A stretch of DNA of 64,000 bases from NCBI RefSeq assembly GCF_021654855.1, contig NZ_AP024202.1, positions 806,001-870,000 of the forward strand, written 5' to 3'. Below are positions 1-64,000 of the stretch, in pieces. The notes below the pieces were generated by a model, which was not told where the DNA came from, made no database searches, and saw only the letters and a program-made list of their open reading frames with translations. Both the position numbers and the translations under genes were made by a program. This DNA is from Thiomicrorhabdus immobilis (GTDB lineage Bacteria > Pseudomonadota > Gammaproteobacteria > Thiomicrospirales > Thiomicrospiraceae). Position 1 is the stretch's first letter. Every line of letters starts with the position of its first letter.

Positions 1-430
1 TGCCGTGGATTTCTTCGGCAATTTCATGAATCATCTCATTTTCACCAATCAACACCGGTAGCGTGAATAGGTTAAAGAAAGAGACGTCATGACCACCCGT
101 GGTTGACATGATCCAGCCTGAAATCGGCATCATGATCATCGCAAGATATAAAATACCTTTTACCGCATGGCCTAGAATATGTTCAAACTTGCTGTTAGAG
201 ATTTGTTCAGGGTTCGGGCTGATTTTCAGCCATAATAAACGTACCATCATCAACATGAAAAGACCGATTCCCAATGATTTATGCAGTTGATACATCTCAA
301 GTCTTTCTGGGCCTTTTTCCATTTCATGCATATAGATACCCAAACCAATAAGGCCAATAAACAATGCGGCCGAAAGCCAATGGTTGGCACGAGAAACCAG
401 GCCATAATTTTGTTCACTATTTTTCAACAT
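1..430 (-). CDS. cytochrome b561 family protein (3' end outside window)
   Basis: I translated this from the ATG at 428-430 on the minus strand; the frame stays open to the window edge, so only the first 143 residues are seen. The protein is a membrane-bound di-haem cytochrome b561 of the bacterial CybB/YceJ type, which passes electrons between quinol and a periplasmic partner. Hydrophobic helices lie at about residues 19-34, 53-68 and 92-108. Candidate haem-ligand histidines are H17 (RANHW), H50 (LHKSLG), H84/H88 and H135/H142. It follows the cnoX-like gene by 31 bases and probably ends the mutS-cnoX-cytochrome transcript. The physiological partner cannot be told. Confidence 0.85.
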   Translation of the reverse strand, partial: MLKNSEQNYGLVSRANHWLSAALFIGLIGLGIYMHEMEKGPERLEMYQLHKSLGIGLFMLMMVRLLWLKISPNPEQISNSKFEHILGHAVKGILYLAMIMMPISGWIMSTTGGHDVSFFNLFTLPVLIGENEMIHEIAEEIHG

Positions 431-461
431 TTATATACCCTCTAATTTATATTTTGTATTT

Positions 462-1328
462 TTAATAAAGTAAGCTTTGGAATTTTCTTCGATACATTGT
501 AACCAATTCAGGGGCTTTTGCAGTAAGCATTTCAAAGGCTTTTAAAATGGTTTTTTGCGGCAAACCTTCCTGATAAGTTCGATCGATTGTGAAAAGTTTG
601 AACAGGGTTTGTAGTGCTTTTTCGGCATGGCCGTTGAGCATTAAGTAACCCGCTAAAGCGTAGAGTGCATCAACGTCATTTTGATTTTCTGCCAAGGTCG
701 CTTGAATAACTTCAATCTCAGGTGCTTGCTCCAGCGCTTCAGAAAAGAATAGAATCCCATCAAGTTCTTTACCTTTGGGGTCTTTCTGTGCCTCTTCCGG
801 TAGTTTATAGAACAGGTCTTTGGCCTTGTCCAAGTGCCCGGTGTGTAAATACATTTGCACTAAATCCAGGTGGATCTTGAAGTTGTTGGCGTTCACTTTG
901 GCGGCTTCGCCAAGCAGTTGAATAGCTTGGTCATATTGGCCTTGCGCAAAAGCTTCGCCAGCTTGTTTGCGTAAAACCTCAGAAGGTTCTTCTTTGATAT
1001 TGGCATTTAACATCGATCGATAGGCTTCTTCACTTAATAAGCCTTCGTATTCGGTAACGATATCGCCATCAATAATCAGTTTATAAAGCGGTACGCCAGG
1101 TAAACCAAACTTTTGCGCGATGTCTTTCTCTTTGTCCACATTGAGTTTGGCGAAAATGAACTTGCCGGCCATCTCATTCGCTAACTTTTCCAAGATGGTA
1201 TTGGCGAGCTTACTTTGCTCGTTCAGCGGCGACCAGCAGTTTAGGAGCACCGGAAAACGTTTGGAGTTTCTAATCACCATCTCTTGAATGTTGTTAGCGG
1301 TGATATCGACAATCATGGCTTCAGACAT
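462..1328 (-). CDS. cnoX: thioredoxin-fold/TPR chaperone, CnoX (YbbN) type
   Basis: 288 residues, close to the family length. An N-terminal thioredoxin fold (about 5-110) is followed by TPR-like helices (about 118-288), the layout of CnoX/YbbN, a chaperone that holds unfolded proteins and passes them to GroEL or DnaK. The cis-proline segment GVPLYKLI is present. The active-site stretch reads CWSPLNEQSK (31-40). Aligned with WAPWCGPCK, both redox cysteines are replaced (N36 and S39), so it should not act as a disulfide reductase. It lies 65 bases after mutS on the same strand. The family call is firm; the symbol is by family resemblance. Confidence 0.85.
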   Translation of the reverse strand: MSEAMIVDITANNIQEMVIRNSKRFPVLLNCWSPLNEQSKLANTILEKLANEMAGKFIFAKLNVDKEKDIAQKFGLPGVPLYKLIIDGDIVTEYEGLLSEEAYRSMLNANIKEEPSEVLRKQAGEAFAQGQYDQAIQLLGEAAKVNANNFKIHLDLVQMYLHTGHLDKAKDLFYKLPEEAQKDPKGKELDGILFFSEALEQAPEIEVIQATLAENQNDVDALYALAGYLMLNGHAEKALQTLFKLFTIDRTYQEGLPQKTILKAFEMLTAKAPELVTMYRRKFQSLLY

Positions 1329-1393
1329 GAACTATTTCCTTAATTGATTCTTTTGGTTTAATGCTTGTTGTTTGAACAGTCTGTTAACTTTGA

Positions 1394-4018
1394 TTAACTG
1401 TTTTTTAATGTGGCTTTAAGTTCGTATAACGCATCCAGCGCTTTTCTTGGCGTCAGCTCATTCGGATCAATCTCTTCCAAGAGTTGCTGTACTTTTTCTA
1501 AAGCAGGATTAGGTTGTACGCTAAACATATCAAACTGTTGAATGGGTTCTGCAACTGGACTCGTTTTTGTAGCGGAAGTTGCAGGCGGTGTAGCGTTTTT
1601 TTGAGTAACCGCTTGATTCTCCAGCTGGCTTAAATGCTGTTTAGCCAATTGAATCACATTTTGCGGTACACCTGCCAATGCCGCTACTTGTAAACCATAG
1701 CTTTGTGATGCCGGCCCGTCTTGTACTTGGTGTAGAAATACAATGCTGTCTTGATGCTCTATGGCGTCTAAATGTACGTTGATTGTGTTGTCAAAGCGTT
1801 CATTCAAAGTGGTGAGCTCAAAGTAGTGGGTGGCAAACAGGCAGTAACCTTTCACATTTTGCGCAATGTGTTCCGCAATGGCCCAGGCTAAAGCCAAACC
1901 GTCAAACGTAGAGGTTCCTCGACCCACTTCATCCATCAAAATCAACGAGTTTTCAGTGGCGTGGTGCAAGATGTTAGCGGTTTCCGTCATCTCCACCATA
2001 AAGGTCGATCGCCCCGAGGTCAAATCGTCAGACGCCCCTATGCGAGTGAAGATTCGGTCGATGGGGCCAAGTTCTGCTTTGTCTGCAGGTACGTAGCTGC
2101 CCATAAACGCCATTAAGGTAATCAAAGCCGTTTGGCGCATATAGGTGGACTTACCCCCCATGTTTGGCCCGGTGATAATGTGCAGTTTACGCGTTTCGTT
2201 AAACAAGGCGTCGTTGGGAATAAACGGCTCGTTGGAAACCGCTTCAACCGTTAAATGGCGCCCCTGTTCAATCATCAGGCCTGGTGAATCGGTTAAAACC
2301 GGACGTGTCAAATTCAAGCGTACCGCTTGTTGGGCTAGGTTGACCAATACATCCAATTCAGAAAGTGCGCTGGCACAGTTTTGCAGTTCCGCCAAATGTT
2401 CGTTGAGTTTTTCCAATAAGGCCTGGTAGAGCCATTTTTCACGTGAGAGCGCTTTTTCGCCCGCGCTTAAAATCTTATCTTCAAAGGTTTTAAGTTCTGG
2501 AATGATATAGCGTTCCTGGCCTTTCAAGGTTTGGCGGCGGATATAGTCGGCGGGCACGTTTTCACTTTGCAGTTTGCTGATTTCAATGTAGTAACCATGC
2601 ACACGGTTATAACCGACTTTTAAGGTGGAGATGCCGGTGCGTTCTTTTTCACGTTGCTCCAAGGCTAATAGATAATCACCGGCTTCATTTTTTAAATTCC
2701 GCAACTCATCCAGTTCGGCATCGTAACCTGGGGCGATTACACCGCCGTCACGAATCAGAATGGGCGGGTTATCAATAATCGCGCACTCCAATAGTTCCGC
2801 CAATTCTGGAAAGGTACTCATCCTTGAGGCGAGTTCAGTCAGCTTTTCGGCACTGTTCAAGTTGGCGAGTTGCTGTTGAAAATCGGGCAGGGCGTTTAAG
2901 GTTCTGCCCAGGTGTAAACAATCACGTGGTCGAGCCGAACCTAAGGCCACACGGCTAAGAATACGTTCCATATCGCCGACTTGTTTCAAAGTGGTGCGCA
3001 ATTCGTCGTCTTGGTGATTGGCTAAGATGGTTTCAATCGCATCTAGGCGTTGGTTGATGATCACGCGGTTACGTAATGGCTGGTTAAGCCAGCGTTTGAG
3101 TAATCGGCTACCCATCGCGGTGGCAGTGTGATCCAGAATCGCGGCCAAGGTGTTGCTGGTGCCTCCGGACAGGTTGGTGTCAATTTCTAGGTTGCGCCGA
3201 CTGATCGCATCCAGCACCAAGGTGTCGGTGGTTTGATAAGTATGAAGGCTGGAAATATAAGTCAGGTCACTTTGCAACATGCTTTGTGCATAATGCAAAA
3301 TCACGCCAGAAGCGCTGATAGAAGCCGTTTGGGTGTCGCAACCATAAGCCACTAAATCTTGGGTTTGAAAATGGGCGATTAAACGTTTACGGCAACTGGA
3401 AACATCAAAATGCCAGCTTGGATATCTCACCAGGCCTGGTCGTTTTAAAATGGCTTCTGGCAATTGCTCTCTAAATAAATCATCATCAGGCACTAACAGT
3501 TCAGAAGGTTTCAAACGCTCCACTTCCGCCAGTAATTGGTTAAGGGAGCTCAATTGGGTGGTTTCAAAACGACCGCTGGAAACTTCTAGATACGCTAAAC
3601 CGTATTGGCTGTCTTGCTGGGTAATCGCCACCAATAGGTTTTCATGCCTGTCTTCTAACAGGGCTTCTTCAACTAAAGTGCCCGGGGTGATGACTCGCAC
3701 CACTTTACGCTCAACCGGCCCTTTGCTGGTAGCCGGGTCACCCACTTGTTCACAAATGGCAACCGATTCACCGAGTTTAACCAGTTTGGCTAAATAGCCT
3801 TCTGCCGAGTGATGCGGAATGCCGGCCATAGGAATAGGTTCACCGCCTGACTTGCCTCGAGCGGTAAGGGTGATTTCCAATAAATCAGAGGCTTTCTTAG
3901 CGTCATCAAAAAACAGCTCATAAAAGTCTCCCATTCGGTAAAACAGAAGATGGTTCGGGTGCTCGGCTTTTATGGCTAAGAACTGTTGCATCATTGGGGT
4001 ATGGCTGGTTTTTGTCAT
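1394..4018 (-). CDS. mutS: DNA mismatch repair protein MutS
   Basis: 874 residues, full length for MutS. It recognises mismatches and small loops and recruits MutL in an ATP-dependent way. The mismatch-reading F-x-E motif is F32-Y-E34 in GDFYELFF. The Walker A loop GPNMGGKST is near residue 616, followed by the ABC-type signature region and [13 protein letters not shown] variable linker precedes the C-terminal dimerisation helix ([15 protein letters not shown]). The start codon is 175 bases from the divergent pncC gene. A perfect ACCAGGCCTGGT palindrome lies inside at 3429-3440, and a one-mismatch copy at 2274-2285. Confidence 0.98.
3429..3440. repeat. ACCAGGCCTGGT palindrome, copy 1 (inside mutS)
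   Basis: Perfect 12-base palindrome. On the coding strand it encodes Pro-Gly-Leu-Val within MutS. It is the first of nine perfect copies in the window and 3.1 kb from the next. Confidence 0.9.
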
Positions 4019-4193
4019 GGTGAGATCTATGGGCGCTTTAACTGTGGTTATTAGAATTTGAATAGAAACTAAAAAAGAGTATGCTATGGCTTATTAATAA
4101 TGTATGCAAGGGCATTATTGGAAAAGGATGTTGAATTAAGGATAAGTTTTTCGTGTTTAAGGCTCTTGTGGCAGTGGCAAAGGATGGATTGAA

Positions 4194-4676
4194 ATGAAGT
4201 TTGAAAGTTTGGTTTCCCAGGTTGGTAAAGCGTTGGTGGATTACGATTCCATGGTGGTTACGGCCGAATCTTGCACTGGCGGAATGATTGCAGAAGCGTT
4301 GACTTCAATTGGTGGAAGCACCGCCTGGTTTGACCGTGCCTATATCACTTATAGCTATGAATCTAAACGTGAGATGCTCGGCGTAAAAGAGATTACCATC
4401 CAGAAAAAAGGTGCGGTTAGCCAAGAGTGTGTTGAGGAGATGGCGTTGGGAGCGTTGCAGCAGTCCCATGCCAAGGTGAGCGTGGCGTGTAGCGGGATTG
4501 CTGGGCCAACCGGTGGCTCACCCGATAAACCTGTCGGAACGGTTTGGTTGGCTTGGGCGGTACAAGGAAAGCAAGAAGTGATTTCACAACGGTTTTTATT
4601 TGATGGCGACCGACAAGCCATTCGAGAGAAAACCACTGAAGCGGCTCTGATGGGAATCATGAAGTTGATCGCTTGA
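4194..4676 (+). CDS. pncC: nicotinamide-nucleotide amidohydrolase, CinA C-terminal domain type
   Basis: 160 residues, matching stand-alone PncC/YgaD proteins that carry only the CinA C-terminal domain. The family hydrolyses NMN to nicotinate mononucleotide in pyridine nucleotide salvage. Diagnostic stretches are TAESCTGGMIAEAL (about 23-36) and the Gly-rich SGIAGPTGGSPDKPVGTVWLA. The N-terminal CinA molybdopterin-binding-like domain is absent. The position just before recA and recX is the usual cinA/pncC-recA-recX arrangement, though a 528-base spacer separates it from recA, so recA probably has its own promoter. Confidence 0.95.
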   Translation: MKFESLVSQVGKALVDYDSMVVTAESCTGGMIAEALTSIGGSTAWFDRAYITYSYESKREMLGVKEITIQKKGAVSQECVEEMALGALQQSHAKVSVACSGIAGPTGGSPDKPVGTVWLAWAVQGKQEVISQRFLFDGDRQAIREKTTEAALMGIMKLIA

Positions 4677-5204
4677 TTCATTTGCCAGTTTGATAATTTC
4701 TTTTATAAATTCAGCAATTAATCGATGTGCATCGCTATTTAGTGACTAGGATTTGTATTTAATTTATGGGATAATTTATGGCTAACATTTCACTAGGACA
4801 GTTATTGATTCGCTCCTGGATAGATGTTGGTGTTTAAAACCCGCGAGAGATTCATGCGATATAGGGTTTTACAGTTAGAAAGAATTTGCTAAACCTTTGT
4901 TTTAGCCAAATATTTTGCCGTTGTTAACAAGGATTCTTGATGATGAAAAGGCGAGTTGGCGAGCAAGGGTTTTTTATTGGAAGCGCGAAAGTTAAGTGTT
5001 TGTGATAATGAAAAGATAAAACTTTTCAAAAGCTTGAAAAAAAAGTTTAGAAATGGTGTGAGATTGTGTTTCTAACTTTAGCTTTTTTAGGTAACGATAA
5101 AAAGCGAAAAAAGACTTAAAGATGGATACTGAAGATAGATATTGAATGATATCAATATTGAATAGATTTTATGTCTAAACATGCAACCAAAAGGATACCA
5201 GTAG
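4677..5204. other. 528-base spacer between pncC and recA
   Basis: No convincing gene was seen. No copy of the Escherichia-type LexA box (CTGT-N8-ACAG) was found by eye. The only structured element close to recA is an inverted repeat at 5139-5158: arms ATATTGA and TCAATAT around six bases. It contains a 9-of-10 match to the FNR half-site pair (TTGAA-TGAT-ATCAA, 5142-5155). A 19-codon frame at 4778-4837 starts MANISLGQLLI but has no supporting context. Confidence 0.5.
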
Positions 5205-6233
5205 ATGGATGAGAACAAGAAAAAAGCATTAGATGCCGCTTTAGGCCAGATTGAAAAGCAATTTGGTAAAGGTTCAATTATGCGTATGGGTGACAGTACT
5301 GTGCCACGCGATATCGAAGCGGTTTCTACTGGTTCTCTTGGTTTGGATATGGCTTTAGGCATAGGCGGGCTACCTAAAGGCCGTATTGTTGAAATCTACG
5401 GTCCTGAATCATCAGGTAAAACGACATTAACGCTACATGCCATTGCTGAGATGCAAAAGGCGGGTGGCACTGCGGCTTTTATCGATGCTGAGCACGCTTT
5501 GGACCCTATCTATGCCGAAAAACTAGGGGTGGATGTGGATAACCTTTTAGTTTCTCAGCCAGATACCGGTGAGCAAGCGTTGGAGATTACCGATTCTCTA
5601 GTGCGTTCAGGCGCAGTGGATGTGGTGGTGATTGACTCGGTTGCCGCCTTAACGCCAAAAGCAGAGATTGAAGGCGATATGGGGGATTCTCATATGGGTC
5701 TTCAAGCGCGTTTAATGTCTCAAGCGTTACGTAAGTTAACCGCAAACATCAAGCGTACCAATACCTTGGTGATTTTCATCAACCAGATTCGTATGAAAAT
5801 TGGTGTGATGTTCGGTAATCCGGAAACCACAACGGGTGGTAATGCGCTTAAGTTCTATGCTTCTGTACGTTTGGACATTCGTCGTATTGGCGCGATTAAG
5901 AAAGGTGATGAGATCTTAGGTAACGAAACTCGCGTTAAAGTGGTTAAAAACAAAGTATCGCCGCCATTCAAACAGGTTGAATTTGACATCCTTTACGGCC
6001 AAGGGATTTCTCGTGAAGGTGAGATTATCGATCTAGGCGTTAAAGAGAAACTGATTGAAAAGTCGGGCTCTTGGTATGCCTATAACGGCGCTAAGATTGG
6101 CCAAGGTAAGGATAATGTCCGCCAGTATTTGATTGATAATCCTGCGATTGCTGAAGAGTTGATGGACAAGATTAAAGTCGCGGTTATGCCAGCCAAAAAA
6201 GTAGCTGCAGATGTCGAAGAGTTTGTTGAATAA
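5205..6233 (+). CDS. recA: recombinase RecA
   Basis: 342 residues. RecA polymerises on single-stranded DNA, drives strand exchange and triggers LexA self-cleavage. The Walker A loop GPESSGKTT is at residues 66-74. The L1/L2 DNA-binding region ([19 protein letters not shown] and [21 protein letters not shown]) and the interface stretch [17 protein letters not shown] are intact. The start ATG follows AAAGGATACC with good spacing. recX begins 28 bases after the stop and is probably co-transcribed. No SOS box was recognised upstream. Confidence 0.99.
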
Positions 6234-6261
6234 ACTTCTTTAAGCCATCTTTGAATACGTT

Positions 6262-6906
6262 TTGAAAAGCGCGGAAGAGTTTTTAGCAGAGTTGGGATTG
6301 AAGTCGGGGGCGGATTTAGGATTAGATTCGCCTGCTGAGTTAACTTCGGGCCAAAAAACACCTCAAACAAACGGGCTTTTTGAAGCGGGCAGAATTGATG
6401 GCATAACAGTCGCTGACGTAGCGGAGTTAAGCCAAAAAATCGAAGCCAAAGCGGTGGCGCTTTTAGCGATGCGAGAGCATGGTGCAAAAGAGTTAAGGCA
6501 AAAGCTATTGACCAAGTTTCCAGAAACGCCTGAGTTGTTGGCGCAATATGCGGAACAACCAGGCCTGGTCAAACGGTTGGTGAGTGAGGTGATTGAACTT
6601 TGCCGAATGAATAATTGGCAGAGTGATGAACGCTACATTGAACAAGCGGTTCGCAATTATGTCGATAAAGGACATGGTCCGCAAAAGATTCGACAAAAGT
6701 TGCAGCAGACTTGTGATGATTCCGCCTTGATTTCAGCCGCTTTAGATTGGGATGAATCAGATTGGGCGGAATTGGCGCAGAGGGTTTTAGAAAAAAAATA
6801 TGGCGACGCTAAAAAACCAGCGGAGCAAAAAGAGCAAGCACGGCGAATGCGTTTTTTACAAAGCCGTGGCTTTGCCCCAAGTACAATTTGGAAAGCATTT
6901 CGATAA
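6262..6906 (+). CDS. recX: RecA regulator RecX, with an N-terminal extension
   Basis: 214 residues from a TTG start, against about 150-165 in typical RecX. The RecX core begins near residue 53 ([24 protein letters not shown]) and carries the three-helix repeats, including [29 protein letters not shown]. RecX caps and restrains RecA filaments. The first 50 or so residues ([23 protein letters not shown]) are acidic and resemble no domain I know. No better in-frame start was found before the core. It sits 28 bases behind recA. A perfect ACCAGGCCTGGT lies inside at 6558-6569. Confidence 0.92.
6558..6569. repeat. ACCAGGCCTGGT palindrome, copy 2 (inside recX)
   Basis: Perfect 12-base copy encoding Pro-Gly-Leu-Val in RecX. 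Confidence 0.9.
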
Positions 6907-7036
6907 TGGTTGTTTAAAACGATTTCGTTCGGTTTTCCAAAACGTATTTTCAGCCAATTATCAGATTGACGGGTTGGCAACAAGACAGACAGTAAACAGA
7001 TTTACAGAATTTATAAACTTTAAGGTTATTTTCACT

Positions 7037-9628
7037 ATGACGAGTGCCGAACTCAGAAAAGCTTTTCTAGATTATTTCGTTAAGCAAAACCATACAGCAG
7101 TCCATTCCAGTCCTGTTGTGCCGGGTAATGATCCTACATTGTTATTCACCAATGCGGGAATGGTTCAGTTTAAAGAGACTTTTTTAGGTCAAGAGCAGCG
7201 TGAATATACACGCGCTACCAGTGTGCAGCGTTGTATCCGTGCAGGTGGTAAACACAATGACTTGGAAAACGTCGGCTACACTGCTCGCCATCATACATTC
7301 TTTGAAATGTTGGGTAACTTCAGTTTTGGTGATTATTTCAAACATGAAGCCATCAAGTTTGCCTGGGATTTCTTAACCAATGAACTGGGTCTGCCTGAAG
7401 AGAAGTTATGGGTGACCGTTTTTGAAGAAGATGAAGAGACGGCAGGGATTTGGTTAAACGAAATGGGCATCAGCCCAGAGCGTTTCTCGCGTTGTGGGGC
7501 TAAAGATAACTTCTGGCAAATGGGGGATACAGGCCCTTGTGGACCATGTACGGAAATCTTCTATGATCACGGCGCTGATGTTGCTGGTGGGCCTCCAGGT
7601 TCTCCTGATGAAGACGGTGACCGTTATATCGAGATTTGGAACCTGGTGTTCATGCAGTTCGACCGTGCTGCGGACGGCACCTTGACTCCGCTACCAAAAC
7701 CATCGGTTGATACCGGTATGGGTTTGGAACGTCTTGCCGCGGTTATGCAAAATGTGCATAACAACTACGATATTGACCTGTTCCAGGCAATCGTTAAAAA
7801 AGCCGCAGAGTTGACCCATCAAACCGATTTAACCAACAGTTCGTTGCGTGTTATCGCCGACCATATCCGTTCTTGTGCATTCACTATCGTAGATGGTGTT
7901 TTACCCTCTAACGAAGGTCGTGGTTATGTGCTTCGCCGTATTATCCGTCGTGCGATTCGTCATGGTTATAAGCTAGGTATGAATGATGTGTTCTTCTACA
8001 AGCTGGTTCCGGTATTGGTCGAACAGATGGGTGAAGCTTATCCTGAATTGGCTAAAGAACAAGCCAATGTTGAACGTGCTTTAAAACTTGAAGAAGAGCG
8101 TTTTGCGGAGACACTTGAAAACGGTATGAAACTGTTGGAAGAGTATATTGCCGGCATGGATGGTTCGGTCATCGCCGGTGAGATTGCGTTTAAGCTTTAT
8201 GATACTTACGGTTTCCCATTAGATTTGACCGCTGATGTTGCGCGTGAAAGAAACTTAACCGTTGATGAAGCTGGCTTTGAAAAATCTATGGAAGCTCAGC
8301 GTGAACGTGCACGTTCTGCCAGTAATTTTGCGGCCCAGACGACAGGCAAGATCGACTATTCCGGTGAAACTCAGTTTGTGGGTTATGACCGTGATGAAGC
8401 GGAAGCGAAAGTGATGGCGATCTTTGTTGATGGCACTTCGGTTGATTCTATTGCGGAAGGTACAGAAGCGGTGGTCATTTTAGGTAGAACACCGTTCTAT
8501 GCAGAGTCAGGTGGGCAAGTTGGTGATACCGGAAGTTTAACCGAAGGGATGCATAGCTTTCATGTCAACAACTGTCAGAAGCAAGGTAAGACTTTCTTGC
8601 ATATGGGCGTGGCGACTGCGGGCACACTTTCAGTTGGTCAAGTTTTAACCGCTCGTATCGATGTGAATGGCCGTCGTTCTTCTGAACGTAACCACTCGGC
8701 AACGCATTTGCTACATGCGGCCTTAAGAACTGTTTTAGGCACACATGTTCAGCAAAAAGGTTCTTTGGTTACGCCAGATAGATTACGTTTCGACTTCTCT
8801 CATTTTGAACCAATCAAACCAGAACAGCTACTTGAAATTGAAAAGTTGGTGAACCAGAACATTATGCTTAACAACCCTGTCGGCACCAATGAAATGGATA
8901 TTGAATCGGCTAAAGAAAAGGGCGCGATGGCTCTGTTTGGTGAGAAGTATGGTGATGTGGTTCGTGTGGTTGATATGGGAGATTTCTCGGTTGAACTTTG
9001 CGGTGGTACCCATGTTTGTTCTACCGGGCAAATCGGCCCATTTAGGTTACTTTCTGAAACCGGTATTGCCTCTGGCGTTCGCCGTATTGAAGCGGTGACA
9101 GGTGAAGGTGCTTGGGCAGCCATTTACGAAGATGATAAGACGTTGTTAAATGTTGCGGCAACCGTTAAAGCGGATAAAAACCAAGTGGAAACCAAGGTTG
9201 CACAACTGGTAGCTGACCATAAAGAACTTGAAAAACAGTTTAAACAGTTACAGTCAAAAATGGCTTCTTCTCAGGGTGATGATCTTGCAAATCAGGCTGT
9301 TAAAGTGGGTGATGTGAGTATTCTTGCCGCTCAGCTTGAAGGCGCGGATGTCAATACTCTACGTGAAACGTTAGACAAACTGAAAGATAAATTAGCCCCT
9401 GCGGCGATTGTTCTAGCAGCGGTTGATGGAGACAAAGTGACCTTGGTTGCCGGTGTTTCTAAAGAAGTGACCGGTACATTCAAAGCGGGTGAGTTGGTTA
9501 ACCATGTTGCACAACAAGTTGGTGGTAAAGGTGGCGGTCGTCCTGATATGGCTCAAGCCGGTGGTAAAGATCCAAGTAAGTTGGCAGAGGCTTTAGCGTC
9601 TGTTCAAGTGTGGGCTGAATCAAAATAA
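7037..9628 (+). CDS. alaS: alanyl-tRNA synthetase
   Basis: 863 residues from the ATG at 7037, whose product [14 protein letters not shown] matches the usual AlaRS N-terminus. The frame is open a further 79 codons upstream but that part overlaps recX and is not family-like. The order is class II catalytic core ([20 protein letters not shown]), tRNA recognition domain, editing domain with the zinc-binding HxxxH of [12 protein letters not shown] and CGGTHV, and the C-terminal C-Ala domain with the Gly-rich [15 protein letters not shown]. It charges tRNA-Ala and clears Ser/Gly mischarging. lysC follows by 49 bases. Confidence 0.98.
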
Positions 9629-9677
9629 TTGCGTTGATTGACCTCAGGGTCAAAATTAATATAAAGATATAGAAAAA

Positions 9678-10904
9678 ATGGCATTAATTGTTCAAAAATT
9701 TGGCGGTACTTCGGTCGGAAATGTCGAACGTATCCAACATGTTGCAACACAGGTTGCTAAAAGTGTCAGTGAAGGTAATCAGGTTGTGGTTGCCGTATCG
9801 GCAATGAGTGGCGAAACCAACCGTTTAACGGCTTTAGCCCAAGAGATGCAATCTCGTCCATCTAAACGTGAAATGGATGTTTTATTAACGACCGGTGAGC
9901 AAGTGACCATCGCTTTATTAAGTATGGCATTGCAGGAAAGAGGTTGTCCGGCAATCTCTTACACGGGCTGGCAAGTTCCAATTACCACGGATAATGTTCA
10001 CTCGAAAGCTCGTATTGAGAAGATTGATGGCGAGAAGATTCTGGCTCAGGTTGCTCAAGGTAAAGTGGTGGTGGTTGCCGGTTTTCAGGGTGTGACTACG
10101 GACGGTGATATCACGACTTTAGGACGCGGTGGTTCCGATACCACAGCGGTGGCTTTGGCGGCGGCTTTGAATGCCGATGAGTGTCAGATCTATACGGATG
10201 TGGACGGTGTCTATACCACCGACCCTCGTGTTGTGCCTGAAGCCAAACGCCTAGAAAGAGTCACTTATGACGAGATGCTTGAATTAGCCAGTTTAGGAGC
10301 AAAGGTTCTGCAGATTCGTTCAGTAGAGTTTGCCAGCAAATACAATGTACCATTAAGAGTATTGTCCTCCATGAAAGAAGGTGGCGGGACTTTAATAACC
10401 ACAGAAGATAACTTTAAGGATAATGATATGGAAAAGCCACTCATTTCAGGAATTGCGTTCAGCCGAGATGAGGCCAAGTTGATGATTTTAGGTGTGCCGG
10501 ATAAGCCAGGTGTGGCTTACCAAATTTTAGGGCCTATTTCTGATGCGAATATTGAAATTGATATGATTATCCAGAACCAAGGTGTGGATGGAAATACCGA
10601 TTTCACCTTTACGGTTAGCCGTAATGATATGGAGCCGGCGTTTGAAATTCTAGAGGGCATTGCCACTCAGCTGGGTGCGCGTGAAGTTTTATCTGACGAC
10701 ACCATTGTTAAAATCTCTATGGTGGGTGTCGGCATGAAGTCTCACTCAGGGATTGCCAGTACTATGTTTAAAACATTGGCGGAAAATGATATTAACATCC
10801 AAATGATTGGTACGACGGAAATTAAAATTTCTGTGGTCATTGATGAGCCTAGTTTAGAGTTGGCGGTTCAATCGTTACATGAAGCGTTTGAATTGGATAA
10901 ATAG
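9678..10904 (+). CDS. lysC: aspartate kinase
   Basis: 408 residues, the length of monofunctional aspartokinases with two ACT domains. It phosphorylates aspartate, the first step to lysine, threonine, methionine and diaminopimelate. The kinase signature VQKFGGTSVG is at residues 5-14, with TTLGRGGSDTTAVALAAAL further on. The C-terminal third holds the ACT pair (ISGIAFSRDEAKLMILGVPDKPG and VSMVGVGMKSHSGIASTMF-like stretches), pointing to feedback control by lysine and/or threonine. A strong terminator hairpin follows at 10929-10953. Confidence 0.97.
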   Translation: MALIVQKFGGTSVGNVERIQHVATQVAKSVSEGNQVVVAVSAMSGETNRLTALAQEMQSRPSKREMDVLLTTGEQVTIALLSMALQERGCPAISYTGWQVPITTDNVHSKARIEKIDGEKILAQVAQGKVVVVAGFQGVTTDGDITTLGRGGSDTTAVALAAALNADECQIYTDVDGVYTTDPRVVPEAKRLERVTYDEMLELASLGAKVLQIRSVEFASKYNVPLRVLSSMKEGGGTLITTEDNFKDNDMEKPLISGIAFSRDEAKLMILGVPDKPGVAYQILGPISDANIEIDMIIQNQGVDGNTDFTFTVSRNDMEPAFEILEGIATQLGAREVLSDDTIVKISMVGVGMKSHSGIASTMFKTLAENDINIQMIGTTEIKISVVIDEPSLELAVQSLHEAFELDK

Positions 10905-10928
10905 ACCGTTAATTTACTCGCTTGATTT

Positions 10929-10953
10929 AAAACCTGCTTCGGCAGGTTTTTTT
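10929..10953 (+). terminator. rho-independent terminator after lysC
   Basis: Stem AACCTGC / GCAGGTT with a TTCG tetraloop, then a run of T. The same hairpin recurs after the beta-propeller lipoprotein gene at 14215-14240. Confidence 0.9.
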
Positions 10954-11191
10954 ATGCCTATAAAAAATAGAAAAATTGATTTTAAGTAACTTGGACTCAA
11001 TTTAACCACTTGATGTGATTGGGAATTTAACTTTTTTTGCGGTAATATCTTAATAATAAATGTATTGTAGAAGTAAGAGGTGTATGCTGATTTTAAAATG
11101 ATTAAACCTTAAAAGTGCTTTTTTAGAACGCAAATTGACCTGCATTATCACGCACTGAATAGGTTTGGCCTGTCGTCCATGGAGGGATAAA

Positions 11192-14100
11192 ATGAAAAAT
11201 GTGTTCTTGAAAAAGCCAATAAGAACCTTGGTTGCCATTGGTTCTGCTTTGATTATGTTTGTCTTTTTGTATAACGCCGGTTGTAGCGGAAGTGGAAGTG
11301 GTTCAGGATGGTCGTTATGCAACGTACCTCAAGAAGCTTCCTTAAGCTCTGCCACCCGTATAGGTGGGGCGACAACCAGTGTTGGGCTTTTCAGTAGTGA
11401 CGATGCTGAATGGTCCCTTTTCAATATCGCCAATGAACTGAGGGCAACCAAAGTTGGTACGACAAAAGATACCGAATATGCGATCAAAGTACCTGGTTTA
11501 ATTCGTGACATTGAGATTGTCACGCGTGACGATAAGCGTGTAGCCTTGCTTGCGATGGGTGATGAAGGGATTGCCGCTGTTGATATTACCGACCCTTCAG
11601 CTATGTCTGTAATCACCACGGTGAAAGTGAATTATTATCAGGATGGGATTAGTTGGACAGAAGGCGGCGGTGATGTTGTTATCGATAATGTCATTCAAAG
11701 TACACGAGGGCCAATTAGTTCTTTAGCCGTTTTTGATGATGGAAACCCTGATACGCCTTTGCAGTTGTTAATTGCTGACGAAGGTTATGGGTTACATAAA
11801 ACCGCACTAGATAATCTGCTCGATGAAACAACTGGTAGAGAGCCTGATGGTACCTTGTTGGTGGAGCAGGAGGTTTATACCTTGCAATATGCCGGTGAGC
11901 AATCTTGGGGGGGACCAAAAGGGTTAACACTTTATAACGGTAAATTATTCGTTGCACAAGGTTATTTGGGTATGGGGATTTTTGACCCAATTAGCCTAGA
12001 GCAAGTCGGCCGTTACAATCTCTATACCGACACAACCGAAGCAAATAATGGTGAAGATTGGTTTATTGATATGGATCCCGTTGCGGCTGTTCAAACCGGC
12101 AATATCGATGCTTGTACCGGTATGCCGGATTTTAACCAAGCCAGTTTCGAAATTCAGCAGGTTTGGCATGGTGATGTGGTTGCCCCAACACCTTGGGCGG
12201 ATTTTGAACGTTACGGAAAGCATTATTATGATGCGCGTAAAATCGAAGTTGCCACTTTCACAGGTGCTGGACCTGACAAAACAATCGCCTATATTGCCTA
12301 TGGACTAGGTGGTTTAGTGGCGGTGGATGTCACGGGTTACGATACCGCGATTAGTCGAGACCCAGTGACCTGTAATCCTGTGGCTCCCGCTGCGGAACAA
12401 ACGCCTTTTCTTGAGGCGAGTTATCTAGGTTATGTTCCAGCTCTACCTGCTCATGGACCTGATAAACAGACTGGAGAACAGTCACAAAGTCTTTTTCCTT
12501 ACTTTGGTGTCGGAATGCTTAAAGAAGCAGGCGTTGTTGATGTTGAGGTGAATCTGGCTGATAACCAGGTATATTTCACTGACCATTTTGCCGGAATGAT
12601 GGTGATTGGAAATGCGGATACACCAGAGGTGAATTGGCATGGATCGGCTGGTGAGGATTCCTATGACAATAACACTATCGGTGATTTAGGTGATCATTGG
12701 CCTGATTATGAATTTGTTACTTCATATGACATGACACCAGTACCTTTTGGTGAAGAAACCGCTCCCGCTTATATTTTTGAATCACCCATTTTACTGGCAA
12801 CAGGCGAAGTAAGCGGGCATGGTAATGTATTGTCTCTGACGGGTTCTTTTGATGTTGCAAATTCTGGAAGTGTCGATGTTGTAGCGGCCTCTGGAGGTGG
12901 TGGTTTAAGCTTTATCGATGTTGCTCTAGGCAATACGCCAGCGTTTGAAGTGCCAGTGCATTTTGCGACAACGAATGAAGTTGGCGCGGCTGCAGATGGT
13001 AGTGCGAGTCAAGAAATCAATATTGGCCATACAGAAGGTTTGACGGCGTATGGCAGTCATCTATATTTGGCGGATGGACCGCATGGTATGTCTATTTGGA
13101 AAATAGCCGATCAAAACTGTGTTGCAACTGATGATGTGCATTTAATCGCCAATACGTTACAGAGTGAGTATCCGGTCAAGATAGATGATACTTTAACCAT
13201 CAACCCGACACCACATGCTCACGATGTTATTTTAGATGCCGTAAGCGGTTCGGCGTTGGTGATGTCTCAAAGTCGCGGTTTACGTCGAGTCAACATTTCC
13301 GAGTTAGGAACGGCGGGAGCCCCCACGTTGCTTTATCCAAATAGTACCGATATTTTTGAGCATAATATTGATTCTGGAAATGTAGTCGATTTCTTGAAAA
13401 TGCAGGACCATGTATATGATGTTGCATTAAAAGGCTCATTGGTCTTTACCGCTGATGGGAGTAATGGTTTGACGGTATATGACCTTAGTAAGGATCCAAC
13501 TGATGCAACCAGTGGCTATATCGTAAGCAATTTGGGTGGCGATGTTGATTCTCAGCCAAATCTCGGTCATGCAACAGGTGTTGCCTTATGGAAAAATGCC
13601 GTAACCTCAAAAGAGTATGCTTTTGTTGCAGCGGGTCAAGCCGGTATTGGTGTGGTGGATGTTACTGATCCAAATAATATGATTTTAATCAAAGTCTTTG
13701 AGCCGATTAAAATGGAAGACGACCATGTTGGTAAGGCGGATGGAAAAAGTGTCGCGGTCAAAGTGGTCGGTAACTATGTCTACTTCACTTACGATAGTTT
13801 CGGTGTTGTTGTATATCGGACTGCCGATTTGATTGCCCCATTGATAGAAGGTACTGATCCAAATCAAATTTGGACTCTTGGTGGTGGCGGTGAAGACCAG
13901 CGTCCAAATGCGGTAGCACGTTTCAAACTTCAAGATCCTACCTTGTTTGGACTGGTAGATTTAGTCGGATGGGCTGGCGGTGCCGCAGGTATGGATGTTG
14001 TCCAAGTTAATGGTAGAAACTTGTTCTATATTGCGTATGGTGACGCAGGGGTTATTAAAGTCGATTGGAGCAATCCAGCAGCACCTGTGTTGTTACAGCA

Positions 14101-14194
14101 CACCAATACGGTTGGCTTTGCATACGATATTGATGTCGTGAATGGTCGAGCTTATGTGGCTGATGGAGGGGGAGGTTTATTACTTCTTAAATAA
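11192..14194 (+). CDS. large LVIVD-repeat beta-propeller lipoprotein
   Basis: 1000 residues from the ATG at 11192, preceded by a strong GGAGGG site; an earlier in-frame ATG lacks one. The N-terminus has a signal helix ending in FLYNAGC, with C31 the likely lipidated cysteine, then a Ser-Gly spacer. The rest is a series of LVIVD-like blades such as GIAAVDITDPSAM, GGLVAVDVTG, GLTVYDLSKDP, GIGVVDVTDPNNM and GVIKVDWSNPAAPV. It is therefore probably a surface or periplasmic beta-propeller. No catalytic motif or CxxCH haem site was seen. It forms a single-gene unit between two identical-type terminators. The ligand or partner is unknown. Confidence 0.85.
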   Translation: MKNVFLKKPIRTLVAIGSALIMFVFLYNAGCSGSGSGSGWSLCNVPQEASLSSATRIGGATTSVGLFSSDDAEWSLFNIANELRATKVGTTKDTEYAIKVPGLIRDIEIVTRDDKRVALLAMGDEGIAAVDITDPSAMSVITTVKVNYYQDGISWTEGGGDVVIDNVIQSTRGPISSLAVFDDGNPDTPLQLLIADEGYGLHKTALDNLLDETTGREPDGTLLVEQEVYTLQYAGEQSWGGPKGLTLYNGKLFVAQGYLGMGIFDPISLEQVGRYNLYTDTTEANNGEDWFIDMDPVAAVQTGNIDACTGMPDFNQASFEIQQVWHGDVVAPTPWADFERYGKHYYDARKIEVATFTGAGPDKTIAYIAYGLGGLVAVDVTGYDTAISRDPVTCNPVAPAAEQTPFLEASYLGYVPALPAHGPDKQTGEQSQSLFPYFGVGMLKEAGVVDVEVNLADNQVYFTDHFAGMMVIGNADTPEVNWHGSAGEDSYDNNTIGDLGDHWPDYEFVTSYDMTPVPFGEETAPAYIFESPILLATGEVSGHGNVLSLTGSFDVANSGSVDVVAASGGGGLSFIDVALGNTPAFEVPVHFATTNEVGAAADGSASQEINIGHTEGLTAYGSHLYLADGPHGMSIWKIADQNCVATDDVHLIANTLQSEYPVKIDDTLTINPTPHAHDVILDAVSGSALVMSQSRGLRRVNISELGTAGAPTLLYPNSTDIFEHNIDSGNVVDFLKMQDHVYDVALKGSLVFTADGSNGLTVYDLSKDPTDATSGYIVSNLGGDVDSQPNLGHATGVALWKNAVTSKEYAFVAAGQAGIGVVDVTDPNNMILIKVFEPIKMEDDHVGKADGKSVAVKVVGNYVYFTYDSFGVVVYRTADLIAPLIEGTDPNQIWTLGGGGEDQRPNAVARFKLQDPTLFGLVDLVGWAGGAAGMDVVQVNGRNLFYIAYGDAGVIKVDWSNPAAPVLLQHTNTVGFAYDIDVVNGRAYVADGGGGLLLLK

Positions 14195-14214
14195 AACCTT
14201 GTCGCTTCTGATAT

Positions 14215-14240
14215 AAAAACCTGCTTCGGCAGGTTTTTTT
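14215..14240 (+). terminator. rho-independent terminator after the beta-propeller gene
   Basis: AAAAACCTGC-TTCG-GCAGGTTTTT hairpin with a T run, a near copy of the one after lysC. Confidence 0.9.
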
Positions 14241-14296
14241 GTCTAAGTTACCTGCTCATAACCAAATAACATTGTATTGAATATTTTATTATGCTG

Positions 14297-14317
14297 AATA
14301 TTTCCAAGAGAAATATT
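14297..14317. promoter_or_regulatory. inverted repeat upstream of csrA
   Basis: Perfect 8-base arms AATATTTC and GAAATATT separated by five bases, about 100 bases before csrA. A plausible -10 (TATACT, 14376-14381) lies between it and the gene. It may be a regulator site; which regulator is unknown. Confidence 0.35.
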
Positions 14318-14413
14318 AGTGTTTACTTATTTGCAGGAATAAAGATTATTAATTATGCGTATCAGTTAAAAGTTCTATACTAGACAGACAAACGTATCTT
14401 ATAGGAAAGCATG

Positions 14414-14620
14414 ATGTTGGTTTTAACTCGAAGAGAAAGTGAATCACTGATTATAGGTGGTAACATCAAGCTGACTATTTTAGCCGTAAAAGGTGGGCAA
14501 GTTAGGGTGGGGATAGAAGCTCCACAAGAAGTTTCGATTCATCGTGAAGAGTTGTTGCTGGATGACTGTGAAACAAAAAATAGCCTAAACGAAAATCGTT
14601 CCAAAATCGCTTCAGCATGA
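14414..14620 (+). CDS. csrA: carbon storage regulator CsrA
   Basis: 68 residues from the second of two adjacent ATGs, which has AGGA seven bases upstream; the first ATG (14411) is closer to it. The sequence [15 protein letters not shown] and the stretch [18 protein letters not shown], including the RNA-binding R44-equivalent in HREE, are diagnostic. CsrA is a dimeric RNA-binding protein that represses or activates translation by binding GGA motifs, often controlling motility and carbon storage. Placement after alaS/lysC and before tRNA-Ser/tRNA-Arg is the common gammaproteobacterial arrangement. Confidence 0.97.
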
Positions 14621-14764
14621 AGTTTGTCTAAGTTTTTGTCTATTTTTTAATTTTTGAATAAAGTTACCAGGTTTGCCAAAGGTAATCTCTTATGCGTTTT
14701 CTAAGCGAACGCAAAGCAAATACTTCACTGGCAAGAAATAAAAGCAAAAAAAACTAATTCAGCG

Positions 14765-14793
14765 TTTACAATGGGCTGTTAACCTTGTATTAT
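14765..14793 (+). promoter_or_regulatory. promoter of tRNA-Ser
   Basis: -35 TTTACA at 14765-14770 and -10 TATTAT at 14788-14793, 17 bases apart, 15 bases before the tRNA. Confidence 0.6.
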
Positions 14794-14807
14794 ACGCGAC
14801 AGAAATT

Positions 14808-14900
14808 GGAGACGTGGCCGAGAGGCTGAAGGCGCTCCCCTGCTAAGGGAGTATAGGGTTTGTAGCTCTATCGAGGGTTCGAATCCCTCCGTCTCCGCCA
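14808..14900 (+). tRNA. tRNA-Ser (anticodon GCU)
   Basis: 93 bases with CCA encoded. The acceptor stem GGAGACG / CGTCTCC closes with discriminator G. The anticodon stem-loop CCCCTGCTAAGGGAG places GCT at the anticodon. A long variable arm (TATAGGGTTTGTAGCTCTAT) marks the serine type, and the T loop is GGTTCGAATCC. Confidence 0.97.
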
Positions 14901-14947
14901 TTTCTAACCTTGTTTTGAAGCGTTTTAACAAAACTGTAAAATTAGAG

Positions 14948-14975
14948 TTGACACCTAGCATTTTAGCTCTATAAT
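14948..14975 (+). promoter_or_regulatory. consensus promoter of tRNA-Arg
   Basis: Perfect TTGACA (14948-14953) and perfect TATAAT (14970-14975), spacer 16, ending 16 bases before the tRNA. Confidence 0.85.
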
Positions 14976-14991
14976 ACGCCTCAACAACAAA

Positions 14992-15068
14992 GCGCCCGTA
15001 GCTCAATTGGATAGAGTACTCGGCTACGAACCGAGCGGTTAGGGGTTCGACTCCCTTCGGGCGCACCA
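14992..15068 (+). tRNA. tRNA-Arg (anticodon ACG)
   Basis: 77 bases including CCA. The acceptor stem is GCGCCCG / CGGGCGC. The anticodon stem CTCGG / CCGAG holds loop CTACGAA with anticodon ACG, normally read as ICG after deamination. T arm GGGGTTCGACTCCC. Confidence 0.97.
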
Positions 15069-15079
15069 TTATTCAAAAG

Positions 15080-15110
15080 CCTCGTTAGTGAAAACTAACG
15101 GGGTTTTTTT
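15080..15110 (+). terminator. terminator after tRNA-Arg
   Basis: Stem CCTCGTTAGT / ACTAACGGGG (one G-U pair) with loop GAAA, followed by seven T. Confidence 0.85.
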
Positions 15111-15238
15111 ATGTCTAAAATTCTGTTTTGCCGTTTCAATGTTGTCTTGTCATCAATTTTGCTAAACTAAATGCTATTCTTACCAGGCCTGCTAGGTTTG
15201 CAATTGCCTTAAATTAAATAACAGTGAAAGGTTTTGTT

Positions 15239-16060
15239 GTGATAAAAATAATCATTTTTTCCGTGCTGTATCTCTTTTCCACATTTGCTCAAGCTCAGCA
15301 ATTTTTATTTGATAGTCACCTGCATTATGGCGGTGAAGATGTCAAACAGTTCACTCCTAAGCAAATAATCAAAATTTTTGATCGTAACCACATTAAGTAT
15401 GCGGTGGTTTCCAGTACGCCTAACCAGGGTACCGAGAGTTTATATGCCTATGCTCCCAACCGTATCATCCCTTTTTTAGGTTTGTACCAAACCTTGGGGG
15501 ATAAGCGTGACTGGATGTATGATGAATCGGTTGTTGCCAGAGTGGAAGAGGCACTTAACAGCGGCATTTATCGTGGTTTAGGTGAGTTGCATATTTTTGC
15601 CAAAGATAGAAAAAGCCCTGTTTTAAGACGTATTGTTGAAATCGCTAGCGAACGTAACTTAATGTTGCAGGTGCATGGGGATGCTGAAATTTTAGATGAA
15701 ATATTTAGTCTTGCTCCAAATGTTACGATTTTATGGGCTCACTTGGGAACAAGGCCTGAACCAGAGTTTTTACGAGGGGTATTAACAAAATATCCACAAA
15801 ACTTATTTATCGATACTTCAGTTAGAGATAAGCAGTTATTGGAAAGTGGTGAGCTTACCGATGACTGGAAAAAATTGTTTATAGACTATCAAGACCAGTT
15901 TACGGTCGCTGTAGACACCTTTAGTGTTAACCGTTGGAATACGTTTGATCTAGTTGTTCAAGATATTCGTTCTTGGTTGGCAGATTTACCAGACGAGGTG
16001 GTTAGAAAGCTGGCCTATGATAATGCCTATAAGTTGTTCTTTAATGAGAAGGTGGATTGA
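15239..16060 (+). CDS. exported amidohydrolase-family (TIM-barrel) protein
   Basis: 273 residues from a GTG at 15239 with AAAGG seven bases upstream; a GTG at 15224 is possible but lacks such a site. A Sec signal peptide (IKIIIFSVLYLFSTFAQA-QQ) is followed by FDSHLHYGG, the first metal-binding H-x-H of the amidohydrolase superfamily. Further His/Glu candidates are GLGELHIF, LMLQVHGD and ILWAHLGTRPE, and a late aspartate is in VAVDTFSVNRW. It is probably a periplasmic metal-dependent hydrolase of the Amidohydro_2 group. The substrate is unknown. It is a single gene between the tRNA pair and trpS. Confidence 0.75.
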   Translation: MIKIIIFSVLYLFSTFAQAQQFLFDSHLHYGGEDVKQFTPKQIIKIFDRNHIKYAVVSSTPNQGTESLYAYAPNRIIPFLGLYQTLGDKRDWMYDESVVARVEEALNSGIYRGLGELHIFAKDRKSPVLRRIVEIASERNLMLQVHGDAEILDEIFSLAPNVTILWAHLGTRPEPEFLRGVLTKYPQNLFIDTSVRDKQLLESGELTDDWKKLFIDYQDQFTVAVDTFSVNRWNTFDLVVQDIRSWLADLPDEVVRKLAYDNAYKLFFNEKVD

Positions 16061-16078
16061 ATTTTCTGTCGCCAATTG

Positions 16079-16090
16079 ACCAGGCCTGGT
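16079..16090. repeat. ACCAGGCCTGGT palindrome, copy 3 (intergenic)
   Basis: Perfect copy, extended to the 14-base palindrome G-ACCAGGCCTGGT-C, between the amidohydrolase stop codon and its terminator. Confidence 0.9.
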
Positions 16091-16120
16091 CGTTCTGTTT
16101 TTTAAGATGAATCAAATGCA

Positions 16121-16150
16121 AAAAAGCCCCGCTAAAACGGGGCTTTTTTA
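16121..16150. terminator. bidirectional terminator between amidohydrolase gene and trpS
   Basis: Stem GCCCCG / CGGGGC with loop CTAAAA, flanked by A and T runs so that it can stop transcription from both converging genes. Confidence 0.9.
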
Positions 16151-16178
16151 TGTTTAAATCAATATGGGGTGTTAAGGT

Positions 16179-17189
16179 TTAAGGTAGAACAAATCCAATC
16201 GCTTCATGCACTCTTTTTAGGGTTTTTTGCGCTTGTTCACGAGCGGTTTCAGCACCTTGTTTTAAAATGTTACGTAATTCGGTTTCTTCACTGCGAATTT
16301 CATGGAAACGTTTTTGCATAGGTTCCAAGTAATCAACCACCAGTTCTCCCAACTCGACTTTTAGATGACCATACATTTTGCCTTCAAAATGGGCTTCTAC
16401 TTCAGGAATGGATTTACCACTAATCACCGAATAGATGGTCAGCAGGTTTGATACACCTGGTTTATTCTCTAAATCATAACGAATTTCTGAGCCTGAATCC
16501 GTCGTGGCTTTTTTGAATTTTTTAATGATGGTCTTAGGGTCATCCAAAAGTGCAATGAAATTACCTTTGTTCTCATCTGATTTTGACATTTTTGATAAAG
16601 GGTCTTGCAGGCTCATAATGCGCCCACCAGAAGTCGTTGGTGGAATAAATGGTTCAGGAATCTTAAAGAGTTCTTTATCGAAGCGGTTGTTGTAACGTGT
16701 CGCTAAGTCACGCGATAACTCCAGGTGTTGTTTTTGGTCCGCTCCAACTGGAACCATCTCTGTTTGATAGAGCAGGATATCCGCAGCCATCAATACCGGG
16801 TAGTCAAAAAGTCCCACATTGATGTTTTGCGAGTTCTTTTGCGACTTATCCTTAAACTGGGTCATGCGGCTCAACTCACCCATATAAGTAGAGCAGTTTA
16901 ATATCCATGCAAGTTCAGAGTGTTCTGGCACATGTGATTGAATGAAAATGGTGCTTTTATTAGGGTCGATACCGGCCGCTAAATAAAGAGAGACAAAATC
17001 TAAACTACGGTTATAAAGCTCTTTTGGGTCTTGTTCAACGGTGATGGCATGCATATTCACCAATGAAAACAGGCAGTTGTAGTCATCTTGCATCTTCACC
17101 CAGTTTTTAATTGAGCCAATGTAGTTGCCAATCATTAAATCGCCAGAAGGTTGGATTCCGCTAAATAGGGTCGGTTTAGAGTTTGTCAT
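16179..17189 (-). CDS. trpS: tryptophanyl-tRNA synthetase
   Basis: 336 residues, the bacterial TrpRS length. It charges tRNA-Trp. The class I HIGH-like motif appears as [13 protein letters not shown] (about 14-26), the KMSKS loop as [14 protein letters not shown], and [24 protein letters not shown] lies between them. It is a single gene convergent with the amidohydrolase. A one-mismatch ACCAGGCCTGGT-like site lies upstream at 17287-17298. Confidence 0.97.
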
Positions 17190-17328
17190 AGGTACTTTCT
17201 TTTTGTTGTATTGAGTTCATCAAAATTTAATGGAGGGTATTTTCGCATTTTCTAACCGGAATAACTAGCTGACAAAGGAGGAAACAACCCGGCCTGGTAA
17301 TCTTTGATGTTTAGATTGCAATGTGTGG

Positions 17329-17775
17329 TTACAAAACAAAAGGGATGATTTTTTTGGTCTTTTTCTGGTATTCCGCATAATCGGGTAAGCTGTCAACCAA
17401 CAAACTCTCTTCATAACTCAGCTTGATGAATAGAATAAAACAAAGCGAGGTGTACACGGCTAAAGCAATCCAGTCAATTTGTATCAATACGATGGGGAAA
17501 AAGAATAATACAATTGAAAAATACATGGGATGGCGTATGTATCGATAGGGTCCATGGGTAACGAGTTCAATGTCGGGCATGGGGTCGGGGATGATATTGA
17601 AATGACCTAGGTGCATGGTTTGTACTGCCCATAATCCGATAAATATGGCGACAGCTTGTACCAATAAAACCATATAGTTGAAACTAAGCGGCAGCATTAA
17701 TAGCAGTATGGCAATCAATGTAAATTGAAAAAACACTAAACTAAAAGAGATTGCAGGATGTTTGATATTTGTCAT
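17329..17775 (-). CDS. isoprenylcysteine methyltransferase-like membrane protein
   Basis: 148 residues from the ATG at 17775; a GTG at 17814 would add 13 residues. Four or five hydrophobic helices cover most of the protein. GPYRYIRHPMY and the later SYEESLL are the signature of the ICMT/PEMT-like integral membrane methyltransferases (NnrU/MddA relatives), which use S-adenosylmethionine at the membrane face. The substrate cannot be inferred. It is the last gene of a four-gene minus-strand unit headed by a TetR regulator, 110 bases after the metallo-beta-lactamase-fold gene. Confidence 0.72.
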   Translation of the reverse strand: MTNIKHPAISFSLVFFQFTLIAILLLMLPLSFNYMVLLVQAVAIFIGLWAVQTMHLGHFNIIPDPMPDIELVTHGPYRYIRHPMYFSIVLFFFPIVLIQIDWIALAVYTSLCFILFIKLSYEESLLVDSLPDYAEYQKKTKKIIPFVL

Positions 17776-17885
17776 GGCAACTAAGGTACTCTTATAGGTT
17801 TTGAAAACGCCCACTTAATTGAAGGCGTCTTCTATTTTACATGTAATGCCTGCGGGGTCTATCAAAAGGCTTTATTCAAAACTTT

Positions 17886-18989
17886 TTATTCAAAACTCTG
17901 CCCTAAATCCTCGCCCACCATTTCTTTATAGATATGGGCGGCATTGTTTTTATGGGTTTGTTCGAAGACAGGGCGATCCTGATAGGCGGATTGATCAATC
18001 TTTGCCGTGTCTTCAATGCCGCCTCCGGCTTCAATAATGGCTTTAACCTCTTTATGCATGAATTTCAAATAATCATAGGTATCTTGTTTTACCTTTGCCA
18101 TATTGGTTGGGCTACCGTGGCCTGGGATGATTAGGACATCTTTTGGCATGGTGTTCATAAATTTTTCAAAGGTTTTAGCCCACTTCTGGGTGTCGGTATA
18201 AGAGAATAATGCCAGCATCCTATGGTTATAGGCTAAGTCACCAGGTAATACGATATTACGGCTAGGTAGGTAGACTATGGTGGAACCTGGGGTGTGACCT
18301 GGACCGAAATTCAGGATTTGTACGGTTTCTCCGCCACCGACGTCGACGGTCATTTTGTCTTCAAAGGTAGTGAATTTATCGGAGACATCTCGGGCGGTTT
18401 CGGTTATTTCATGTCCGACACGGTCTCCCCAGCTTTTCTTGATAAAAGGATAACCATTATGAAAGTCCCGATTAGCGACATCGTGTGAATATAAATTCTT
18501 AACACCTTGGTCTACCCAATAGCTTGCTCCTAAGTAAGCATGGCCTTGACTGTTCTCAACCGCAACCCATTTAACAGGTTTGTCGGTGATTTTTTTTATT
18601 TGCTGATGAAAGGAGTAGGCGACGGCTGGATTTGGGCCAGCGTTGAACACAAAAACGCCATCTTCAAAAATAATAAAAGTGAGGTTGTTATTCAAACCAA
18701 AGTTGCTTGGGTTGTGCCAAATAAGGCTGCCTACTATCGTGTAAACGCCTTCGGCGACCTTGATCGGTTTTGGAAGTGCTAAAGGTTTGCCGATGTATCC
18801 CACGCTTTTCTGGGTTTGTTCAACATCTTTATAATAAGCCTGGATACTGTTGGAAAACTCTTGGCCTCCAGGAAAACTTTGCATCTCTTTGCCATAGGTT
18901 TCAAAGCTTTCTATATAAACATCAGAAGCAAAGGTGGCTGAAGAGTTGATGGTTATGAGCAACGCACTTATCAATGTAGATTTTTTCAT
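17886..18989 (-). CDS. exported metallo-beta-lactamase-fold protein with a degenerate metal motif
   Basis: 367 residues from the ATG at 18989, which gives a clean signal peptide (KKSTLISALLITINSSATFAS). A further upstream ATG would overlap the preceding gene. The fold is shown by GPGHTPGSTIVYLPSRNIVLPGDLAYN and IPGHGSPT, which keep two later histidines and the bridging aspartate. The first motif, normally HxHxDH, reads SQGHAYL: H to Q, D to Y and H to L. It resembles the SoxH/quinoprotein-associated hydrolase branch, but zinc use and activity are uncertain. It belongs to the TetR-controlled unit. Confidence 0.75.
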   Translation of the reverse strand: MKKSTLISALLITINSSATFASDVYIESFETYGKEMQSFPGGQEFSNSIQAYYKDVEQTQKSVGYIGKPLALPKPIKVAEGVYTIVGSLIWHNPSNFGLNNNLTFIIFEDGVFVFNAGPNPAVAYSFHQQIKKITDKPVKWVAVENSQGHAYLGASYWVDQGVKNLYSHDVANRDFHNGYPFIKKSWGDRVGHEITETARDVSDKFTTFEDKMTVDVGGGETVQILNFGPGHTPGSTIVYLPSRNIVLPGDLAYNHRMLALFSYTDTQKWAKTFEKFMNTMPKDVLIIPGHGSPTNMAKVKQDTYDYLKFMHKEVKAIIEAGGGIEDTAKIDQSAYQDRPVFEQTHKNNAAHIYKEMVGEDLGQSFE

Positions 18990-19008
18990 AATGGATTTCC
19001 CGTTGAGG

Positions 19009-19419
19009 TTATGGTTGTGCGGCGTGTTGGACACTGCCGTTTACCGGTTTTGAGAAAAAGGTGTCTTTAACCAAAGTTAAATTGAATGGTTTTGTGCTGT
19101 TCCAGGGCATTAATGACATAAACCGGGCGAGGAAACAGTAGTTGCCAACGACCATGGCTGTAGTGCCGATAATCTGTAAATAAAAGATAAAAAACAGCGG
19201 AGGGTATAGCGCGATGATCAACAGTAATAAATAGGCAATCCTGACCTGGACGGCAAAATTTTTAATCTTCGGAGTTAGCCAATAAAAATGTATGACTTGA
19301 ATCAGATTGAAGGCAATTGCCCAATATAGGGCTTGAGGTTCAATGGCAACACCGATGATGAGTAGGATGTCGGTAATTGCCCAATATACCCAAATCAGGT
19401 TTAAGTTTATGGAAAACAT
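19009..19419 (-). CDS. small polytopic membrane protein
   Basis: 136 residues with four hydrophobic helices (about 8-25, 30-47, 58-76 and 79-98). I do not recognise the family. It sits 18 bases after the TetR gene and 20 bases before the metallo-beta-lactamase-fold gene, so it is almost certainly co-transcribed with both. The charged Cys-free C-terminal tail (TLVKDTFFSKPVNGSVQHAAQP) looks soluble. It may be a transport or anchoring partner of the exported hydrolase; that is inference only. Confidence 0.6.
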   Translation of the reverse strand: MFSINLNLIWVYWAITDILLIIGVAIEPQALYWAIAFNLIQVIHFYWLTPKIKNFAVQVRIAYLLLLIIALYPPLFFIFYLQIIGTTAMVVGNYCFLARFMSLMPWNSTKPFNLTLVKDTFFSKPVNGSVQHAAQP

Positions 19420-19437
19420 TGTATGCTCCTAATTTTT

Positions 19438-20028
19438 TTAAATGGTTTTGGCAATACTGCGCCAGCTGGTTTTTGTGATGCTTTCAAGGTAGTTTGGTAG
19501 CGGTTGCTCCAGCATGTTGTCCAACCCTAATTGAATTAAACGCATGACACCTCCAAAACTGCTGGCTGCGGCGACCATTAGATCCATCTCGATAAGTTCA
19601 CCTTCATCCATGCCTTGTTGAATGACATCCCTTAAGTTCAAGAAAGGTTGAGATGAGCAAATGGGAGGTAAATTGGGTAAGAACTCTTTATGACGGGCAT
19701 TGAGGATGAACTGCATCGCTTGAGGATGTTTATGGGCAGTTTCTATCATCCACCTAGATAGCTCGTAAAAACGGTCCCAGCTTGAATTGTATTGATTGAA
19801 AATGGCGGTCTGTTCACTTTCAATTTGTTCCAGTAACGCTTGCATTAAGGCTTCCGCGATAGCCTCTTTATCTTTGAAGGCATGGTAGATTGAGCCCGTG
19901 CTCACACCTGAATGTTTTACCAGGTCAGGAATGGAGGTGTTGAAATACCCTTTTTCCATAAATAGGTCGAGGGCGCTATTGAGCACTTTAAGTTTCGCTG
20001 AGCTTAGTTGGTTGTTCACTATATACAT
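19438..20028 (-). CDS. TetR-family transcriptional regulator
   Basis: 196 residues. The N-terminal TetR helix-turn-helix is clear: KVLNSALDLFMEKGYFNTSIPDLVKHSGVSTGSIYHAFKDKEAI (about 14-57), with the typical GSIYHAF recognition helix. The C-terminal ligand domain is not diagnostic. The start ATG has AAAGG eight bases upstream. It heads a four-gene minus-strand unit. A 26-base near-perfect palindrome 51 bases upstream (20079-20104) is its likely operator, so it is probably autoregulated and controls the three genes behind it. Confidence 0.92.
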   Translation of the reverse strand: MYIVNNQLSSAKLKVLNSALDLFMEKGYFNTSIPDLVKHSGVSTGSIYHAFKDKEAIAEALMQALLEQIESEQTAIFNQYNSSWDRFYELSRWMIETAHKHPQAMQFILNARHKEFLPNLPPICSSQPFLNLRDVIQQGMDEGELIEMDLMVAAASSFGGVMRLIQLGLDNMLEQPLPNYLESITKTSWRSIAKTI

Positions 20029-20078
20029 GTATTAAAACCTTTGTCTTTGACTCAAGAAAAGTGGGGGTGTTTGTTTTG

Positions 20079-20104
20079 GAATACTTATTCTAGAATTTGT
20101 ATTC
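20079..20104. promoter_or_regulatory. probable TetR operator
   Basis: 26-base dyad centred on TCTAGA: arms GAATAC / GTATTC and inner ATTCTAGAAT, with 11 of 13 base pairs complementary. It lies in the 296-base spacer between the divergent TetR gene and pcnB. Nothing else was recognised in that spacer. Confidence 0.6.
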
Positions 20105-20324
20105 TAATTTAGTTTGTGCGTTATTTCAAAACAAAATAATCAATTCATTCCACTGTTTTGAGATATGGGTTGGTACGTTCAGGAATGTTTTAATTCATCT
20201 GTATTGGGTAAAGTGTTGTTTTGTAGGTCGTTTAGTTGTTTTAAATGTATCTAAAGCTTTGAACTTGGGCTAAAAGTCGATAGAATGGGGTTTTATTTTG
20301 TGAACACACGTCTAAACACACTCT

Positions 20325-21758
20325 ATGCAACGAATTATTCGTAAAATCAGCGCCTTTTTCTCTAGGGCAAAACAGATTCCTGAACTTGGTTCAATAGGAA
20401 AAACTTCTCCCGTCATCGTTAAACGCCAGAAACATGGCATCTCTCGTAAGCAAATTGATAAATCCGCTTTAGATGTTTTGTATGGTTTAAAGCGCGGTGG
20501 CTATGACGCCTATTTGGTTGGCGGTTGCGTTCGCGACTTATTGTTAGGTCTCGAGCCGAAAGATTTTGATGTCGTCACGGATGCAGAACCTGATCAAGTT
20601 AAGAATGTCTTCAAACAGCGTTGTCGTTTGATTGGCCGCAGATTCAGATTGGCCCATGTTCGCTTTGGGCGAATGATGATTGAGGTGGCTACCTTTAGAG
20701 GGCAAGGCGATGGTGACGGCCGCAAAGACCGTTTTGGCCGTAAGGGGCGATTATCTGGGCCGGCTCGAGAAGTCGATGATAGCGGCCGTCTATTAAGAGA
20801 CAACGTCTATGGAACCATCGAGGAAGATGTTTGGCGTCGTGATTTTACCGTCAACGCGCTTTATTACGATATTAAGACCTTCTCTATCACGGATTACACT
20901 GGTGGTCTTGACGATATCAAGAAAGGTCAGCTACGCCTAATTGGTGACCCGGAAACCCGATATCGTGAAGATCCGGTGCGAATGATTCGTGCGATACGTT
21001 TTGCCTCTAAATTAGGGTTTAAAATTGAAAAACATACTGAAAAACCGATTGTTGGATTAGCGCCATTATTGCAAGATGTGTCTAATGCTCGAATGTTTGA
21101 AGAGGTCTTGAAACTGTTCCATAGTGGTGTTGCGGTTGAAGTATTTGAAAAACTTCGTCATTATGGTTTGTTTGAACACCTATTCCCATTGACGGAACAA
21201 ATCCTATCTGAAGAGAAAGACGGTTTCCCGCGTATGTTAGTGATTGAGGCTCTGAAAAGTACAGATGCTCGAATTCAAAGTGGTAAATCGGTCAATCCGG
21301 CATTTCTCTTTGCGGCCATGCTTTGGGAGCCAATGCTACAACGCAAACAACATTTTTTAGATGAAGGTTTCGCTCATCAAGATGCTTTTTATGCGGCTTG
21401 TAATGATGTGATTGAGCAGCAAATCAAGCGTACCGCTATTCCTAAGCGTTTTACTGCACAAATGCGGGATATTTGGAACTTGCAACATAGATTGCCAAAA
21501 CGTCATGGCGATAGAGCGCAGAAAATCATTGAGCATCCTCGTTTTAGAGCGGCTTATGATTTTATCGGGGTTCGAGCGGCCGCCGGTGAGACGGAAGTGC
21601 AATCTATTTTTGACTGGTGGACAGTTTATCAAGAAAAAGATCCTGTTGAACAAGTGGCTTTCGCAAACTCAGTTGAAAAACCTCAGCGAAAAAAACGTGT
21701 CCGTCGCAATCGCAACTTTTATCGTAAAAGAAGCCAGTCCGGTGAAGATAAATCATAA
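20325..21758 (+). CDS. pcnB: poly(A) polymerase I
   Basis: 477 residues, matching gammaproteobacterial PcnB. It adds 3' poly(A) tails that speed RNA decay. The nucleotidyltransferase head is LVGGCVRDLLLGLEPKDFDVVTDA (about 65-88), with the catalytic DFD, then RRFRLAHVRFG and EEDVWRRDFTVNALYYD. The tail is strongly basic (KPQRKKRVRRNRNFYRKRSQ), as in PcnB and unlike CCA-adding enzymes. folK follows by 33 bases, the usual pcnB-folK pairing. Confidence 0.95.
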   Translation: MQRIIRKISAFFSRAKQIPELGSIGKTSPVIVKRQKHGISRKQIDKSALDVLYGLKRGGYDAYLVGGCVRDLLLGLEPKDFDVVTDAEPDQVKNVFKQRCRLIGRRFRLAHVRFGRMMIEVATFRGQGDGDGRKDRFGRKGRLSGPAREVDDSGRLLRDNVYGTIEEDVWRRDFTVNALYYDIKTFSITDYTGGLDDIKKGQLRLIGDPETRYREDPVRMIRAIRFASKLGFKIEKHTEKPIVGLAPLLQDVSNARMFEEVLKLFHSGVAVEVFEKLRHYGLFEHLFPLTEQILSEEKDGFPRMLVIEALKSTDARIQSGKSVNPAFLFAAMLWEPMLQRKQHFLDEGFAHQDAFYAACNDVIEQQIKRTAIPKRFTAQMRDIWNLQHRLPKRHGDRAQKIIEHPRFRAAYDFIGVRAAAGETEVQSIFDWWTVYQEKDPVEQVAFANSVEKPQRKKRVRRNRNFYRKRSQSGEDKS

Positions 21759-21791
21759 GGCATGCCAAGTATGCTTTACGTTGTGTGAGTG

Positions 21792-22283
21792 ATGGTTATG
21801 ACAACAAAGAGAGTCTATATCGGATTAGGAAGTAACTTAGCCGATCCTGTCGAACAACTGAATATCGCTCTTGAGTCAATTGCATCACTACCTGCAACCC
21901 AGCTTATTCAAACCTCTTCCTTTTATGGCTCCAAACCTTTGGGGCCGCAAGACCAGCCTGATTTTATCAATGCGGTTTGTGAAATACAGACCGAGCTAAC
22001 ACCTGCCGATTTACTCAAAGAGTTGCAAACTATCGAATTAGAGCAAGGGCGTATTAAAAAACGTCACTGGGGTGAGCGTTTGATTGATTTGGATATTTTA
22101 TTATTTGGAGAAGAGGTGATTGATACCCCTGACTTGATTGTGCCTCACTCTCAAATAACGTTGCGAGATTTTGTGTTAATACCGTTGGCGGAAATTGCAC
22201 CAGGCCTGGTGATTCCGCAAAAAGGTGAGATTTCTGAATTGATTTCTCAGCTCCAAGAGTCCTATTTAATGACGGTGAATTAA
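21792..22283 (+). CDS. folK: 2-amino-4-hydroxy-6-hydroxymethyldihydropteridine pyrophosphokinase
   Basis: About 163 residues; the start could be the ATG at 21792 or 21798, and neither has a strong ribosome site. HPPK transfers pyrophosphate from ATP to the pterin in folate synthesis. Motifs are YIGLGSNL near the start, SSFYGSKPLGPQDQPDFINAV, and the Mg-binding HWGERLIDLDILLFG with its two aspartates. It is followed by panB (110 bases). A perfect ACCAGGCCTGGT lies inside at 22199-22210. Confidence 0.95.
   Translation: MVMTTKRVYIGLGSNLADPVEQLNIALESIASLPATQLIQTSSFYGSKPLGPQDQPDFINAVCEIQTELTPADLLKELQTIELEQGRIKKRHWGERLIDLDILLFGEEVIDTPDLIVPHSQITLRDFVLIPLAEIAPGLVIPQKGEISELISQLQESYLMTVN
22199..22210. 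repeat. ACCAGGCCTGGT palindrome, copy 4 (inside folK)
   Basis: Perfect 12-base copy encoding Pro-Gly-Leu-Val in FolK. A one-mismatch copy follows 421 bases later in panB (22620-22631) in another reading frame, encoding Gln-Ala-Trp. Confidence 0.9.
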
Positions 22284-22393
22284 GTTTTACGGTTAAAATT
22301 CTCTATAATATGGCTCCATTGAAAACATTGACCTGCAAATTCATTTAATCTTTGGATTTAAGACAGGTTCTTTAACTCCATTTAGGAAAACTT

Positions 22394-23185
22394 ATGGCTA
22401 TCACGCTTTCAAAACTTAAGAAGATGCATCAGGACAATTCTAAAATTGTTTGTTTAACCGCATATGACGCAAGTTTTGCACACTGGGTGGCTGAAGCGGG
22501 GGTTGAGGTGATTTTGGTAGGTGATTCATTGGGGATGGTTGTGCAAGGCCATGCCACCACTTTGCCTGTGACCCTGGATGAAATGGTTTATCACACTCAG
22601 ATGGTGCAGCGGGGTAATCAGCAGGCCTGGTGCATTGCAGATTTACCTTTTATGAGTGATACCACGGTTGAACAAACCCTGCAGAGCGCGGCTCGTCTTA
22701 TGAAAGAGGGTGGAGCCAATATGGTCAAGCTGGAAGGTGGTGAGCGTGTGCTTAAAGCCGTCGCTGCACTTTCTGCTTTAGGTATCCCAGTTTGTGGTCA
22801 CTTGGGTCTATTACCACAATCGGTTGAAAAGTACGGTTATAAGGTTCAGGGCAGAGATGACGCTTCTGCACAACGCTTGATTTCAGAAGCAAAGTCCCTT
22901 GAGTCGGCAGGTGCTGAAATGTTGGTTTTGGAGTGTGTACCTGCAAGCTTGGCGAAAAGTATTACCGAGCAGTTGGCTATTCCGGTAATCGGCATTGGCT
23001 CAGGTAAGGATACTAGCGGTCAGGTATTGGTTTTAAACGATATGCTGGGCATTACCGTCGGCTCATCGCCCAAGTTCTCTAAAAACTTTATGGCTCAATC
23101 GGATTCTATTCAGCAAGCGTTGGCAAACTATGTGTCAGAAGTTAAGTCTGAGCAATTCCCTGCTGAGATGCATTTAGTGGGTTAA
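22394..23185 (+). CDS. panB: 3-methyl-2-oxobutanoate hydroxymethyltransferase
   Basis: 263 residues, standard for PanB. It makes ketopantoate from ketoisovalerate and methylene-tetrahydrofolate, the first step to pantothenate. Recognisable stretches are [35 protein letters not shown] with the Mg-binding aspartate, [16 protein letters not shown] and the catalytic-region [28 protein letters not shown] is near the C-terminus. panC follows on the same strand after 145 bases; folate (folK) and pantothenate genes are linked here through this enzyme's cofactor. Confidence 0.97.
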
Positions 23186-23330
23186 GCCAGAAATTAAATT
23201 GAACTCGCTTTTACTAAAGTAGCTTCGGTCTCTAGCCAGTTATTCTTAGGGTTATTTATAGGCGTTTTCTTTCTTCAGTCTCCTTTTCAGTTTTAATCTT
23301 TTTATCATTTCATATTAAATGTAGGTTTTT

Positions 23331-24176
23331 ATGCAAGTTTTTGAACAAGTTCATGCATTACGTAAGCAGGTTGCGGAATGGAAAAAATCAGGTCACTCGG
23401 TAGGATTTGTCCCTACCATGGGGAATCTACATGATGGGCATTTAAGCTTGGTTAAAAAGGCGCAGCAAACTTGCGATAAGGTAATTGTCAGTATTTTTGT
23501 AAACCCGATGCAGTTTGGCCCCAATGAAGATTTTGATAGTTATCCTCGCACATTTGAAGCCGACCAATCTAAATTGGCCAAAGTGCAGGCGGATGCGGTC
23601 TTTTATCCAACCGTAGATGAGGTATATCCTAAAGGTCTAGGGCAGACCCAAGTCTGTGTGCCCGCCGCTATAACCGGGCTTTTAGAGGGGGCGGAGCGCC
23701 CTGGGCATTTTGATGGTGTTACCACCGTCGTTTGCAAATTGTTCAATATGGTACAGCCGAATACGGCATTTTTTGGACAGAAAGACTATCAGCAATTAGC
23801 CGTCATCAAGACCATGGTTGAAGATCTATCGATGCCAATTGAAATTGTGGCCGTGCCTATTGCTAGAGATGAGGATGGCTTGGCTTTGAGTTCGCGTAAC
23901 CAATACCTTTCTGAAGAACAGCGACAAGTTGCTCCAAAGTTATTCACTGTTTTACAAGATGTTGCCGTTGCGATCGGTTCCGGCAATGGTGATTTTGATG
24001 CCTTATGCCAAGTGGCAACAGCACGTTTAATGTCGGAAGGTTTTGATGGGGTTGACTATATTAAGGTTTGTCATGCAGATACCTTGCTTCCCGCTCATGA
24101 GAGTGATGGCGGCAAAGTCATTCTCGCGGTCGCACGGCTAGGTAAAACCAGGCTTTTGGATAATATTTTGCTTTAA
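23331..24176 (+). CDS. panC: pantothenate synthetase
   Basis: 281 residues. PanC joins pantoate and beta-alanine with ATP. The HIGH-type motif is PTMGNLHDGHLSLV (about 29-42). FVNPMQFGPNEDFDSYPR, GHFDGVTTVVCKLFN, FFGQKDYQQL and the KMSK-like LALSSRNQYLS all match the family. panB lies upstream and panD lies 1.7 kb away on the other strand, with the stator genes between. Confidence 0.97.
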   Translation: MQVFEQVHALRKQVAEWKKSGHSVGFVPTMGNLHDGHLSLVKKAQQTCDKVIVSIFVNPMQFGPNEDFDSYPRTFEADQSKLAKVQADAVFYPTVDEVYPKGLGQTQVCVPAAITGLLEGAERPGHFDGVTTVVCKLFNMVQPNTAFFGQKDYQQLAVIKTMVEDLSMPIEIVAVPIARDEDGLALSSRNQYLSEEQRQVAPKLFTVLQDVAVAIGSGNGDFDALCQVATARLMSEGFDGVDYIKVCHADTLLPAHESDGGKVILAVARLGKTRLLDNILL

Positions 24177-24309
24177 CACCTAATGGGTTTCGAAAATTGT
24201 AAATAGGCGGATTATATAGCTCTTTTTGCAATCAAAAGGAAATGGTTTCTTCTTACAGCTTGAGAAGTTTGTTCTAAGTTTTTATAACGTAATTTAACTG
24301 AATATATTT

Positions 24310-25083
24310 ATGAGTTTTTCAACTTTGATTGGTTTGGTGGCCGGGATTACCATTGTGTTGATTGCAATGGCGATGGGTTCGTCCATCTCTATGTTTATCA
24401 ATATACCAGGGCTGATGATTGTGGTTGGTGGTACGGTTGCCGCAACCATGATCCGCTATTCCATGGCTGATAGCTTTAAAGCGATAGGTATGTCTTTCAG
24501 TGTATTAAAGGTCAATTCTGAAGTGAAAGATTTCAATGAGTTGGTTGATATCACCGAGGACTTGTTGAGATTGGTGCGCAGTAAGGGGGTTTTGGCTATG
24601 GAAGGCTATGAGGTAAACAATAGCTTCTATAGCTCAGGTGTACGCATGCTGGTTGATGGCTATGCTTTGGAGCTGGTTAAACAAACCTTAAAAGAGAAAA
24701 ACAAGCTACTGGTTGAAAAGGCAGAAACCAGTGCGGGTGTGTTCCGTTCGATTGGTGAGGCTGCTCCTGCATTTGGGATGATTGGTACTTTGGTCGGTTT
24801 GATTCAAATGTTGTCTAATTTGAGTGATCCGTCTGCTATTGGGCCGGCTATGGCGGTAGCGATGCTGACCACTCTATATGGTGCCATGATTGCCAACTTG
24901 ATGGCATTGCCAATTGCGGACAAGATTGAATCTTGGGTGCAAAATGAATCTGACCGAGAGATGCTTATTATCGAAGCGATTGAAAGTATCGGGCAGGGGC
25001 ATAATCCCTCGGTTATGCGTGATTTACTGGCGCCATATCTGCAGATCAATAGTAAGGCCAAGGGTCGTGGCGAAGAAGGTTAA
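24310..25083 (+). CDS. pomA: flagellar stator protein, MotA/PomA type
   Basis: 257 residues, nearer to PomA (about 253) than to proton-type MotA (about 295). With PomB it forms the stator ion channel that turns the flagellar rotor. Four membrane helices are visible: at the N-terminus (TLIGLVAGITIVLIAMAMG and MFINIPGLMIVVGGTVAATM) and around 155-205 (PAFGMIGTLVGLIQML and MAVAMLTTLYGAMIANLMALP). The cytoplasmic loop lies between helices 2 and 3. The pomB start overlaps the end of this gene. It lies 22 kb from the main flagellar cluster. Confidence 0.92.
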   Translation: MSFSTLIGLVAGITIVLIAMAMGSSISMFINIPGLMIVVGGTVAATMIRYSMADSFKAIGMSFSVLKVNSEVKDFNELVDITEDLLRLVRSKGVLAMEGYEVNNSFYSSGVRMLVDGYALELVKQTLKEKNKLLVEKAETSAGVFRSIGEAAPAFGMIGTLVGLIQMLSNLSDPSAIGPAMAVAMLTTLYGAMIANLMALPIADKIESWVQNESDREMLIIEAIESIGQGHNPSVMRDLLAPYLQINSKAKGRGEEG

Positions 25084-25810
25084 ACCCTGTCCAGCCTGGC
25101 TGGCTACTTTTGCGGATTTAATGTCATTGCTGATGGCGTTGTTTGTGCTGTTGTATGCAATGTCGAGCACGGATATCCCCAAATATAAAGCCGTGGTCGA
25201 ATCATTGACGGAAACCTTGGGTAATGGCAGTGAGTTATCGCCAGAACAGAAACAGTTTTTTGAATCATTGTTATCCACTGAAAAAGCCTCTGAGCAGGTA
25301 GAGCCACCAGCCGCTCCTGTTGTGCCGGAAGAGGTCAGTGTGGATAATCTGAAGCCCTTGTATGATAGTTTGATCGAGACCTATTCCGAAGCAGGGAAGA
25401 AAAGCGAAATTAAGATTGATTATGATGTTGAGAGTAATCAAATCAGATTGATTTTTCCTGAGCAGATAGCATTCGACCCTGGGCGTGCCGACCTGAAACC
25501 CCGTTTTGTTGAGCTGTTAAGAAAGTTTTTTGCTTTCAAAGATGAAAAGGTGGCTTTGCAAGTCGTTGGGCATACCGATAGTCGTCCAGTCTCTGGAGGG
25601 CGTTTTAAATCCAACTGGGAGTTGTCGAGTGCAAGGGCGGCTAGTGTGATTGAGCAGTTGGTTCAAGATCGAGCTATTAGGCCTGAGCAAGCACAAGCAA
25701 TTGGTTTGGCTGATACCCAGCCGGTATCCTTGGGGGATACAGAGGTCGATTATGCTAAGAATCGTAGGGTGGAGATATTGATCGCTCCAGAGAGCTCAAG
25801 GCCTAGATAG
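25067..25810 (+). CDS. pomB: flagellar stator protein, MotB/PomB type
   Basis: 247 residues from a GTG at 25067 that overlaps the pomA stop by 17 bases; the frame is open further upstream but the family starts here (AKKVKPCPAWLATFADLMSLLMALFVLLYAM). D17 in TFADLM is the ion-carrying aspartate. The C-terminal OmpA-like peptidoglycan-binding domain contains VVGHTDSRPVSGGRFKSNWELSSARA and AKNRRVEI. Ion choice is inferred as sodium from PomA resemblance and from FlgT/FlgP elsewhere in the window. A terminator follows. Confidence 0.93.
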   Translation: MAKKVKPCPAWLATFADLMSLLMALFVLLYAMSSTDIPKYKAVVESLTETLGNGSELSPEQKQFFESLLSTEKASEQVEPPAAPVVPEEVSVDNLKPLYDSLIETYSEAGKKSEIKIDYDVESNQIRLIFPEQIAFDPGRADLKPRFVELLRKFFAFKDEKVALQVVGHTDSRPVSGGRFKSNWELSSARAASVIEQLVQDRAIRPEQAQAIGLADTQPVSLGDTEVDYAKNRRVEILIAPESSRPR

Positions 25811-25845
25811 CTGTTTGAATACATTTAATGTGATTGTTTTGAAAA

Positions 25846-25875
25846 TAAAAAAGCTGACTTAAAGTCAGCTTTTTT
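25846..25875. terminator. bidirectional terminator between pomB and panD
   Basis: Stem AAAAAAGCTGACTT / AAGTCAGCTTTTTT with an almost absent loop, with A and T runs on both sides of converging genes. Confidence 0.9.
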
Positions 25876-25896
25876 GGTCTTAAGGGTTAATAAAGA

Positions 25897-26295
25897 TTAA
25901 CTGGCTTTAGACATGTCTACCGTTTGTGTCGGAATCGTATTGCGTGTATGCGTGATTTGATTGTTCTCGTCAAAGTAGACAAGTTTGGGTTTGAAGTTAT
26001 CAGCTTCTGCCTCATCCATCGATGCATAAGTTGCAATAATCAACAAATCCTTTGGGTTTGCTTTATGAGCCGCAGCGCCGTTTACAGAGATGATTCCACT
26101 ATGATCTTCTGCACGAATCGCATAGGTTGTGAAACGTTCACCGTTATTGATGTTATAGATTTGGATTTGTTCGTATTCTCGAATCCCTGCCACTTCTAAT
26201 AAGTGACCATCGATTGCACATGAGCCTTCATAGTCTAGCTCAGCATGTGTGGTCGTCACACGATGTAGTTTCGATTTTAGTAGCGTTACTTGCAT
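25897..26295 (-). CDS. panD: aspartate 1-decarboxylase (pyruvoyl enzyme)
   Basis: 132 residues. PanD makes beta-alanine for PanC. The self-processing site G24-S25 is in DYEGSCAID, and K9 (LLKSKLHRV) plus the tyrosine of FTTYAIR are the expected catalytic residues; NGAAAH completes the barrel motif. It converges on pomB. It is transcribed alone, after ppc on the same strand with a terminator between. Confidence 0.97.
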
Positions 26296-26467
26296 ATAGT
26301 TCTCTTTAGCTCGAAAAATGGGATCACCATTACTCAGTTTACGGCAGATTTTTAACCCTAAACAGCGAAAATTAAGTTTGGGCTGACTATTATACTGTTA
26401 TTTTCATAAATTTCTAATTTTAAGAAATTTAGTTTATATAACGATTAAATTTATTAGTATAAATAAA

Positions 26468-26497
26468 AAACCCCACTCGATGATAGTGGGGTTCTTT
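26468..26497 (-). terminator. terminator after ppc
   Basis: Stem ACCCCACT / AGTGGGGT with a seven-base loop. Read on the minus strand it runs into a T tract. Confidence 0.85.
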
Positions 26498-26522
26498 GTT
26501 GAGGGTAAAGGCTTAAACAGTA

Positions 26523-29312
26523 TTAACCTGTATTTCTCATACCCGCAGCAATGGCATTGATGCTGTTTAGAAGAGGGGTTAGCCATACTTCACGCTCTTC
26601 TTCAGTAATATCCGTAGATTTATAGCGTGATAGTAAAGCAATTTGAATATTGTTTAATGGCACCAAGTACGGATTGCGTCTTTTCAGGGAAAGTGCAATG
26701 GTCGGTGTTTCCGCCATTAAGTATTCATTGCCGCTGATTTCCAGAATACGGCTTACCGAACGTTTGTGCTCTTCAGCAATCATATTGTAGATTTTCTGTG
26801 CAACTTCTTGGTCTTGACCTAATTTGCTGTATTCTTTACCAATCGTCAAATCCGTCTTGAATAAAGCCATCTGAATATTGCTGATTAACGCTCTAAAGAA
26901 AGGCCAATTTTCATGCATCTCTTTAAGTTGTTCATCACCATGTTCTTTAATCCAGTTATCCAAGGCGTAACCTGTACCTTGCCATGCAGGGAAGGTAAGA
27001 CGAGCTTGCGCCCAACCAAAAATCCATGGAATCGCACGAATAGAAGACTTGGATAAATTGCCTTTCTTACGGTGAGAAGGGCGAGAACCAATGTTCAGCA
27101 ATCCAATTTCAGTTACCGGTGTAGCTTCATAGAAGAATTCGAAGAATCCTTTTGTATGATCCGTTAGTTCGCGGAAGCTATGCTCACCATCTTTGGCTAA
27201 TTTAGCCATAGATTCAAGGTATTCCGGCTTGTCTTTAGTGATCGATTGAACCAAACCGGTACTGGCTTTCATCAGGCCTGTTACACCTAAAGAAAGTTCA
27301 TACATCGCTGTTTCCGAGTTGCTGTATTTGTAAGATAGAACTTCACCTTGCTCAGTAAACTTGATTGAGCCGCGAACCGTTCCGGTTGGCTGTGACAAGA
27401 TGGCAAAGTGAGTCGGGCCTCCACCACGACCAACCGTACCACCACGGCCGTGGAATAGACGGCAATCGACTTCGTGAGCGTCAGCCAGTTTCATGATCTG
27501 TTGTTGAGCTTGGTATAGGCTCCAGGCCGATGAAAGATTACCACCATCTTTAGCAGAATCAGAGTAACCCAGCATAATCTCTTGCTGATTGCCTGATGCT
27601 TTTAGAAGGGCTTTATAGGTGTTGTTTTCAAATAGCGATTGCGTTACTGGCACAATGTGTTCTAGATCTTCAATCGTCTCAAATAGAGGGGAGATCTGAA
27701 TATCACAGTAAGGTTCGCCAGCGTTATAACCTGCCAGGCCTGCTTGGTGTGCTAAGAACAACACTTCCATGACATGGCTCGCTTCATGGGTCATCGAAAT
27801 GACATAGTTATTGAACGCTTTTGGACTAATCTCTTTACGCATTTCACGAATAACATTGAAGACCTCAAGCACTTCTTTTGTCATTTTGTTCAATGCAAGA
27901 TGTTGGGTATCGATGATAGTGGCTGAAGCGACATGTTTCGCTAATACTTCTAAGCGCTCAGATTCACTTAGGCTCATATAATCGATATCTAAATGTGAAA
28001 GCAAGTCCGCAACGGCATCGCTATGCACATTCGATTCTTGACGAATATCTAAACGCATTAAGTAGAAACCAAAGGTTTTAACTAAACGAATCAGGTCTTG
28101 AAGTTCTTCATTGGCAACATTCTCATCGCCATGATTGCATAAGGAATCATAGATTAACTCTAGGTCTTCAAGCAATTCATCTTCAGAGTGGTAAGCAAAA
28201 GGGCTTTTTTCGATAGGGGAGTCATCCAGCCAAGCTTCAATGTATTTGATGTTCTGCTTTAAACGGCCTTCCATCAGATAAAGGAAACGACGATAAGGCT
28301 CATCTTTGAAACGTTCTGAGCGTTTTTTGAATACCGCTTTGATCAAGTCGGCATCGACAATCATCGAACGATTGATGATCTCTTGCGAGATATTGCATAG
28401 GTAACGAGAGTGAGTCAGCTTAGAGCTTAAATCAAAGATACGTTTCTGATATTCATAGATGGCCGCACGGCTTTGTAATAGAAGTGCTTTGACGGTTGTA
28501 TCATGGGTAACAAATGGGTTGCCGTCACGGTCACCACCAATCCAAGAACCAAATGTTAAGAAGTTTGGCGTTTCAATCTTATCGTCTGGGTAGTGTTTAG
28601 CTAAAGCTCTTTCCATGTAGTTATACACAACCGGTACCGCATCGAACAGCGATTTACGGAAATAGTAGATACCGTTGCGAATCTCATCTTCAACCGTTGG
28701 TTTTTGACGACGCACTTCATCTGTTTGCCAAAGTACTTGAATTTGAGATTCTAATTGCTGGTATAGCGACTCTTTAACATATTCATTGTTATAGGTATCG
28801 GCTTCGTTCAGTGTGCCGATATCCAAGAAAATTCTTCTTAGATTGTCCATTACCGAACGGCGTTTTGATTCCGTTGGGTGAGCGGTGAAAACTGGGATAT
28901 AGTGCAGTTTATTAAGTAGTTCTTGCACTTGCGAGGCATCCATACCTTGCTCTTTGAACTCGCCAACGGTATTGAGCACAGAGCCTGTCCATAAAGGGCC
29001 ATCTGACTTTAATTGGCTTTGTCTTTCATGGTATTGGTGCTCTTCTTCAGCCAGGTTGACTAAGCTGAAGTACAGGTTAAATGCACGGATAATGAGGTTA
29101 AGTTCATCGGCACTGCGAGATTCAATGAATGTCTTAAGTTCTAAGCGAAGCTCCGGGTCATCATTTTTTTGCAGGGTGATATAGCCTTTACGAAGCTTTT
29201 CAACTGCATTATAAGTTTCAACACCTACTTGCGAAGTGATGACTTTTCCTAGAATGTTACCTAGTAGTTTGACTCGCGCTCTTAACTGCTTATCACGATT
29301 TTCAGCTGCCAT
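26523..29312 (-). CDS. ppc: phosphoenolpyruvate carboxylase
   Basis: 929 residues. It carboxylates PEP to oxaloacetate, refilling the TCA cycle. Catalytic motifs: VFTAHPTESKRRS with the essential His, GSWIGGDRDGNP, GYSDSAKDGGN, and FHGRGGTVGRGGGPTH, with the C-terminal RNTG. The start is MAAENRDKQLRARVKLLG. It is slightly longer than the Escherichia enzyme (883), the extra being spread through the helical regions. It is a single gene with its own terminator. Confidence 0.98.
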   Translation of the reverse strand: MAAENRDKQLRARVKLLGNILGKVITSQVGVETYNAVEKLRKGYITLQKNDDPELRLELKTFIESRSADELNLIIRAFNLYFSLVNLAEEEHQYHERQSQLKSDGPLWTGSVLNTVGEFKEQGMDASQVQELLNKLHYIPVFTAHPTESKRRSVMDNLRRIFLDIGTLNEADTYNNEYVKESLYQQLESQIQVLWQTDEVRRQKPTVEDEIRNGIYYFRKSLFDAVPVVYNYMERALAKHYPDDKIETPNFLTFGSWIGGDRDGNPFVTHDTTVKALLLQSRAAIYEYQKRIFDLSSKLTHSRYLCNISQEIINRSMIVDADLIKAVFKKRSERFKDEPYRRFLYLMEGRLKQNIKYIEAWLDDSPIEKSPFAYHSEDELLEDLELIYDSLCNHGDENVANEELQDLIRLVKTFGFYLMRLDIRQESNVHSDAVADLLSHLDIDYMSLSESERLEVLAKHVASATIIDTQHLALNKMTKEVLEVFNVIREMRKEISPKAFNNYVISMTHEASHVMEVLFLAHQAGLAGYNAGEPYCDIQISPLFETIEDLEHIVPVTQSLFENNTYKALLKASGNQQEIMLGYSDSAKDGGNLSSAWSLYQAQQQIMKLADAHEVDCRLFHGRGGTVGRGGGPTHFAILSQPTGTVRGSIKFTEQGEVLSYKYSNSETAMYELSLGVTGLMKASTGLVQSITKDKPEYLESMAKLAKDGEHSFRELTDHTKGFFEFFYEATPVTEIGLLNIGSRPSHRKKGNLSKSSIRAIPWIFGWAQARLTFPAWQGTGYALDNWIKEHGDEQLKEMHENWPFFRALISNIQMALFKTDLTIGKEYSKLGQDQEVAQKIYNMIAEEHKRSVSRILEISGNEYLMAETPTIALSLKRRNPYLVPLNNIQIALLSRYKSTDITEEEREVWLTPLLNSINAIAAGMRNTG

Positions 29313-29451
29313 TTTTACTCTCAGTTTTCTAAAACAAAATTAGTGAGCATTATAGCAGATATTTTTGATGATTTAAGCAAGCCCGCGCTAATTAAATGCT
29401 CTAGAGGGGCTTTGTGAGGATTGTTTTTGTTGGGGATTTTACGATGGGCAT

Positions 29452-29480
29452 AAAAAAGCCCTCATAAAAGAGGGCTTTGA
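29452..29480 (-). terminator. terminator after ppa
   Basis: Stem AAAGCCCTC / GAGGGCTTT, loop ATAAAA, with an A run that becomes the T tract on the minus strand. Confidence 0.85.
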
Positions 29481-29515
29481 ATAATGATAACCATCCACTT
29501 TATAAGCAGAAACTA

Positions 29516-30043
29516 TTATTTTTCTTGATAACTCTTAACGCCGTTCAAGATTTCTTGACGAGCTGCTTCTACATCGCCCCATCCATCAACCTTAACCCAT
29601 TTTCCTGGTTCAAGGTCTTTGTAGTGGCTAAAGAAATGTTCTACTTGTTCTTTTAAAAGCGGAATATCTTCCACTTTTTCAATTTTAGAGTAGATTGGTG
29701 ATAGTTTATCTACCGGTACAGCGATAACTTTTGCATCTTCACCACCGTCATCCGTCATTTTGAAAATGCCGATTGGACGACAGCGAATGACAGAACCTAC
29801 CATTAGAGGGTGTGGTGTGACCACTAAAACATCAACTGGGTCACCGTCATCAGATAGAGTGTCATTGATGTAACCGTAGTTAGCAGGGTAAGACATGGTT
29901 GCGCCTTGAAGACGGTCAACCCAAACCAAGTCAGTATCTTTGTCTACTTCATACTTGATTGGTGCCGCGAATGCTGGAATCTCGATAATGACGTTAACGT
30001 CATTAGGAACGTCTTTACCTGCTGGTACTGCTGAATATCCCAT
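29516..30043 (-). CDS. ppa: inorganic pyrophosphatase (family I)
   Basis: 175 residues, the family I hexameric type. It hydrolyses pyrophosphate, pulling biosynthetic reactions forward. The metal-binding signature [12 protein letters not shown] is present, as are [24 protein letters not shown] and [13 protein letters not shown]. It follows fbp on the same strand with a repeat element in the 213-base spacer. Confidence 0.97.
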
Positions 30044-30065
30044 GTTTTAATTTCCTTTTGTCTTT

Positions 30066-30216
30066 ACCACGAAGACACGAAGACACGAAGAAATCAAGGT
30101 GTGAATCGGTCAGTGGTATTTTATTAGAGTGATTTTTATCGTTTTTATAACGCAAAACACCCGCATTAATTCTCCGTTTAAACAGCAAAAACTTCGTGTC
30201 TTCGTGCCTTCGTGGT
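30066..30216. repeat. 151-base element bounded by CACGAAG-type inverted repeats
   Basis: The left arm (30066-30090) is ACCACGAAG followed by two ACACGAAG units. The right arm (30192-30216) is its reverse complement with one mismatch in 25. The arms enclose about 100 AT-rich bases with no gene. A second, nested-out pair, AACACCCGC (30156-30164) and GCGGGTGTT (30225-30233), brackets the right arm and may be the split fbp terminator. No other copy was seen in the window. Confidence 0.7.
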
Positions 30217-30256
30217 TAACTTTTGCGGGTGTTGTTCGAATTGCTATAAGATTCGA

Positions 30257-31228
30257 TTATTTGTTGTGGTATGCAACCACTTTAGCAACTTCGTTTTTAG
30301 AACCTAGAACAACAGGAACGCGATCGTGGATACCTTGTGGTTGAACATCCATGATGTCCATACGACCAGTAGAAGATGCACCGCCAGCTTGTTCAACAAT
30401 CATTGACATTGGGTTACCTTCGTACATTAAACGTAGTTTACCTGCTTTTGAAGGGTCGCGGCTGTCGTATGGGTACATGAAGATACCACCACGGATAAGG
30501 ATACGGTGAACTTCAGCAACCATTGAAGCAACCCAACGCATGTTGTAACGCTTACCTAGAGGACCTTCTTCACCTTTTAGGCAGTCATCAATGTACTGCT
30601 TCATTTCTGGTTCCCAGAAACGCTGGTTAGACATGTTGATTGCGAATTCTGCAGTTTCTTCAGGAATTTGTAACGCAGCTTTAGTTAAAACGAATTCACC
30701 GATATTAGTATCTAAAGTGAATAGGTTAACGCCATTACCTGTTGTCATAACCAATAATGTAGATGGTCCGTAAAGAACGTAACCAGCAGCTACTTGGTTG
30801 CGACCGTTTTGAAGGAATACTTCTTGGTTGTCGCCAGATTGATCATCTTTAGCTTCTAAGATAGAGAAGATAGTACCAACAGAAAGGTTTACGTCGATGT
30901 TTGAAGAACCGTCTAATGGATCGAAAGTGACTAGGTATTTACCACCAGCGTGACCAGCAATTGTGTAATCTTCTTCTTCAGAACCTACACCACGAACGAA
31001 TTTGTTTGCAACTAGGATGTCTTTTAGAAGGTCGTTAGAGATTACATCTAACATCTTTTGCGTTTCACCTTGAACGTTTTCGTCTTCCGTCGCGCCTAAG
31101 ATACCAGCTAATTCACCTTGACCTAATTTGTATGCGATGTCTTTACATGCAACCATTACGTCTTTGATAACTAGCTCTAGTTCAGCATTTACGCCGTCGT
31201 TAGATAGTACTTGATCTAATCTTTTCAT
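30257..31228 (-). CDS. fbp: fructose-1,6-bisphosphatase class I
   Basis: 323 residues from the ATG at 31228 (MKRLDQVLSND); the frame stays open 72 codons further but that part is not family-like and runs through a repeat site. The enzyme dephosphorylates fructose 1,6-bisphosphate in gluconeogenesis and, in autotrophs, the Calvin cycle. The metal site is VTFDPLDGSSNIDVNLSVGTIFSI, and GGIFMYPYDSRDPSKAGKLRLMYEGNPMS is near the C-terminus. It is divergent from thiI and upstream of ppa, whose product relieves pyrophosphate. Confidence 0.97.
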   Translation of the reverse strand: MKRLDQVLSNDGVNAELELVIKDVMVACKDIAYKLGQGELAGILGATEDENVQGETQKMLDVISNDLLKDILVANKFVRGVGSEEEDYTIAGHAGGKYLVTFDPLDGSSNIDVNLSVGTIFSILEAKDDQSGDNQEVFLQNGRNQVAAGYVLYGPSTLLVMTTGNGVNLFTLDTNIGEFVLTKAALQIPEETAEFAINMSNQRFWEPEMKQYIDDCLKGEEGPLGKRYNMRWVASMVAEVHRILIRGGIFMYPYDSRDPSKAGKLRLMYEGNPMSMIVEQAGGASSTGRMDIMDVQPQGIHDRVPVVLGSKNEVAKVVAYHNK

Positions 31229-31346
31229 CGAGGGTCTCTCTGTATTAAATTGAAATTGTAAACTTTTTAATTTTAACATGCGTACGGTATATATATCAAT
31301 TGAATATCGCCATAGATGTTTTTTGATTTCCTTGGATAACGGAGTT

Positions 31347-31358
31347 ACCAGGCCTGGT
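31347..31358. repeat. ACCAGGCCTGGT palindrome, copy 5 (fbp-thiI divergent spacer)
   Basis: Perfect copy 119 bases upstream of fbp and 156 bases upstream of thiI. A one-mismatch copy lies in thiI at 32011-32022. Confidence 0.9.
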
Positions 31359-31513
31359 GAAAGCGTACAGAATCTCATCATGCAGTCTAAAAGCATTGTC
31401 GTTACTGTTGTACAATAAGCGAGATGAAAGAGACGGTTATTCACTGTTTAGCTTGATGGAACTGTTTCATAATGTTGTTATTAAGAATGTTGAATTTGTA
31501 AAAAGAGTTAAGA

Positions 31514-32950
31514 ATGAAATTTATTGTTAAGTTATTTCCCGAGATCATGATTAAAGGTGGTCCTGTTAAAAAGCGCATGATCAGTATGCTTCATGATAAT
31601 TTGCGTACCTTGCTTTTTAGAATCGATAACTCAATTGAAATTAAACGTTTTTGGGACAAGATTGAAGTTCAGGTTGATGACCAGTATGTCAACGCAGTTC
31701 GCAAAGTGTTACAGCAAACACCTGGGGTCGAACAGTATCTTGAAGTCGTTCAGTACGAAACAGGTGAAGATTTGAACGCTATTGCTGAAAAAGTCGCTTT
31801 TCATAAGTTGGATTTAATTGACGGTAAGACTTTTGTGGTTAGGGCAAAACGCAGTGGTGAACATTCGTTAACTTCGTTTGAAATAGAACGTTTTGTCGGT
31901 TCATATATGTATGAGCACGGTAATCCTAAAGGGGTTGATTTGCATAAGCCCGAGGTGAAAGTCGAGTTTGAGTTAAACCAAAACACTTTGAATGTGATCA
32001 CTAAACGTCAACCAGGCCTGGGCGGTTTTCCTATCGGTTTGCAAGGCGAAGTTTTATCGCTTATGTCTGGTGGTTTCGACTCCACCGTTGCCAGTTATTT
32101 AACGATGAAACGCGGTATTAAAACCCACTTTATCTTTTTCAACTTGGGGGGGGCGGCTCATGAGGTTGGTGTTAAACAGGTTGCGCTCTACCTTTGGAGT
32201 CAATTTGGCGCTTCCCATCGGGTGCAATTTATTTCAGTGCCGTTTGAAGGGGTGGTCGAGGAAATTTTCAGGTCGACCCATGAAAGTTATATGGGCGTGA
32301 CCTTAAAGCGTCTTATGATTATGGCATCAGAAAAAATAGCCGATGTAATGGGGATTGATGCCTTGGTCACGGGAGAAAGTGTCGCTCAAGTGAGTAGTCA
32401 GACTTTGCGTAATTTGGCAGTGATTGATGAGGTATCTAACAAGTTGATTTTACGCCCTTTGGCTACCATGAATAAGCCGGAAATCATCCAGATAGCGGAT
32501 AGCATCGGTACCCGTGAATTTGCGGAAAACATGCCAGAATATTGCGGCGTGATTTCAAAGAACCCGGTTACCAGCGCTTCTTTTTCACGCATGGAAAGGG
32601 AGGCGAAACGCTTCAATTATGAGGTGTTGGAAGAGGCCATTGAGCGCTCGATTACGATACCGGTAGATAAAATCATTGAAGATGTGAATGCGGCCGCTCC
32701 TGTAGAGGTGGTGAATACACCAGGAGATGCAAAGGTGATTGATATTCGCAGGGAGTCTGAGGCGACCCATGACCCTTTGCCAATCGAAAATATCAATATT
32801 CCATTTAATGAATTGAACCGAACGTTTAAAAAGCTGGACCAATCTTTCCAGTACGTTCTGTATTGTGAGAAAGGTGTGATGAGTCAGTTGCATGCCCAGT
32901 ATTTAAGAGATGCGGGCTATGATAATGTCAGAGTCTATCGTCCGTTATAA
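31514..32950 (+). CDS. thiI: tRNA 4-thiouridine synthetase with rhodanese domain
   Basis: 478 residues, the long enteric-type ThiI. The THUMP/ferredoxin-like N-terminus is followed by the PP-loop SLMSGGFDSTVASYLTMKRG, the cysteine of ENMPEYCGVIS, and a C-terminal rhodanese domain whose sulfur-carrying C451 lies in VLYCEKGVMS. It thiolates U8 of tRNAs, and the rhodanese domain also allows a role in thiamine thiazole synthesis. It ends nine bases from the convergent mltF stop. Confidence 0.96.
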   Translation: MKFIVKLFPEIMIKGGPVKKRMISMLHDNLRTLLFRIDNSIEIKRFWDKIEVQVDDQYVNAVRKVLQQTPGVEQYLEVVQYETGEDLNAIAEKVAFHKLDLIDGKTFVVRAKRSGEHSLTSFEIERFVGSYMYEHGNPKGVDLHKPEVKVEFELNQNTLNVITKRQPGLGGFPIGLQGEVLSLMSGGFDSTVASYLTMKRGIKTHFIFFNLGGAAHEVGVKQVALYLWSQFGASHRVQFISVPFEGVVEEIFRSTHESYMGVTLKRLMIMASEKIADVMGIDALVTGESVAQVSSQTLRNLAVIDEVSNKLILRPLATMNKPEIIQIADSIGTREFAENMPEYCGVISKNPVTSASFSRMEREAKRFNYEVLEEAIERSITIPVDKIIEDVNAAAPVEVVNTPGDAKVIDIRRESEATHDPLPIENINIPFNELNRTFKKLDQSFQYVLYCEKGVMSQLHAQYLRDAGYDNVRVYRPL

Positions 32951-32958
32951 AGAACCAT

Positions 32959-34479
32959 TCAGTTTTGTGGTTCTTGTAACTCTTTAAGTTCTTTCAGTTC
33001 CATAAAGGTATCGATTTTCTGCTCTTTTAACTGATGCTTTTTCTCGGCCAACTCTTTAGAAAGTTTGAGGGCGATTTTCGTCTTTTGAATCTTGGTTACA
33101 TAGTTTACGGTTTCTTGACCGATTTCTTGTCTTGCCATCACCTCTACATTGTAGTGCCATTTATGCGGGTTTAATCCCCTGGATTCAGCCATTCGCTGAA
33201 GCTTACGGATTCGTCCGGGTCCTGCATTGTAGGCGGCAAGAGTGAAATTGATTTTGTCTTCCGGTGAGTATTCGGGTTTATCGAAGTAAAAATCTCTAAT
33301 AAAGGCCAGATATTTCACGCCAGCCAAAATGTTGGTTTCCAAATCATGGATATTGGGGATGTTCACAATCTTAGATTTTGCTGTAGAGGGTTTGATTTGC
33401 ATTATCCCGACAGCATTTGCCCTGCTTACCAGGTCTTGTTTAAAGCCCGACTCTTGATAGGCTTGAGAGGCAATCAAATACCAGTCAAAATCAAAAAACT
33501 CCGAGTATTTTTCAAAATAATACTGTAAGCAAGGGATTTCATTTAAGGCATTCAATGAAAGGGGCTGCTGGATCCAAAAAGGGTTTTTAAAATATTTTTT
33601 GTAAAGGCTGTTGCCTAAAAACTTACCAGGCCTGGCGTATTTCTTAATAAACTCATTTAAAGCATGTTTCAAATCTGGCAGGTTTTGATTGATTGCCCAT
33701 GCGATATTGCCACCATGATGAAAAATAAAATCATCTTGAACACGTAACTCGTGAAAAATGTTTTTGTAAATTTCAGCGATGTGGCTGTCTACAACGGTGT
33801 ATTCAAACAGTCCTGCATTCACCATTTCCAATAAATCCTCGGCTTCAAGCAACGAGTCGGCTTTGATGATTTCTATCGCAGGCAAACCTAACCGTCCAAG
33901 TGCTTGGTTCATGCGCTCAAGATGGATGATGTAGCTGCTGTTAGAAACGACAATGATCTGTTTTCCAGAGAGTTCTTGAAGAGTGGTTGGTTCTGGATTG
34001 TTTTTATTGGAAACCAAGACTTCTTGTACGTCTGTAATGTAGGGTTCGGTAAAGTCGATATAGTTTGCGCGTTCAGGGGTGATAGTCAAGCCAGATGCCG
34101 CTATATCACCGTATCCGGCTTTCAAGTCTGGCACGAGTCGTTCAAATGGTCGCGCTAAAAATACAATGTGGGTTTTATAACGTTCTTTTCTCGGGCCACG
34201 ATTTATATACTTCTCAAACTCTTTCATCAAATCGTGTTCGATTCCTCTATCGCCCCGGGTGGTATGAAAAAAGTTGGTGCGGTTGTAGCTGACAAGTACT
34301 CTAAGAATGCGCCGCTCTCTAATTTGTTTCAAGTCGCCAATAAAAGGTTGGTTGATTCGTTCGCTGATGGTTTTAGCTTTAGTTTCTGCAGACGCAGGTT
34401 GGCTTAACAGTATAAGCAATACAATCGCTATACCTGAGAGTAAGGATAAAGGGGTGGTTAAATAGTTCGACTTGCGCAA
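32959..34479 (-). CDS. mltF: membrane-bound lytic murein transglycosylase F
   Basis: 506 residues from a TTG supported by AGGA seven bases upstream. A signal peptide (LSGIAIVLLILLSQPASA) leads to a periplasmic solute-binding-like domain (about 50-290) and a lysozyme-like SLT domain with the catalytic E343 in YQESGF, then NAVGIMQIKPSTA and AAYNAGPGRI. MltF cleaves peptidoglycan to give anhydromuropeptides, and its binding-protein-like domain tunes it to peptides. It could supply the wall-opening activity missing from this FlgJ, which is an inference. Confidence 0.93.
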   Translation of the reverse strand: MRKSNYLTTPLSLLSGIAIVLLILLSQPASAETKAKTISERINQPFIGDLKQIRERRILRVLVSYNRTNFFHTTRGDRGIEHDLMKEFEKYINRGPRKERYKTHIVFLARPFERLVPDLKAGYGDIAASGLTITPERANYIDFTEPYITDVQEVLVSNKNNPEPTTLQELSGKQIIVVSNSSYIIHLERMNQALGRLGLPAIEIIKADSLLEAEDLLEMVNAGLFEYTVVDSHIAEIYKNIFHELRVQDDFIFHHGGNIAWAINQNLPDLKHALNEFIKKYARPGKFLGNSLYKKYFKNPFWIQQPLSLNALNEIPCLQYYFEKYSEFFDFDWYLIASQAYQESGFKQDLVSRANAVGIMQIKPSTAKSKIVNIPNIHDLETNILAGVKYLAFIRDFYFDKPEYSPEDKINFTLAAYNAGPGRIRKLQRMAESRGLNPHKWHYNVEVMARQEIGQETVNYVTKIQKTKIALKLSKELAEKKHQLKEQKIDTFMELKELKELQEPQN

Positions 34480-34825
34480 AAGTCAATCCTGGTAGATTTG
34501 ATTGGACTTATTCTAGTGGAGTTACAGCGGGAAGAAAACCCAAATTTTTTTTGCTTAGCAATTAGTCGAGTTTGCTGATTTATACTTAGGGTTTTAGTTT
34601 GACTCAAAATAAACTGTTTTAATTAGGGAACCCAGAATAAAAAAGACATGGCGGCTCAAATCGAAATGTCACAAGTATTTCATGATAGGAGATTGGTTTT
34701 GGGTTATCTTTTAAACAAGGGGTTTAATCCCAAGTTCTTGATTTGAGTTAATGCAACGATAATTGAGGTGAAGGATAATTTTTACAACAAGACGAATCAT
34801 TGCACAGAAATATTTGGAGAAGCGT
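34480..34825. other. 346-base spacer between mltF and the disulfide reductase gene
   Basis: Divergent promoter region. No clear promoter pair, RNA or operator was recognised. A loose GACAT/ATGTC inverted pair near 34647-34672 is too weak to call. Confidence 0.4.
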
Positions 34826-36238
34826 ATGCGAAGAGTTAAATATGCCATTTTAGGCGCAGGTACTTCTGGCCTAACGGCAATGGGAGCGATTCGCAAGCAA
34901 ACCGATGATTTCGTGTTAATCAATGGCGGACCGCTTGGTACTACCTGCGCTAGGGTGGGCTGTATGCCATCTAAAGCCATGATCCAGTCTGCAAATCTCT
35001 TTCATAAACGTTTGATGCTGAATGAGTTTGGTGTTCAAGGGGGCGAAAAGCTGGAAATCGATAGTCAGCATGTGATGCAGCGGGTTAGGCGTTTACGAGA
35101 TCGTTTCACCAATGGTGTGAAAACCAGCTCAACAGATGGTTTGACTTCTGAGCAATTCATTGACGGTTATGCAAAGTTTATTGCGCCTAATCAGCTCGAG
35201 GTAAACGGCGAAATTATTTATGCGGAAAAAATTATTATTGCAACAGGCTCAAGGCCTATCGTGCCTGGGCCCTGGCAGGTTCTAGGTGATAAGCTGTTAA
35301 CCAGTGACCAGATTTTTGAATTGGCCGAATTACCAAAGCGTATTGCTGTGGTTGGCTTGGGGATTATTGGTTTAGAGCTTGGGCAAGCATTATCCCGTCT
35401 GGGGGTTGAGGTTATGGGTTTTGAGATGCTTGATGCTGTTGGGGGACTGGCAACTCCAGTTGCAATTGAAAAAGCGATTGAGTTGTTTTCAAAAGATTTT
35501 CCGATACACTTAGGCACGCCTGCTCAATTAGAGAATACTGAAACCGGTGTTTTGGTCAAGGTCGGTGGTGGATTTTTCGAAGTCGATGCCGTGCTCGCGT
35601 CCTTGGGGCGTCGTCCTAATATTGACTCGCTTGATATCGAAAAGACGGGTGTGACCCTTAATCAAAAGGGAATGCCTGATTTTAATATCAATACCATGCA
35701 AATAGAGGATAAACCGCTGTTTATTGCCGGTGATGTTAATGGTTATCGTCCGATTCTGCACGAGGCGGCTCATGAAGGCAAAATTGCCGTGAGTAATGCG
35801 ATGAATTATCCGGATGTGAAAAAATATACGAGAAAAACACCTTTAGGTATTGCGTTTACTGACCCAGGGATTGGTTTTTTTGGGATGTGTTATCGAGATT
35901 TGGATTTGGAAAATACCGAAGTCATCGATTTTCATTTGGAAAGAAACAATGGCAGGGCCATCGTTATGGCAGAAGATCATGGTGTGATATGTCTGTTTGC
36001 CGATAAAACAACACGCCGATTGGTGGGTGGTGAAATGCTGATGCCACACGCTGAACATTTAACGCATTTATTAGCTTGGGCGGTTGAACAGCAAATGAGT
36101 GTGTTGGATTTGATAAAAATGCCCTTCTATCACCCAGTGTTGGAAGAGGCGGTTCAATCGGCGCTTTATAAGCTTTATTCCCGACTTTACTCTCAAGAAG
36201 AGAGGGGAATCGAGGCAGAGTTAACAGTAATAAAATAA
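34826..36238 (+). CDS. FAD-dependent disulfide reductase, dihydrolipoyl dehydrogenase-like
   Basis: 470 residues from the ATG at 34826 with GGAGA five bases upstream. Rossmann FAD motif GAGTSG (10-15), redox pair C41-ARVG-C46, NAD(P)-binding GLGIIGLELG, FAD-proximal FIAGDVNG, and the C-terminal active-site His-Glu in FYHPVLEEAVQ are all present, so it should be a working class I pyridine nucleotide-disulfide oxidoreductase. No 2-oxoacid dehydrogenase, mercury or glutathione gene is nearby, so the substrate (lipoyl, low-molecular-weight thiol or other) is open. Confidence 0.82.
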   Translation: MRRVKYAILGAGTSGLTAMGAIRKQTDDFVLINGGPLGTTCARVGCMPSKAMIQSANLFHKRLMLNEFGVQGGEKLEIDSQHVMQRVRRLRDRFTNGVKTSSTDGLTSEQFIDGYAKFIAPNQLEVNGEIIYAEKIIIATGSRPIVPGPWQVLGDKLLTSDQIFELAELPKRIAVVGLGIIGLELGQALSRLGVEVMGFEMLDAVGGLATPVAIEKAIELFSKDFPIHLGTPAQLENTETGVLVKVGGGFFEVDAVLASLGRRPNIDSLDIEKTGVTLNQKGMPDFNINTMQIEDKPLFIAGDVNGYRPILHEAAHEGKIAVSNAMNYPDVKKYTRKTPLGIAFTDPGIGFFGMCYRDLDLENTEVIDFHLERNNGRAIVMAEDHGVICLFADKTTRRLVGGEMLMPHAEHLTHLLAWAVEQQMSVLDLIKMPFYHPVLEEAVQSALYKLYSRLYSQEERGIEAELTVIK

Positions 36239-36348
36239 ATCGTTAACTATTTGTTATAATAGCGCCAATTTTTTCAATTAACGCTCTGGAATTTATCACT
36301 TAGTGGAGTTTATTTAAGTGCTAAAAGAGGGGGCGTTTTCAATTTTAG

Positions 36349-38685
36349 ATGGTATTCGTGAGTAAAGAAAATACATCGGGTCAACAGGATCCACATGCAC
36401 AGCGTGAAGCTGATAAGTATGAAAACCCAATTCCAAGTCGTGAGTTTATTTTAGAAGTTTTAGAAGAAGCGCAAAAGCCTTTAAGACTCTATCAGGTGGC
36501 TAAGGCCGTTGATGTTGATGAAGAGGACGAAGAACGTTTTGAAGCCTTGTCGCGTCGTATGAAAGCGATGGTTCGAGATGGTCAATTAATTCGTAACCGC
36601 CGTGGTGCCTTTGGTTTGCTGAAAAAGATGGATCTGATTAAAGGTCGTGTTTTAGGGCATCCAGACGGTTATGGCTTTTTAGTGCCTGATGAAGGTGGTA
36701 AAGATCTTTTTCTTTCTGAAAAAGAGATGCATAAAGTTCTACACGGCGACATCGTTATTGCTTCCGTTATTGGTGAAGACCGTCGTGGTCGTCAAGAAGG
36801 CGCGATTGTTGAAGTCACTGAACACAATACCCAACAGGTGTTGGGCCGTTTAAACCATGAAGATGGTTTGTCATGGGTTCGTCCAAACAATAACCGCATT
36901 ACCCAAGATATTTTCATCCCTAAAGATGGTTTGCTGGAAGCTAAAGAAGAGCAAGTCGTATTGGTGGAAATTCTGCATCAACCTTCGGCTCGTTCTGGGC
37001 CTATCGGTAAAATCATTGAAGTAGTTGGCGATTATATGGCCGCTGGAATGGAAATTGATTCTGCCATTCATGCTTATGGAATTCCAAATGATTGGTCTGA
37101 TGAATTGATTGCTGAACTGGAAAATATTCCTGATGAAGTGGTTGAAGCGGATTTAGAAGATCGTAAGGATTTACGTGGGCTTCAATTAGTTACCATTGAT
37201 GGTGCGGACACCAAAGATTTCGATGATGCGGTTTTTGCCAAACGCCGTAAAAACGGTTGGCGTTTAGTGGTGGCGATCGCCGATGTTTCACATTACGTGA
37301 AACCGGGTACGGAGTTGGATAAAGAGGCATATAAACGTGGTAACTCGGTTTACTTCCCACAGCGTGTTGTGCCAATGTTGCCATCTAAGCTTTCCGATGG
37401 CCTTTGTTCTTTAAATCCACATGTTGACCGTTTATGTATGGTTGCCGATTTAATGATTTCCGAGGACGGTAAGTTAGAGAAAAGCCAATTCTATCAAGCG
37501 GTAATGAATTCTAAGGCGCGTTTAACCTATAACCAGGTTAACGATATGCTTACCAATGAAAAGTCGGAATATCGTGAAGAATTTGCTGAGCAATTATCCA
37601 ATGTTGAAGAACTTTATAATTTATATAAAGTACTGAAAGTCGCGCGTGCCGAACGTGGTGCTTTGGAATTTGAAACTACAGAAACACGCATGGTGTTTGA
37701 TGAAGACCGCAAGATTCAGGAAATCGTGCCGGTGGTTCGCAACGACGCTCACAAACTGATTGAAGAGTGTATGTTGATGGCTAACGTAGCAACCGCTCGT
37801 TATCTGAAATGGCATAAAATGCCAATGCTTTATCGTGTGCATGAAAAACCAATGGAAGAGCGTCTGAAAAATTTAAGAACGTTCCTTGGTGATTTTGGTT
37901 TAACCCTTGAGGGTGGTGATGAGCCAACCGCACATGATTACGCCGATGTTGCCGCTAAGGTGGAAGGCGAACCGCATGAGCATTTGGTGCAAACGGTATT
38001 GTTGCGCAGTATGAACCAGGCGGTTTATCAGCCTGAAAATAAAGGACACTTTGGTCTGAATTATGAGCATTACGCTCACTTCACTTCACCGATTCGCCGC
38101 TACCCTGATTTATTGATTCACCGTGCGATTCGCCATGTTTGGAGTAAGCAGGGTGTTGAGAAGTTTGATTACACGGAAAATCAAATGGTTGACTTGGGGC
38201 AGCACTGTTCTGATACAGAAAGACGTGCAGATGAAGCGACTCGTGATGCGGTTACCTTCTTGAAATGCGAATTCCTATCTCACCGTATTGGTGGTGAGTA
38301 TGAGGCCGTGGTTTCAGCAGCAACCAATTTTGGTCTGTTTGTTGAGTTGCAGCCGTTGTTTGTTGAAGGTTTAGTGCATATTACCGAATTGGGTGAAGAT
38401 TACTTCCATTACGATAATGCGCGTCACTGCTTGAAAGGTGAACGTACTGGTAAGGTTTATCGTTTAGGTGATCGTATTAAAGTTCAGGTGGCTCAAGTGA
38501 ATCTAGATGACCGTAAAGTGGATTTACGTTTTATTGAAAGCTTAACTGAACATGCTGAGCCAGCTGTGAATGCAGAAGATAATGATTCAACGGACGCTGA
38601 AAAGCCAACTGAAGAGAAAGCGCCACGTAAGAAACGTTTCTACCGTAAAAAGAAACGTTCTGGCTCAAAGCCTAAAGCGGATTAG
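36349..38685 (+). CDS. rnr: ribonuclease R
   Basis: 778 residues. An N-terminal winged helix (REFILEVLEEAQKPLRLYQVAKAVDVDEEDE) and two cold-shock domains precede the RNB catalytic domain (DGADTKDFDDAVFA with the Mg-binding aspartates; TSPIRRYPDLLIHRAI). An S1 domain and a Lys/Arg-rich tail (RKKRFYRKKKRSG) follow. RNase R is the 3'-5' exonuclease that degrades structured RNA and helps trans-translation. The start could also be the GTG three codons in. It is followed by rlmB after 13 bases, the classic rnr-rlmB operon. Confidence 0.97.
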   Translation: MVFVSKENTSGQQDPHAQREADKYENPIPSREFILEVLEEAQKPLRLYQVAKAVDVDEEDEERFEALSRRMKAMVRDGQLIRNRRGAFGLLKKMDLIKGRVLGHPDGYGFLVPDEGGKDLFLSEKEMHKVLHGDIVIASVIGEDRRGRQEGAIVEVTEHNTQQVLGRLNHEDGLSWVRPNNNRITQDIFIPKDGLLEAKEEQVVLVEILHQPSARSGPIGKIIEVVGDYMAAGMEIDSAIHAYGIPNDWSDELIAELENIPDEVVEADLEDRKDLRGLQLVTIDGADTKDFDDAVFAKRRKNGWRLVVAIADVSHYVKPGTELDKEAYKRGNSVYFPQRVVPMLPSKLSDGLCSLNPHVDRLCMVADLMISEDGKLEKSQFYQAVMNSKARLTYNQVNDMLTNEKSEYREEFAEQLSNVEELYNLYKVLKVARAERGALEFETTETRMVFDEDRKIQEIVPVVRNDAHKLIEECMLMANVATARYLKWHKMPMLYRVHEKPMEERLKNLRTFLGDFGLTLEGGDEPTAHDYADVAAKVEGEPHEHLVQTVLLRSMNQAVYQPENKGHFGLNYEHYAHFTSPIRRYPDLLIHRAIRHVWSKQGVEKFDYTENQMVDLGQHCSDTERRADEATRDAVTFLKCEFLSHRIGGEYEAVVSAATNFGLFVELQPLFVEGLVHITELGEDYFHYDNARHCLKGERTGKVYRLGDRIKVQVAQVNLDDRKVDLRFIESLTEHAEPAVNAEDNDSTDAEKPTEEKAPRKKRFYRKKKRSGSKPKAD

Positions 38686-38698
38686 GGGCTAGTTCAAC

Positions 38699-39436
38699 AT
38701 GAAACAAGAAGTCATTTATGGTTTGCATGCGGTTGAGAAGTTTATCAAGCAATCTCCACAGTCGGTTTACACCATCAGCTTTTTAAAAGGACGATTAAAT
38801 AACCGTCAACAAGCTTTGCATGATCAAGCTAAGCATTTGGGATTGAATCTTGAATTAGTCAGTAAATCAGCATTCAATAAGATTGATGGCAATCATCAAG
38901 GGGTTATGGCAACGGTCGCCAAGCAGGCCGATTTAACCGAGTCTGATTTAAAGAACTTGATTGAAGAAACCAGTAATCCGCTTTTTGTTTTTTTAGATGA
39001 GGTTCAAGACCCACATAATTTAGGCGCCATCCTAAGAACCGCGGATGCGGTTGGTGCACATGCCGTTATTATTCCTAAGCATAATTCTGTTGGCATGAAT
39101 GCTACGGTACGAAAGGTGGCTTCCGGTGCGGCGGATAATGTTAAATTGATTGTGGTTTCTAATTTGGTTAGAACCATGAAAGAGATGCAGCAGGCGGGAA
39201 TGTGGATGATTGGTTTGGCGGGTGAAACCGATCAAACCATCTATGACCACGACTTAACTGGTTCAATCGGCATTGTCATGGGTACGGAAGGAAGTGGCTT
39301 ACGTCGCTTAACCAGAGAAGCTTGTGATCACTTAGCTGCCATCCCAATGATGGGTGTGGTTGAGAGTTTAAATGTGTCTGTTGCCACTGGTGTGACTTTA
39401 TATGAAGCATTTAGACAGAGAAAAATTAAATCTTAA
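38699..39436 (+). CDS. rlmB: 23S rRNA 2'-O-ribose methyltransferase RlmB (SpoU family)
   Basis: 245 residues. SpoU motifs: FLDEVQDPHNLGAILRTADAVGAHAVIIPK, VMGTEGSGLRRLTREACD and IPMMGVVESLNVSVATGVTLYE. The N-terminal substrate-binding domain is MKQEVIYGLHAVEKFIKQ. RlmB methylates G2251 (Escherichia numbering) in the P loop of 23S rRNA. It is co-transcribed with rnr and closed by an exceptional 44-base palindrome. Confidence 0.95.
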   Translation: MKQEVIYGLHAVEKFIKQSPQSVYTISFLKGRLNNRQQALHDQAKHLGLNLELVSKSAFNKIDGNHQGVMATVAKQADLTESDLKNLIEETSNPLFVFLDEVQDPHNLGAILRTADAVGAHAVIIPKHNSVGMNATVRKVASGAADNVKLIVVSNLVRTMKEMQQAGMWMIGLAGETDQTIYDHDLTGSIGIVMGTEGSGLRRLTREACDHLAAIPMMGVVESLNVSVATGVTLYEAFRQRKIKS

Positions 39437-39499
39437 ATTGACTGTGAGCATTTGTGTAATGCATTAATCTACTGATTGATCTTACCGATGCTAGGGTTG

Positions 39500-39549
39500 A
39501 AGCCTCTATAAAGTCACCAGGCCTGGTGACTTTATAGAGGCTTTTTTAA
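39500..39549 (+). terminator. perfect 44-base palindrome with T tract after rlmB
   Basis: Every base from 39500 to 39543 pairs with its mirror (AAGCCTCTATAAAGTCACCAGG and its exact complement), with no spacer. TTTT follows on the plus strand, so it probably works as the rnr-rlmB terminator. The centre is the 12-base repeat ACCAGGCCTGGT. The minus-strand side lacks a T tract. Confidence 0.8.
39516..39527. repeat. ACCAGGCCTGGT palindrome, copy 6 (centre of rlmB terminator)
   Basis: Perfect copy forming the middle of the 44-base palindrome. A one-mismatch copy lies at 39930-39941 in the next gene. Confidence 0.9.
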
Positions 39550-39583
39550 TTGTAGTTCTACTAAATCTTTAGGTGTTTAGAGT

Positions 39584-40777
39584 TCAAGCCGTATAGATAT
39601 CGCCATTTTCATCAACTTTCACACCAACTTTTTTCAGCGATTCATCCCAACAAGGGCCATCGATACATAGGCCGTCTTCAATATTGAAATAGGCGTCATG
39701 TACCGAGCATTTCATGGTTTTTTCAAACGGGTTCACATCAATCTTATAAGCCTCGTCTAAAGGCACGTCCTGATGTGGACAGTTGTTTAAATAACAACGA
39801 ACACTGTTTTCATATTTGATGAGTACCAACGACTGGCCAGAATCGCTGGTGACCACCATGGTTTTAGCATTGCTCAGCTGTTTCATGTTTGCCAGCGGTT
39901 TGCTGTTAGGACGTTCTTCAAGCAGATTGTCCAGGCCTGGTTGTTGGCATTTTTTGGCAGCGAGTTTATTAGCAAAAATGACGGCATCTTTTAAGTTGTT
40001 CTTTTCTATCAAAGAGTGGATTAGGCCTGCATTGAAGGTATCTCCTGCCGCTAATGTATCTATGATTGGGCTAACGTTTTCAGCCTCTATGTGTTCGATA
40101 GCGGCGTTGATTGGTTTAAACCAAACCCCTTGCTCTCCCCAGGTACAGACCATGTTGACATTGTGTGAGCTTAGGCTTTCAAGTAAAGCTTGGCCGTTTT
40201 CAAACCCTTTGGCTGTTGCATAGTGGTGGGAGAAAATCAGTAGGTTGACGCTGCCAAATAAGGCTTCGATACCTTCTCTAGGTTTTTCCACTTCTAGGGA
40301 GATTGGCTGGTGGGTTAAGAATGTTTTGGCAATATTCAACATGCCGGGTAATTGAGAGGTATTGCGGCCTTCAAAATGTAACCAGTCGTACTCCTCAATC
40401 TCAATTTTGGCAAAAAAATCAAAACTGATTTCAGGCAAATCTCGGTAGTGAACAATAGTACGGTGACCATTTTGGGCGTTTATTGTAACATAAGACGTGG
40501 GTGTACGGCCTTTGATGAACTTTTGGGTATGCTCAGTAGATATATTGCGGGCGTTTAAACCAGAAATAAGCTGCTTGGCTTCACTGTCAGCGGCTACCGT
40601 GGTGCAGATGTCGGTATCGTGTCCTAATTGGTTTAATACATATAAGGTATTGTTTACGTTGCCACCAGTTTCTATATGTTTACTTTGAGCGCGTAATTCT
40701 TCATCTTCTAAAGGATGGTGGTCGACAGTTAATATGACATCGAGCACGGCATTTCCGATACCTAAAATTTTTGACAT
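39584..40777 (-). CDS. PfkB-family sugar kinase fused to a Rieske [2Fe-2S] domain
   Basis: 397 residues from the ATG at 40777 (GGA six bases upstream); three earlier in-frame ATGs are less well placed. Residues 1-290 are a ribokinase/ketohexokinase-type kinase with GGNVNNTLYVLNQLG (38-52) and DTLAAGDTFNAG (240-251), where D246 is the catalytic base. Residues 305-397 form a Rieske-type ferredoxin domain with C333-P-H335 and C357-S-V-H360, the full two-Cys two-His cluster set. Joining a phosphotransferase to an electron carrier in one chain is unusual. Substrate and redox partner are unknown. It faces rlmB convergently and fnr divergently. Confidence 0.85.
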   Translation of the reverse strand: MSKILGIGNAVLDVILTVDHHPLEDEELRAQSKHIETGGNVNNTLYVLNQLGHDTDICTTVAADSEAKQLISGLNARNISTEHTQKFIKGRTPTSYVTINAQNGHRTIVHYRDLPEISFDFFAKIEIEEYDWLHFEGRNTSQLPGMLNIAKTFLTHQPISLEVEKPREGIEALFGSVNLLIFSHHYATAKGFENGQALLESLSSHNVNMVCTWGEQGVWFKPINAAIEHIEAENVSPIIDTLAAGDTFNAGLIHSLIEKNNLKDAVIFANKLAAKKCQQPGLDNLLEERPNSKPLANMKQLSNAKTMVVTSDSGQSLVLIKYENSVRCYLNNCPHQDVPLDEAYKIDVNPFEKTMKCSVHDAYFNIEDGLCIDGPCWDESLKKVGVKVDENGDIYTA

Positions 40778-41061
40778 AGTCATTTCCATCAATAAATTAA
40801 TTTTTAATAGCGTTGCTAAATTCAACAAGAAACCGCTACTTCATTTAGTGGTGGAATTCTAACATAGCCGTTAAAACCTTGCTTTGACTTGTGTTTTTTT
40901 AATAAAAGTGAATAAATCGAAAAAAAACTTGACAAGGTAATAGGCTAACTTAAATTTTAAATGCTATAAAAAGGTTTAATTGTTTAAAGTATCTGGTTGA
41001 AATTTAAGTGTTATATGTAATATTTATAGGGTAATCCATCTGAGTGTTTTTTTGACAGTTC

Positions 41062-41096
41062 TTTTCCACAAAAGCTGTGGATAACTTTGTGTGTAA
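41062..41096. promoter_or_regulatory. DnaA-box pair in the kinase-fnr spacer
   Basis: TTTTCCACA (41062-41070) and TGTGGATAA (41076-41084) are inverted DnaA boxes, both fitting TTWTNCACA, five bases apart. TGTGTGTAA (41088-41096) is a one-mismatch third box. They lie in a 575-base gene-free, very AT-rich spacer (40778-41352) with an A-rich tract at 41286-41310. Apart from promoters presumed for the divergent genes, nothing else was recognised there. Confidence 0.5.
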
Positions 41097-41352
41097 AGTT
41101 GATAAATGTTGCTTAAGTTCTTTATATTAGCTAAAAAATATTAAACTGCCTAAAATTTAAGCAATTGTGTTGTTCGTTAAATTTCGTATGTAAATTGGTT
41201 AAAATTAATAGCCTTATAAGTACAATATAAGTAAATAAATATTAACTAAAGATGACAAACAAAATAAAAGCGATACAATCAACAATATAAAATAAAAATA
41301 AAAATAAAAAATTCGATTGAATAATCGTAACGAAAAAATTCATTGGGCTATT

Positions 41353-42096
41353 ATGAATGAAATGAAATCTGCATTTAACGCAAGTTGTTTTAATTGTGGT
41401 TTGCAAAAAATATGTTTTCCTACCGGTTTACTAAAGACAGATATTGATCGTTTAGATGATATCGTTGAACGAAAATCACCACTCAAAAAAAACCAACACC
41501 TTTATGAAGCTGGTCAAAAGTTTACTTCTATCTTTGCCATTAGAGCAGGAGCGGTAAAGCTTTACTCTTACTCTGATCTTGGTGAGGAGATTGTGCACGG
41601 CTTCTATTTGCCGGGTGATGTCGTTGGGTTTGATGGTTTGATAGAAAATGCCTACCTATACAATGCTGTGGCCCTGGATAGTACAAGTGTCTGTAATTTA
41701 CCATTTGATCAGTTGAGCGAACTCTCTCTTAAGATTCCTAATCTTAATCAGCAAATTTTAACGGTGATGAGCAAAAAGATGCATGATGGAAGAATGCATT
41801 CTGAGTTACTGATTAAACGTAATGCTGACCAAAGGGTTGCACAATTTATTTGGAATATGGCCGAACGTTATAAAAATCGTGGCTACGCTTATGATGAATT
41901 CCGCTTAAGTATTTTACATAGGGATGTTGCCTTGTATTTAGGGTTAACGCCTGAAACGGTTTCACGCATTTTGGCTAAGTTCAATGCCGATCATATCGTC
42001 AGTTGGAAAAAGAAAGAAGTCATTATCTATAACGAGAAGCTTCTTAAGAACATTGCTGGTATAAGCAGTTGTGAGGTGTGCAAAGAAGCGGGCTGA
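41353..42096 (+). CDS. fnr: oxygen-sensing regulator FNR
   Basis: 247 residues from the ATG at 41353; a TTG at 41317 or an ATG at 41362 are alternatives, as no start has a strong ribosome site. Cys12, Cys15, Cys21 and Cys114 match the four [4Fe-4S] ligands of FNR; the Cys21-Cys114 spacing (93) equals that of the Escherichia protein (29-122). The recognition helix LTPETVSRILAKF keeps the Glu, Ser and Arg that read TTGAT-N4-ATCAA. FNR switches genes for low-oxygen life. A perfect FNR box lies 30 bases after its stop. Confidence 0.94.
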   Translation: MNEMKSAFNASCFNCGLQKICFPTGLLKTDIDRLDDIVERKSPLKKNQHLYEAGQKFTSIFAIRAGAVKLYSYSDLGEEIVHGFYLPGDVVGFDGLIENAYLYNAVALDSTSVCNLPFDQLSELSLKIPNLNQQILTVMSKKMHDGRMHSELLIKRNADQRVAQFIWNMAERYKNRGYAYDEFRLSILHRDVALYLGLTPETVSRILAKFNADHIVSWKKKEVIIYNEKLLKNIAGISSCEVCKEAG

Positions 42097-42125
42097 CAAC
42101 ATTAAATGCACAACTGTTAGCTTAA

Positions 42126-42167
42126 TTGATTTCAATCAATAAGCCTTATCCATTGCTGTGATTTAAT
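42126..42167 (+). promoter_or_regulatory. FNR-activated class II promoter
   Basis: Perfect FNR box TTGAT-TTCA-ATCAA at 42126-42139, then an extended -10, TG-A-TTTAAT, at 42159-42167. With a start at 42174 the box is centred at -41.5, the standard class II activator position. Confidence 0.65.
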
Positions 42168-42173
42168 GAACCC

Positions 42174-42249
42174 ATGAAAACGTTTGTAATTGGATTTACG
42201 TTTTTCATAATGTAGCCCGCTTACCCGGCTTTTTAGCCGGGGTCTTTTT
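42174..42249 (+). ncRNA. candidate FNR-dependent small RNA
   Basis: Predicted 76-base transcript from the FNR promoter to a terminator. The 5' stem pairs ATGAAAACG (42174-42182) with CGTTTTTCAT (42199-42208, one bulged T). A single-stranded linker AATGTAGCCCGCTT follows, then the terminator. It sits between fnr and pal, as an FnrS-like module would, but I saw no sequence resemblance to Escherichia FnrS. The same bases could encode a 13-residue leaderless peptide (MKTFVIGFTFFIM). Confidence 0.5.
42224..42249 (+). terminator. terminator of the fnr/small-RNA region
   Basis: Stem CCCGGCT / AGCCGGG with loop TTTT, then GTCTTTTT. It separates the FNR promoter from pal, which has its own -10 (TATAAT, 42361-42366). 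Confidence 0.85.
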
Positions 42250-42412
42250 GACTCTTCCTCGAGTTAAATTCTTTGAGTTTATTTAAATTTTGTAAAATTT
42301 GAATGATGTCGAAAAACTAAAATTATTTTAAATTCGCAACCCAACAACCAGTGTTTTTAATATAATTAGCTGTATCACAAAATATTAATTTTTTAATTTA
42401 GGAAATAAGGCC

Positions 42413-42952
42413 ATGTCTTTCAAAAGCATTACACAATTATTTTTAGTTGGTTTTTTAGGTTTCACATTAGTCGGTTGTAGTTCTACTCCTAAAACAGATT
42501 CAGATAGCAGTAATAAAGATGTGGCAACAAATCAGGTTGATGCGGATATTGAAGCTGCAAAAAGAGCGGCTGCAGAGCGTGCGGCTGCAGACTTGGAAGC
42601 TAAGAAAGCTGAACTGAAAGCGGCTATTGATGGCAAAGTGGTTCATTTCGATTTCGATATGTCTGAAATTCGTCCAAGTGACTATGCGTTAATTAAAGCA
42701 CACGCCGATTATATGTCTTTAGTTCCTGGAGCTTCTTTGACTGTTAGCGGTTATTGCGATGAGCGTGGTACGCGTGAATATAACTTAGCTTTAGGTGAGC
42801 GTCGTGCAAATGCCGTTCAAAATGCATTGGTTGCAGAGGGTGTAAGTCCTAGCCGTATTAACGTGATCAGTTTCGGTGAAGATAACCCGGTTGATGAAGC
42901 ACATTCTGAGAGTGCTTGGGCAAAAAACCGTCGCGCTGAGTTTTCATACTAA
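42413..42952 (+). CDS. pal: peptidoglycan-associated lipoprotein (Pal/OmpA family)
   Basis: 179 residues. Signal peptide with lipobox LVGC, C22 being lipidated. An Ala/Glu/Lys-rich helical linker (EAAKRAAAERAAADLEAKKAEL) leads to an OmpA-like domain: VVHFDFDMSEIRP, SLTVSGYCDERGTREYNLALGERRA, and the final AKNRRAEFSY. Pal tethers the outer membrane to the wall in the Tol-Pal system. No tol genes are adjacent, so the gene could be a Pal paralogue. A terminator follows. Confidence 0.88.
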   Translation: MSFKSITQLFLVGFLGFTLVGCSSTPKTDSDSSNKDVATNQVDADIEAAKRAAAERAAADLEAKKAELKAAIDGKVVHFDFDMSEIRPSDYALIKAHADYMSLVPGASLTVSGYCDERGTREYNLALGERRANAVQNALVAEGVSPSRINVISFGEDNPVDEAHSESAWAKNRRAEFSY

Positions 42953-42979
42953 TTTATAATTAGTAATCTAGCATGATTT

Positions 42980-43015
42980 AAAAGCCTTTCTGTTTCGGCA
43001 GAAAGGCTTTTTTGT
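42980..43015 (+). terminator. terminator after pal
   Basis: AAAAGCCTTTCTG / CAGAAAGGCTTTT stem, loop TTTCGG, then a T run. Confidence 0.92.
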
Positions 43016-43051
43016 TTTAATAATATGAGTTTTAGTTTGTTTGAGTTGAAT

Positions 43052-45694
43052 ATGAAAAATGATACCCCTGTAGAACATTATCTTAAAGATTACCAAGCAC
43101 CTCATTTTGAGGTTGAATCCGTTTTTTTAGAGTTCGATTTAGCTCCCCTAAATACCCAGGTAACCAATACCCTGAAGGTTAAGAATTTGTCGCAACAGCC
43201 AAAAATGGTTCTGGATGGTGAAAACGTAAAGCTGGTTTCCGTCTTTCTGGATGGTCGTGATTTGACCGCGCAATGTGAGCAGGGAAAAGAAACGTTAACC
43301 ATTCCCACCTTAGGCTTGGATCAATTTGAGTTGAAAATTGAAACGGTAATTGAGCCTCAGAACAATACGGCTTTAGAAGGGCTTTATCGAACGAGCGGTA
43401 ATTACTGTACTCAATGTGAAGCGGAAGGTTTTCGAAAGATCACTTATTTTTTTGATCGTCCCGATGTTCTGACATTATTTACCACTAAAATCATTGCCGA
43501 TAAGTCTGAAAACTCAGTATTGCTGTCCAATGGTAATCTGATTGAATCAGGTGAACTTGCGGATAACCGTCATTATGCTGTTTGGCAGGATCCTTTCAAA
43601 AAACCATGTTATTTGTTTGCCTTGGTTGCAGGGAATTTAGCTTGTGTAAAAGAGGTTTATCATAGCGCGGATGGTCGCGATATCGATTTAAGAATCTACG
43701 TCGAGCCTAAAAATATCGATAAATGTGAACATGCTATGGATTCGCTGATTAAGTCGATGAAATGGGATGAGGAGCGATTCGGTTTAATTTACGATTTAGA
43801 TATTTACATGATTGTCGCTGTTGATGATTTCAATATGGGGGCAATGGAAAACAAAGGGTTGAATGTATTCAATTCCAAATTTGTCCTCGCCAAACCTGAT
43901 ACAGCCACAGACGTTGACTATGAAGGTATCGAAGCGGTCATCGGGCATGAATATTTCCATAACTGGACAGGGAATCGTGTTACATGTCGTGATTGGTTCC
44001 AGTTGACGCTTAAAGAAGGTTTAACGGTCTTTAGGGATCAGGAGTTTACTGCAGATATGCTTTCGCCTGCAGTTAAGCGCATTGAAGACGTCAAACGTTT
44101 GCGTACGAATCAATTTCCTGAAGATGCCGGACCTATGTCGCATCCTATTCAACCACAATCCTATATTGAGATGAATAACTTCTATACCATGACGGTTTAT
44201 GAAAAGGGAGCTGAAGTGGTTAGGCTTTACCATACCTTATTAGGTGAAAATGGCTTTAGAAAGGGTATGGATCTGTATTTCTCTAGGCATGATGGCCAGG
44301 CGGTTACCGTTGAAGACTTCAGAAATGCGATGGCAGATGCGAATGGTGTCGATTTGGCACAAATGCATCAGTGGTACTTGCAAAGCGGTACGCCAATATT
44401 GTCGGTTGCAACCGATTATGATGCTGGGTCTAAATTGTTTACGTTAACCCTGTCGCAAAGAATTCCAAAGCTAGAGGGTGGGTTTAAGCCAATGTTAATC
44501 CCGGTTAAGATGGCGCTGTTTTCAGAAGAGGGTGCTTCTTTGGCTCTTAATGTTGCCGTAGAAGATAGAGATAACATCGTCATTAATGGTTCAGAGGGGC
44601 TTTTAAAGTTAACGGAGACAACGCAAAAATTCAGTTTTGAGCAGGTTGAGAGCAATCCTATTGTTTCCTTATTAAGAGGCTTTTCTGCCCCGGTTATTCT
44701 TGAATATGAACAGAGTAATCAAGATTTGGCTAAATTGGCCAGCTTTGATTCAGACAGCTTTGTGCGTTGGGAATCGATGCAAACTTTGGCGTTAAGGGAG
44801 ATTAAGCGTAATATTTCTAACTATGAAACAGGGCAAAATCTGCAAATCTCTGACTACTTCGCTCAGGCCTTTGCCGGTGTTCTAGCCGATTCGACTATTG
44901 ATAAGGCTCTAAAAGCACTTACGTTAACTTTACCTGATTTAACCTATATCGGTGAGCAGTATCAGCAGATGAATGTTGATGCGATATATCATGTGCATCG
45001 CTGGCTAAAACAAGAACTGGCAACTCAGTATGAGGGTCAATTCTTGACTATCTATGCAGATTTAAATAAGTCTGAAAAAGTCTATCGATATCAAAAAGAG
45101 GATATTGCGAACCGTAAACTAAAAAATCTATGTTTGCAGTATTTAATGTTGCTACCCAATCAAATTCAGCTCGGTGCAGAACAGTTTACACAGAGTTCCA
45201 ATATGACGGATGTTTTGGCAGCGCTAGAAAGTTTATCCCATACCGATAGCCTTGAGCGCCAATCTTGCTTAAATGCATTCTATGATAAGTGGAAAGAGGA
45301 TACGTTGGTTTTAGATAAATGGTTTAGCTTGCAGGCGGGGTCACATCATCTTCATTCCTTAAGCCATGTAAAGGAGCTGGTTGAGCACAAGGATTTTGTT
45401 TATACCAATCCAAATAGGGTAAGAAGTGTTTTGGGTGTGTTTGGACGTTTGAATATGCTAGGTTTTCACCAGGCCAGTGGAGAGGGTTATCGTTTTATGG
45501 CTGAACAAGTTATCAAGCTCAATAGAATTAATCCACAAGTTGCCGCTAGGATTGTTGCGCCTTTCACCCATTGGAAACGATACGATCAACAGCGTCAAGA
45601 TATGATGAAGCAGGCTTTACAACAAATTTTAGAGAGTGAGAACCTTTCAAAAGATGTATATGAAATTGTGTCAAAATCGCTAAATGCAGGTTGA
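43052..45694 (+). CDS. pepN: aminopeptidase N (M1 family)
   Basis: 880 residues from the ATG at 43052 (MKNDTPVEHYLKDYQAP), which aligns with the known PepN start; an ATG at 43025 sits directly after the pal terminator. GAMEN near residue 262 binds the peptide N-terminus, and H299-E-Y-F-H303 with the downstream Glu of LKEGLTVFRDQEF holds zinc. The C-terminal helical domain is complete. It trims amino acids from peptides in the cytoplasm. The next gene begins 32 bases later. Confidence 0.97.
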   Translation: MKNDTPVEHYLKDYQAPHFEVESVFLEFDLAPLNTQVTNTLKVKNLSQQPKMVLDGENVKLVSVFLDGRDLTAQCEQGKETLTIPTLGLDQFELKIETVIEPQNNTALEGLYRTSGNYCTQCEAEGFRKITYFFDRPDVLTLFTTKIIADKSENSVLLSNGNLIESGELADNRHYAVWQDPFKKPCYLFALVAGNLACVKEVYHSADGRDIDLRIYVEPKNIDKCEHAMDSLIKSMKWDEERFGLIYDLDIYMIVAVDDFNMGAMENKGLNVFNSKFVLAKPDTATDVDYEGIEAVIGHEYFHNWTGNRVTCRDWFQLTLKEGLTVFRDQEFTADMLSPAVKRIEDVKRLRTNQFPEDAGPMSHPIQPQSYIEMNNFYTMTVYEKGAEVVRLYHTLLGENGFRKGMDLYFSRHDGQAVTVEDFRNAMADANGVDLAQMHQWYLQSGTPILSVATDYDAGSKLFTLTLSQRIPKLEGGFKPMLIPVKMALFSEEGASLALNVAVEDRDNIVINGSEGLLKLTETTQKFSFEQVESNPIVSLLRGFSAPVILEYEQSNQDLAKLASFDSDSFVRWESMQTLALREIKRNISNYETGQNLQISDYFAQAFAGVLADSTIDKALKALTLTLPDLTYIGEQYQQMNVDAIYHVHRWLKQELATQYEGQFLTIYADLNKSEKVYRYQKEDIANRKLKNLCLQYLMLLPNQIQLGAEQFTQSSNMTDVLAALESLSHTDSLERQSCLNAFYDKWKEDTLVLDKWFSLQAGSHHLHSLSHVKELVEHKDFVYTNPNRVRSVLGVFGRLNMLGFHQASGEGYRFMAEQVIKLNRINPQVAARIVAPFTHWKRYDQQRQDMMKQALQQILESENLSKDVYEIVSKSLNAG

Positions 45695-45726
45695 AAATTC
45701 TCATTAAGTATATTGGGTTTACAGAT

Positions 45727-47172
45727 ATGAAAAAAATTCATCTAGCTCTAATCGGAATAGCGTTAAGTTTGCCGATGGCAAGCTTTGCCTATGCTGAAGG
45801 GGAGTGGGATGATTTTTTTCGGGATAGTAAGCCAAGAAGCTTGCTAGATGTTGGTAAAACGAAGCCATACGTTGAGAATACCCCTGCTAAAGAGAGGCAT
45901 CTTCAGCAAGCAAAAAGGCTTGATCAAGAAATTTTAATCTTACGTGCTGAGATGTCAAAAAAAAATGGTGATCAAAAGCAAGTTGCCCAGTATCTAAAAG
46001 AACTTAAAAAACAGTATATTATTCCGGCTTTCCAAAATAGAGTGGCGGAACTCGAAAAGTATTTGGCATCGGTGCCTAAACCGTCGTTATTGTCGTTCTT
46101 TTCTTTTTCCAAAGACATTGTGTTTCCTATGCAAGATCCACAAGCTGTGGTGGCGATTGTTTTGCCAACCAGCGGGCGTTTTCAACAGGTTGGGCTTGAG
46201 CTGCAGAATACCTTGCAGCGCGGGCTTAAACAAGCGGGGTTTAAGGGTAAGTTAATCGCTCTAGATTCGGGGCTATACTCATCGGCTTTTGAAATGTGGG
46301 AGGTTCTAAAATATTATGAACCCGACTTTATTTTTGGCCCATTGCAGAAAGAACGCATTCTGCAATGGCAACAGTTGGCGACCGGGGTATCGACTTTATA
46401 TTTCAATGAAGTGGGTTCATTGTCTTCTTCTGAATATAGTCTTTCCCCTAGTAAGCAAGCTGGGTTGGAGCAGGTCTTCCAAGTTTTAAATCAAGCACAG
46501 TATCAAAAAATACTGGTTCTTAAAAACCGTGACGATGTTTCCGAGCAATTGGAGCAGGCTTTTCACCAGGCCTGGTCACAATTTAATAACCCTAATGATT
46601 ATCATGTGCAAACCATTGATAAAACCGTTGGGCAAGTCATTGATGATGCTTTACACTCGCAAAACTCAAAAGAGCGTCACCAATGGTTACAAACGGTATT
46701 AAGACAGCCGTTGGAGTTTGAACCGAGGGCTCGTAAAGATATTGAGGCAGTAATCTCTTTTGTTCCTGAAAATCAAGCAATTCAAATTGCGCCTTATCTA
46801 CACTTTCTATCTTTAAATCAAACCATTACCCATATTTGGTACCCGAGTAAAACACCCAGCCAATCCTATTTGAGTGCAAACAGAGATGCGTGGGTGCAAA
46901 CGTTTGCAATTCTTCCCTTATTTTTTTCAAGCGAATTTTTAAAAAATCAAACCTCAACAACATCAATTGAAAAAAATGGCCTGTTTCATGCTTTAGGAGA
47001 AGTGGCGATAGAGATTGTCAAAAATCCGAGTGAGTCTTCAAAGGTCGACACCTTGGTGGAAAGTGCATTTGGAACCTATGTTCGAGATGCAAATGGACAA
47101 TTTTACCTTTTGCCAACTGTTTATTGGGCAGACAACGGTGTTTTTGAAAGATTTACTATTCAATCAGAATAA
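45727..47172 (+). CDS. LpoA/LppC-like penicillin-binding protein activator
   Basis: 481 residues from the ATG at 45727, which opens a clean Sec signal peptide (KKIHLALIGIALSLPMASFAYA-EG); a TTG 36 bases upstream is unlikely. No lipobox cysteine is present, unlike Escherichia LpoA. From about residue 125 on it has the type I periplasmic-binding-protein fold of the LppC family: AVVAIVLPTSGRFQQVGLELQNTLQRGL and YEPDFIFGPLQKERI. LpoA activates PBP1A from outside. It follows pepN closely. A perfect ACCAGGCCTGGT lies inside at 46565-46576. Confidence 0.75.
   Translation: MKKIHLALIGIALSLPMASFAYAEGEWDDFFRDSKPRSLLDVGKTKPYVENTPAKERHLQQAKRLDQEILILRAEMSKKNGDQKQVAQYLKELKKQYIIPAFQNRVAELEKYLASVPKPSLLSFFSFSKDIVFPMQDPQAVVAIVLPTSGRFQQVGLELQNTLQRGLKQAGFKGKLIALDSGLYSSAFEMWEVLKYYEPDFIFGPLQKERILQWQQLATGVSTLYFNEVGSLSSSEYSLSPSKQAGLEQVFQVLNQAQYQKILVLKNRDDVSEQLEQAFHQAWSQFNNPNDYHVQTIDKTVGQVIDDALHSQNSKERHQWLQTVLRQPLEFEPRARKDIEAVISFVPENQAIQIAPYLHFLSLNQTITHIWYPSKTPSQSYLSANRDAWVQTFAILPLFFSSEFLKNQTSTTSIEKNGLFHALGEVAIEIVKNPSESSKVDTLVESAFGTYVRDANGQFYLLPTVYWADNGVFERFTIQSE
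46565..46576. repeat. ACCAGGCCTGGT palindrome, copy 7 (inside the LppC-like gene)
   Basis: Perfect copy read here in a different frame (His-Gln-Ala-Trp-Ser), so the repeat is not kept for its peptide. Confidence 0.9.
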
Positions 47173-47284
47173 TAATTTTCAATCTTAAAATCTTTTCTGC
47201 CGCAATTACAAATCCACTTTTATTGATTAATTTGACTGGTTTTCTATTTGAATTTTTCGATAAAAGTTTTTAAGGAATGACTGA

Positions 47285-48448
47285 GTGGCTATCCAAGACG
47301 ATACATTTGATCCCAATGACCTAGAAAGTATTGATGCTTTATTAGATGAGGCTGAGTTAGAAGCGGTCTCTGATAATTTAGATGACGATATTTCAACTGA
47401 TGAGGCCGAGTCATCCGCAGGAGGGGCTGTTGCCGATATTCCTGATGTTGATGAATCCATCGATTTCCCTGATGATTCGGATGGTTTTCTGGATTCATTG
47501 GATGATTTGGAGCTTGATGATGAACCTAAGGTGGTTGATGTTTCTACTCCTAAGGCTCAAGAAGAGGCGTCAACCAATATTGATAAAAAAATGGCTGAAA
47601 ACAATCCAGCAGAATCAAGGTTTGAAGCTGTTCCAGATGCAGACGATTTTTTAGCAAAACGTGCAAATGCTCAAGTAGCACAAAATTCCAATATGGCGGC
47701 AAAAGATATGGATTCTATAAAAAAATTAATCATTATTTTTGGATCGATTTTGAGTGTACTGGCATTGGCCGGTATCGGTATCGGAGTGTGGGGGGCTTTA
47801 TCGGCTTCGTCAGCCGGCATGGATGAAGAAACCCTGTCACTCATCGAATCAATCAAGGTGGCTTCTGAACAAAATAGTACAAGTATTCATGAAGTTGATA
47901 AAACCGCACAGTCGGTTGAGAAAAAGTTAGATGCAATCAATTTTCAGATAGAGCAGTTGGTTGCCGATATGGCAACAAATACCGGTTCATCCAAGGTGGT
48001 TGCTAAACAAGAGGTGATTGATCCTCTTGGATTGGGGGCGCATCCAGTAGCGCATGATGCAGGAAATGTCGCCAAAGATACCCATGGTGTTCCTGTGGCT
48101 CATCCTGTCGTACCAGAGCCAGTGGTAACGCATACAAATGTTGTCGCGTCACCGTCAATGGTCGCCGAGAATCCAGAATTAATGAAAAAAGTGACATCGG
48201 TAAATGACAAATTAATTAAAGCCCAACGCCGTATTGACGAGGTGAATAGTCGCGTTAAAAAAATACAAGATCAGTATCAGGCTTTGATTCAAAGTATTAA
48301 AACCGTTGAAAAACAAGTTTTGGTGGAACAGGCTGAAAAGGCCGAGCAAGTCGCTAAAGAAAATGAGAGACAATCTAAAAGCCGATATCAGTATTCGGCA
48401 CCTGATGGTGGTTTTTATGACCAATCGGTAACGGATTCTTATCCATAA
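47285..48448 (+). CDS. single-pass membrane protein with acidic N-terminus and coiled coils
   Basis: 387 residues from a GTG with AAGGA nine bases upstream. The first 140 residues are strongly acidic and low in complexity (Asp/Glu/Leu/Ser). One membrane helix spans about 147-172 (KKLIIIFGSILSVLALAGIGIGVW region). The outer part has two coiled-coil stretches (about 180-225 and 310-375) around a Pro/His/Val-rich linker. I do not recognise the family. It opens a group of four envelope genes that includes flgP, so a flagellar or cell-pole role is possible but unproven. Confidence 0.7.
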   Translation: MAIQDDTFDPNDLESIDALLDEAELEAVSDNLDDDISTDEAESSAGGAVADIPDVDESIDFPDDSDGFLDSLDDLELDDEPKVVDVSTPKAQEEASTNIDKKMAENNPAESRFEAVPDADDFLAKRANAQVAQNSNMAAKDMDSIKKLIIIFGSILSVLALAGIGIGVWGALSASSAGMDEETLSLIESIKVASEQNSTSIHEVDKTAQSVEKKLDAINFQIEQLVADMATNTGSSKVVAKQEVIDPLGLGAHPVAHDAGNVAKDTHGVPVAHPVVPEPVVTHTNVVASPSMVAENPELMKKVTSVNDKLIKAQRRIDEVNSRVKKIQDQYQALIQSIKTVEKQVLVEQAEKAEQVAKENERQSKSRYQYSAPDGGFYDQSVTDSYP

Positions 48449-48462
48449 TTTAGTGTTTAGAT

Positions 48463-48717
48463 ATGAATATGAAATGGTACGGTCTTTTATCAATTATTAC
48501 GGCGGTTGTTTTCTTGAGCGCCTGTAGTTCTCAGCCGGTACAGAGTTTTAATCGTGCGGTGATTCAGATAGGTGAAAATGTCGGTTTAGTGCATTATTCG
48601 ACAATGAAGGTACCGGATTATTATTCGACTAAACAGTTAGAAAAGAAATACGAATTAGGCACTGTGTATCGTGTGAACGATATCGACTGTTCGCAAGCGG
48701 CAAAAGATTGCCAGTAG
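48463..48717 (+). CDS. small lipoprotein next to flgP
   Basis: 84 residues. Signal peptide with lipobox LSAC, C21 being lipidated; the start could also be the ATG at 48469. The mature part is about 63 residues with two later cysteines (DIDCSQAAKDC) that could pair. No family is recognised. It is 14 bases after the acidic membrane protein and 51 bases before flgP, so probably in one transcript with them. Confidence 0.7.
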   Translation: MNMKWYGLLSIITAVVFLSACSSQPVQSFNRAVIQIGENVGLVHYSTMKVPDYYSTKQLEKKYELGTVYRVNDIDCSQAAKDCQ

Positions 48718-48768
48718 AATTTTTAAGTCAATAAATTAAGTTTTGAGTAAATAGTGGAGTATAAAACC

Positions 48769-49326
48769 ATGAAGAAGACATCATTTTTAATTGCTGGAGT
48801 AGCAAGCACTTTAGTTCTGTCGGGTTGTTTGCAGACTAAAAACGATGAGCCACAAGCCGTACAAGTACATCATGTACCGATGGTTGAATCTCAGGGAGCT
48901 GTTTCTAAATCAATCGCCACTCCTGCTCCTGTACAAAAGCCTGAGTTATTGAAAGTAACCGGAATTGGTTATGGTGCAGAAAGTACTTTTGCCGCCTATA
49001 CATCGGGTCAACGACGTTTAATGGCGATTCGTTCATCTAAACTTGACGCTTACCGAGCATTAGCAGAACAGTTGTATGGTATTAAAATTGATAGTAATAC
49101 TTCTGTATCAACCTTGACCGCCAAGAATGATAGCTTTAGAGCGCGAGTAAATGCCGTTGTTAGAGGCGCTAGAGTCGTGAGTGTGACGCCAATGGCAGAT
49201 AATAACTATGAAACGGTTTTGGAAGTCTATGTGGATAAAAAATTCTTTGAGGAAGCTTTTGTTTATACAGCATCTAAAGCGGCTGCGGTAGAGCCTGAAC
49301 AGGCTTATAAAGTAAGTTCTTACTAA
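48769..49326 (+). CDS. flgP: flagellar outer-membrane lipoprotein FlgP (LPP20 family)
   Basis: 185 residues from the ATG at 48769 (GGAG ten bases upstream). Lipobox LSGC with C20. The LPP20 domain is clear: GYGAEST, RRLMAIRSSKLDAYRALAEQLYGIKIDSNT, VVRGARVVSVTPM and YETVLEVYVDKKFF. FlgP forms an outer-membrane-associated disc or ring around the flagellar base in Vibrio and Campylobacter. Location beside the flagellar regulon and FlgT supports the call over a generic LPP20 lipoprotein. Confidence 0.8.
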   Translation: MKKTSFLIAGVASTLVLSGCLQTKNDEPQAVQVHHVPMVESQGAVSKSIATPAPVQKPELLKVTGIGYGAESTFAAYTSGQRRLMAIRSSKLDAYRALAEQLYGIKIDSNTSVSTLTAKNDSFRARVNAVVRGARVVSVTPMADNNYETVLEVYVDKKFFEEAFVYTASKAAAVEPEQAYKVSSY

Positions 49327-49345
49327 AAGATTTGCTATAGGAATT

Positions 49346-49357
49346 ACCAGGCCTGCT
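49346..49357. repeat. one-mismatch copy of the ACCAGGCCTGGT palindrome with shared flank
   Basis: ACCAGGCCTGCT. It shares TTACCAGGCCTGCTA and a following GCTAGGTTTG with the copy at 15182-15193, though the two halves are spaced differently. Confidence 0.6.
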
Positions 49358-49398
49358 AACTTGCTAGGTTTGATAAAACTTATGGATTGAGGCGATAT

Positions 49399-49686
49399 AT
49401 GATTTTTAAAAAAGTCTTTGTAGCGACAATTTTATCTTTGTTTGTTTGGCAAAGTGTTGCTGATGCAGCGAGTATTAGTACTCGTGTAAGAATTCTAGAA
49501 AGCAAGGTTGCCAAACAGGACAAGCAAATTAAAGCGTCCGAACAATCACAAAAAAATAGTGAAGCTAAGGTTGATAAAAGTTTAGCGAAGATGCAAGCTT
49601 TGGAGAAGAAATTGTCAAAGCTCTTAAAAGAAGATGGTAAGGAAAAAACGGCAGAAAGAGCGGATAAGCGTTACGCTTTTCCGTAG
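49399..49686 (+). CDS. small exported coiled-coil protein
   Basis: 95 residues from the ATG at 49399. Signal peptide (FKKVFVATILSLFVWQSVADA-AS) followed by a continuous heptad-patterned, Lys/Glu/Gln-rich helix (about 25-80) and a charged tail. No family is recognised. It closes the four-gene envelope group behind flgP and is followed by a strong terminator shared with the convergent PilZ gene. It may be a periplasmic spacer or adaptor of the flagellar base, by position only. Confidence 0.65.
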   Translation: MIFKKVFVATILSLFVWQSVADAASISTRVRILESKVAKQDKQIKASEQSQKNSEAKVDKSLAKMQALEKKLSKLLKEDGKEKTAERADKRYAFP

Positions 49687-49726
49687 AGTAAGTGTTTTTT
49701 ATTCCATTTATAAACTTAATACTCAA

Positions 49727-49767
49727 ATACAAAAAAGCCTCAGTAAATAACTGAGGCTTTTTTGTAT
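49727..49767. terminator. bidirectional terminator with perfect 17-base arms
   Basis: Arms ATACAAAAAAGCCTCAG (49727-49743) and CTGAGGCTTTTTTGTAT (49751-49767) around TAAATAA, serving converging transcripts. Confidence 0.93.
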
Positions 49768-49804
49768 TCTATGTCCCGTAATGTTGTTTAGAATAGATAT
49801 AAGA

Positions 49805-50392
49805 TTATTTGTTGTGTTGTTCTTTGTTACGGTTTTTCTGGGCAAACTCAATCTCTTTAGCTTGAATGAAGTAAACCAGTTTACGTCGATCATCTTCAGA
49901 TAGAGATTGATATGATAATGCAATTGTAGAGCCTTCAGAACCGTCGGCAAGAGGGGTTACACTCACAACATCACAACGTACCAAGATGGGGGATTCATTT
50001 TGCAGTGGCTTGATAAGTAAATCAACTTTATCCGTTATTTTCACATCTTCTTCTACATCTATCGCAATGCCGCCACCACTTAAATTAACTAAGCGCTGTG
50101 GAATGGCTCGGCTAAGCTGTTTTTCATCGATGGTTTGCAATAGAAAATTGATTTTACTATTCATGGCAGTCAGTGCTGAAGCCAGTAGCGAACTTTTTTG
50201 ATTGATATGAGAAATTACCTCATTGATCTGAGCGTCTAGCTGAGACAAGTTCTCCATAAAGTATTCTTCAATATACTTCGCATCTGGAGTGCTTGGTAAT
50301 GCCGTTTCAATAGCTTGTTCTAACGACAATATACGATAGCTACAAGGCATGATGACATCAATTCGGTAGTAAGAGCGTTGGTCTTTACGCAT
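49805..50392 (-). CDS. PilZ-domain c-di-GMP-binding protein with an inserted helical segment
   Basis: 195 residues. The two c-di-GMP-binding motifs are present but far apart: R6-SYY-R10 (RxxxR) at the N-terminus and N103-L-S-G-G-G108 (NxSxxG). Normally about 20-30 residues separate them; here a largely helical stretch of some 70 residues (about 25-98) intervenes. Such a layout recalls tetrameric PilZ proteins with an inserted helix bundle. It lies downstream of flgM-flgN on the same strand, so it may adjust motility to c-di-GMP. Confidence 0.75.
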   Translation of the reverse strand: MRKDQRSYYRIDVIMPCSYRILSLEQAIETALPSTPDAKYIEEYFMENLSQLDAQINEVISHINQKSSLLASALTAMNSKINFLLQTIDEKQLSRAIPQRLVNLSGGGIAIDVEEDVKITDKVDLLIKPLQNESPILVRCDVVSVTPLADGSEGSTIALSYQSLSEDDRRKLVYFIQAKEIEFAQKNRNKEQHNK

Positions 50393-50557
50393 AAATATTC
50401 TCTCTAATCACGATGGTTGAGGGATTAGCCTCGTTTGAGTTTTATTCTGTCTTATTATGAAACTTTCATAGTTTATACAAATAAAGAAACGAATGAAAAC
50501 TCTTTGAAATTATCATTAAAATTTAAAAATAATTATAAGCAGAAAATAAGCCAATAA

Positions 50558-51052
50558 TTAGGCTTTACCTAAAGAGCTTTGGTTACCAGATTGGGTTTTT
50601 TCGCCACTTGATCCATAAAGCTTTATATCTTGTTTGTGCTTGCCTGAAATCAAATCTAGTGCGTGTTGGTTGATATTACTGAGCATTTGAATTGACATGC
50701 CATTTGCTAAGTTTTTATCGTGGCATTCTTGAACTAGGGAAATTAAAGCTTGAGTTTGTTGTTGTAGATCTTTAGGAAGGGTCTTGAATAGTTGAGATTC
50801 AACGAGGGTGTTTAGATTTAAACCGCTTTTTTCTAAATTGAAATTTAACGCTGAGGTTTCTGAATTAAGCTTGTCTGCCAACTCTTGTTTATTGGCCGTG
50901 GTCTTTAGAATTTGATCAGCTAAATTTTTTCTAATGGATTCAGATTCTAAATCAAGCTGTTCTGAAAACTTCTTTAAAAGACGAAGTAATGACTCTGTTT
51001 GTGAGGAAAACAGTTTTAAATCAAATTTAACTTCGTCTGAGGTAGGGTGCAT
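50558..51052 (-). CDS. flgN: flagellar chaperone FlgN
   Basis: 164 residues, mostly helical, of the FlgN family. FlgN guards the hook-filament junction proteins FlgK and FlgL before export. The identification rests on the helical pattern (LFSSQTESLLRLLKKFSEQLDLESESIRKNL) and on the position eight bases after flgM. FlgK is encoded at the other end of the cluster. Sequence identity with known FlgN proteins is usually low, so context carries weight. Confidence 0.82.
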   Translation of the reverse strand: MHPTSDEVKFDLKLFSSQTESLLRLLKKFSEQLDLESESIRKNLADQILKTTANKQELADKLNSETSALNFNLEKSGLNLNTLVESQLFKTLPKDLQQQTQALISLVQECHDKNLANGMSIQMLSNINQHALDLISGKHKQDIKLYGSSGEKTQSGNQSSLGKA

Positions 51053-51060
51053 TTTCTCAA

Positions 51061-51363
51061 CTAGGCTTTGGCAAATAAGGCTTCAGTTTGAATTAACTTT
51101 TCAGCGATTTTCTGCGAATCGATTTGATAAGTACCATCAGAGATTGCAGCTTTGATTGCGGCAATTCGTGCTGAATTATCAATCTGAACATCTTGAGATT
51201 TTGCTTCAAGCTCTCGAGTTTGTGATAAAACGTCCGTTAAAGTAACCCTGTCTACAGAGTTTTTAGCTGTGCTTGCTCGTCCATCAAGCTCTTTAGTCGG
51301 CGTTTTTAACTGGTCGTTGGCACGACTAGTCATCACACTGTTTGTTAAATTTTTAATATCCAT
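51061..51363 (-). CDS. flgM: anti-sigma-28 factor FlgM
   Basis: 100 residues. The C-terminal half matches the FlgM sigma-28-binding region: DNSARIAAIKAAISDGTYQIDSQKIAEKLIQTEALF. FlgM holds FliA inactive until the hook is finished, then is exported. A candidate sigma-28 promoter (51426-51451) lies in the 170-base gap between flgA and flgM, giving the usual autoregulated late expression. flgN follows after eight bases. Confidence 0.93.
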   Translation of the reverse strand: MDIKNLTNSVMTSRANDQLKTPTKELDGRASTAKNSVDRVTLTDVLSQTRELEAKSQDVQIDNSARIAAIKAAISDGTYQIDSQKIAEKLIQTEALFAKA

Positions 51364-51425
51364 TTTTTGGCCTCACACCTGATATTGCTGACATTTTAAC
51401 AGCATTGTTACCGTTTCTACTATAT

Positions 51426-51451
51426 GTATCGGCAAAATATTAAAAGCTTTA
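51426..51451 (-). promoter_or_regulatory. candidate sigma-28 promoter of flgMN
   Basis: On the minus strand TAAA, 14 bases, then GCCGATAC, against consensus TAAA-N15-GCCGATAA. It is about 63 bases upstream of flgM. Confidence 0.65.
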
Positions 51452-51533
51452 GCTAAAAAGTTAATTTTTTTTTGGTTAATTTTTATTACAAGTAGCTTGT
51501 TTGCAAAATACGTTTTACTGTCAATTTTTTGGC

Positions 51534-52268
51534 TTATGGAACTAATACCGTATTCGGAGCAATAACTATGCCTTTAATAGTTTTTTGCGAAGAGCTGTTT
51601 TGTATTGGAACTTGTTCATCAACTACGCCATTTTTTAATGCCGTTCCAGTTGTTTTTACTTCGATTCCACCTATGCGCGTGACTATGTTGACTTGTTGGT
51701 TTTTAAATACCCAATAAGGTGGTTGCAAATCACGAATTCTTAAAATCTGATTGGCTGGAATCGCTTTTTTGGCACGCATTCCAACCGCCTTTGAAGCATT
51801 TATCATGCTACCAGAAGGGATTTTTTTATAGTGAACAAGCTCTTGTTTAACATCTCCTTCTTGTATAACGGCCTTTTTTAAAATTCCTTTAGTTGAAATC
51901 ACAACAGGTTGCTTGCCGTCAACGGTAACGGGAACAAAAACCCGCCATTTCGGTTGTAAGCAAATTGCACTTATTGTCATCCTTCCGGCAATGTTATCTA
52001 GGTTTTTATCTTCAATTTGAATCGCGGTTTGACAGCGGCCCAATTTGATTTCAGGCGAGAGTTTTCTTAATTGAATTGTTGGTTCAAAAAGTTTTTGGTC
52101 AATTTTTTGCTTAACGTGATTAATAACTAATTGATGGATTTCATCTACAGATTGAAAAGAAGGATTTCCCGTTGGAGATTGGGTCTCTTCTGTATTGGCA
52201 TGGGTTTTCATGTTTACTGATAAAAACAGTAATGAGAGTAGTGTGAATAGATAGATCGATTTTTTCAT
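51534..52268 (-). CDS. flgA: flagellar P-ring assembly chaperone FlgA
   Basis: 244 residues. Signal peptide (KKSIYLFTLLSLLFLSVNMKTHA) and a C-terminal SAF/FlgA domain with VIQEGDVKQELVHYKKIPSG, ASKAVGMRAKKAIPANQILRIRDLQPPYWVFKNQQVNIV. FlgA acts in the periplasm to help FlgI form the P ring. It is divergent from cheV and upstream of flgM on the same strand. Confidence 0.95.
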   Translation of the reverse strand: MKKSIYLFTLLSLLFLSVNMKTHANTEETQSPTGNPSFQSVDEIHQLVINHVKQKIDQKLFEPTIQLRKLSPEIKLGRCQTAIQIEDKNLDNIAGRMTISAICLQPKWRVFVPVTVDGKQPVVISTKGILKKAVIQEGDVKQELVHYKKIPSGSMINASKAVGMRAKKAIPANQILRIRDLQPPYWVFKNQQVNIVTRIGGIEVKTTGTALKNGVVDEQVPIQNSSSQKTIKGIVIAPNTVLVP

Positions 52269-52400
52269 GTTGACAGTCTAACATGAGTGCAAATTGCTTT
52301 TAAAGGACTGTTGTAATTACATTAGTCTAAGTAAAATTCAAAAATGCTTAGATTGATTGGTAGAATGCATAACGATAAATGGAATTAAGGTGGCGTTAAC

Positions 52401-53372
52401 ATGTCGAGCTTTTTAAAAGGTGTTGATCAAAGGACTTCTTTGGCAGGTATGAACCGAATGGAGCTGTTGCTTTTTACGATTAAAGGGCAGCAACTGTTTG
52501 GCATTAATGTATTTAAAGTTCGTGAGGTTATTCGAACGCCACATATTTCGGTTGTTCCTAAGTCGGATTCTAGAGTGGTTGGGGTGTCAGATATTCGAGG
52601 TCAGACCATGCCAATGATTGATTTGGCTAAGGCTTTGGATTTGGAGCCTATTGCACCGGAAAATTATTCCAACAGTTTGACCATCGTTACCGAATTTAAT
52701 AGCTCTGTGCAGGGGTTTTTGGTGGAGGATGTGGATCGCATCGTGCACTTACGTTGGGAAGATATTTTGCCTCCTCCCGATAGCCTGTTGAATGTGAATT
52801 ATTTAACGGGGATTACTCGAGCACAGGATCAAATTGTACAAATCGTCGATGTTGAAAAGGTATTGGCTGAGGTTTCGGGGCTGAGCAATGAAATGTCGGA
52901 TGAGTTCATTGAGCAGAATGTTTCTAAAACGGCAAATCAGAATTTCTTTGTGCTTGGTGCCGATGACTCTTCCGTGGCTCGTAACCAGTTGAAGCATATT
53001 CTTGAAAAGATGGGGATTGCTAATAAAATTGTAAATAACGGTAAGCTTGCGTTGGAGTTTTTACAGAAATGGGCCGATGATGCGGAAAAAGGTATTTCAC
53101 CCAGGGTTTCCGACCGGGTGCTGATGGTGATTTCCGATATCGAGATGCCGGAAATGGATGGCTATACTCTGACAACCAGTATTCGCAAGGATGAACGCTT
53201 GAAAGACTTGTATGTGGTTTTGAACTCTTCGTTAAGTGGTGGTTTTAATGAGAGCTTAACGGATAAGGTTGGCGCAAATGTGTTTTTGTCAAAGTGGCAT
53301 TCGGATGAGTTGGCCACTATCATTGTTCAGCGAATTGATGAAGTCACTCACGCTTCTCATAAGCAGGCTTAG
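52401..53372 (+). CDS. cheV: chemotaxis coupling protein CheV
   Basis: 323 residues: a CheW-like domain (about 20-165; FGINVFKVREVIRTP) followed by a response receiver (about 185-310) with phospho-acceptor D246 in VISDIEMPEMDGY and the later NSSLSG switch residue. CheV links receptors with CheA and adapts by phosphorylation. The cheV-flgB neighbourhood is typical; a cheR gene, often next, is absent here, with flgT in its place ten bases after the stop. Confidence 0.95.
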   Translation: MSSFLKGVDQRTSLAGMNRMELLLFTIKGQQLFGINVFKVREVIRTPHISVVPKSDSRVVGVSDIRGQTMPMIDLAKALDLEPIAPENYSNSLTIVTEFNSSVQGFLVEDVDRIVHLRWEDILPPPDSLLNVNYLTGITRAQDQIVQIVDVEKVLAEVSGLSNEMSDEFIEQNVSKTANQNFFVLGADDSSVARNQLKHILEKMGIANKIVNNGKLALEFLQKWADDAEKGISPRVSDRVLMVISDIEMPEMDGYTLTTSIRKDERLKDLYVVLNSSLSGGFNESLTDKVGANVFLSKWHSDELATIIVQRIDEVTHASHKQA

Positions 53373-53382
53373 AGTTTTTCCG

Positions 53383-54735
53383 ATGCGATTTTTTTTAACC
53401 TCAGTTTTCATTTCATCGTTGCTTGTTTCATATTCTGCAATTTCAGCGGAAATCGAAGCGGAGTGTATCGACAATCCCAATTCGCCTGTCATGTGCGCTG
53501 AACCAAGTTATGTTGAGGAAAAATCCGATAAGCGTGCTGCTAAAGAGCCGCAGCCAACTCAGAAACCCAGTTTCTCCGAACAAGCTCAGTGTGTTGTGGT
53601 TAAAGGAATTGCCTCTTCTAAAGATGTGAGTGAGGCGTTTGCTAGAAAAATGGCGATTCGAGACGCGTTGCAGCAAGCCAGTTTGAAAAATAATGTTGTC
53701 GTGAAAACCGACCAGTCGGTAGAGGCTTATCAGCTGACTTTGGACAGCGCTCGCTTTACCTCGTCGAGTAAGGTTAAAAGTTTTACGGTTTTAAAAGAGG
53801 GGTTCGAGGAGCCGGAAGATAAGTACGGAGCAACTAAAAAATCGCCGTTAAATTATGAAGTGACTCTGAACGTCTGTTTAACTGAAGAGCGCGGTGTTTG
53901 TCCAAGCTTGCCGGGTAATCAATATCAACCGCGTCTGGCTATTGCCCCAGTGGTTTTTGCGCATGCGAACCAGGCGAATGACGTTTCTAATCTTTTGAAT
54001 GGCTATCAGCTAGAGCTTGAAAGACGAGTGCGTAATCAAGGTTATAAAAACTACACTTTATTAAATCAAGTCGTCGATCTTCAGCCAAACATTCAGGTTT
54101 CACCCAATTTAGATCCAGAACTAATTGCCGTGCTTAGAGATAAAACGGGCGCTCAGTATCTATTGTTGACCGTGATTCGTTCGATGTCCGCTCATGCTGA
54201 AAGTGGACTGAAAAATGATGTTAAGCGTTTCTATAATTTAGAAGTCAAGCCAAGTAGTCGTTATATTGAGACAGATTGGTATATGGTCGATTTGATGCGT
54301 AATGAGATTGTACATCAATCACGTGGTGGTTTTGATGTGGAAGGAAATGTGACAGTAGGTCGAGATAAGCCGTTTGGATCTAATGCTTTCTTTGCAACGG
54401 ATACCGGTAAGGTTTTTCATGCGTTACTGGAGCAAGAGGTTACCGATGCAATCGATTATCTGCACTGTAAACCTTTTGAAAGTGAAATAATCGATGTCCG
54501 CGGTGAAGAATATATCATTTACCTGAATGCAAGTTCTGGCGCAAAAGTAGGGGATGACCTTGCTGTTTACCACCGTACAGGTAGGCCGGTTCGTTTTAAC
54601 GGTTCGCTGTTAGGTAGCGATTTTGTTCCTGGTGCGTTTTTAAAGATCAAACGCATTATGCCAAGATTTGCCGTTGCCGAACTTACCGCCAAGAAAGGGT
54701 TGGTTCAAGTGGGGGATGTGGTTAAAACCTGGTAA
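53383..54735 (+). CDS. flgT: flagellar H-ring protein FlgT
   Basis: 450 residues from the ATG at 53383, which opens a signal peptide (RFFLTSVFISSLLVSYSAISA-EI); the frame is open upstream inside cheV. The N-terminal FlgT domain is seen in VVVKGIASSKDVSEAFARKMAIRDALQQAS. A middle domain (LAIAPVVFAHANQANDVSNLLNGYQLELERRV) and a small SH3-like C-terminal domain (GAKVGDDLAVYHR) follow. In Vibrio FlgT builds the H ring around the LP ring and helps place the sodium stator. This copy is longer than the Vibrio protein (about 377). Confidence 0.88.
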   Translation: MRFFLTSVFISSLLVSYSAISAEIEAECIDNPNSPVMCAEPSYVEEKSDKRAAKEPQPTQKPSFSEQAQCVVVKGIASSKDVSEAFARKMAIRDALQQASLKNNVVVKTDQSVEAYQLTLDSARFTSSSKVKSFTVLKEGFEEPEDKYGATKKSPLNYEVTLNVCLTEERGVCPSLPGNQYQPRLAIAPVVFAHANQANDVSNLLNGYQLELERRVRNQGYKNYTLLNQVVDLQPNIQVSPNLDPELIAVLRDKTGAQYLLLTVIRSMSAHAESGLKNDVKRFYNLEVKPSSRYIETDWYMVDLMRNEIVHQSRGGFDVEGNVTVGRDKPFGSNAFFATDTGKVFHALLEQEVTDAIDYLHCKPFESEIIDVRGEEYIIYLNASSGAKVGDDLAVYHRTGRPVRFNGSLLGSDFVPGAFLKIKRIMPRFAVAELTAKKGLVQVGDVVKTW

Positions 54736-54766
54736 GCCTATGTTGTAATCTATCGTTATTCTTTCT

Positions 54767-54792
54767 AAAACCCGCCTCTGAGCGGGTTTTTT
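54767..54792 (+). terminator. terminator after flgT
   Basis: AAAACCCGC / GCGGGTTTT stem, loop CTCTGA, long T run. Confidence 0.92.
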
Positions 54793-54822
54793 TATCGCTA
54801 TTTGATTGTGATTCTGAAACCG

Positions 54823-54834
54823 ACCAGGCCTGGT
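54823..54834. repeat. ACCAGGCCTGGT palindrome, copy 8 (flgT-flgB spacer)
   Basis: Perfect copy, extended to a 16-base palindrome (CG before and CG after), between the flgT terminator and the flgB promoters. Confidence 0.9.
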
Positions 54835-54923
54835 CGATTCCAAAATCTATTTTCCAACAGTTTGATTTTAATCTGTATTTCTCCTTTGTTTTTGCTAGGT
54901 GGCAATTTTTTCCTCTTTTTTAC

Positions 54924-54949
54924 TAAAGTTTTCAGAAATCGGCCGATAA
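54924..54949 (+). promoter_or_regulatory. candidate sigma-28 promoter upstream of flgB
   Basis: TAAAGTTT (54924-54931) and a perfect GCCGATAA (54942-54949), with 14 bases between TAAA and GCCG, the same spacing as at flgM. Confidence 0.65.
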
Positions 54950-55008
54950 CTGACGTTTTTTAAAAAACTTTAGCCTGTTTTTAGGTAAATGCGATAAAAA
55001 AATGAATT

Positions 55009-55025
55009 TTGGCATTGCAGTTGCT
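55009..55025 (+). promoter_or_regulatory. sigma-54 promoter of the flgB operon
   Basis: TTGGCA-TTGCAG-TTGCT with the GG and GC doublets ten bases apart, matching the -24/-12 rule. The predicted start is about 58 bases before flgB. Confidence 0.8.
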
Positions 55026-55094
55026 AATTCATTCTCAAATATAAAGAGGTGTCAAAGAACACACATATTGAATTGAACCAGAAGGGAAATAGTG

Positions 55095-55496
55095 ATGGCA
55101 GAATCGATTTTTGGCATACATGAACAAGCCTTGAAGATAAGAACCCAGCGAGCGGAGCTTTTAGCTAATAACTTGGCTAATGCCGATACGCCCAATTTTA
55201 AGGCTAAAGATCTTGATTTTAGAAAGGCTTTGCAGGATGCAAGCGGCCAACTAAATAGCAATGATCAGATGAAGATGGCAAAAACGAATTCTGGTCATAT
55301 TGAAGGGGATGCTTTTTCGTCAACATCTCGTTACCTGATGTATAGACAGTCCACACAACCTTCTTTAGATGGTAATACCGTTGAGACACATATCGAGAAA
55401 GCCCAGTTTATGGAAAACGCCATGCAGCAACAAGCTACTTTGGAATTTATAAACGGCAAAATCTCAGGTATTCGCGGCGCACTTCGCGGTGAGTAA
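55095..55496 (+). CDS. flgB: flagellar proximal rod protein FlgB
   Basis: 133 residues from the ATG at 55095 with GAAGGG eight bases upstream. The rod signature RAELLANNLANADTPNFKAKDLDF is at about 17-40, and the C-terminal helix (FMENAMQQQATLEFINGKISGIRGAL) is complete. FlgB begins the rod on the MS ring. It is first in a rod-hook operon and is preceded by sigma-28-like and sigma-54 promoters. Confidence 0.97.
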   Translation: MAESIFGIHEQALKIRTQRAELLANNLANADTPNFKAKDLDFRKALQDASGQLNSNDQMKMAKTNSGHIEGDAFSSTSRYLMYRQSTQPSLDGNTVETHIEKAQFMENAMQQQATLEFINGKISGIRGALRGE

Positions 55497-55518
55497 ATTC
55501 TAGGAAGGGGACATTATT

Positions 55519-55929
55519 ATGTCAATGTTTAAAATTTTAGATATTTCAGCTACTGGGATGCATGCGCAAACGGTGCGTTTGAACACCATTGCCTCAAATA
55601 TGGCTAACGCAGATAGTGTGAGTTCTAACAAAGATGAGACGTATAAGTCTAAACAACCGGTCTTTCAAACAATCTTAGAAGGTAGTATGAACGAACCTTC
55701 TGGTGGCGTTAGGGTTAAAGAGATTGTAGAAAGCCAGGCACCGTCAATCATGGAGTATAACCCTAATCACCCTATGGCGGATGAGAAGGGCTATATCTAT
55801 AAACCTAATGTTAATGTGGTGGAAGAGATGGCGAATATGATGTCGGCTTCTCGTTCATATGAAACCAATATCGAAGTCATGAATACGTCAAAGCAATTGC
55901 TGTTACGTACCATCCAACTAGGTAAATAA
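55519..55929 (+). CDS. flgC: flagellar proximal rod protein FlgC
   Basis: 136 residues. The rod motif is RLNTIASNMANADSVSSNKDETYKSK; the family-typical YKPNVNVVEEMANMMSASRSYETNIEVMN closes the protein. FlgC stacks on FlgB in the rod. It lies 22 bases after flgB and 10 before flgD. Confidence 0.97.
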   Translation: MSMFKILDISATGMHAQTVRLNTIASNMANADSVSSNKDETYKSKQPVFQTILEGSMNEPSGGVRVKEIVESQAPSIMEYNPNHPMADEKGYIYKPNVNVVEEMANMMSASRSYETNIEVMNTSKQLLLRTIQLGK

Positions 55930-55939
55930 GGAGTAGGTT

Positions 55940-56632
55940 ATGGCTGATTATTTCCCAAATGTGACCTCAGGCAATACGGATTATGTCCAGGCCTTACAGC
56001 AGTCGACTAATCCTGGTGATTCTGCGCCAAGTAATGTTATGGGGCAGGCGGATTTCTTGAGATTGTTGACCACACAATTGCAAAACCAAGACCCTTCTAA
56101 ACCAATGGATCCGACGGCATTTGTAACGGATTTAACGCAAATGAGCCAGCTTGAGGCGACAACCAAGATGAATGAATCTATCTTGGCAATGACGGCAAGC
56201 TTTCAAAATATGCAGACGATGCAGGCGGCTTCGATTATTGGTAAAAACGTCCAGGTTACCGGTGAAGATTTTTCCCATACTCAAGGTCAAAGTTCGCAAT
56301 TTAGGTTAAATAGCGAGCTTCCTTTAACAGATGTCACGGTTGTGATTAGTGATGAGTATGGTGTTGTTAAAGAGTTGAATGTGGCTGATATGTCGGCCGG
56401 CGAAAAAACCATTGATTGGAATGGTTTGGATAATGTCGATGTTAGCCGTCCAAGCGGTGTTTATTCATTGACCGCTTATGGCACGGATGCCAATGGTGAA
56501 CTACAGTCTATAGATACGGTTGTAGGTTCAAGGGTGAATTCAGTGGGTGTCAACAGTGATGGCAGTATGACGTTGACTTTGGCGACCGGTGAACGCGTTT
56601 CGATGGATACGGTTAGAGAAATAAGTGGTTGA
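55940..56632 (+). CDS. flgD: hook capping protein FlgD
   Basis: 230 residues. The N-terminal export/cap segment DFLRLLTTQLQNQDPSKPMDPTAFVTDLTQMSQLEATTKMNESI is diagnostic, followed by FlgD Ig-like and tudor-like domains (ADMSAGEKTIDWNGLDN). FlgD caps the growing hook while FlgE adds. It ends 106 bases before flgE, in which no separate promoter was recognised. Confidence 0.96.
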   Translation: MADYFPNVTSGNTDYVQALQQSTNPGDSAPSNVMGQADFLRLLTTQLQNQDPSKPMDPTAFVTDLTQMSQLEATTKMNESILAMTASFQNMQTMQAASIIGKNVQVTGEDFSHTQGQSSQFRLNSELPLTDVTVVISDEYGVVKELNVADMSAGEKTIDWNGLDNVDVSRPSGVYSLTAYGTDANGELQSIDTVVGSRVNSVGVNSDGSMTLTLATGERVSMDTVREISG

Positions 56633-56738
56633 TTGGCTCAAATGCCAAACAGTACTTAAACACAATACAAAATTTTAGTTTTCACAATGAGTTCGCATAG
56701 AAAACGAGTCTCACAAGGAAAATCACAAGGAGAATATC

Positions 56739-58337
56739 ATGGGTGCATCATATGATTTAAATGCATTAAGTGGAATAAACGCCGCATCAAGTGGTTTAGG
56801 CGTAATTTCAAACAACTTGGCTAACTCGCAATCTGTTGGATTTAAAAGCTCTAGAACGGAATTTGCCGACTTGTTTTCAGGTGCTCAAAACTCATCAGGG
56901 AACGGGGTTCGTGTTGCATCTATTACTCAAGATTTCAGTCAGGGTACAATCAATGGTACTGGGCGTGAGTTAGATATGGCGATTGATGGGGAAGGTTTTT
57001 TCATCTTGCAAGACCAAACCGGTAAATACGACAATGTTTATACTCGTAACGGCTCATTCAAACTCGATAAAGATGGGTTTTTAACGACTCAAGAAGGAAA
57101 TCAGGTTCAGGGTTATCTTTTGAATGAAGCCCTATCGACTGAAACGGTTCCTGTGTTTGAAACCACGTTGAGCTCAATCGATTTGGATGCACTTAACCGT
57201 GAGCCTCGTGCAACCGATGAGATGACGTTTGATATTAACTTGGATGGCCAAGAGGTTAATAATTCCGATCCTACCAATACGGATGGCGCCACGAACTCAA
57301 TCGGGATGACGGCTAATCTAAAAGCACTTGTTGACCCTGAAAATACAGGTCCTTATGCAGGTTTTCCAGATTTTTCAACCAATAAGATCATTCATGATTC
57401 ATTGGGGGGCGAGCATCGTTTGACCACTAACTTCTATAAACGTGATGTGGTTAATGATACTTCGGATATCGGTCTGAATCCGGATGGTACCTATATCACC
57501 GATGGTACTGGTACAGGCGTTAAGTATACGAGTTGGATCGCCCAGTTGACGGTTGAGGATTATGATGACGCAACCGGTACTTGGATTACCAGTGGACATC
57601 AGGCTGATCCTGTAACCGGTGCTTTAGTCACAGATGGAGCGGGTAATAACCTTGCGGGTGCGATATTCGAATTGCGCTACGATACTAGCGGTAACCTGAT
57701 TGATGTTCGTCGCCCAGAAGATGCAACTTTAGATGCGGCGATAGGGCATGATGACGACCACACTCCTCTGCCTGATGGCACAGCAGGTGCGGGTAATGAT
57801 GGTTGGGTTTCAACCGGTTCTCTACCTGAGTTGAGTTTCGTCATCGATAATCCGTTAACCGGGGCGACAGATCCATTGGGAAGTTCAGATGGCACCAATA
57901 TCAGCATATCTATGGACTTTAGGGATATGACCCAGTTCTCGGGTTCTTATAACCTTCGCGGTGTGACACAAAACGGTTTCAAAATCGGTGACTTGGTCGG
58001 TTTGAGTACCGGATTGGATGGAACGATTGAGGCGCGTTATTCAAATGGCCGTTCGATTCCTGTCGCTCGATTAGGTGTGGCCAACTTTTCAGATAAAAAT
58101 GCGATGGAAAAGTTAGGTGCGCAAACCTATGCTGAAACCTTTGCTTCCGGTACTGTTCAGTTGGGTAGTCCGCAAGAAAATGGATTTGGTACGATTCAGG
58201 CGGGTTCTCTAGAGTATTCAAACGTGGATGTGGCTGGAGAATTGGTGAATATGATTCAAACGCAAAGAACTTACCAAGCCTCTGCTCAGGTAATCTCTAC
58301 CTCGCAAACATTAACGCAAACTATTTTAAATCTTTAA
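56739..58337 (+). CDS. flgE: flagellar hook protein FlgE
   Basis: 532 residues, longer than enteric FlgE (about 403), the extra lying in the central surface domains (about 150-400), which are rich in Asp, Gly, Thr and Asn. The N-terminal GLGVISNNLANSQSVGFKSSRTEF and C-terminal VDVAGELVNMIQTQRTYQASAQVISTSQTL are conserved. FlgE forms the curved universal joint. A terminator follows at once, ending the flgBCDE unit. Confidence 0.95.
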   Translation: MGASYDLNALSGINAASSGLGVISNNLANSQSVGFKSSRTEFADLFSGAQNSSGNGVRVASITQDFSQGTINGTGRELDMAIDGEGFFILQDQTGKYDNVYTRNGSFKLDKDGFLTTQEGNQVQGYLLNEALSTETVPVFETTLSSIDLDALNREPRATDEMTFDINLDGQEVNNSDPTNTDGATNSIGMTANLKALVDPENTGPYAGFPDFSTNKIIHDSLGGEHRLTTNFYKRDVVNDTSDIGLNPDGTYITDGTGTGVKYTSWIAQLTVEDYDDATGTWITSGHQADPVTGALVTDGAGNNLAGAIFELRYDTSGNLIDVRRPEDATLDAAIGHDDDHTPLPDGTAGAGNDGWVSTGSLPELSFVIDNPLTGATDPLGSSDGTNISISMDFRDMTQFSGSYNLRGVTQNGFKIGDLVGLSTGLDGTIEARYSNGRSIPVARLGVANFSDKNAMEKLGAQTYAETFASGTVQLGSPQENGFGTIQAGSLEYSNVDVAGELVNMIQTQRTYQASAQVISTSQTLTQTILNL

Positions 58338-58360
58338 TATTTTTTACTTTTTCTGGTCTT

Positions 58361-58386
58361 GCCGGCAACTTTTTGCCGGCTTTTTT
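58361..58386 (+). terminator. terminator after flgE
   Basis: Stem GCCGGCAA / TTGCCGGC, loop CTTT, then TTTTTT. Confidence 0.93.
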
Positions 58387-58458
58387 ATATCTGATAAACC
58401 CCTACTTATAAGCTTATCGGCTCATTTCTGAATTCTTTAGTCATCATTAATGTTGTTT

Positions 58459-58475
58459 TTGGCATAGTCTCTGCT
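58459..58475 (+). promoter_or_regulatory. candidate sigma-54 promoter of the flgF operon
   Basis: TTGGCA-TAGTCT-CTGCT with correct GG/GC spacing. It lies in the 315-base flgE-flgF spacer, which otherwise holds only the flgE terminator. Confidence 0.65.
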
Positions 58476-58652
58476 AAACATCCTGTGAACGAAAATAGCG
58501 TGTCAATTTTTAGACAATTCGCTAAACACACAAGGGAAACACAAGCGAGCGTAAGACTCATTTATATAAGGTGTTTCAAAAAACGGGATGAAAGTTTGTT
58601 CAGCTTTTGTCCCATCTTTGATTAGAGATCAAATTATCCTGGAGTAATTGTC

Positions 58653-59396
58653 ATGGATCGTATGTTGTATATCGCAATGAGTGGTGCCAAAGAGGTGATG
58701 TTGTCGCAAGCCAATAACGCTAATAATTTGGCTAATGCAAATACGGACGGCTTTAAAAAAGATTTTAATGTTTTCAGAGCCCAGCATGTACAAGGACCGG
58801 GTTGGGAATCTAGAGCTTATTCATTGGATGAAAGGCCTGCTACCGACTTTACCGCAGGTGCGATTAAGGTTACCGGTAGGGATTTGGACATTGTCACCAA
58901 ACAAGATGGGTTTATCGGTATACAAGCTCCCAATGGGGATGAAGCTTACGTTAGAACCGCAAGTATGCAGATTCTTGAAAATGGTGACATGGTCGATGTA
59001 AAAGGTAATCCGATTCTGAATGAGAGTGGCACGCCAATTAATGTACCTCCTGTGAAAACAATTACCATTGGTGACGATGGCACTATTTCAATTGTGCCCG
59101 CGGATTCGCCAAGCAATCAGTTGGTGGTATTGGACCGAATTCGATTGGTTAAGCCAGACCCGAAAGATTTGGAAAAAGGTTTGGATGGTTATGCACGATT
59201 GAAGGCTGATGCGCCTCCTGTACAACAGGAACAAGTAACCGTAGTCAGTGGCGCTTTGGAAAGCAGTAATGTGAATACCGCAGAAGCGCTGGTAAATATG
59301 ATTGAGTTGTCTAGAAAGTATGAGATGCAAGTCAAAATGATGGCAACAACCAAAAATCATGCACAGAAATCTGATTCGATATTGTCGATTCGATAA
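58653..59396 (+). CDS. flgF: flagellar proximal rod protein FlgF
   Basis: 247 residues. MDRMLYIAMSGAKEVMLSQANNANNLANANTDGFKKDFNVFRA at the start and SSNVNTAEALVNMIELSRKYEMQVKMMATTKN at the end are family-typical. FlgF sits between FlgC and FlgG in the rod. Its start is preceded by CTGGAG. It begins the second flagellar unit, flgFGH. Confidence 0.97.
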   Translation: MDRMLYIAMSGAKEVMLSQANNANNLANANTDGFKKDFNVFRAQHVQGPGWESRAYSLDERPATDFTAGAIKVTGRDLDIVTKQDGFIGIQAPNGDEAYVRTASMQILENGDMVDVKGNPILNESGTPINVPPVKTITIGDDGTISIVPADSPSNQLVVLDRIRLVKPDPKDLEKGLDGYARLKADAPPVQQEQVTVVSGALESSNVNTAEALVNMIELSRKYEMQVKMMATTKNHAQKSDSILSIR

Positions 59397-59414
59397 GTTA
59401 GAGGGATAAAAAAA

Positions 59415-60206
59415 ATGAATAGAGCATTATATGTTGCAAAAACGGGTTTAGAAGCTCAACAGTTTCGTTTAGCCGCTATTTCCAATAACATCGCAAACGC
59501 CAATACTTATGGATATAAAACTGGACGAGCAGAGTTTGATGATTTGATTTATCAGAATGTTCGTCAGCCTGGCGCTCAAGCATCACAAGATCAAGCCAAT
59601 ACCTTGCCTTCTGGTCTTCAGTTAGGGACGGGGGTGAAAGCCATCGGTGTGCAAAAAATCCATACGCAAGGTAACTTGATGGTAACCGATAATCAATTGG
59701 ATATTGCGATTGAGGGAAAAGGTTTTTTCCAAGTTTTAGATCAAGAAGGTAACTTGATGTACACCCGTGACGGTTCATTTGAAGTGAATCAGAATGGCGA
59801 TGTGGTGACATCATCGGGTTACTTGTTAGAGCCTAATATCAATATTCCGCAAGATGCAACTGAGATATCCATTACCCGTGATGGCGCTGTCTATGTTAGC
59901 CAACCTGGTAATGTCGAGCAAAACCAGGTCGGACAAATTGAATTGGCCAGCTTTATCAACCCAGCGGGTTTAGAGTCATTGGGGCATAACTTTTATTCTG
60001 AAACCACGGCAAGTGGAACTCCTAATATCAATAATCCTCAGACGGCTGAAGCAGGCGCTTTAACCCAAGGTGCGTTAGAAGCCTCTAACGTGAACACGGT
60101 GGAAGAGCTTATCGGAATGATTGAAGCGCAGCGAACTTATGAGATGAATTCTAAGGCGATATCTGCAGCAGATGGAATGATGCAGTACTTGAATAACAAT
60201 ACTTAA
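59415..60206 (+). CDS. flgG: flagellar distal rod protein FlgG
   Basis: 263 residues. AISNNIANANTYGYKTGRAEFDDLIYQNVRQPGA near the N-terminus has the FlgG-specific extension that stiffens the rod, and EASNVNTVEELIGMIEAQRTYEMNSKAISAADGMMQ closes the protein. It lies 18 bases after flgF. Confidence 0.97.
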   Translation: MNRALYVAKTGLEAQQFRLAAISNNIANANTYGYKTGRAEFDDLIYQNVRQPGAQASQDQANTLPSGLQLGTGVKAIGVQKIHTQGNLMVTDNQLDIAIEGKGFFQVLDQEGNLMYTRDGSFEVNQNGDVVTSSGYLLEPNINIPQDATEISITRDGAVYVSQPGNVEQNQVGQIELASFINPAGLESLGHNFYSETTASGTPNINNPQTAEAGALTQGALEASNVNTVEELIGMIEAQRTYEMNSKAISAADGMMQYLNNNT

Positions 60207-60327
60207 AACAATCTCTAAGACATTGAACGATTAATAGTTGAATGGCCTTATTAGAGCAATAAGAATCAAAAGAACCAGTGTGTTAAGACAGCTATAAATA
60301 AACTGGCATTAAGATAGGATTACAAAA

Positions 60328-61056
60328 ATGAAAATAACAACAATGAAAAATTTTGGCGCTATTAGCCTTATTTTAGGTAGTGTTGTTTTGGTCGGTTGTT
60401 CTTCCGGTGCGCCAGAAAGAATGCAGAAAATAGATTATTCGCCAAGTTATCCTCTAAATATCCCTCAAGCGGCTCAGCCAGCCAACGGGTCTTTATATCA
60501 AACTGGGGCAATGACGTTATTTAATGATGCCCGTGCTCACAGAGTAGGCGATATTATCACTATTTCATTAAGTGAAAATATGACAGCCAAAAAGAAAGAT
60601 GAGGCTAAGTACAATAAGTCAAACAGCCAAGATTACGGCATTACCACCCCGTTTAGTGTGACAACACCGAATAATATCATTGGCGACGCGATTAGTACCG
60701 TTACCTCTCCGTTAAAAGGGTTGAGTATAGGTTATGGTTCAGAAGGAGCCTTTTCTGGTAAAAGTGATGTTAAGCAGAACTCAAGTTTGTCCGGATCGAT
60801 TGCGGTAACGGTGGTAGAGGTTATCCCGAATGGTAACTTGGTGATTCGAGGAGAGAAGTGGATAACCATTCATGATGGTGACGAGGTTGTACAGTTTGCA
60901 GGTATTATTCGCCCGGAAGACATTCAACCAGACAATACAATCTCTTCGGAAAAGGTAGCCGATGTTAGACTGGTCTATAAGGATGTAGGTATGACAGGTA
61001 ATAATGCCCGTACTGGCGCAGGGACTCAATGGCTAACCAAATATTGGCCGCTTTAA
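60328..61056 (+). CDS. flgH: flagellar L-ring protein FlgH
   Basis: 242 residues from the ATG at 60328 (AGGA eight bases upstream). Lipobox LVGC with C24. SLYQTGAMTLFNDARAHRVGDIITISLSENMTAKKKDEAKYNKSNS and LVIRGEKWITIHDGDEVVQFAGIIRPEDI mark the L-ring protein, which forms the outer-membrane bushing. It is followed by a long-loop terminator and 550 bases before flgI, an unusual gap because flgH and flgI are commonly adjacent. Confidence 0.97.
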   Translation: MKITTMKNFGAISLILGSVVLVGCSSGAPERMQKIDYSPSYPLNIPQAAQPANGSLYQTGAMTLFNDARAHRVGDIITISLSENMTAKKKDEAKYNKSNSQDYGITTPFSVTTPNNIIGDAISTVTSPLKGLSIGYGSEGAFSGKSDVKQNSSLSGSIAVTVVEVIPNGNLVIRGEKWITIHDGDEVVQFAGIIRPEDIQPDNTISSEKVADVRLVYKDVGMTGNNARTGAGTQWLTKYWPL

Positions 61057-61240
61057 GTGGGTTTTCTAAAATGATAGCATTAGTTTGAGTTGTGAAAATT
61101 TCAATGAAAATAAGTGGTTAAGGTTTTTAAAGCCAAAAAAATAGTCTAAAATGACAAATCTAATCCTACTGTTCTTTAATACTAAAGAATAGCAAAGTTT
61201 GATTACTTCAAGGTATTCAAAACTGATAAAAACCGTTTTT

Positions 61241-61284
61241 ACCGATCTGTTTTTAAATCTCCTTTTTGCAGATCGGTTTTTTCC
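61241..61284 (+). terminator. terminator after flgH
   Basis: Arms ACCGATCTG (61241-61249) and CAGATCGGT (61269-61277) with a 19-base loop and a T run. A smaller hairpin TTCTTTA/TAAAGAA sits at 61172-61189. Confidence 0.75.
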
Positions 61285-61314
61285 TTTTCAGTTTTCTCTA
61301 AATTTCAAAAAGCT

Positions 61315-61326
61315 ACCAGGCCTGGT
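61315..61326. repeat. ACCAGGCCTGGT palindrome, copy 9 (flgH-flgI spacer)
   Basis: Perfect copy, extended to a 14-base palindrome by flanking T and A, in the 550-base flgH-flgI spacer. Confidence 0.9.
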
Positions 61327-61483
61327 AACTTTGTTCTCATATTCAAAATTTTCGTAAATGCAAAAGAAATGATTTATAGAATTAACCGGCTTCAATGTGT
61401 TTTGGGTGGGTGTTGTTTTATAACGTCTTATAAACAAGTGGTTAACGGCCGTACTGTTGGTAACTTTAGTGTAAATTGTTTAT

Positions 61484-61500
61484 TTGGCATAAGGCATGCT
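61484..61500 (+). promoter_or_regulatory. candidate sigma-54 promoter of the flgI operon
   Basis: TTGGCA-TAAGGCA-TGCT with the -24 GG and -12 GC ten bases apart, about 107 bases before flgI. No gene was found in the spacer. Confidence 0.65.
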
Positions 61501-61606
61501 TTTACATACTCAGATAAAAACCATGAATTCATTAGAAATTCAGGTTTATATAACAAAAAATACGATAAACCAGAATAAATGGCCGTAACAGGCAAGGGAT
61601 GTTCAT

Positions 61607-62707
61607 ATGTATAGCAGAAAAATAGTCATATTTTTGACGATACTACTGAGTTGGAGTAGTTTTAGTTATGCAGAGAGAGTCAAGGATATTGCGGATGTAG
61701 GTGGAGTTCGCTCCAACCAATTGGTCGGTTATGGCCTTGTCGTTGGTTTGAATGGTTCTGGAGATAAGACGCCTTTTGCCGAGCAGAGTTTATTGAGCAT
61801 GTTGAATAAATTTGGCATCAAGGTGCCAGCTGGGGTTAAAACCAACTCTAAAAACATCGCAGCGGTGGCGGTTCACGCCGAATTACCCGCTTTTGCGAAG
61901 TCCGGTCAAAAAATTGATATTACCGTTTCATCTTTAGGTAATGCGAAAAGTTTAAGAGGCGGTACACTTTTGCTGACCCCTTTGAAAGGGGTGGATGGAA
62001 ATGTCTACGCTCTAGGACAAGGTAACCTAGTTGTCGGTGGCTTAGATGCGAGTGGTGCAGATGGTTCCAGAATTACCATCAATGTGCCGAGTGTAGGGCG
62101 TATTCCTGATGGTGCTATGGTCGAGCGAACCGTCAATACAGGATTTGATTTAGGCAATACGATTACCTTAAATTTAAAAGATGCTGACTTTACTACGGCA
62201 ACAAATCTGGTGAATGCGGTCAACAAAGAACTGGGTGCAGGAACTGCAAGTGCCGTTGATGCTGAAACGGTCGAGGTCATGGCGCCACGCTTGCCGAATC
62301 AACGTGTTGCCTTTTTATCGTTACTGGAAAATATTGAAGTTGTTCCAGGCGAGGGTGCAGCCAGAATTATCGTGAATTCAAGAACCGGTACCGTGGTTAT
62401 CGGCCAAAATGTACGAGTCAGCCCTGCAGCCGTCACTCATGGCGGTTTGACGGTTAAGATTACCGAATCCAATGAGGTCTCTCAGCCGAATCCTTTTGCG
62501 GGGGGCAATACCGCTGTGACTCCGAATTCGGTTGTGGATGTGTCGACCAATGGAACAGGGCGCATGTTTAAGTTTCCTCAAGGGGTTTCTTTAAATGATA
62601 TTGTCCAAGCGGTCAACAAGGTGGGTGCGGCGCCGGGCGATTTAGTGGCGATATTGGAAGCATTGAAACAGTCTGGTGCTTTAAAAGCAGATTTAATGAT
62701 TATCTAG
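61607..62707 (+). CDS. flgI: flagellar P-ring protein FlgI
   Basis: 366 residues. Signal peptide ([20 protein letters not shown]), then [62 protein letters not shown], and the C-terminal [28 protein letters not shown], all canonical. FlgI forms the periplasmic P ring with FlgA's help. It starts a unit flgI-flgJ-flgK, with its own sigma-54 promoter candidate. Confidence 0.98.
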
Positions 62708-62725
62708 TCATCTAGGAGTAGAATA

Positions 62726-63190
62726 ATGAATATAAACAGCCGTGTTGACGCCCTAGCAAACCAGAGTGTCGCTTCTAGCGAGCATCAAAACTATGCTAAT
62801 CTTCAAGGTTTAGATGGTTTAAAGCAGCAAGCTAGAGAGGATCAACGCGCGGCTTTAAAGCCAGTTGCCGAACAGTTTGAAGCAATCTTTGTTCAGCAAA
62901 TATTCAAAGAAGCGAGAAAAGTCAGTTTTGATGATGGTTGGCTCGATGGAAATCAGGGCGATTTTTATAAAGATTGGCACGATAAACAATTAGCGCAAGA
63001 TTTAGCGGCTAAAGGAAATCTAGGATTTGCCGATAAAATAGTAGAGCAGCTTTTACCCAGTATTCCAGCGACTAAAAATATCCAACAACAAGAAGCGGTC
63101 GCGGAACAAAATACACAAGGAATCCCTGAAGAAAAACAACAACTGGTTTCTTCAACCAAAGATGCTCTAGCGTTAAGGAAAATCAAATAA
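62726..63190 (+). CDS. flgJ: flagellar rod assembly protein FlgJ, single-domain form
   Basis: 154 residues, against about 313 for the enteric two-domain protein. Only the N-terminal rod-cap domain is present (PVAEQFEAIFVQQIFKEARKVSF, WHDKQLAQDLAAKGNLGFADKIVEQL), followed by a Gln/Glu-rich tail. The C-terminal glucosaminidase domain is missing, so another enzyme must open the peptidoglycan for the rod. It lies 18 bases after flgI. Confidence 0.93.
   Translation: MNINSRVDALANQSVASSEHQNYANLQGLDGLKQQAREDQRAALKPVAEQFEAIFVQQIFKEARKVSFDDGWLDGNQGDFYKDWHDKQLAQDLAAKGNLGFADKIVEQLLPSIPATKNIQQQEAVAEQNTQGIPEEKQQLVSSTKDALALRKIK
63010..63036 (+). promoter_or_regulatory. candidate sigma-28 promoter for flgK inside flgJ
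   Basis: TAAA, exactly 15 bases, then perfect GCCGATAA, 233 bases before flgK. The bases also encode conserved FlgJ residues, so chance is not excluded. Confidence 0.45.
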
Positions 63191-63268
63191 TTTTTGGTTT
63201 TTCAAATACTTACTCAAAAGGTAAGTCATAAATAGAATTACTATTCTGACCAGAATGAGGAATGAACT

Positions 63269-64000
63269 ATGGCTGATATGTTAACTATCGCCTCACTATC
63301 TTTGAATACGTTCAAAAAGGCACTGGAAGTTACCAGTCATAACGTAGCTAACGTGTCTACCGAGGGGTATACAAAACAGCGTGTTATTATCCAGAGTAGC
63401 GCACCAGGTAATGCCGGTAATAACTACCAGGGTAGTGGTTCTATGGTGGGTGGAATAGAGCGTCTATATTCGGAATACCTACAAACCCAGCTTTATTCAA
63501 GTCAAAGTCTTTTAGATCGTTATGACACTCAAGCAAGCTTATCCAAACAAGTTGAGGGGATTGTTGCGAGTAACGATGAAGGTGTGCAAGAGTTCATCAA
63601 TCGTTATTTTTCTTCCCTACAAGCATTATCAGATAATCCAGCTTCAACAACGAGTCGACAGCAAGTGTTGGATGAAGCGGGTAGTTTGGAAAGCCATGTC
63701 GGTAATTTAACAACGGTGCTCAATGACACCAGTGCTCAAACCAATAACCAGATTTCTGATGTTGTGACAGAGGTGAATAACCGACTTAAGTCTATTCAAC
63801 AGATGAATGTGGAAATAGATAATATTCTCAAAAATACCGAAAGCACGCCAAATGACCTAATGGATCAGCGAGACCAGGCTATTTTAGAGATTAGTCAGTA
63901 TATGGATATTAAAACCTACTACCATGATAATGGAGGGGTTGACCTTTATGCCGCCAATGGACGAGTACCGTTGTTGGCGAGCAATACGTTAATGCGCCTA
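63269..64000 (+). CDS. flgK: hook-filament junction protein FlgK (3' end outside window)
   Basis: I translated this from the ATG at 63269 (GAGGAA six bases upstream); 244 residues are seen before the edge, with no stop. MADMLTIASLSLNTFKKALEVTSHNVANVSTEGYTKQRVIIQ is the FlgK N-terminus, followed by the conserved FINRYFSSLQALSDNPAS and LMDQRDQAILEISQYMDI. FlgK (HAP1) joins the hook to the filament and is a client of FlgN. It starts 78 bases after flgJ. Confidence 0.95.
   Translation, partial: MADMLTIASLSLNTFKKALEVTSHNVANVSTEGYTKQRVIIQSSAPGNAGNNYQGSGSMVGGIERLYSEYLQTQLYSSQSLLDRYDTQASLSKQVEGIVASNDEGVQEFINRYFSSLQALSDNPASTTSRQQVLDEAGSLESHVGNLTTVLNDTSAQTNNQISDVVTEVNNRLKSIQQMNVEIDNILKNTESTPNDLMDQRDQAILEISQYMDIKTYYHDNGGVDLYAANGRVPLLASNTLMRL

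Follow-up and report, generated by a model that had tools for sequence, protein, structure and literature searches.

A ketohexokinase-type kinase fused to a ferredoxin-type Rieske domain in Thiomicrorhabdus immobilis and related bacteria

Analysis of a 64,000-nucleotide stretch of the Thiomicrorhabdus immobilis genome (contig NZ_AP024202.1, positions 806,001 to 870,000; hereafter the window) showed that one gene encodes a PfkB kinase of the ketohexokinase (KHK) type joined to a C-terminal Rieske [2Fe-2S] domain of the ferredoxin type. The fusion was conserved among relatives, and the link between kinase and Rieske genes in the class Gammaproteobacteria is real, recurrent and specific, and is not obligatory.

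The gene ran from an ATG at 40777 to a stop at 39584 on the reverse strand as one unbroken frame (Table 1). The list of open reading frames placed the start at a TTG at 40828; homologues start instead at the ATG at 40777. Both Pfam matches scored above their curated cut-offs. The preliminary description, which had proposed a single chain with a complete PfkB kinase (GGN at residues 38–40 and AGD with Asp246 in place) and a Rieske domain with both ligand pairs, was borne out on all three points. The host genome was a single contig of 2.54 Mb, and its closest named relatives were Thiomicrorhabdus, Thiomicrospira and Hydrogenovibrio, which are sulfur-oxidising chemolithoautotrophs. The AlphaFold model of the full protein had a pLDDT of 93.4 and a pTM of 0.77. 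In this model the linker was mostly without helix or strand; it was longer in Halothiobacillaceae.

Table 1. Coordinates (in the window) of the fusion gene and its features
Feature	Position	Strand	Evidence
KHK-type kinase/Rieske fusion gene	39584..40777	-	Single ORF, 397 aa; fusion kept in same family
PfkB/ketohexokinase-type kinase domain, aa 1–287	39917..40777	-	PF00294 E 3.4e-29; KHK E 1.8e-46; TM 0.91–0.92
Catalytic base Asp246 (= KHK Asp258)	40040..40042	-	Invariant in 115 distinct homologues
Interdomain linker, about aa 288–300	39878..39916	-	Lowest model confidence, pLDDT 78–83 per block
Rieske [2Fe-2S] domain, aa 290–397 as modelled	39587..39910	-	PF00355 E 8.5e-11 over aa 294–378; 3gce TM 0.80
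Cluster ligands Cys333-Pro-His335	39773..39781	-	Invariant in 51 fusions; motif in 106/107 fused loci
Cluster ligands Cys357-Ser-Val-His360	39698..39709	-	Invariant in 51 fusions; motif in 106/107 fused loci
Cys371-x4-Cys376 (GxCxxGPC), second cysteine pair	39650..39667	-	Invariant in fusions and stand-alone relatives
20-bp palindrome, terminator-like	39499..39544		Between convergent rlmB and fusion genes

A six-frame search across 58 relatives recovered this fusion as an open frame in the other genomes of the genus and family that were searched, with identities of 44–87%, except for two broken copies that carried a frame change in the Rieske part (G018) or in the kinase part (G007). A scan of GTDB contigs added fusions in Sulfurivirga, Halothiobacillus, Guyparkeria and uncultured relatives. 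The search for other proteins with this domain order, which had been suggested beforehand, thus yielded fusions in Thiomicrospiraceae, in Halothiobacillus/Guyparkeria and at one isolated gammaproteobacterial locus. When 51 fusions with identities as low as 35% were aligned, the four ligands C333, H335, C357 and H360 proved invariant. The complete pattern CxH..CxxH..CxxxxC was present in 106 of the 107 fused copies (some genomes being counted twice because they occur in two collections), and the exception was the frameshifted G018. The preliminary description had named a frame error and unconserved cluster residues as its weak points. Neither was found, as the frame is open in relatives and the ligands vary only in broken or cut-off copies. 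Since the same stop-free frame recurs in genomes of the same genus and family, the fusion is not a sequencing join. Two genes joined by frame error or misassembly, a reading for which there is nothing beyond the two broken copies elsewhere, is so improbable that it was rejected: collinear open fusions occurred in the other same-family genomes and in Halothiobacillaceae, single-contig genomes included. A 3.2-kb contig labelled as a Lysobacterales MAG (L077) bore a Thiomicrospiraceae-like fusion; the label is probably a binning error.

A search of the PDB showed that the best matches of the kinase domain were all KHK, the animal fructokinase of the PfkB/ribokinase superfamily (E 1.8e-46 to 7.5e-43), followed by ribokinase (5e-14). 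In the NCBIfam search of the fusion protein, all kinase models scored below their own cut-offs. The TM scores of the KHK match (Table 1) were normalised by KHK length. The label "sugar kinase" given beforehand was therefore correct as to a complete kinase and too generic as to type, the best PDB match being human KHK. In the human numbering, which rests on a supplied N-terminus and gave the expected residue at all six positions checked, KHK D15, N42, N45, R141, K174 and D258 corresponded to D13, N40, N43, R138, K165 and D246 of the fusion. These six catalytic or fructose-pocket residues were all invariant in 115 distinct bacterial homologues. Mutagenesis of human KHK-A has shown that D15, N42 and N45 are essential, that R141 and K174 are important, and that D258 is the catalytic base (PMC11332825). 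The bacterial kinase is thus like human KHK in sequence, fold and six active-site residues, while the human enzyme has no Rieske domain. At the beta-clasp dimer contacts, compared in sequence alone over the 115 homologues, the equivalent of KHK Arg108 was invariant and the Asp27 position was occupied by D or N. The catalytic Asp was preceded by Ala243 (40049-40051), giving AAGD instead of the usual GAGD; Ala occupied this position in 13 of 76 distinct fused kinases.

By this resemblance the substrate is likely a ketose, and the reaction is most likely the ATP-dependent conversion of D-fructose or a related ketose to its 1-phosphate, the substrate class being taken from family knowledge. Two further PfkB proteins were encoded in the genome, one HldE-like and one a sucrose-phosphate phosphatase/fructokinase-like fusion; this would make the KHK-type fusion the second ketose kinase encoded there. 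The sucrose-phosphate phosphatase fusion (584 aa, locus L154, about 2451514-2455415 of the host contig, G000:C1) lay near a sucrose-synthase-family glycosyltransferase, and the locus probably serves sucrose as an osmolyte and has a fused fructokinase of its own.

When modelled alone, the Rieske domain had a pLDDT of 93.5 and a pTM of 0.85. Its best fold match was 3gce, a carbazole dioxygenase ferredoxin, and BphA3 and T4moC were also matched (TM 0.75–0.80). The sequence profile of the family found the same ferredoxins and one b6f Rieske protein. With the dioxygenase ferredoxins (BphA3, CarAc, 3gce) and T4moC of toluene-4-monooxygenase, the domain shared the fold and the CxH/CxxH site; however, identity was only about 16–22%, and the fusion Rieske adds the invariant GxCxxGPC pair and the kinase. 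High-potential Rieske proteins of bc1 and b6f complexes have additional disulfide cysteines in both cluster loops (CxHxGC, CxCH) and a membrane anchor. In contrast, the loops of the fusion were CPHQDV and CSVHDA, with no additional cysteines, and its N-terminus was the kinase. From the likeness to ferredoxins and the lack of bc1 loop cysteines, a low-potential cluster in a cytosolic protein is expected according to established family knowledge.

The Cys371-x4-Cys376 pair was common to the fusions and to stand-alone proteobacterial GxCxxGPC Rieske proteins, which belong to the same family by profile and have the same invariant residues but are not kinase-linked. Stand-alone genes of this type were often found beside sfsA-, dksA- or gpsA-like genes. 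The family is widespread, and we know of no function for it. The branch bearing the Rieske domains of the Thiomicrospiraceae fusions (L001-L036) was very long, at 1.45 changes per column; these domains were conserved well inside the family and showed a change from HGA to HDA.

Unlike the ferredoxins of Rieske oxygenase systems, the fusion occurs in a genome without an oxygenase partner: a PF00848 search of the host genome found no ring-hydroxylating oxygenase, which removes the usual ferredoxin partner, and a role as the ferredoxin of a Rieske oxygenase system was rejected. The only other Rieske protein in the genome was a separate bc1-type, PetA-like protein. The domain could still keep an independent ferredoxin job, the kinase merely carrying it. 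It would then donate electrons to a cytosolic reductase or oxygenase, perhaps one that takes the kinase's sugar or its product as substrate, so that two pathway steps were channelled. The ferredoxin-type family, the retention of all redox ligands in the fusion and the stand-alone genes beside many other genes, which indicate a kinase-independent function, all fit such a tethered carrier. On the other side, the conserved neighbours of the pair included no recognisable oxygenase or reductase, and the PF00848 result counts against it as well; we consider this alternative unlikely, though to be taken seriously. The usual ferredoxin role is thus left with no visible client, which favours modulation of the kinase in cis.

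The linkage was investigated in 369 genomes sampled evenly from the class Gammaproteobacteria. The kinase was present in 102 genomes, and all 102 loci were checked with the Rieske profile. Nine were fused (seven from the tally, together with the host genome G000 and G026), 30 had the Rieske gene immediately downstream in the same orientation, one had it upstream at a distance of about 1.2 kb, and in 62 no Rieske gene lay nearby. The spacing of the separate genes was typically -4 to +21 nt. In a control with a different PfkB subfamily of the same class, a Rieske neighbour was found in 0 of 30. Genome-wide, both families occurred in 59 of the 369 genomes, the kinase only in 43, the Rieske family only in 79 and neither in 188, giving an odds ratio of 3.3 (Fisher p 1e-6, genome kinship not corrected for). 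The fusion in two families of sulfur oxidisers and the neighbouring genes in many relatives indicate that the pair probably works together, and the recurrence of the gene pair lends support to the functional link between the two parts that was suspected at the outset. Neither part strictly needs the other, as shown by the 62 kinase genomes with no nearby Rieske gene and the 79 genomes with the Rieske family and no kinase. A general association of PfkB with Rieske proteins was rejected: adenosine-kinase-like PfkB genes directly beside a stand-alone Rieske gene of the same GxCxxGPC family occurred only at two isolated loci (L227:889-2220 and L246:1465-2897), against 0 of 30 in the class sample. 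The L227 pair also adjoined dksA- and gluQ-like genes.

Methylophaga and other Gammaproteobacteria had the same parts in the same order, as two genes there and one here. The best explanation is that the fusion arose from such a two-gene operon, kinase and then Rieske, which is still extant in relatives. At L037 (4446-4449) the two genes were in frame with one stop between them (TAAATG), and five Ectothiorhodospiraceae-type loci (L088, L092, L094, L097, L098) likewise had both genes in the same frame with a single stop between. These pairs likely represent the route to fusion, or remnants of it. The kinase tree placed the Thiomicrospiraceae group, the Halothiobacillaceae group and the isolated gammaproteobacterial fusion L089 apart. 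A constrained tree uniting the fusions of the two families, and not covering L089, was not rejected and scored better (AU p 0.77). The Rieske tree was too short to tell the number of fusion events. The kinase tree suggests between one and three such events.

An old operon pair fused by loss of a stop codon, with the domains acting separately and the fusion giving fixed stoichiometry or stability, would account for the one-stop intermediates, for the many genomes in which kinase and Rieske each occur alone and for the kinase residues: Rieske-linked and unlinked kinases were compared and none was clearly distinguishing. It leaves unexplained why the pair is kept as separate genes in 30 genomes across the class, unless these share locus ancestry, and we regard it as rather improbable.

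The neighbouring fnr gene had been thought to fit a redox theme, and this was not borne out. Genes for rnr, rlmB, fnr, pal and a pepN-like protein flanked the fusion in Thiomicrospiraceae only. Halothiobacillaceae and Methylophaga had other neighbours (in Methylophaga adk- and tmcA-like genes, named by eye), and the Rieske gene was the only partner of the kinase seen across lineages. No FNR box with 0–1 mismatch was present in the intergenic region between fnr and the fusion (40778-41316). Since the neighbourhood is family-specific and the box is absent, the fnr argument carries no weight, and fnr was rejected as a functional neighbour. A perfect FNR-box match, TTGATTTCAATCAA, was located at 42126-42139, downstream of fnr and upstream of pal. 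The whole window contained 89 FNR-box-like matches (up to 2 mismatches), compared with 61 expected and above each of 100 shuffles; this excess may reflect composition or coding sequence.

Both domains are probably functional, as neither the ligands nor the catalytic residues have been lost. The mechanism that we favour, tentatively, is that the cluster gates or modulates the kinase in cis, gating being an idea already raised in the preliminary description. The protein would be a cytosolic KHK-type ketose kinase with a ferredoxin-type Rieske module permanently attached; the cluster would exchange electrons with a redox pool of the cytosol and, through its redox state or simply by being present, would tune the kinase. 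In an autotroph with a carbon flow that relies on respiratory reductant, such tuning could bring the phosphorylation of free ketose into line with the redox or iron state of the cell. Conservation of both active sites in the fusion, the recurrent linkage (9 fused and 30 adjacent of 102, control 0 of 30) and the co-occurrence of the two families in the 369 genomes argue for gating. Against it, 62 of the 102 kinase genomes had no adjacent Rieske gene and 43 had no detectable family member, so a Rieske partner is dispensable for the kinase; the Rieske family was common without the kinase (79 genomes); no linkage-specific residue emerged in the kinase that might mark docking or allostery; and the orientation of the domains in the model is uncertain, pTM being 0.77 despite a pLDDT of 93. 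The cluster might also be an iron or oxidative-damage sensor, or purely structural, its presence and not its redox state keeping the kinase active. Invariant ligands would be needed equally in that case, and such a sensor could include the invariant CxxxxC next to the site; the kinase is evidently functional without a Rieske domain in relatives, and this explanation is very unlikely.

In the openly accessible papers searched, no description of a ketohexokinase–Rieske fusion was found, and PfkB and Rieske appeared together there only in papers resembling omics or gene lists. Both families are known, and their combination is new as far as the literature searches reached. To our knowledge, the role described so far for Rieske clusters is electron transfer, within oxygenases, cytochrome complexes and enzymes acting on nitrite or arsenite. 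The conserved and recurrent pairing with a KHK-type kinase suggests use of such a cluster in carbohydrate metabolism, where it may act as a switch responding to redox or iron or take part in a redox step on a ketose, and gives the GxCxxGPC Rieske family a candidate functional association. If the cis-modulation that we favour applies, the fusion could be a redox-gated ketohexokinase of sulfur-oxidising autotrophs, and the separate-gene pair of other Gammaproteobacteria the same switch built from two proteins, a fuller reading that is possible and held with more reserve.
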